Below, one piece after another: positions 1 to 64,000 of a stretch of 64,000 nucleotides of DNA. Position 1 is the stretch's first letter, and every line of letters begins with the position of its first letter. A program made the translations under genes and the position numbers. The notes beneath the pieces are model-generated. The model saw nothing but the letters and a program-made list of their open reading frames with translations. It was not told the origin of the DNA and made no database searches. The stretch is from Eublepharis macularius (lineage: Eukaryota > Chordata > Lepidosauria > Squamata > Eublepharidae), in the NCBI RefSeq assembly GCF_028583425.1, contig NC_072793.1:64609028-64673027 (forward strand), read 5' to 3'.

Positions 1-89
1 ATTAAAGTATAAAGTCTCAAAAAATCTCAGACTTTTCCATTTTACTATGTGCCCTTTTAAAAATTGGAAACAGTGGTGTGTGTGTGTAT

Positions 90-158
<69 letters not shown>

Positions 159-990
159 TGATTGTATTAAGATGGGCACACCCAAATTAATGTGGGTGCA
201 TTTGAAGAGCTCATTGAACAATGGAATTCCTGTTCATCACTCATGAGCAGGACATGAGTTGAAGCAGCAGATATTTTGAGTATAACTAGTTTAGCCATGT
301 GTGACGGACTGCACATTTTTAAAAGCCTGGAAGTGCAGTACACACAGCTGCAGGATTATTAAGGGTCCTTCTCTCACAGAATCAGAGAGCTTTGAGTGGC
401 AGGCTGTTCCAAAGGTAGAATGGAAATAGGAGTGTTTTCAGTCCTAGCAGAGAGGAATCGAATGTGAAAGGCTGGGAGACATTTTAACATCAGCAGGAGA
501 ACTAATGGGGAGCAGTTTTAACACCAGCAGGAGAACTGGGGGAAGCTGGCACGGAGGTTTGGGAAGTAGGTGCAGACTCCCAAACAGGCTAAAGAAAGGG
601 GATAGATCTTCTAAGGAGAGGAGGTTTTTCCTACCCTGTAAAATAGAGAGATAGCAGTGAAGAGATCCCTGGTCGGGTGTGCTTGTAAACTGTCTGTGGA
701 GACCTTTTAGATTCAGTTAACAATTGAAGGAAAGCACTAGTGTGTGAAGAGATGATTGGGGTACTAGAAAGTGGGTACCAGCATTTCTAACTCTAAAAGA
801 GAAAGAGAATACTAAAAGTAAGTATCTTAGAGGGCTTGGAGAAAAACAAGGGAACCAAAGTCTGAAAACATAAGCCTTTAAGTATCTGTGAAAACCAACC
901 TACATTGGGAAAGGGAAAAAATAATGCCATGAAATGCACTTCATTGTGCCATATGATCTTTGAGCACTCACTGTTGTTCTTCTGTTTCAG
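1..990. other. DPYSL3: DPYSL3 intron, 3' part
   Basis: Intronic DNA containing the GA microsatellite at 93-155 and a near-repeated phrase (ttttaacaccagcaggagaact and variant) at about 484-540. No exon is recognisable before 991. Confidence 0.7.
93..155. repeat. (AG)n microsatellite
   Basis: About 31 uninterrupted AG units, preceded by a short TG run. Read as protein it gives a run of alternating Arg-Glu, which is an artefact. Its length and purity predict a polymorphic locus. Confidence 0.97.
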
Positions 991-1111
991 CTGGAGGCTG
1001 AAGCTGTCTTCCGTGCTATCACCATTGCTAGCCAGACCAACTGCCCCTTGTATGTGACAAAAGTGATGAGCAAGAGTGCTGCTGACCTAATTTCACAAGC
1101 TAGGAAAAAAG
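991..1111 (+). CDS. DPYSL3: DPYSL3 exon (residues ~231-271)
   Basis: First DPYSL3 exon in the window, 121 nt. The acceptor is a pyrimidine tract ending in tttcag and the donor is G|gtgtg. It reads [20 protein letters not shown] and ends in [11 protein letters not shown], then leaves one G of a split glycine codon. It belongs to the amidohydrolase-like barrel. The tract [11 protein letters not shown] is shared by all CRMPs, so this exon alone does not fix the paralogue. Confidence 0.95.
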
Positions 1112-4100
1112 GTGTGAAAATGTTTCCTTGTACCTTTAGAACTACATGTTAGTTCAGTCCACAGGCTTGCTTTGTCTTCTTCATTTGTTCCTTTGGCCTC
1201 TCATAAGACAAAGAACTCACCACTCCAAGCAACATCAGTCCATAGGACAAAGATTATCATTATCATCATCATCATTGTACGTTCCCTACAGCCCCAAAAT
1301 GCACCCTCAAAGTGACTTATAAAAAGTTAAAATATTATTCATTTATTTAGAATATGTTTATGCTGTCTCTCCAGAAGCTGTTCTGAAGTGACTTACAAAA
1401 TCAAAATAATAAATACAAAATATTAAAAGATATTAAAATCCAGTATTTTAAAAAATCCCAGCCCAGCATAAAAAGTCCAAAATAGCTAATTATAAAAATT
1501 ACTAGAAGAACGAATACTCATGTGTGCTAAAGTGAAACTTGTCTCATTAAGACAACAATATCTGTTTTGTCCCTGCTGGCCCTAACTGTTTGTGGCTCTT
1601 CATAATTTCCAAATGGGGCTGCCTTGATTCTTTCTTTCTTGTTCCACAGGTTCTTCATGTAAATAGTAGCCACTTTTATTATATTACTTTTGTATTGAGT
1701 TTCAGGGACATTGTGTTTCTTCTGGTTTACTCTCAGCTTACCTCTCAGTGCCCCGACTGTGTCATAAAAAATACTTGAGGCATGAAGTGGATACATATCC
1801 ATATATCTTAAGTTGTAACTGTGTGCTGGATTTCAATAGCTGTAAGCTATTTTAGAAACTGATCTTGTCCAGAGAATGAAGTATAAATATAATGAAATAA
1901 CAATCATTAATACCATGAGCGTAACATTACTAAATTCATCCAAGAGTCATAAACATCTTGCTATAGAAGGAAGTTTTCATTAGTCTCTTGAAAATCACCA
2001 AAAAATGAACATCAAGAGGAGAATTGCAGAAGGATGTTACAACCACCAAGAAGGTGGATTCTTCTAGCTACCTGCTGTCCCTCAGAAAAGATAAGTGAGT
2101 GCACTTAAAGCACTCCACCTTTGACTACCTTAGATAATGTGAAGGTACATACAGAAGATGATACTCTGGGTCCTAGATTGTGGACAGAAACTTAATAAAA
2201 ACCATTGGGCACACATTCATGCTCAAGTGATACATGCTGCCTATAGCTAGTTCCCATTAGAAAGATGTCTGCCACATTCTTGGTCTAGTAAGCCCAGTCA
2301 GGAGTTATAAATGTAAGGTTGCTGCCAAGACCAGAAGCTATATATCTATGTTGTTTCTCTTCTGATGTGATGGCTCGTGTGACTTGTCCTTCATTTTTTT
2401 CCCTCCCCACCAGGTAATGTGGTGTTTGGTGAGCCAATCACAGCCAGCCTTGGAATAGATGGAACACACTACTGGAGCAAGAACTGGGCAAAAGCTGCTG
2501 CATTTGTGACCTCCCCACCTCTGAGTCCAGATCCAACAACCCCTGATTATATCAACTCTTTATTGGCCAGGTTGGTGATTCAACATGCAAATTGGCCTCT
2601 CCCAATAACTTGTTTTGAACAGAAAAATGTTGCTGCATCCGACTAACCAGCAGCAGGCCTCAAAACAGTAGAAAAGGTTGATCATAGGCACAAAATGAAT
2701 TTTATATTTACTTGTGGGGAAATTCCAAGTGGAATAGTGCAGATTCTGTTTACTTAGCCTTGTTCACTCAGTGGATACTGCGCCATTTCTGTTGCAGTAT
2801 ATTTCATATACAGAATTATGCTATGATCATTTGTTCAAATTAAAAACAAAAAGACATCATCATTATGCACAAAAGAGATGTGTACAAAAGTCAGAAGAAG
2901 CAGTTGATGCGATCGTATATTTGTCTGATCTGGATATCAATGCAGAACTAGTTTAGTAGGCAGCTGTAAAGTAGGAATATGTCTGGGAAATACAGGGTAC
3001 TATACACCTCTGATTTCAAAGTGCACCTGTTGCATGGTGTCTTGGAGAAAATACTGTATTTGCAGGTGTGAGTTAATTAGAACTGGCCAGCCTGAAAAGA
3101 ACAGAAATGGAATGGCAGCATGAGTTGCATATGAAAATTTTGGCACACATTGTTTGGGAGATGGGAACTTCCTGAGACGGCACAATGTCACTGTGTAATG
3201 GCTTTCTTTACAAGTTGAGCTTGTTTCATCTCCTTGTGTTTTTAAAGTAGCACACTGCTGGCTGAAAGGAGCACCACCTGCTTCTCGTAAATTCTGTGCT
3301 CTCCATTTCTGGATGCAGTCCTCAGGAAGTTTGGGTGATGGGTGCCTCTATGTCTGCCTGTTTGTTTTTATTCTTACTAGAACAAATCAGACTGACACAA
3401 ATCTCTCTGCTCAATAAAGTAGACATATGGCACCAAATGATTAAGGGGAGTTAGGGATTGTCATTGGATTAGGACTTTGTGTCAAAGACCTGAACTGGGA
3501 CGATGAGACTCAGTGTCTCTGAATCTGAAAATCAGACATGGGGTTCATCAGGAAGAGAAACATTCTCTATATATAGTTTCCTTTGTTAGTGTTGAGACAG
3601 GGCTTTTACGGATTTTAAAAAAATTTCTTCTTTTAATTACTCTGAGTCCTTTTAGCTCGCTGAGTTGCTGGCAGCTCACAGATGCCAGGAAGGAGGAAAT
3701 TTCCATGGAGTTTGATGTGATTGTTAAGCCATTACCATTGTTTCTTGCTGCCCTCTAGTGTCACTACACTTAAATATAGCAGGCCAGAGCAGAGAGCTTT
3801 GTTTCTGTAGGAGTTTTACAACAAATAAGTGAATAGTTACACCAGCATTTCTCAAACTGGAGTCCCAGGACTTATGGGAATCAGCTAGGATACTTGTTAT
3901 TGGAAATACAACGGTGAGCCCCTCCTTGTGCATCCACATGATGTCAAAATGTAGCCCTCTCAGTTTTCTAGGACCAGAAAAGACAGGGACTAAAAGAATG
4001 AAACTGGTTTTGCTTCTTCCTCTTTTGAAAGGCAGAAGTTGTAGACCTGCTGCCAACCGTAGCTTCTACATCACCTGAGAGACTCAGCCAGTTGCTAGGG

Positions 4101-7100
4101 TCCAGTAACTCAGTGATTTCAAGGTGGTACAATCTCAATGCAGCCATCATAGTTACTTAAGTTTTCACTCTGTTTTTCCAATACGAAAGATTTCTTCATA
4201 GAAATCTTAGGTTCATAGGTCTGAATACTGAAGTTCAGAGTTTGTGTGATGGTAGGGTTTTTTTCCCCCTCTGGCTTTTTGTCCAAGGTCCTTCTTGCTC
4301 TTGTTCATCGGGTGTCTAACTAGATCTGTCATAGTGGCTCAGGAGCCACACGTGGCTTTTCCGGGCACTGTTCCTCAATGTAGCACCTTCTACATGTTTC
4401 AGGAAAGTGGTCAAGGCCATTGCCTGGTTGGGCTGGTATTTAGTAGGTGATTTCTGCCTTGAAACTGTCATTACTGGAAGGACTGGAGTCTGGACCCCAG
4501 TGGTAGGAATGGAAGTAAAGATCCATTCCTCTTCAAAATCTCCCTACTCTTCTGTGCACCCTCTAAGGTCTCATCCTAGGATGTCAGCAATGGCTAAGAG
4601 GAAAGCAAACTGGCCATGTAGAAGAGATAGTAAAACCAGCTGGCCACTCCCTTTTCTCCATGACCAGCTGAACAGCTTGGTCTCCTTCAGGCACCTGGGC
4701 AATCTCACTCTTTCACTTGAGCTGCTTTGCCTCATGCTGAGGAGAATGGGAAGGTAGAGAGGGAAGCCTTTTCCCTTGCTCCAGATTCACAAGGATTGGC
4801 TAAGAGTGACAAGTGATGAGAGGAAACATGCAGAAGTATGCTGGTATTTTAAAAGGTAATAGTTATAAATACATATTTAATATTATGTCCTTACATAATT
4901 GTGTGTGTATGCTTGGTGGGGTAGTATGCAAGGCATACAGTAGTCTTGGGCTGTTTTGGTCAATGGTAATTGCAAATGTGGCTTTCCACAAGCCGTGGAG
5001 TGTCCCTTCCTGTCAAGGGGTGAGGTTGATTAGACTTCAGGTCAAGTTCTTTTGAGTTGTGGTTTTCTAAAATCATCAAGCTGTCCCTGTCACATCATTT
5101 GTAGTGGCTCGCAGGTGTATGCATCTGCAATCAAAACATGGTTGCATATGGGCCCAACAAGAGGATTTCTTTTCTCCTTGTCTAATGATGAAGAGGACTT
5201 AATGAAGGAAACAAGATTTGCATACATACATACACATTTTGAAATCTGGATTGTTTCAGGGTATGGTTCAGGGTATGGTATTCCTGAGGCTTTACTTACT
5301 AAATAAATGGGCAATGCAAAAATGAGAAGAAAATCACCAGAGCGACTGGTTGTTTCCTTGTTTTAAAAGCAAGATCATTCCCTCCTGCGTACTCTTCCAA
5401 GAGATCTCACTAATGTCTGCATTTTGCTGGTCAGGAATGCTGTATCACACATTTTATCTGCTGGCCCACAGTAGGGCAAAAATGTAGCACATACAACATG
5501 GCAGTTGAGTTGAGTAGTTGAGTTTATAGTTCAGCTGGTTGCTCTTTTCTCATTGTTAGGCCCTATTTATGAACTTTGAATAAATGTGATTTTCTGTTTA
5601 GTTTCTGTTACAGTATTCATTCAAGACTTCTGAACACTAAAACTAATACGTTGTTATCCCTAAGAGCTAATGTGTTAACCTCAGTGTTCAGTCAGTCTGG
5701 TGCAGACTTTGATTCCACTCTGTTCTGTTGTGGAAAGGATAAATCGTTTGTGCCTTTATATTCACTGAAAAGCATGCATCATCATTTTGTTCAGAAAGAG
5801 CTGCTGTTATTTTCAGAGGATCAGTTCATATGTAAAACCAAACTGTGGTTTGGCATTACATGGCTGTGCTCAGTTTGAAGGTGGTTGTTGCATCCAAACT
5901 AGCAAACTACAGTGTGTGTGTTGTAGCTTTCCCTCAGACCAGGATTGTTGCTTCAACTTCATTTTGAAATTCTGGTATCCTGGTATAGAGGTCAAGCTTG
6001 AACCATTGTTCAAAGATAACTATAAACTGGTGCACTGAAGAGAGGGAGGAATGTAGCAAGTCTATAGTTTGGCATTTTGTGCGAACAAATCCAAAAAAAG
6101 AGTTGCCTTGATATAATACAGTTAAATACTTCACTTTCTCCTGCCACTCCTGTCTACTTGTCAAGTTAAGCAAAGACATGGCTAATAGGTCCTTACCTTT
6201 TTACCTGTTACCTAGTGGTGACCTCCAAGTCTCGGGAAGTGCACACTGTACCTTCAGTACAGCACAGAAAGCAATTGGAAAAGACAACTTCACAGCAATC
6301 CCGGAGGGTACCAATGGTATTGAGGAACGGATGTCTGTCATCTGGGACAAAGCAGTGGTAAGAGAAAAGATTGTGGAGGAGAGGATGGCGCACATGAATT
6401 TATGGTAGAGATGAGCCGTAGGCTTTTGCTCTGAGCACTGAGTTTCTCCAAAATAAAGGAGTTAATGAAATGTGGAGAAGGATTGATTCTCAGGAATGAT
6501 AATTTAATTAAGCATTTCTCTAAATGGAATGAAAAATTTGTTTTTTCCTCACACTTCTGCTCCCATCCAGTGAGATCCCACTTTGGCCAAGGGGTGAGGT
6601 TGTGTCCCAGCAGTAGAGCATCTGCTTTGCATGCAGGAACCTCTATAGAGTCACTCTCAGTCAGATTAGAGAAACTAGACCAAGGGTATGACTCTGTGTG
6701 CATGCTGCATTAAAACATTTAGCTGTTCACTGTCTATATTTTAACTTTGGTATGATTCATACTTAACAGGCTTCTGGGAAAATGGATGAAAACCAGTTTG
6801 TGGCTGTGACAAGCACCAATGCTGCAAAGATCTTCAGTATGTACCCAAGGAAGGGGAGAATTGCTGTAGGATCAGACAGTGACCTGGTGATATGGGATCC
6901 TGATGCAGTGAAAATTGTATCTGCCAAAAGTCATCAGTCGGTAAGTCTTCTCAGGGGTATGTTTGTTAAAATATCTAAAAGGTTGAGGAAAGCCATTTAT
7001 CATATTGCCACAGTGTTGCTACACCAAGAACCAACCACTGTTTATTTGAATTGTCAAAATGTTATTTCAATATTGTGATACCTCTCCTTTGTTTTATGGC

Positions 7101-9162
7101 ATGTAGAAATTAAAAAAGGCATAAATTTAAAAGGAGCAGGGCTAAGTGTTAAATAGTAGAATGTTTACCTGAAGATTTGTTATTTTTTTAAAGGTAAAGG
7201 CAGGAGTTTCTAATATGGAGAATAAAATTTTGTCTTTAAGCTGTGACTTGGAATGTGGTACATAGACATTGCATTGAACATTTGTTTTTCAGAAGAAAAA
7301 CCCCTACGTATCATCAGGCCAAGAAATCATCTCCTGGGGGGAAAGGTGTCAATCATGAATCTTCTGTGTTCTCTCAGTTCTTAGCTCTAAAGCTGCCTCA
7401 CTTGAGAATGTTTTTCAAAATCTTGAAAGCCAGTTACATTAAACAGTACCCAGTTCCTACAGATGTTCTCGCATTCATTCTCCCTCCCCTGTCCTGTCCA
7501 CTTGGTTATTCCACAGTGCTACAGAGCTTCAGATATGGTATTTGGAGACAGGACATTGTAATGAATGGGTTAGGGGCTTTGATTGTTAACAAAGTTGTTA
7601 ACCTTATATATCGTAGGCAGCTGAATACAACATTTTTGAAGGAATGGAGCTGCGTGGAGCTCCACTGGTTGTCATATGCCAGGGAAAAGTAATGATGGAG
7701 GACGGGAACCTTCATGTGACACAAGGGACAGGGCGTTTTATTCCTGGTGCTCCTTTCTCAGATTATGTCTACAAGCGCATCAAAGCAAGGAGGAAGGTAA
7801 GATAGAGAAGCTTTTGGGAACCAAGGCTTTTAACAAAAGATGCTCTTTCCATGCCACAAAGGTAACATCAGAAATCCTGGCCATATGGAAGACCCCACAG
7901 AACTGCTGTTACCGAAGCCCATTTCTAGGAGGGGCATAATTAGTGTGGGGTCAGCACCTCCCACTTGTCCATAGGTACCTGGTTATTCTTTTTCTGTATG
8001 ACATTCTTTCTCATTGCCTTCCATATTTAGAAAACAACTCTGTATGGTTTTGTGCAGAGTTTTTTTCTGGGAAAAGAGGTGGCAGAACTCTCAAGAGGGA
8101 AATGAGGAAGAAACACACAGGGTTCTTTGAAATAATATTATTTTCACGCACTATTGCCGAGTATTTTCAAGAGGTGCCGGAAGTCCGTTCTACCACGTTC
8201 CCCCTGAAAAAAAGCCCTGGTTTTGTGAGAGAGCAAGCTAAGCAAACAGCCTCCCTCACCCATTGGTGAATGAAGTATTTTTGAAAAATCCGTGGAAGTG
8301 GCTTTTGAAATGAAATACAACAATTTGAGGGCCCCTGTAAGAGAAGCCTAGCTCCCTTAGCATGTGTTCTTATGTGATTATTAATATTGCTTAATTTCTT
8401 TTAATGACAGATGGCTGAAATGCATGCTGTTCCAAGAGGCATGTATGATGGTCCTGTGTTTGATTTAACCACTACACCTAAAGGGGGAACCCCTGTAGGC
8501 TCTACTCGGGGATCCCCCACCAGGCAAACACCTCCAGTCAGGAATCTCCATCAATCTGGATTTAGCTTATCAGGTAAGCATAAGAATGGTGCAGTGGTTG
8601 AAATCTGCAGCACCTCTACACAGAAAGTCACTTGAAAAGGTGTTGCATGTATTTAGTACAGTAGGAGGCAATCTTCATAAATTTCCCTGCTGCTTCAAAA
8701 TTAGCTGCGCCTCACCTAGGTGATGGAGCTAGCTTTTTAGATAATGTTCCAATAATGGTATGAAACAGGGAAAGAAAAGCCATCACCTTCGCATGCTACC
8801 ACTAGCTGTAACAGTGGGTGACCGCCTTCTGCCTGCTACTATCTAATTTACCACTGATTTTTTCACTGTTGATTGAAAGCATAGTATTTCTGGAGTTGGA
8901 TAGTGTAATTGATACCCAAGTAAATGTTTTGAATATATTGACAATTGAAAGGAAAAAGAGCAGATGAGAAACATGGATTTTTGTAGTCCCATGTGTCTGA
9001 TTCATGGCCACAAGAAGAAAAACTTCTAATTTTTCTCTCTCTTTTTTCTTTCCATCTTGTACATATACTGCAGGTACCCAGGTTGATGAAGGGGTTCGCT
9101 CAGCAAGCAAGCGCATAGTAGCACCCCCTGGAGGCCGCTCTAATATAACATCTCTGAGTTAA
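991..9162 (+). CDS. DPYSL3: DPYSL3 (CRMP4), C-terminal part, seven spliced exons
   Basis: Collapsin response mediator protein 4, a dihydropyrimidinase-like cytosolic protein that forms tetramers, binds tubulin and actin and acts in axon guidance and neurite growth; CRMPs are not known to retain hydrolase activity. Seven exons (991-1111, 2414-2570, 6216-6357, 6770-6940, 7617-7796, 8411-8573, 9074-9162) join in frame with AG acceptors and GT donors and give 340 residues, about residues 231-570 if numbered as the 570-residue human short form. Paralogue choice rests on the C-terminus: [29 protein letters not shown] and [18 protein letters not shown] follow DPYSL3 rather than DPYSL2, which differs at these points. 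No frameshift or internal stop is seen. The upstream exons lie outside the window. The gene converges on STK32A, as in human. Confidence 0.96.
1112..2413. other. DPYSL3: DPYSL3 intron
   Basis: A short ATC-rich run lies at 1256-1276. An eroded repeat tail (ttatttagaatatgtttatg... followed by AATAAATACAAAATATT) lies around 1335-1430. Nothing else is assignable. Confidence 0.6.
2414..2570 (+). CDS. DPYSL3: DPYSL3 exon (residues ~271-323)
   Basis: 157 nt. The acceptor ccccaccag and donor AG|gttggt frame a reading that begins [20 protein letters not shown] and ends in [11 protein letters not shown]. Joined to the previous exon's G and the next exon's T, it yields 53 whole codons. It encodes part of the barrel and the loop that follows it. 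The frame stays open into the intron as far as 2646, but the extension is not part of any known CRMP. Confidence 0.95.
2571..6215. other. DPYSL3: DPYSL3 intron (3.6 kb)
   Basis: The largest DPYSL3 intron in the window. I see no exon, no clear terminal repeats and no strong tandem arrays; a small tandem (ttcagggtatgg twice) sits near 5255-5280. Open frames here have no recognisable similarity. Confidence 0.6.
6216..6357 (+). CDS. DPYSL3: DPYSL3 exon (residues ~323-370)
   Basis: 142 nt. The acceptor is ttacctag and the donor is GTG|gtaaga. It reads [20 protein letters not shown], then [20 protein letters not shown] and VIWDKAV. The first T completes the serine codon begun upstream, and the exon ends in phase 0. 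The match to the CRMP family is close, with conservative changes such as Leu to Val in DLQV. Confidence 0.95.
6358..6769. other. DPYSL3: DPYSL3 intron with a SINE fragment
   Basis: 412-bp intron. Its middle (about 6590-6710) carries a tRNA-headed SINE related to the reverse-strand copy at 52612-52800. Confidence 0.7.
6590..6712 (+). repeat. tRNA-derived SINE fragment
   Basis: The A-box-like start gtgtcccagcagtagagcat is followed by ctgctttgcatgcagga and a body with agattagagaaactagacca. It shares the phrase agagcatctgctt(t/g)g.atgcag with the minus-strand copy at 52612-52800. The B box is eroded. Confidence 0.65.
6770..6940 (+). CDS. DPYSL3: DPYSL3 exon (residues ~371-427)
   Basis: 171 nt, phase 0 at both ends. 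The acceptor is cttaacag and the donor is TCG|gtaagt. It reads [20 protein letters not shown], then [20 protein letters not shown] and [17 protein letters not shown]. The [11 protein letters not shown] tract is characteristic of the dihydropyrimidinase/CRMP fold near the end of the barrel. Confidence 0.96.
6941..7616. other. DPYSL3: DPYSL3 intron
   Basis: 676 bp without a recognisable repeat or exon. An open frame spans its 3' half and runs into the next exon in another phase, so it is not meaningful. Confidence 0.6.
7617..7796 (+). CDS. DPYSL3: DPYSL3 exon (residues ~428-487)
   Basis: 180 nt, phase 0 at both ends. The acceptor is tatcgtag and the donor is AAG|gtaaga. It encodes 60 residues starting [20 protein letters not shown], then [20 protein letters not shown], and ending in [11 protein letters not shown]. 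The segment [14 protein letters not shown] supports DPYSL3 over its paralogues. This is the last part of the globular fold before the flexible tail. Confidence 0.96.
7797..8410. other. DPYSL3: DPYSL3 intron carrying a hAT MITE
   Basis: 614 bp; the only identified content is the 165-bp hAT-type MITE at 8055-8219. Confidence 0.7.
8055..8219. mobile_element. hAT-type MITE with perfect 8-bp target duplication
   Basis: 165 bp. The ends are inverted: CAGAGTTTTTTTCTGGG on the left, and CAGGGCTTTTTTTCAGGG when the right end is reverse-complemented. The flanks gttttgtg (8047-8054) and gttttgtg (8220-8227) are identical, the 8-bp duplication size of hAT transposases. It has no coding capacity. The left end and the inner phrase tgccgga resemble parts of the larger unit at 45890-46741, so both may belong to one family. 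Confidence 0.85.
8411..8573 (+). CDS. DPYSL3: DPYSL3 exon with the regulatory phosphorylation cluster (residues ~488-542)
   Basis: 163 nt. The acceptor is aatgacag and the donor is TCAG|gtaagc. It reads [20 protein letters not shown], then [17 protein letters not shown], and ends in [14 protein letters not shown]. In human numbering the Thr and Ser positions fall at T509, T514, S518 and S522, the sites known in CRMPs for Cdk5 priming (S522) and GSK3 phosphorylation (S518, T514, T509) that release CRMPs from cytoskeletal partners. All four residues are kept and the spacing to the C-terminus is unchanged. Confidence 0.96.
8574..9073. other. DPYSL3: DPYSL3 last intron
   Basis: 500 bp with no repeat or exon that I can recognise. 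Confidence 0.6.
9074..9162 (+). CDS. DPYSL3: DPYSL3 last coding exon with stop
   Basis: The coding part is 89 nt. The acceptor is tactgcag. The two bases GT complete the glycine codon, then the exon reads [20 protein letters not shown] and RSNITSLS followed by TAA at 9160-9162. The ITSLS ending marks DPYSL3 (DPYSL2 ends in ITSLG). The 3' UTR continues in the same exon. Confidence 0.97.
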
Positions 9163-9800
9163 GCATCCCAGTAATCAGGGAGTGGGAGGGAAACTTGTTA
9201 TTTGATAAACTAAGCAATGGTACATTGATATTTAAGAACAAAGGAGCAATGGAAAAAATGTTCAAATTTGGAAGAATCAATAAGCCTCAAGCCTTATGTT
9301 TCATAAATGCTATTCGCTACCTAGCTTTAAAAAATATTGCGGGTTTCTTTTACGTTTATTCATAGCCTTAATATTTTCCCAATTTTTTTTACATGCATGC
9401 ATATCTGACCGGTGACTAAGTTAAGAGTATGTAATTGTACATGGTGAGTGCTTGTGTGATGACACATTGTAAGAAGGGGGCTGGAGCAAGATGGGAGATC
9501 AATAACATGAACAAGCTGTTTAGTCAGGTGACTTCGGCGGAGTCAGACCACAGTTTAAGGTTTGGGATGGGTGGGAGCAGGAGGAGGTAGGGCAGGGCAG
9601 AGGGAGGTTGAGGGGGGGGACCAAGTAGATCTGTGTATTGTGTCCATGTTTTTTTTGTTTCCACTCAATGCTGACAAGACATAGTTGCCTCTGAGCAGTA
9701 CATAAGGCCATCTTTGTAATGGCTCTGTTACATCACTTACTCCTGTTAGAGATTTTATTACTTCGTACATTTTACTGAATAAAAAAAATCAAAAGTAACA
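9163..9800 (+). other. DPYSL3: DPYSL3 3' UTR, proximal segment
   Basis: AT-rich DNA right after the DPYSL3 stop. The first canonical AATAAA is at 9778-9783, which would give a UTR of about 640 nt. Further AATAAA hexamers at about 11656 and 14453 could serve longer forms, and mammalian DPYSL3 transcripts have multi-kilobase 3' UTRs. Which site is used cannot be told from sequence. Confidence 0.6.
9778..9783 (+). promoter_or_regulatory. candidate polyadenylation signal AATAAA for DPYSL3
   Basis: First canonical hexamer downstream of the stop, about 616 nt after TAA. A T-rich stretch follows within 20-50 nt, compatible with a downstream element. This is inferred from motif and position only. 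Confidence 0.4.
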
Positions 9801-11811
9801 TTTTTTCTATTTGTCTTATTCTGATAACATTTTATTTTCTACCTCTTTAAATTAATTCTTCTATTAGATTCTGTTCCTTTGCAGGGGAATAAAAAAAATG
9901 GCTAATTGATGTGCTCAGCAAAGTTGTTGTGAGCATTACTTTTAGCCTTGTGGAGACATGACAATGATTCTTGAAGTTCCTTTCTCCTCCATGATCTCTG
10001 AAAAGGGTGCTAACAAAGACTCTCGAGTCTGCACAATTCTCTGACATTCATACTGCATGGTAATTTTGAATGTGGGCAGAGTGCACAACAATATTCATAA
10101 AGACCACACATTTACACCTATGCCAGTCCATTGCCCTTTATCACTGTGGATTCCCAATTGTAGAACCAGAGTTGTGCACCCTACAAAGTGGATTCAAATT
10201 GGATTCATGATATAAAGTGGATTCATGATGCATTCAATTAACTGCAATGAATGGAGAGCATGGAATACTGCTGTCTAGACATATCCTTATTTATGTCAGA
10301 TTCCTTCCTGCCAGTGGTGTACATTTAAAAAAAAATTTTTTTTAAATCTTGTCAAATGTGAAATAACTATTTCAGAGAATTTTGTAGATGGAGATACTTT
10401 TTACCAATAAGGAGTCTTGTCACCAATATAGCTATAATATTCTATTTACATCTTGCTTGTTTATTTAAGACAAAATCAGTAACCATGATTTATATTCCAC
10501 AAACATTATTCATAGGTTTACAGTTCTGTGGGTATTCATTCTTGTTCTGAGACCTGAGATCTAAGGTTGGGAGGGACAGGCAAGCAGGTAGCCTGTCACC
10601 AGCTAGTGTCCCCAAAATCATTACTCTAAATTTTTAAAGTTTTTTTTTCTAAACCAAGAGCTACAGCTCATGTTGAGGAAAGGTATTGAGTCCCAAAGCA
10701 CTTATGCCTGTATCTTTTCTGGGCAGCTTGAGATTTATTCATGGAGAGGGAATGCTGTCTGGTTTTCAGGGGTGCTATGGCATAGTTGGCTCAGAAGCAG
10801 TGGTATTAAGGGTAAGTTCTCTGTATGATGTCAGATTTCCAGTGTCATCTGGAATAGCCCTCCATCTTTCCATGGCTTTCTACTTTCCCCCACTGAGGCA
10901 GTGTGAGACCGTATGTGTAAAGCTAAGGGCACATTCCCTCTCTCTTGACCAGAGTCCACAAAAACATGTTACTTGGGCTCCTAGTGTATGTTGGCCATTT
11001 CAGGAGAAGTGTTAAGAAGCAGAGAGGCTTTTGGATGGAAACCCCATGAAGTATTTGGATTCTTGTCAATTATAACAGTACAATTTTTTTAACTTGACTT
11101 TGTATTGTTAGTCCTGAGGGACGGACTGTGAAACCCTGGTGACTCTCTCTTCTGACTAGTGAGGTAGAGGATTGCGTCACCCTATTTGGATATTATACTA
11201 AACACTGTTTTCTTCTCTACAGATTGGAATTGAACTGAGACTCTTAGGTAATTGTTTGTTTTTCATCCAAATTAATCATAGCAATAAACTCCCATTAATT
11301 CCAAAGCTTTTCAGTTTCTCCATAATCAATGAGAGGAAGGAACATGCAAATGCGAGGGCTTCTGGCTAATTCATGTCATAAGTGAAGAGCCTTGTTTATG
11401 ATGTTTGAATACAACCATTGGCTTATTTGAAGGCTTGAGCTTCTTACAGATGGTAACTGCAAGTTTTGTACCAATTTAAGGGACTGACGTTTCTGTATTG
11501 CTTACATTTGGCCATAGGGTGGTGCCAAATTCCCAAACACAGGGCCATACGCTCTTGTGTAGTGTACTCTGTAAGGGAGATTAGGGTATTTGTAAACGGT
11601 ATGGAAAACAATTTTTAAAGGATTGCTTGCATTCCCAACAGATGTTCAGAAACCAAATAAAAATTGTTTCTCATCTCAAGTAGATGACTGAGGGTAAGAA
11701 ATCTATTCTCAGACAAAAAGCTGGATACCATTCATTTAAGTTCTGGTTCCAGTGAAAGAAAGCTAAGCGCATGTGATCATGTGTTTTAGACAGTTACAGT
11801 CTGCCTTTTCT

Positions 11812-11950
11812 CCACAATAGGGACCCAAGGCAGCTTACAAGAGCAGGCTCCCCTCACAGCAACAGCCATGTGAGGTAGATTAGGCTGTGTGACTGGCCCT
11901 AGGTAACCAAATGAGTTTCCATGCCAGGCTGGGAATTTGAACTTGGGCCC
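11812..11950 (-). repeat. tRNA-headed SINE, reverse-oriented fragment
   Basis: Contains agggacccaaggcagctta, gtgaggtagattaggctgtg and actggcc, the reverse complement of phrases in the SINE copies at 18625 and 39943. Both ends are eroded. Confidence 0.6.
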
Positions 11951-13744
11951 AATATGATTAAATATTTCCAGGAACCTGATTTGTGCATCTTCATCTAGGG
12001 AATTTCCTTAACAGCATCTGTGTGGTCATTCTGTCAGCTAAAATAATCAACGTTACCAGTTCATATGATGAAAATATTGACACGTCTCTGCTGTACCTGT
12101 TGGATGGTCCACTGAAAATCACAAGATTTAATTTTTTATCATAAAGGTAGTGGCATAACTTACAAACACAAATAATTTTTAAATAGATTGCTTCTTTATT
12201 CCTGTTCTTCACATACAGTATCTTTATACCAGCACTTGGTATATAGGAGAGACAAGCTCTTAGAGAAGGTAAATCAATTGTTTTGATGAAATACAGGTAA
12301 TGATCATGATAGTCCAAATTCACGCATCTTAAGTCTGATTCTTTGAAGGATATCTGGGGCTTTGAGATTGCTGGTCATTTTTTGCATCATTCTAGCTAGA
12401 ACTATATATAATGCTAGTGGCAAGGCCTAGGTGACATACTATCAGCTGCAACCCTAAGACTTCTCTTCCCTGTAATATTTAGCAGTGCAGAATATGCTGT
12501 ATACTGATTTTCAAGTTTCTCTGTCCTCACAAGTAACAGCCAATGAAGTGGGGCAGGGTGAGGAAATTTCCACACCACTTGTTTTTCATAAAACTAAGGT
12601 TATATGGGAAACCAGATTCAGGTTTTGCCTCAGTAAAAGGCAAAATTAAATGTTACTACTTCCATGATTAATTTGGAAATGAAAATCATTGATGAATAGC
12701 TATGATGTAGCTCATATACAAAACTGGGGCAAAGACTGGTTTAAAGGTTTATAGAAGAATATTTAATGAGGCTAAAAGGGCAACCAGTTCTTGGAACCAA
12801 AAGAGAGGGAGGCCAAAGGGCAGGGGCTGGAGGCAGAACCTACAATAAACTACAGATTTTGGCTGCATTAAGAGGCTGATGTAGCTGTCCTCAGAATGAG
12901 CCCATTTAGTGACAAGCACTAAAGATACTAATTTTCTACTGGGGTAATAACTTTGCAGCTGTGTCTACACTACAGTTACATTTCAGGTTACATTTACATA
13001 AAGTACAACTCAGAAAAAAACTATTTGAATTTCTCTTTAGCAGTCTCAGAGATTATAGTATCAGTAATAAGACCAATTTATGTGTAATTTATCACGAATG
13101 TAGCAACTGTAGCAGTGAGGAGTAAAGCTGTGTGTGTGTGAAACAGCCATTGCAGATTGTCTGATGTTCCTGCATGTTATTTTGCATACAGTTGTGCATA
13201 GTGTACTCATTAAAACTTTGTTAATCTACTATGTATTGGATTGCTTTTGGCATTACCTAGTTACTAGTGTTAATGGCTGGCAGACTTGTGCATGTCTCAG
13301 TCAATCTCCACTTGCCAAGAATCAGTTTCTCTTGCTTTTATTAGGGATGAAAAATGGCGGCAGCAGGTTTCTGTTGTCCCTAAAATGCTGTTTTATCTGT
13401 AAGCTGTATGGAACCTTAAGCATCAGTGAGCTGAATCACAGCTCTGACTTTTTTACTATCCAAATCACTTTGAGTGTTTGAGAATAGGGAGAGGGTTGTG
13501 AGAACATTTTACTTCTGTCTGAGGTACTTTCCTGTTGTGCAAAATTAAAGTGGATTAATTTTACATATATAAAAATCTAATCTTAATTTCTAGCAATATT
13601 ATTAGGAAACAGAGGCTAGGCAGTACAGTACTGTGAAAGCCTTCTCAGTTCAGCCTCCTCTATAACAAAATATCTCTTTGGTGCACTGCAAACATTCCAG
13701 TGGGAAGTTCTCTTGCACTTTCCTCATTGAAACAAATGGATGTG

Positions 13745-13830
13745 TCATATATTTATTTATTTAGATACTGATATCCTGCTTTTCTCCCCAATGGGAACCC
13801 AAAACACTTTACAACATCTTTCTTTCCTTC
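13745..13830 (-). repeat. SINE/LINE 3' tail fragment
   Basis: atatttatttatttagatac followed by cttttctccccaatgggaac matches, in reverse orientation, the tail (gggttcccacggggagacagg, tataaa) of the tRNA-headed SINE family seen elsewhere in the window. Confidence 0.5.
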
Positions 13831-16800
13831 TCTATTTTATGTATAGGCGGTTTTAAAAAATGTGTTCCTTTTGGTTATTACAGCAACTACTGCTACTGTT
13901 GTTACTTCTCCATAGTCTGATGCTGTGCAGCACCTAAAATTAACAGCTTCCCTGGGCAGTGACTGTGGCCCATACTGGATGCAGAGTTCACGGGCTGATG
14001 CTGGCAGGAATGCAGCAGGGGACAATCAGCAATACAGGCTGCCAGAGTGGCTAATGCATCTTCCTTAAACCAACTAGGCACAGCTACCACCAGGAGGTTC
14101 TGGGCCCACTATGCTACCCATACCTGATTTTCCCTTTCAGAAGAGTGATTGCTGGTCATATAAAAGCCCTTCTAAACTCTTTAACCTTGCAGAAATTTCC
14201 CCTCTGTCCATGACAGTGACAAATAGGGCAGACAAGCTGACTTTACCAAGCAAACAGGCATGACGATGTAGCTTGGATGGCACCAACTGAAACCATATTA
14301 CTCATTTAAGAAACTAAGACATCGAATTTGTATTTTTTTTTAAAAAATGAAAAAAGACAATGTGTGCACGCAGCAAGTCTCATAGAAAGTTTAATAGACT
14401 ATTTAGGAAATAGAAGAGTAAAAAACGTATTTTATGTATTTTAACTAAACTGAATAAAATTATTAACCACTTAAGTTGTTCATTAGTGTTCATGCTTTTA
14501 TGTTCTATTCTTTGTCCTCCATTTTGGTTCAAGAAAGAAGAATGTAGCAGCCAAGCTCTTTGATCTCATTTTTGCTGCATTTGGAGACTCAGACAATTTT
14601 AGCTTCTGCTGGGCAGACAGCTGGTTTCCATGAACAGCTTTGTCACCACTGCACAGGTGCTCTTATTCCTCAAACTATACTCCGATGTGTGTTGAATGCC
14701 CCTTCACTGGTCAGAATATGGGGGGGGGAGATTATTACACAAAAGTAATAAATCCTGTAATCCTTATAATTTCTAACATCTCAGAGTAGCAGTATCAAAA
14801 CAGCTAATAGTTTATGACCTTTTAAATCCACAGACTTGTCTGTTTCTATCACTCTGAATATGAAAATTGGGCCATGGAGCCTTACTTCAACATGATGCAA
14901 ATCACTTTGGGATCCAAATTAGACATGAGGCTTTTATACTCAACTTAATTGTACATTAAATGCACTGTTCCTGTTGTGGAACATCTGGGTACCCCTCCCC
15001 CTGGCACCAACTGATAGAAAACTCATTTTCCAAAATTCAGGCTATAGTGTGATGTTGCCGTAAACTACCAATTTTAGGCTACAAGTGACAGGCCTGTGAT
15101 AATAGCAAGTGCTTCGTGGGGTTTAATTGCATCTCATGGGCACCTACTAGAAATTGCTGGTGATGTCACAGGAACTTCCAACCAGTAGAGGTGAAACAGT
15201 TGATGCTACTACTCAAAACAGGGTAGCTCTCATGCAGCCTTTTGAAAAAAGCAAACACTGACAAATCTTTTCCTGTCCCGTGTCCATTTTGTAAAACCCT
15301 TTTTCTCGTTTCCAATTAACTGGGTTCCCAGAGCAGGAATGTACATCGTAAGTTGCAATATCTGCTGGAAAAAAATCTATCCTGTTCACACATCACACTA
15401 ATGAAACTGGATTGAAACTGCTAGCTTTACACAGAGCTAAATCTTACAAGGTAGTATCTGATAAGTGGGGTAAAAACTGTCTTGAAGGATGTAGGTATTT
15501 TTCTTGATACTACAGAGCAGCAAGGAACAATTCATTTACTTCATTATAATATTTGTAAACCACTGCTATCTCTTCAGTTTCCACAGATGACTGGGCAACT
15601 GCCAGATAAGAAACAATACATTCAGCTTGTTCTATCTTGCTCTGCATCAAGAGAGAACAGCTAAAGCTGGTACTGTCAACTAGGTTTCCCTGCAGTTTGG
15701 GATAGACAAAGTACAGTAGTACTTGAGAATCAGTTCAGACAGTTGTTATCTATTATACTTACTGAGCCAGGACTGAAAGAAGACCATCTTTTGGACAGGA
15801 TGATACTGTCCTATGATGAATTCTAATGACATCTCTGTTCAAAAGGCTACAGCAGAGATTCAGATAAAAGGATCTCTACAAAGCAGCAGCATCTCTGAAT
15901 TTAATGATTCCATCAGCTGTTGACGGCACTGTTAAAGTTGTAATTACATTCCCCAAACAACTTTAGCTAATGTGGGGGAAACTATACAAATCTTGTCTGT
16001 TTTTGGAATAATTCTCTCAAGAGGACAACTATCCTTTGGCCTCATTGTTGCTCTCAAGGGTAAAGCAGATGGGAGCCTGAACCAGAACTTAGGAGTTTTT
16101 AAAACAGTGACAGAATGTTTTTTTTCAGAACTGACAATTATGTTCTGTGTATATAAGACTGGTGTGTGATGTAACCAATGAGATTTAGAGAATATCATTT
16201 TACTTTAGCACCCAAGACAGCTATTCTACTTTAATTTCAAGTAGCCTAGTTTGTTTTTAGGGGGTGTTGGGTGTTTATCAACCTGTTTCTCCACTCCAGC
16301 TACTTATTAGTGCATATAGATGAATTACATACTCCTGGAGCAAATACAAGAGAAGCCTGAGATTAATAAAATGGCAGTAAAAAGTTTGCAGTGAGCCTAT
16401 AGAGAAGTCTGGATTGCTTGCTAGGTTATTCAAATGACCATCTCCTACTTCTAAATGGTGCCCAACATCTTTTAATTTCTATCAAAGCAGAGTTAAACAC
16501 TCCTATTAATTTAAATGGGAGGTGCTTAACTCTCCTATTGAAGTCTGTGAAACTTTAAAATGATGCCTGCTAGTTTCTGAGAAAGTTCATTACGCTATAA
16601 AGGACATACTTTGTTACCATTTGAAAGGCCATTTGAAAGGCCATTTGTTACCATTTTACATAGGTCGGTCCTAGACATGAACAATTCTTTACTCCATTTT
16701 AATTAGAATTCCAAACGTCTTGAAAAGAATCCATTTTGAGATTCTGGCTTTGTTTCCACTTCAGTATTTTTACTCACTCCTAATGAATTATCAGTGTTTT

Positions 16801-17059
16801 CTGGCTACATACTATATTTATTTCTCTTAAAGTAGTAGTCTTAATAGTGGGAGGCTTACCTAATGCCTGATACGCTCACACCTCAGACTTTTGGCAGCTC
16901 CTAGTAGACCTGAATTTATATCAGCTCAAATAGCAACCTAACGCTACAAAGCTTCATATTGCACTTAACAATGTGAAAAATATACAATTAACCTAATGGT
17001 AACCAAGCATAAGACATGGAGCTTTAGCAGACAGCCTCTGTTTTTCCCTAGTAGTTGCC

Positions 17060-17065
17060 TTTATT
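17060..17065 (-). promoter_or_regulatory. candidate polyadenylation signal for STK32A
   Basis: TTTATT on the plus strand reads AATAAA on the minus strand, about 960 nt beyond the STK32A stop. Other A/T-rich hexamers exist nearby (for example about 16813), so the choice is tentative. Confidence 0.25.
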
Positions 17066-18028
17066 AAAAATATTTAAAATCATCCCTCCTGCCCGATATA
17101 ATGGCTGAAGTAGTCTACTGAACTTGCTGGTGTGTTCTATCTACAAACAAGTCTTTGTGGTAGACCATAAAAGTTACTTATTATATAACTTAAGTCACAA
17201 TAAATCTATTTGAGTTCAACGTGCCCTAAGCCTCTAATGTTCTTTGCTACAGCAGAATAATAAGGCTCAGCTACCCTCTGGAATTTGTTATACCTTGATC
17301 ACTGATTTGCTTTCTGACACACATAGCAGCTACAAGGCCATATTCACATCCTCTGCATGAAGTTGCACTGGGTTAATCTTTGATTGCTAGTTAACACATA
17401 TATTGCCAATATCTGAAAGAGCCTATATCAAAAGAGCATTTCTCTTTATATATTTTTAGGTGGTGCACTGAATATAACCTGTAGGAAAGAGCAGCTGTTA
17501 CTATCAACATTTGATATTGCCTCTGGAATCCACTGGACTGCATTCGTGCATTTGTGGTTCTAGCTCTTCTTTCTGAAACATTTGTTAAAATATGCAGCCA
17601 CTCAACAAGCAAACCCTTATGTTTTCCTACAAGCAGTTGACTGAATCTGGTATCAATACCCCAAAATCCTGCCAAAAAAAATGCTACATAAAGGAAATGT
17701 GAAATTGACCTTCCACCATTTTGCTTCCTTTGCGTAAGAAAACATTATTTGCTGTCTATGCTCACATTTAAAAAAAATAGAAAAGGCATAAAATGAGAAT
17801 CTGTGCCTTATTTATGAAGGCAAGATACTAGAGCTTAACTCCTTACGGCAGAAGGAGACACTCAGCTTCAGGTTTGGCTCCAGAGCAAGGTATCTACCTT
17901 GACATAACAGTTCCTGATTTTATGTGTTGAGCTCCATGAAGTACCTACGGTGCAAACGGATTTTCAACAGTATCACCAGAGTAACCTGGATCTTCAACAG
18001 TATAATCAGATCTGAAGCTCAATTGATT

Positions 18029-45381
<27,353 letters not shown>

Positions 45382-45889
45382 CTAAAATAAAAGTTGGAAA
45401 GAGACAGAAAAGAGACCAGTAGAGAACAAAGTCAGTTCTGTGATTTTAAAAGACTCCTGCTGAGTAATCACATTCCTAATAATATTTAAACCTATATTAT
45501 GGTCCCAATAGTATCTCCATACTAGCCATTGGTTGTAGCCTTACTTGTGAACAAAAACCATTATGGGACATGAGAGTTCAAATTAATACTAGAGAAAAAG
45601 ATTTGATTTTTTCAAAAGGGAAACTGGTCACTGTTTTTTGTCCTATTGTATTTTTGTTTTAACCTGTTAATCCTTTGTACTGGGCAATATATAAAATGCA
45701 AGTGCTCTGCAATAAACTTCCTCAACTACTATCTTAAAGCTGTAATATACAACAAACTGAGCTTCCACCATATACTCTATCATCTCTCTTCTCTTTTTCA
45801 GCATAGCCTGTGATAAAGAATTTTATGAAAGGCTAGCTCCCTCCTTCAAGGTATTTGGTAGATTATAGTAAGGGTATTGTCCTATGACC

Positions 45890-46741
45890 CTGTTTTTTCT
45901 AGAAAAAGAACTGCAGGAACTCATTAGCATATCTCATTAGCATAAGCCACACCCACTGACATCACCGGAAGTGTGTCAGAAGGCACCATCCACCCCTCAG
46001 GCCCCTTTCCCCAAAAATCTCCAGGTATTTCCTTAAAGCAGAATGAACTCAAAGCAGTTTACCCTTCTCTGGAGAGCCAACCTGGCTTGAACACATGCAC
46101 TCACTCACTCTCACAAGTCACAAATGAAAATAAAGCAGCAGAATGAATTCAAAGCAGCTTACGTTCCTTTGGAGGCCAGCCCCACCCAGCTTGAACTCAC
46201 TCACTCACTCACTCTCTCTCTCCTGAGTCATAAATGAAAATAAAGCAACCGAGCAGAATGAATTCAAAGCAGCTTCTGTTCCTTTGGAGCCCAGCCCCAC
46301 TCGGCTTGCACTCACCCACTCACTCATTTTCTCTCTCTCCCCTTCTCTCTCCAGAGTCACAAATGAAAATAAATCAGCAGAACAGAATGAATTCAAAGCA
46401 GCTTATGTTCCTTTGCAGCCCAGCCCCATTCGGCTTGCACTCACTCACTCACTCCCTCTCCCTCTCTCCCACGAGTCACAAATGAAAATAAAGCAGCAGA
46501 ACAGAATGAATTCAAAGCAGCTTACGTTCCTTTGGAGCCCACCCCCATTTGGCTTGCACTCCCTCCCTCCCTCTCTCCCCCCCACGAGTCACAAATGAAA
46601 ATAAAGCAGCAGAGCCTGCTGCTAAAGACAAGGACAGCCAAGAGGGAAAGGAATCACGTGGGCGGGGCCAAAACCCATGTGACCTCTTTTCAGATCTACC
46701 GGAACACTGTTCCGGCATGTTCTGCCTCCAAATGATCCCTG
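45890..46741. repeat. unclassified element containing a minisatellite
   Basis: The start (ctgttttttctagaaaaaga then ggaactcattagcatatctc, gccacacccactgacatcac) and the end (ctaccggaacactgttccgg, catgttctgcctcc) resemble the two ends of the hAT MITE at 8055-8219. The middle is the tandem array 46030-46615. No clear target duplication is seen, so the boundaries are approximate. Confidence 0.5.
46030..46615. repeat. minisatellite, about 110-130-bp units, ~5 copies
   Basis: Each unit has aaatgaaaataaagcagcag, aatgaattcaaagcagctta, gttcctttggag, ccagccccac, ggcttgcactcactc and a variable CT/CACT run ending gagtcac. aaatgaaaat recurs at about 46122, 46232, 46361, 46480 and 46593. Length variation lies mostly in the CT-rich run. 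The open frames on both strands are repeat artefacts. Confidence 0.9.
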
Positions 46742-46989
46742 CCAATAAGTTTTGTTTTATTCATTATGGTATTAAATGTCTAACACCCTGTAGCTCATGT
46801 GAATAATAATATATTCAAAATATTGGATTGAAATGTGTTGAGTTAGAATGTTAAGAGTCTTTTTGTTAGAGTTGGAATGTTGAGAGTCTTTTTGCATTTT
46901 CAACTTTTGATAAGCAATGCAGTTTTGACATAAAAATACATGCTCTGTTGTCTTGGCCAGAAGATTAAACAAGCAGAGGCAGAAAATAT

Positions 46990-47368
46990 TCTGGCTGATC
47001 ATCATCCTGTTCAGCATCTCAAAACAAAGCAACATGGCCCAAGTGCTGTGGAACTGTAAGTTCATTGCACCATGGCACTTAAGGGGTGTTTAGAGGCACT
47101 GAGCATAACCCTCAAAGATGTCAGGGGCAGTGATGGGGGGAGTCACCGTGCCGCTGGCTGGAAACTTCCAGCAGACTCTGCCAGTCGTTCCAAGGGGAAC
47201 TAGAGCTGATGAGGTTACCGTGTGTGTCAAGGCTTCGTATCTGTGGCCCCTCATCAGGAAACTCTCACTAAGAAAGAACATGAGAGTCCACTTGAGAGGC
47301 GAGGTGACTGCTGGGGAATTCTTTGAACTCCTACTAAAAATAGGGGACGGAGTGTATCGTGACCATCC
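46990..47368 (+). pseudogene. Helitron helicase fragment, motif II-III region
   Basis: Reads ISKQSNMAQVLWNCKFI, then CTMALKGCLEAL, then GGVTVPLAGNFQQTLPVVPR followed by GTRADEV and LSLRKNMRVHLRGEVTAGEF. GNFQQTLPV corresponds to the helicase motif that is usually GDFRQ(I/T)LPV, here with Asp to Asn. A WDE-type motif II is missing through a small deletion before CTMA. Frames are broken, so it is a pseudogene. It stops at the hAT insertion. Confidence 0.8.
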
Positions 47369-47376
47369 CTGCAGGC

Positions 47377-48852
47377 CAGGGTGGATAAAAATCAATGATT
47401 TTTTTTAAAAAATCTGATTTTTTTTAATTTAAATCAGATTTTTTAAAATAAAATGCTTTTTGAGGAAAATATATTACCATCCAAAGGTTATTCCATCATG
47501 AAATAAAGATTAGTTTTTAATTATGTAGAATAAGGCTGTATATGTTTAATTTTTTTGGTAAATAAATTCCATTAATCCATTCACAAGGTCATGCTCTTCC
47601 AGAGGTTTTTGTGAGATTATTGGGCAGTTTCTCTGCCTACAAGATATTATTCCGATGACAGTTTGTGAACAAAATCGAGATAAAATAGATGGCACTGTCA
47701 CGGCCAAAATCCTCAACATTGGGCTTAAGAGAAATTTTGAACATATGCTGAGCATCCTGAAACCCATCTCTGAAGCTTTAAACAAAATACAGAAAAATAG
47801 CTGTTTTATTGCTGTTGCTGTTGAAATTTGGAAGGAACTGAGTGAACACTTGAAAACAGAACTACACATGGACAGAATTAAATTACAAGCATTAAAAAAA
47901 CGAACGGAACAGGCACTGTCTCCAGCTCATTTTTTTGGCAAATATTGTCAATATCCAGTACCAGGGTCAAGTGCTGAGGAAGAGGAGTTAGCTATGACAT
48001 GGGTATCCAGCAATCATCCATCTGTAATGCCAACTATAATAAACTTCAGAGCTAAGGGGGAACCATTCAAGAAATATATGATTGCTGAAGATATTTTAAA
48101 GAAAGTCACACCAGTGAACTGGTGGAAGTCACTTAAGCACTTGGATTTAGAGACTGTTCAAGTAATGATTTCACTTTTAACAGCAGTAGCTTCTTCTGCA
48201 GGCGTTGAAAGAATATTCTCTTCCTTTGGACTCATTCATTCTAAACTGAGAAATCGTTTGGGACCCAATAAAGCAGGAAAGCTTGTTTTTCTTTTCCAGA
48301 TTATGAACAAAGAAGAAGATGAAGATGACGAGTGAGCTACAGAGGACAGTATTTAAGTTTTTCATGTGTAGGCTCGGCTGACAGTCTAAGTTTCTTAAAA
48401 TATATATATTTTGTTTAGCCAAATTAGTTAACAAACATGGATGTTTGTTTAAGCAAATAACATGCTGTAATGTTATTGTTTCAGTTGAATAAATAAAACT
48501 ATTTAAATTGTTATTATTAAGGTAATGATTATTTTTCTCCTTCCAATAAAGTACAACCGAAAAGTTGTCCAAATATGAATGATTAACCTAAACTGGGGAT
48601 AATTCATCTCACAATAAATTAACTATAATGTGTTTCTAATAGTATTAAAATCAATATTTTATACAACTGTAAAACTAATATGAAAAGTTGTTATTCTAAA
48701 AATCTTCATCTACTTGCATATTAAAGTTATACCAGCAAGAATTAGTCTTTATGTAGAAAACTATGATTTAAATCAAGCCTTACTGACTAGTGATTTAAAT
48801 CGTGATTTTAATCGTGATTTAAATCAGTTTGATTTAAATCAAATCCACCCTG
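47377..48852 (+). mobile_element. hAT transposon, internally deleted, perfect 8-bp target duplication
   Basis: 1476 bp. The ends are CAGGGTGGAT at both termini in inverted orientation (left CAGGGTGGATAAAAATCAA, right reverse-complemented CAGGGTGGATTTGATTTAAA), with many subterminal AAATC/GATTT words. The duplication ctgcaggc is at 47369-47376 and 48853-48860. It codes only for the C-terminal part of a hAT transposase. It sits inside Helitron helicase sequence, so it is younger than the Helitron. Confidence 0.93.
47655..48335 (+). CDS. hAT transposase C-terminal part with dimerisation domain
   Basis: An intact 226-residue reading frame. The last third contains SAGVERIFSSFGLIHSKLRN then RLG, the hAT C-terminal dimerisation (hATC) signature, preceded by VNWWKSLKHLDLETVQVMIS. 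The tail is acidic (NKEEDEDDE). The zinc-finger BED domain and the first catalytic Asp region of a full-length hAT transposase (typically 600 or more residues) are missing, so it should not transpose alone. In-frame codons continue upstream of the first Met for some distance, which suggests that Met is not the ancestral start. No stop or frameshift lies within 680 bp. Confidence 0.8.
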   Translation: MTVCEQNRDKIDGTVTAKILNIGLKRNFEHMLSILKPISEALNKIQKNSCFIAVAVEIWKELSEHLKTELHMDRIKLQALKKRTEQALSPAHFFGKYCQYPVPGSSAEEEELAMTWVSSNHPSVMPTIINFRAKGEPFKKYMIAEDILKKVTPVNWWKSLKHLDLETVQVMISLLTAVASSAGVERIFSSFGLIHSKLRNRLGPNKAGKLVFLFQIMNKEEDEDDE

Positions 48853-48860
48853 CTGCAGGC

Positions 48861-49118
48861 CTGGGCACAGTAGTGATCTAGTAGACCTAACAGCCACTAT
48901 ATACTCTGATATCGTCACTATCACAGTGAAGTCCATGGATTGGCTGTGCAAGCGTGCCATTCTGACCCCCAAGAACGACAAGGCTGCCATCATTAATGAA
49001 AAACAACTCCCTCGAAAGGGTAGAAATGGAGTACAGATCTGTGGACTCAGTGGTGCAAATGGATGATGCATTCCACTACGCTGCGGAGTTTCTCAACACG
49101 CTCAACCCTCCTGGCTTC
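48861..49118 (+). pseudogene. Helitron helicase fragment, middle
   Basis: Reads DLVDLTATIYSDIVTITVKS then MDWLCKRAILTPKNDKAAII NEK, and after a frameshift VEMEYRSVDSVVQMDDAFHY and EFLNTLNPPGF. This order (…RAILTPKND…, then …EFLNTLNPPGFPPH-type) is the PIF1-like domain of Helitrons. It begins directly after the hAT duplication and ends where L1 sequence starts. Confidence 0.8.
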
Positions 49119-51567
49119 CAGTTGTTTGAAGGTTTTTCTTCTTTTCCCTGGTGAGTTTAATCCATTAATGTCGGTTGAAAAGATTTTTATTGGTTTCTGC
49201 TCCATTATCTTTTTCCTTTGTTGGTATCATCCCTTTTTTTTCTTGTTTCTCTCATTGGCTTCGGTTTCTGGTTTGTGTTCTTCTGTTCTGAAGGTCCTTC
49301 CTCTTCTTCAGATGCTGTTGAATGGTCTTGAAGTGCAGTCTCTTCTTCTTTTTCCACCTCTCCTTCATTTTTGGTTCTCTTTTTCTCTCCATCTATCTGT
49401 TCTCCTCTCCTTCCATGTCTTTCCATAAAGTTTTCCATCTTGTGTATAGACAATCTTAAATCTTTGTCCTTCGTATTGAAAAAAACACTCCTTCAGGTAT
49501 TAACCATCTAAAGGGGATTGATTCTTCCTTTAATTGGGTTATAAGGGGGGCATATTCTTTGCGTTTCTCTCTTACTTTCCACAGGATTTTCCTTAGGACG
49601 CTTATCTCTTTACCGTAAATTTTCGATGGTTTATCCCGCAACGTGTTCCATATATGTTCTCTCGTTGCACGTCATACAAATTTAATATGGACTTCTCTTG
49701 GTATCTTATTCTTCTTTGTGTATAATGAGATGACTCTATATATTAGGTCAATTTCTTTAGCCATCTCCTCTGGTTCCTCTTCCAAAAAGTCAGCCAGGGC
49801 TTCTGTAAATTCTGTCCTTAAATCTTCATTTCCCTGTTCTATTACATTCTGGCATCTTATAACGAGTGAGGCTTTTCCCATTTCTAGTCCCATTAGGGAG
49901 TTCCAAGCAATGTCTTGTTTAGAGGCTACTTTTTCTGTTTTCTGGCGTGTTTCCTCACATTTTTTATCTATTGTTTGAATTTGTCCCATCATATCTTGGG
50001 ATATGCGTTTATTTTCTGCCATTTGCATCTGGAAGTCATTCATTTCCCCCTTAAGTTCTGACACTTCTGTGTTCAAACTCGCCATTTGTTGTATCACTTG
50101 GTTTAGTGCAAGGTTGATTTTATCCATCCCAGTCTGAAACATCTCTCTTGAGGCCTTTTGAGCCTCTGTCTCTGCTTGCTGCATCATTAGTGTGGTAGAT
50201 TTAGTTTGGGCTGGAGAGGTAGGTGCTGAAGAGGAAAGACCTGAGTTCTTGCCTCTTCCCTTACTCATTATTTCTCTCAAAAGTTAACCCTTATATTCAG
50301 AACAATTCTTACTTTAGACCTATCTTTCTTTCCTTCAAATTCTTATTTCTTGTATAACCAGTTTTACAATTATTATATTACAATACCCATTGTTCAATAC
50401 ATGCATTCAGTAGCAAAAATCACTATTTCTTTTATCTTATACATATGTATCCCCCCTGCATATCAGTTTATATGGAAAGTCTGCAGATATTTATAGTTGC
50501 ATGTAGTGTTACCAGTTATCCACAAAGTGGCAATGTTGGATCACTATTTAAAGTTCCTTCTGTTTTTTCTTTCCTCCAAAGTTTCGTTATCAATTTATTC
50601 CTACGCTTTAATCTTTGGATGACTCAGTTTCCATGTTCCATTACTCCGATTCTTCTAACTCCAGCAACGCCTTCCAGAATATGAGAATAATACAATTCCA
50701 ATCAAACGTTATAAATCCACTTGCAAGGGGTATGGAGAGAGAGTCACAAGTTTTAAAGTTCCAATTAATGTTCTTTTTTCCTCCAAAAAGTAACTCCAGT
50801 CAGGGGGGAAGAAGAAAACAAATGTGATTAAGTCTATTCCCTAGCAAATAACTTCAACTCCAGGAATGAAATGTCCAAAATATAGAGAGTAAGGACCAAT
50901 AAAGGGTGCAAAATGAAAAAGAAATTGCGCTGGAAAATATTCCAGGAAGATTAGCTCGTTCCAAAGAGTCTGTCCTCTCACTGGCTAGGATTCCAATTAT
51001 CCAGTCTCAAAAAACAAGCAAGGTTTAAAGGAGTTAAAAGAGAAAGTCCATTTTATAAACTTTTACTTATTTAAGTCTTCTGTTTTCAATTAAATATAGC
51101 AGAGCCAAGAAGCATAAAAAGAACAACAGATAGCTCCTTCCAGTAGAAAGCCGCTGCAAGGGAGGGGGGAGGGGTGCCAATCTATCCCTCTCCCTTTCTT
51201 CAATCTTTTTCGAGCAGTATTTTAAAGGCTTTGGCATTTCTTGGCAATTAAACTCACAGTTCAGATGGAGGTATAAATCCCGTCTCCAACGACAAGCAGA
51301 AAAAAAGGAAGAAAAGTCCATTAATTCGTACCAGCCGTCTCAGCTAATCGCCCATCAGGACGCCTGCATCCACCCTGCCACTAGGAATTGGTCCTGGGTC
51401 AAGCCCTCGTCAGCTGCTACTGACAAGAGCGACCACGCAGGATTACTCCCCAGCTTTTTGACATTCTCCAGATATCCTTTAGGGGTGTTTAAACCCCCTG
51501 GGTGGGGCAGTTCAGTCCCCTCTAGAGCAGAGCTCTGAGGTTGCTGCTTCACTCAGCCATATCCGGA
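49119..51567 (-). mobile_element. L1 LINE, 5' part only
   Basis: On the minus strand: 5' UTR (51567 to about 50281), ORF1 (50280 to about 49205) and the first codons of ORF2 (about 49200-49120, KPIKIFSTDINGLNSPGKRR). There is no reverse transcriptase, no 3' UTR and no T-run on the plus strand at the 49119 junction. Both junctions lie within Helitron helicase coding sequence, of which a central stretch is missing. Confidence 0.8.
49205..50280 (-). pseudogene. L1 ORF1p (RNA-binding trimer protein), frameshifted
   Basis: The first segment 50280-49672 (202 residues) has a Ser/Thr-rich N-terminus (SKGRGKNSGLSSSAPTSPAQ), a coiled coil over residues ~45-125 with Gln/Met/Lys heptads, and an RRM-like part (LVIRCQNVIEQGNEDLRTEF, KNKIPREVHIKF). 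After a frameshift, 49641-49456 gives the C-terminal domain (LRKILWKVREKRKEYAPLIT, IPFRWLIPEGVFFS). The end 49453-49205 is a charged Glu/Lys tail. The domain order is that of L1 ORF1p, which coats L1 RNA. At least one frameshift makes this copy non-functional. Confidence 0.85.
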
Positions 51568-51648
51568 AGTGTCTCCACCAGCAGCCTGGTGATCCTAGCA
51601 CCTGAGGGGAAAATCCCCAATGAGGTCTACAAAGAGGTTCTTCAGTAG
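51568..51648 (+). pseudogene. Helitron helicase C-terminus with stop
   Basis: 27 codons: SVSTSSLVILAPEGKIPNEV then YKEVLQ and TAG. The (ACS)RVSxxSNLVILAPEG...NVVYKEVL pattern is the last motif (VI) and C-terminus of Helitron helicases. The ACSR part just upstream is lost at the L1 junction. Confidence 0.8.
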
Positions 51649-52119
51649 AAAAAAAAGATTGTACGTATTTTTCACTTTATTTATTGCACTACAATCTATT
51701 CCTTTTAAAATCTCTTTAATAAATGTTACATTTTGAAAATCACTTCATCAGTTTTCGGCATTTAACACGCTTCGCTTTATTCAAACACCTTTGTGAAGCT
51801 CGGGTACTATGCTAGCATTCCTGTCCTCTACCCTCACACAGCAGTTAGTCTGTGGAGCGGAATTTCAGAATTTAACTTCCACATTGCTGTTTCTCACCAT
51901 CAGAACACTAGTAACAACATTAATTTTATGCCCCAAACAGTTTCCATATGGACTGTGTGATGTATGAACAAGACTCAAAATAAATATGCAGCAAAAGGGA
52001 AAAGCTGTTCCCTTACCACTCTTTAATCATTCTGAGCGTGTGCTTGATACTTAAAAGGGCTTAAGACAATGACGCTCATACTTTTTGAAGACTTAGGAAA
52101 TGGCCATAGACTGATGGCT

Positions 52120-52275
52120 AAACTACACATTACGCTTTACATGAGTTTGCCAACGGGCCTTCTTCCCATACCATTTGTGGGAGCCAAAATGGCCTGGGAA
52201 CCACAGGGGCTGTATTTTGCCCCCTTTGGCAGTCGGTCCCCATTGGCAACTCATGTAAAGCATAATGTGTACCTG
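52120..52275. repeat. MITE-like inverted repeat element
   Basis: acacattacgctttacatga then gtttgccaac on the left, and gttggcaa-type cattggcaactcatgtaaag then cataatgtgt on the right, form about 30-bp inverted ends around a 90-bp GC-richer core. No coding capacity. Target duplication not identified. Confidence 0.65.
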
Positions 52276-52611
52276 TGGCACTATGTCTAACTGTCGTTCA
52301 TGCTACTGGTAACTGGGATCAGATCAGGCCCCCGGGAATGAATGAGACTGCAGGGTGAAGGAGGAGAAAAAGAGAGAATATGAGAGCTCCACACTTGCCT
52401 TTTCCTTCTGCTGCAGGGAGACACCCAAAGCCTCCTCTACCAGCTCAAAAGTTTGGACCTCGTGACTCTCCTTTGAGAGAGTTGTGACCCACAGTGTAAG
52501 AATCACTGCCTTGAGGATTAATCTGAAACAAACTCTGTATGTTATAATAACTTTTCTTTTTCATGTTTTTGTAACTGTAAAAAAACATACGCTTTGACTT
52601 TCTCATATATG

Positions 52612-52800
52612 AACATATGAATCAGACCAATGGTCCATCAAGGACAGTCTTGTCTCCTCAGACTCGCAGTGACTTCCCAGAGTCTCAGAGGTCACATCAC
52701 CTACCACTAATCCTTTTAATGGGAGATGCTGGGGATTAAACCTGAGACCTTCTGCATACCAAGCAGATGCTCTGCCCCTAAGCCTCACGCCAATCCCTAT
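52612..52800 (-). repeat. tRNA-derived SINE, reverse-oriented
   Basis: Minus strand: gcttaggggcagagcatctg (A box region), cttggtatgcagaaggtctc, ggtttaatccccagcatctc (B box), ttaaaaggattagtggtagg, and an end with gatggaccattggtctgatt, catatgttcatatatg. Both Pol III boxes are recognisable. Related to the fragment at 6590-6712. Confidence 0.82.
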
Positions 52801-53094
52801 CATGCCAAGCTTCATAATGGGCATTTTAGATGTGTCATATAAATAAAGAAGGCCCAGGAAAAACTGGAAAAGTATTTGTTTCTGAAGACTTCTTTTTTCA
52901 ACTTTTCTACTGGAAATTTGGAGGAACACTGGACAGTAAACTCCTGTGAAATATTTTCTCTTTTGGAATGAATTAACTGCTTTTTAAGACAATGCATTAT
53001 TCCTCCAAATGTTCTCTGTGTAGAATGAAGATGTTAATGTGAAACAACACACAGCTTTAGATAATGATAATTCCTGGGCCTACTGTAGACACGT

Positions 53095-53295
53095 GGTAGT
53101 GGAGAGTGTCATCAAGTCATAGCTGACTTATGGTGACTCCCCCCCCATGGGTTTTTTCATGGCAAGAGACTAACAGAGGTGGTTTGCCATTGCCTGCCTC
53201 TGAAACCCTGGTCTTTGGGTCTCCCATCCAATTACTAACCAAGGCCTACCCTGCTTAGCTTCCGAGATCCAGCTCTCCTGGACTCTCACTGTAGC
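53095..53295 (-). repeat. 5S rRNA-derived SINE, copy 1
   Basis: The right part on the minus strand reads gatctcggaagctaagcagg, gtaggccttggttagtaatt, ggatgggagac, that is, the 5S rRNA internal promoter region with few changes. The SINE body continues leftward on the plus strand as gaaaccctggtctttg, ggtttgccattgcctgcctc, agctgacttatggtgactcc, agtgtcatcaagtcatagc. This head-body arrangement matches the 5S-headed SINEs known in squamates. Confidence 0.88.
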
Positions 53296-56200
53296 GTAGA
53301 CACATATAATGTATTTTAAAATATATTTTCTTGTTGATTTGTGACTAATTTTGTTCACCAGTACCGTGACATGCACAACTGATCAATCAATATTTTCAGT
53401 GTTATGTTTAATTCAATATACAAATCTGCTGACAGTTCTTAATATTATAAGAGTTTGAAGACTGTTTAAGCTTAAACAATAAAACTTCTGTTTTCAGTGT
53501 TTATTTTTTCCTACTTTTGACTTGACAAAAACTAAGAAATGTGTGTATAGGCAGCATAGTATTATACATAGTTGAAAGTTTGGTAGAACAAAATGAAGAC
53601 TTTTAAATTTTAGAAACATGACAATAGTTATGAACTTTATGTTGTTAAGGTAGCAAAATAAGTTTGAGAAGAAAATAAATTGCATATATCTCAACTTTTC
53701 CAAAAATGTATTTTTTCCCAAAGGCTTCAAAATTTCCAGAACATCTATATACCTATTTTTTGTAACGTTTTCAGCCAATGAAACCCAATTGCAACCATTT
53801 CCTGGACCAAACAAACACCACAGGAAATAACTTCCATTGGCTTTGACTTCTAAGCTATTTTCTTTAATGCATCACACTCCTTCCTCCAAAAGCAAAATAC
53901 CCTTAGGGAAGCATTTAGGACTTCCTTTGTCCATTGAAGGAGCTTTTACAACAATAGGTAAAAAGCTTCCATCATGTAAGGTGCACTCAGAGGAAGAATG
54001 TAATGGCAAAAAAGCTTTTGTTATTTTTTAATGTATCGATTGGCAAACAACAGGCCAACACCACAGCAACAAAACTAAGGGTAGAGGGAACTAACTTTGA
54101 ATGCCTTTTATATTTTCTCGTAACTTGAATGCACTCACACATGCAACATATGCGTCTTTGTATAAAAACAATCACAATGTCCCTAGTCATACATTAGAAC
54201 TTGGAAAAGGAAGGGCCAAATCAGATATGATGGAGACAGGCCACATAGAGGCCAGCATCCACCCCACCTATAGCTGCCATTTGCCATCTGGAGGCAGGAG
54301 ATCTTCCCTTCAGTGGGACTTTCCTGCTGGCCCACTAGTGACTGGCAAGATAAAAGGTTTTTTTTTTAATTGTCTTCAGTGACTGTGATGTCACTTCCAG
54401 GAAAACAGTCACATGCATGTGAAGCTGCAATTTGGATCAGGGCCACACACAGGAAAGGAACGGGAGATTCAGCCTTTCAGTCCCCGTTTGGTTTTGCTAA
54501 CTGAAACCAGTCTCTCCGTGCTGTTATTAGCACCTTGGGAAATCTTCCTTTCTGACATAGCCCTGATTCAGACTGTGACTGCACATATGCACAATTTACC
54601 TTTTATAGACTGATGGAAGACCCTGTTCTCTCCCCCCCCCACCCCCAAATGCCAAGGACAAAGAAGGCAGCATCAGGCTTGCCAGCTCCCGCTTCTACCA
54701 GATGAAATAAACCTCACCCCCTTCTTGGAATAGCCTAACACACATTCTGCATGGTGGCTCCTACAGTGTGGAAAGGCTATTAGGAAGTCTTCCACATGTA
54801 TCTCATTTTGCAAAATGTGCAAAACAGAAGTATTCAAGAGAGCATTCTTGTAGAAAAGCAAAGCTATAGGGCAATGTTTCAGCTCAGGAAGTGACTTTTA
54901 TTAGGGATGAAGTCTTTCCTACCTTGATTGCCTTACACAGATACGTTTGCATGCATTGTTCTGTTTCCCCCCACCCCTATTCTACAATCCCAGCTGAACT
55001 TCATTTTTGTCTTACTAGGAATTTGTGCTGTTGTATTCAAATGTTATTATCTTGTAATTTCCTCACTGATTGCCTGAAGTTATCATATTTTGTAATCTGG
55101 TTACTAATTAATTGAAAAATTTGGTTCTTTTTTAAATAATTCTTGTAATCCACATTGGATCCTAGTGAGAAAAGTGGACTGTGAAAATAATAAAGTAATA
55201 CCAAGTGTGTAATAATAAAGTAATACCAAGTAATACCAAGTGTGGCAGTATTTTCACTGTAAACTGCTATGTACTACCGAATTATAGCTAGCATGAAAAC
55301 ATTCTCACTCAAAATTTTGGATTTGTAAAAAAATGTAATTTGAATGTATGCAATGCATTAGATTCAGTTCTTCTCCATGGAGTGTGGTAATTAAGGGCCT
55401 CAATTTATAAAGTGCCTAGGGTCTCCACACACCTAAATTCATTCCTAAGGGAATGATTTCTAAGTACAATTCATGGCACAGTTAAAAATCCTGCTCTTGG
55501 ATATATTTATGACTGAGGTGCAAAATAAAAGCTGTAATGACTACAGATACAGATGTTGCTGTGGTGTAATTATGTATGGCCTAAAAATAGAATTAGTAAC
55601 CCCCCCTCCCGCCCCCACTTATCTCTGCAGGAAAACTCATGTGAAAGTCCAATACTATGAGTGAATGATCCCTAGCACTGATACAGGGGCCATGTCACCT
55701 CCATCCTTAAATGTTGCTCTAATGGTTGTCAGAGCAGGTCACATGTGCATTGATTGCCTCTGTTCCCTGCCCATCTTGAATGCAGCTGTTTAAGCAGTGC
55801 AGCTGTTTAAACCAGTGCAGAATCGCATCGAGCAACTGGTCTTTGTAAGACTACCCCTCCCAGGGAAGCTTGTGGGACCCAACACGTGAAGAACACATGT
55901 CTGGCATCTTATGTAGTTTGACTATAAGATGATGCGCTGACAAAATACATTTTCAGAAACTTTGAAGTGGTATTTTGTTCATACATTTTATTTACATCAT
56001 TATTTGTAGCCCACCTTTCTCACTGAGACTCACTCATTTTGAGAGGTTTTAAGAGGGTTTTTTTAAAAAAGATTTTAGTTTTTTCTGCAAACCTAGGACT
56101 TTTTCAGGATGGTAGAAAGAGCTGTCTTGTTTGTTTGTAGCTACAATCTCTGGATTGAAGCCTCCACAGATTAAGCCCTGTTGAGAATTAGATGTATTGA

Positions 56201-56748
56201 TGATTTGGTTAATCCCCCCTTCCCCAAAAGATAGCACATGGAAATACATTCCAGTTGATATAGTATGCTATTCTTTTATCTGAATAAGCTTTTAAAAGCC
56301 ACAGATACCATAGCCAGCCTGAGCTTTCTTTATACAGTAAGATTTTGTTTCTCATTAAAGGGAAAAGGAACTCTTTTTTCCAAAACCAGAGAGGAAAACT
56401 AAGATTCCTTCTCCTCCTTTTGGCCTTTTTGTTGGAGCAGATCTGCAACTGATATGCCTACTCTGTACACTTGATTGACTTTACAAGACATTACCTAAGC
56501 TTAATAGGCTAATTACGTTGCTTCCCAGCACCTGCCATGGGACTTAGCCAAGTGCCTTGTAATTTAATTGAGCACAGAGAGCATGGAAAACATCATGCAA
56601 ACATAGTGACACCCATTCACTGACAAAAGGAGGCAGCCAATACTTTCAACTCTCAACAAGGCACGAGCAATTGCTCTAGCAAGAGCACTGTGGCTACAAG
56701 TCGACATCTATCACCTCGGCCCAGTCTGTTCAGTGATTTTCCAGTTAC

Positions 56749-56827
56749 CTCACAATCATAAGTCTTCTGATATTTTTCAAACAGTGCTGCCTCCACAGAG
56801 CTTTGTTCTTCCGAAGTAAACAGTAGT
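56749..56827 (-). other. unassigned candidate exon-like segment
   Basis: On the minus strand a 79-nt segment is bounded by gtgcag and GAG|gtaact. It reads LLFTSEEQSSVEAALFEKYQ then KTYDCE without stops and has a protein-like composition. It does not match any part of STK32A that I know. The acceptor lacks a strong pyrimidine tract. It could be an alternative exon, an ancient repeat or chance. Confidence 0.25.
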
Positions 56828-57311
56828 CTGCACATCTCCTGAGGATTTCAAGTACAGATGTTCTATTCCTTCAGTTAAGGTGCTGCATTATCAATTTAAT
56901 GCCACCCCTTTAGGGAATAGTGGTAATTATAAGACTGGCAAAATCTTCCAGGTGGTCAAAGCCATTTCATCATGTTACATTTATATAATTTATATAAATT
57001 GTTTTCCAAGTGTCAAGGCTTCCAGAAGGCTTCTACTTCCAATAACTTTTGTATTGCGGCATTTTAAAATTGACATCCTGGGCCAGAATCCAGCAAAGAG
57101 TTAATTGAAATCAATGGGCTTAATGGATTTAAGCTTGTTTAACTCTGAGTTAAATTGTCCAACAACATGATATATGCCTATGTGGTACAATTAAAACTGG
57201 AGTTTCATTGGCTGAATGTTTCTAACATGAAACATTTGCATAATGCATTTTTTTACTAGGAAACAAGGAAACAAGAACTCACAATGCTATAATACACTTG
57301 TCCTGGGGAAC

Positions 57312-57505
57312 AACTGGTGGTGGAAAGAGCCATCAAGGCATAGCTGACTTATGCTGACCCCTGCTGGGGTTTTCAAGGCAACAGAGGTGGTTTGCCATTG
57401 CTTGCCTTTGCAGTGACCCTGGTCTTCCTTGGAGGTCTCCCATCCAATTACTAACCAAGGCCTACCCTGCTTAGCATCCAAGATGTGATGAGATTAGGGT
57501 AGCCT
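57312..57505 (-). repeat. 5S rRNA-derived SINE, copy 2
   Basis: Same order as 53095-53295: gccatcaaggcatagctgac, ttatgctgacccctgctggg, gaggtggtttgccattgctt, cctttgcagtgaccctggtc, ggaggtctcccatccaatta, ctaaccaaggcctaccctgc, ttagcatccaagatgtgatg. On the minus strand it reads 5S-like gcttag... gaccggt-type sequence with substitutions. Confidence 0.88.
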
Positions 57506-59585
57506 GGACAATCAATTAACTAACACAAATACACATATTAAGTATTAAACAGCATCACACAGTACACTGGTGGAGAAATTCGTATATTCAACTGGAAACG
57601 AATCTGGAAAATTTCACAGCAATCATTTCCCTACATGGATTCCAATGTAGGGGGGTTTCCCTACAAAGGATTCCCATTGTGGTGCCCTTTTCTCCAATAC
57701 AAAGAGCTAATTTTGACTTCCCTCCAAATCCAGAAGGCTGCAGAAGCCATGGTATTTGGGTCTGCACAGAATGCCCATTCAGAAATAACTGTCCAAGGGG
57801 ATGCTTGGATCTTAGCATCTTGTAAGCAGCCATCTCGCCTCCCAAGATAGCCATTTTGTGGTGGCACCCAGTATTCTTTCTCAGAACTCTTGAAACGACC
57901 ATAAGCTCTACAAAGCTGAGGACCCCTGATTTACAAGTTTAAGATATAACCACAGATAAACAGTAAATATGAAAGAAAGGGAAAGAAAATGGCAACAAGA
58001 ATAGTATGATGGAATTAACAAGTATACATGAAATTTTAACCCACAGACTAATATACAGTATGAAAAAGGGAAATATAGAGTTGGTCTATGGTTTAGTATA
58101 GAGTTTATATTTACAGTTGCAAACGGATGGTGAATCACCATAGGAGGCTGGGTACTGATGCTTTTCTTCCTCTTTGAAATTACATCCTGCTGTTCATTGT
58201 GCAGAAGTCATGTCTGTCATTACAGATTCAAATTGCCATCACGAGAAGATAAAATTGCCTTAGGACATTATGCAATAGCATGCAAATTACATTTTAAGAT
58301 GGAACAAAACACGTCCTATGAGTTGTTACTTACACATTGCAGCACAAATGCTAGGAAAACTAAACATTAATAAACGTAAATGCAATAAAGAAATAAATAC
58401 ATGAAGCACACAGAAAAAGAGGGACGAACACTCCACTAAAAACACAGAAACAGAGGAACCAGGGTACGGGAACAAAAAAAAAGAAAAATCATTAAACTTT
58501 AAAAATCCAATGTGTACAAATTTTGAGCTATGCTCCTTTGTGATACTTAGATCAAATATAATTATTATTTTAACCATACTGTTTGAAGAACTGTTTTCAA
58601 ATCAATTGCTTAATTGATTTGCCAGCCATAAAGGCAGCATGAATGCTTCAACTACTACCTGGAACATCAGCAAAAATAAGTATGTTGTTTTATGTCTATT
58701 ATCACAAAGATACTCCCCAGCCCCCAAATACTCCAAAGGCAAAAGTTAATTTTTTTGTTTATTTGTTCAAAGTATCCTGAAGAAGAATGCAACTAGAAAA
58801 AATGAGGTGGATATTGTTTGCATTCAAAGAGGCCAACCAACAATTACAATCATGGTGTTAACTGCTTCCACACAGAAAGAAAATCACCTCTTCAGCATTA
58901 ATCATATTTATCTGATTTTTAACTCTATCTGTCAACTGTTCTCAAAATTAAAGAATGGTTATAGAACAGCAATCATATCACACCACCATTTTAAGGTCAT
59001 AGCAAACCAAACATCAGAACCCGCACCCCTGATTTCTAAGCCACATTCTAAGACAACAAAGGCCTACACATGGGGTGGAAATATACGTTCCTAAGTACTA
59101 GGGATGCTCAAGTGAACCTCATTTCATATGTGTCTCCCCCACAACTTTCCATGCACTCACTCGCAGTCACATTCAATTTGCTCCGCTCCAGTCACACGTT
59201 TGATATTAGTTTCTCCTCAACTGCTAAATACTTTTCCACTTCAATTCATTGAAATGCACATCTTGACCCTTTCTTACACCTTTAAGAAATGCAAATTAGC
59301 AAAGGAGCCTACAGCACTTGTCCTTGCAAGGATTTGCACTCCAGACACACTTGCAGATGTAATCACAGAAAGGGAGGTCCCGTGAAAGTGGTATGCATGT
59401 ACACTGAGCAAGACCAGCCTGTACATGAATTGAGGGCCACACACAAAATCCTACACTTGAGCATCCCCAGGACATTTGCAACATGTATTTCCACTCAAAG
59501 AGAGTCACCACATAGCTCCCAAGTAGGAGCTGGTTGCATAATCAGACAGCCATAGCACAAAATGCCTGCTCTACCAAAGCCATCA

Positions 59586-60554
59586 ACTTAGTAGGCCCTC
59601 TGGTGAAAAAATGGGAGGTGGGAGGAGAACTGTGGCAGTTTGAAAATTATTGAAGAAAAACAAAAGAAGAGAGAAGTGACTATACCGGGGGGAGGAGAGT
59701 TAAAGAAGAATTACTAAGCAATTATTCTATTTGATTATTCTATACAGTATTAATTAATAGTTATTATGTGATATATAAGAATAGAAATTAATTAATTAAT
59801 TATGTTGCTGGCAGATAGGGGTGTAATTGAGAATTAACAGAATTAAAATTCATGAATACAAGAAGGGGGGAAGGAGAAGTAGCATATAGAATATAGGTTA
59901 AATTGATTGACTTATGCTGAAAGTATTTTTGGTTATAGTGATATTTAGAAATGTGCAGAACATGGGTCAAATTGATTGACTTATGTCGAATGTATATTGT
60001 GTTTATAGGTATATTTAGAAATGTGTAGAATACGAGTCAAATTGATTGACTTTATGTTATAAAGATAAGAGATATAAGAGGAAGTAAAGAGTAACATATA
60101 GAGTATAAGTTAAATTGGTTGACTTATAAATGTATTCATCACTTATGAGTACTCAAGTTATGTATAGGGAGGGATAAATTGTTTGTCCCATATTGATGAC
60201 ATTAGAATGAATAAGTTAGAGTACAGGATATTGAGAATATTACCAGTATTATTACTATTGAATAACATGCCAGGAATGTATTAGTTAGTTGATAAGTGAA
60301 GGGAAATTGACTTAGCACTGTGTTATAATAGACTAGCTTAGAAGAGTGTGAAAGTATATGTTTAATTGACAAAATAAGTTGAAATGAGTAGGGGAAGAAT
60401 AGACAAAGGGTTGGAAAACTGTTGGAAGTCAACAAACGGGGGGGGGAGGGAGGGGGTTAGAACTGGAATATTAAAGTAATTTGATTGTTATAAATGACAA
60501 AATATTTCTAATTCCAATAAAAAAAAATTTAAAAAAAAACTTAGTAGGCCCTCT
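59586..60554 (+). mobile_element. 5'-truncated L1-like insertion with target duplication and poly(A)
   Basis: acttagtaggccctct is at 59586-59601 and again at 60539-60554. Between them are AT-rich DNA with four spaced repeats, a G-rich run (60438-60455), aattccaataaaa and an A-rich end (60520-60538). A long target duplication with a 3' A tail indicates target-primed reverse transcription. There is no ORF2; it is probably an L1 3' UTR. Confidence 0.85.
59885..60125 (+). repeat. about 70-bp tandem repeat within the LINE insertion
   Basis: aaattgattgactta recurs at about 59900, 59969, 60038 and (as aaattggttgactta) 60111, each preceded by a variant of atatagaatataggtt or gcagaacatgggtc and separated by tttagaaatgtg phrases. 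Confidence 0.8.
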
Positions 60555-61486
60555 CCAAAGATGGCTTGATGCTGATTGCAGTGTGTGGGGGGAAATGTAC
60601 GGGAGAAGATGCTCCCCAAAATCCCAGGCCATGAATGTAAAGGGTTTGAAAGGTAAAAACTAGAAACTTCACTTTTGCCTGGAATCACATTAGTAATAAA
60701 TGGAGGAGATATAAGACTAGTTTTATATGCTCTCGGTGGCTCACAATGAAAATCAAACTAGCACAGCCACCACACACGCACACACATAAACCCCTGTACT
60801 AAAAATTAGAAGTTATTTGTACTGCTTGCAAACTCGTTTCCTGTTGATTTCATGGTGGTGTGACAAATATGGCTAGTATCTGCTCATTAGAACTAGAATG
60901 ACATTTTGTACTCACAAACACTGGGTATACATTAGGGAAACTAACCTAGCAGAGATGACTGAGGGATGCATTGCCCTAATTCCTGGTTTTCACCCACCTT
61001 TAATTCAGGAGCCCCCAACGTTGATCAGTGTGTGTGGGCACTTTTAGAATTCTGATAACAGGTAGTTGCCGACCTCTCCCCTCACCCCCAAGTGAAGGTG
61101 GGAGATCTCCTGCCCCCAGCTGGCAGCAACAGATTTTTTTTTAAAAAAATGGTAGCCAGTTAATGGCATAACATCACTTTTGGGAGCACCCAAAGTTATG
61201 TCTCTCTAGGAATTGGCCAAAACTCTATAGTAAAACTATATTTTTCAGTGATTCCTTGAAAGGACTAATGTCACTTCCAGGTTTCTCCCTGAATTGACAC
61301 CAATCCTCTCTGCAAATTGCAGAAAACTATGCTTTCACCATACAGTTTCGCACCATTCCTAGGGAAGCATAATGTCATTTCCCGATCTTTTCAGAAGTAA
61401 CATCACGCCGTTGGCCAATGACCACCCTCATGTCCCTGCCCTCTGATCTCCCTCTTGTTGCCAGCCTAGGCCTGGAAACTCTAAGT

Positions 61487-61628
61487 GGACTCCTCAATAT
61501 AATGGCTTCCAATGGAGGTGGAACCAATCGCAAAATGATTGCCATGAGTACTGATTAAGGGGACTCCTCAATATAATGGCTTCCAATGGAGGTAGGACCA
61601 ATCGCAAAATGATTGCCATGAGTATTGA
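61487..61628. repeat. 74-bp tandem duplication
   Basis: ggactcctcaatataatggc starts at 61487 and at 61561. The two units differ by only a few bases (ggtggaacc versus ggtaggacc; agtactg versus agtattg), which implies a recent event. Confidence 0.95.
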
Positions 61629-64000
61629 GGTCAATCACGAAACATCAATAGGTTCCACAAGACCTTAAGAGGTTCCAAGCCAAGAATCTTCCAAACAGGT
61701 ACTCCCTGTGGACAAGAAGGTGATTCCTGCTGGGCCCTTCTGAAGCTCCTCCTATTTCAGTGAAGTGCAGCGAAGTTAGAATTGGCTCTTTGATTTGGGA
61801 AAGAAACACACTGGTAGGTGTCTTTCATGGGATGCATAAGAGTTAGGCTTCCTCTTGCTTGTGCACCTCTAAATTTATGGGCAAGGCCACTCTGGCTCCA
61901 AGTCTTGAGCTGTCCAATGTGTACAGCTCAGGCTACTCCTTGCCAAGTCTTCATGATGCTCGACAGAGGTGTGCCACTTCCTCTCCTCCTAGCTGCAGGC
62001 TCTATGGGTCAAGGATAATGACATTGCTCAAGGGCTTCCTTTCCTAAGTCCATGAAGGCACTAAGGCTCAAGGTCTGGTCTGAGGGTTAACCCTTCACCC
62101 TCCAAATGATGCCCCACTGTGCTCAGCTAAGCTGTACTGCATACCATTCAAGCAATCTGATGGGCACTGCTACTGCCAACATGGGAGGCTAATGCCTATG
62201 AATCACCAAAACCCAGAGAGCTTCCTGTTGCTATTTTCAGAGCAGAGTAGGCAAAAAACTCCAAGTAGCTCAACAACAATCTGCCAGACGAGAAAAAAAA
62301 TCCTACTTGACCCCCAAATGGGCAACCAGCTTGTGCCCACTCTGAAATAAAAGGAGGGATGGTGGATGTCTCCCTCTCCTGTGATCAACAGCGAAGGGGG
62401 TGGGCATATGTTAGATCCATATATGGCTTCCCTTCCTTACCCTCAACTCTGTCACAAACAGGCAACTTCATACACCTCAGGCTCTCCTTTCCTTCCTTGC
62501 TGCAAATATGCCCCCTTTCCCAATGGCTCTTGGAAGGTGAGGTTCAGAAACGTTCTTCTTTTGTATGCTGGTTTTCTATGCATATGGATAACTAGTGACA
62601 TTATTGTAATTTAAAAGTTCAGAATACAAAGCTCAGGCTCTCACACAGATCTTCTCTTGTTCAGTTTGCATAACTTAACCAAAGGATTTCTTCTTGTCAC
62701 CCCACCCCATCCTATCCCCCACCCCCTCTGCTTTGCTTATTTCACTGTTAATACTATACACCTATTTCCCAGAGTGCACCAGCAGTCTAGAATGTGATCA
62801 AAACAGTGTCTTGGGGTGGGGAATATGTATAGGTTCAATCTTTGGGCAGTTTGGCCCCTGAAAGAGATGGAAACACTGTAGAACTTGAGACTTTAGGACT
62901 GTAGTCAAAGTAACAACTCCTGCACATGTATACTATGATGCATATCCATGAAATATGAAACTATTTAAGGATTCAATGTTATGGGATTTGTAAGTAAGCA
63001 TATGCATATACTAAATACTGAACAATAAATAACATATTCTACCTATGGAGCTCAGCCTTATCTAACCCAGAATGGATGGGATCCCATCATTTCAATTTAC
63101 AGTACAAAGCTTCAACAAATAAATCAAAAAGACATTTGTTGTACTTTAATTCAACCAAAATACTATCCTATTTTAGTTCGAGGGTTCTTCCCTCCAACCT
63201 GTATTTTAGTTGTTAGGCTTATCTGTTTTAGCGTTTACTAAAAAGCCTAAATGACATATTCTACTGAGTATCATGTGTATCAAAATAATTTTTAGGTATG
63301 GGAAACAATGCAGAGTTTAGCATGTTGTAGCTAACACTTCTCTCAGTAGGAAAATAACAATTCTGGATATGGGATCAATGACTCAGGGAGAATGGAGAAA
63401 ATGACAAGATACAAAGGCATTTTATTTTACAAGTGTGTATGACCTTCCACCAATTTTAAAGTTGAAATCTGCCAGTTCATGAAAATAATTACTGGTGTCC
63501 TCAATAAAATAGTTATATCTGATCAACAACCGAATCACAAGCGTCTCTGAAGTACACAGTATATATATGAGCAGATGATTTTTGTTAGCTGCCAAGGAGT
63601 AGTTCATATCCACATATTCATCACATGAGTTTTTGCATCACCTGATCACATTATCTATCAATAGCATGTTCAATAGATGTCTTCAAAACAACTACACAAA
63701 GGATTTTGACCCTTAACTTTCAAAAACAATTTTGGCCAGCCAGAAGTTTATGCATCCATGAAATGGCTGTAAAGTATAAGGTACAGCAACTCTGCTGAAA
63801 CTAAGCAAATCTAAGAATGGTCAGTGGAGGGAGAAAAGAACTCTTAGTAGCCCCAAGCAGGCCACCTTGAATTGCATGATAGAAGAAAGGCAAGATATAA
63901 ATAAGAGCAATTAACACTGAATAAGGGTTTCTCCTAGCTCAATTTTTGGATATGTAACCAATAAAGTTTTCAACATTATGCTACCCAACACAAGACAACC

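Follow-up and report, generated by a model that had tools for sequence, protein, structure and literature searches.

The window, by which we mean the whole stretch of 64,000 nucleotides that was analysed, contains a Helitron remnant at 47003-51814 that is interrupted by two other transposable elements. Three helicase pieces, which are genuine, collinear and derived from one Helitron, are separated by a hAT element and by an antisense L1 fragment. The features of the locus, each with the evidence on which it was placed, are as follows.

47003..47376, plus strand: Helitron helicase piece 1 (PIF1 region), whose last 8 bp (47369-47376) are the first copy of the hAT duplication (Pfam PIF1, genome copies)
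47377..48852, plus strand: hAT element with 10-bp inverted ends, CAGGGTGGAT (duplication, ends, Dimer_Tnp_hAT, Hermes match, empty sites)
48853..49119, plus strand: Helitron helicase piece 2, which opens with the second copy of the hAT duplication (48853-48860) (family copies, collinearity with Helraiser)
49120..51577, minus strand: L1, comprising the 5' region, a broken ORF1 (from ~50268 down to 49456) and ~29 first ORF2 codons (ORF1p match, 5' end)
51578..51814, plus strand: Helitron piece 3, comprising C-terminal codons, a TAG stop codon at 51646-51648 and 3' non-coding sequence to the inner CTA (family copies)
51791..51815, plus strand: inner terminus-like site ending in GAAGCTCGGGTACTATGCTAG, past which the family runs (17/24 positions match the outer terminus)

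The first-pass annotation of this DNA had described a three-layer nest. However, the hAT element and the L1 are neighbours within one Helitron, neither lying inside the other, and the anatomy is that of one Helitron remnant with two separate, side-by-side insertions (i.e., two layers). The outer limits also had to be moved: homology with the family starts at 47003-47006 rather than at 46990, and the first base of piece 3 is 51578 rather than 51568. Relative to the family, the window copy is truncated at both ends, since the missing 3' tail and 5' kilobase are absent from the rest of the window, where a search for them returned a single 24-bp match at 37840-37863. No other copies of 46900-51900 were found within the window, and an Rfam search over it gave 0 matches.

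In the surroundings, self-comparison revealed tandem repeats of ~100-120 bp at 46037-46615, just upstream of the Helitron remnant. By our own reading, a short protein-kinase-like exon with splice-like borders lies on the minus strand at 45340-45390, so the nest may lie within an intron of a kinase gene. As a whole, the stretch is an ordinary, well-supported transposon fossil, in which activity of any component is unlikely.

Helicase pieces

As for the helicase, Pfam recognises PIF1 at 47109-47408 (E 7.3e-16), and when the three pieces are joined into one reading, the match to this family reaches an E of 2.5e-19. The joined reading also matches residues 1143-1338 of Helraiser, in order, with an E of 7.4e-14, the match running through pieces 1 and 2 only. 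The earlier proposal of three collinear Helitron helicase pieces is borne out, and the helicase is of the RepHel type. Piece 3 alone gave no relevant match in Pfam or PDB, where it hit only unrelated structures above E 1; its peptide is in frame after helicase motif VI in 15/20 family copies. Piece 1 is 86-88% identical to the 39 other scored genome copies, while piece 2 is matched up to 49119 by all seven copies compared. A six-frame Pfam scan of 44001-53902 found no Rep (HUH) domain, which makes the element a fragment from a Helitron family and not a coding Helitron.

A match to Pfam PIF1 would also be given by parts of a host PIF1 helicase gene. However, in the structure search the joined reading hit Helraiser, while no PIF1 entry reached E 1, and the many dispersed copies of the pieces in the genome bear Helitron ends. 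We therefore reject an origin from a host gene, which is vanishingly improbable, and treat the pieces as parts of a Helitron.

The hAT and L1 insertions

The hAT element is flanked by a perfect 8-bp target duplication, CTGCAGGC, at 47369-47376 and 48853-48860, as had been noticed in the first pass, and a scan of the window found no second site with an 8-bp duplication and 8-bp inverted ends 0.3-3.1 kb apart. Pfam detects the dimerisation domain Dimer_Tnp_hAT (E 1.7e-8), which covers the C-terminal part of the transposase only, and the element matches the Hermes transposase with an E of 0.00074. It resembles the hAT superfamily, of which Hermes is a solved relative, in its 8-bp duplication, short inverted ends and dimerisation domain, but differs in that the C-terminal transposase part alone is recognisable. 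In 19/20 Helitron copies fetched from the host genome, the insertion site is single and uninterrupted (i.e., empty). The exception is L013, in which the site falls outside the stretch searched; L006, a shorter locus of the same copy, is uninterrupted there. This shows that the hAT element arrived later than the Helitron, by cut-and-paste, leaving the 8-bp duplication, which is the order that had been proposed. No L1 or hAT relatives were found inside the 20 fetched 9-kb Helitron loci.

The L1 fragment lies antisense to the helicase. Its ORF1 reading resembles LINE-1 ORF1p chains (E 0.0013-0.0025), no L1 Pfam family scored above cut-off, and the short adjoining segment, without a match in Pfam or PDB, is what we take to be the first ~29 codons of ORF2. 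When the ends of other genome matches to 51100-51600 were counted (40 of 52 candidates scored), 14/40 fell at 51573-51577, three at 51568-51570 and one at 51584, with 11/40 at 51550-51554 (~24 bp earlier) and 11/40 elsewhere. Since 14/40 end at 51573-51577, we place the L1 5' end there, and it most likely abuts the Helitron at 51578. The fragment is like other L1 retrotransposons in its ORF1p-like reading and in a 5' end common to other copies, which agrees with the identification of L1 5' sequence in the first pass. It differs in being devoid of the rest of ORF2, whose reverse transcriptase domain was not found by the six-frame Pfam scan of 44001-53902, and of the 3' end.

Helicase sequence is missing at this junction, as had been claimed: 17/19 copies in which pieces 2 and 3 could both be placed have 338-376 bp of helicase where the window has L1. 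The two exceptions are L026 (153 bp) and L017 (900 bp), in which piece 3 aligned only partly. The simplest reading is an ordinary L1 insertion followed by a deletion. The two flanks of the L1 have no word of at least 9 bp in common, the longest shared short word being 5 bp, and since no duplication flanks the L1, insertion and later deletion is not the sole possible route. Endonuclease-independent L1 insertion with target deletion is a recognised class, in which an L1 fragment would have been patched into a DNA break in one step. The absence of a shared flanking word, the missing L1 3' end and the loss of target sequence all fit such a patch, but the L1 5' end seems complete, which fits an ordinary insertion, and a later deletion would cover the rest. 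On balance, we consider one-step patching unlikely and retain insertion followed by deletion. Either of the hAT and the L1 may have come first.

The Helitron family in the host genome

Copies were sought in the host assembly (2.24 Gb, 72 contigs). Pieces 1 and 3 gave 966 and 2477 first-look candidates, respectively, which are not copy counts, and 40 of each were scored. Apart from the window itself, 39 scored matches remained for each piece, of which 20 per piece were retrieved, with 9 kb of surrounding sequence for piece 1 and as 3' ends for piece 3, together representing 40 different places. The family unit is ~2.4 kb long. Its 5' end, TCTATATATATAAA preceded by A, lies ~1 kb upstream of the point at which homology in the window begins, and a close match to this end (TCTATATATATAAAGACAAGTGTCC) is present in 14/20 copies. 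In a stricter search, the 5' TC is preceded by A in nine of 11 close matches; the window copy itself is without a 5' end. The outer 3' end, ...GCGAAGCACGGGCATCAAGCTAG, was located in 30/40 copies. Its CTAG is intact in 25 of these, with T as the next base in 25/25, and T comes next in 29/30 overall. The majority sequence of 24 outer 3' ends (31 bases) folds into a 6-bp stem 12 nt before the end, a fold scored without a shuffle control, and among seven single copies folded, one has that stem and one a related stem. Many relatives, dispersed and with Helitron ends, are present in the host.

Pieces 1, 2 and 3 of the window lie at distances of 0.048, 0.082 and 0.044 from the copy majority, compared with copy averages of 0.046 and 0.068 (20 copies) and 0.059 (15 copies), and the window copy looks about as old as the others. 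Some copies are arranged head to tail (L012, L016, L023, L025, L046 and probably also L034 and L045), since their outer 3' end meets the 5' end of the element at once or within a few bases. In the flanks of L010-L047, ATAAA often occurs a few bases past the outer CTAG, which may reflect a preferred target or tandem neighbours that have eroded. A scan for relatives in viral contigs, which sees close relatives only, gave six pattern matches, none of which is a relative. Among the open-licence papers searched, no description of this Helitron family was found.

The Rep domain was found elsewhere in the host genome. Helitron_like_N gave 14 match rows from 40 candidates, at ~10 places, and none in 14 control genomes. 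The best of these, L055 (G000:C2:75282600-75290000, minus strand), carries Rep (E 2.6e-44), PIF1 and Pif1_2B in broken frames; a family 5' end was not found in it. L054, also a Rep place, aligns to L055 at ~85%, and L053, one of three Rep loci fetched, gave no match to L055. Family copies align to L055 on either side of a 2.88-kb block that they do not have. The deletion junction is identical in 20/20 fetched copies, and PIF1 and Pif1_2B are present and Rep absent in 3/3 copies scanned. Consequently, the sampled copies represent one internal-deletion lineage, and L055 is a decayed RepHel Helitron, the structural parent of the Rep-less family, by which the Rep-less copies were presumably mobilised in trans. 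The window copy starts ~45 bp beyond the deletion junction and therefore may or may not be a deletion derivative itself; its piece 1 is 79% identical to L055, against 86-88% for the scored copies.

The closest comparison is with Helraiser/Helibat1 of bats (PMC4778049; PDB 7lcc), with which the family shares a RepHel protein (here in the parent L055). According to the account of Helraiser in PMC4778049, that element likewise starts with TC, ends in CTAG adjoining T and inserts between A and T; its palindrome-like stem lies 11 nt before the end, compared with 12 nt in the family majority. The family differs in that the sampled copies are without Rep, in the moderate protein similarity (E 7.4e-14) and in having a further, decayed terminus-like site that lies ~120 bp short of the 3' end. 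Heligloria, described among horizontally transferred animal Helitrons reported in reptiles and others (PMC6544945, PMC3248570), is of the same class. Accounts of how Helitrons work, of 3'-end bypass, and of the occurrence or transfer of Helitrons in animals, reptiles included, are given in PMC4778049, PMC6544945, PMC3248570 and PMC10379679.

Inner and outer 3' termini

The CTAG at 51812-51815 had been taken as the end of the element. Family copies show that it is not the boundary: all anchored copies run past it, 18/18 in the first set (where anchoring failed for L012 and L018) and 20/20 in the second, continuing with TTATACTACAAAACC-like sequence. The outer CTAG, followed by T, lies ~120 bp downstream. 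Alignment of the window with the 39 other scored copies stops at 51810-51820, and in 28 cases at 51814.

The inner site nevertheless resembles a terminus, with 13/20 positions upstream of CTAG matching the outer end. Among the 354 CTAG sites of the window it comes closest to the outer terminus, the other 353 scoring lower, and 10 of 127,960 positions of any kind reach its score. The exact string GAAGCTCGGGTACTATGCTAG occurs four times genome-wide, window included; two of the other sites lie in copies that continue like the family, and one stops at CTA against another repeat. A hairpin before 51815, considered as support for a boundary, was discarded: 57 of 200 shuffles are as good, as are 124/354 window CTAG sites when the spacing is fixed at 11 nt and 232 when it is left free.

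Could the window copy be an insertion that used the inner CTAG as its 3' end, and be truncated on the 5' side only? Homology stops exactly at CTA with G as the next base, completing a CTAG at the site that best resembles the outer terminus, and the same stop at the inner CTA, with G next, is seen in copy L049. However, the window CTAG is followed by C, as opposed to the T after the outer CTAG in 25/25 intact cases, all 38/38 other anchored copies extend past the site and the hairpin is no better than chance. Moreover, L049 abuts another repeat, one that occurs in L026 as well, and the G of L049 may be part of it. We thus regard use of the inner end by the window copy as unlikely and prefer a copy cut at both ends. 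A 3' break exactly at a terminus-like site is an odd feature of a cut copy, and a counterpoint to that reading, as a random cut predicts otherwise. The repeat itself, which starts near GGCCGATTC, follows the inner CTA in L049 (positions 48-60) and the outer end in L026.

A double 3' end of this kind is present in the parent L055 too, with CTAT at the inner site and GGCTAG then T at the outer, the latter somewhat diverged and missed by the motif search. It therefore seems that the inner site is older than the 2.88-kb deletion, and from its sequence it appears to be a decayed older terminus that was bypassed.

The history that we propose for the locus, and hold with high confidence as a whole, is that of a truncated Helitron copy, a later hAT and a separate L1 with a deletion. 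A Helraiser-like Helitron would have spread in the host genome, and a single 2.9-kb internal deletion of its RepHel parent would have produced the ~2.4-kb Rep-less form represented by the copies sampled. One family copy, now truncated at both ends, would have been left at 47003-51814. A hAT element later inserted into it by cut-and-paste, as its 8-bp duplication and the empty sites show, and an L1 would separately have inserted antisense into the helicase. A deletion would then have removed the L1 3' part and ~340-375 bp of helicase, a loss that is directly visible and whose two-step order we infer.

These findings correct an element boundary that looked convincing from CTAG alone. They also portray a vertebrate-type genome in which few detectable Rep-bearing Helitron loci exist beside many Rep-less derivative copies. 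More tentatively, it is possible, if somewhat doubtful, that the family records a switch of 3' end, in which CTAG and hairpin decayed at an ancestral terminus, GAAGCTCGGGTACTATGCTA, which came to be bypassed in favour of a new CTAG end ~120 bp downstream. The double end of the RepHel parent would place this switch before the Rep-less spread, and the window copy could be a rare one still ending at the inner CTAG. For Helraiser, both 3'-end bypass and head-to-tail neighbours are reported in PMC4778049. If true, the double 3' end, read as such a switch, would be natural, many-copy support for the bypass step described for that element.
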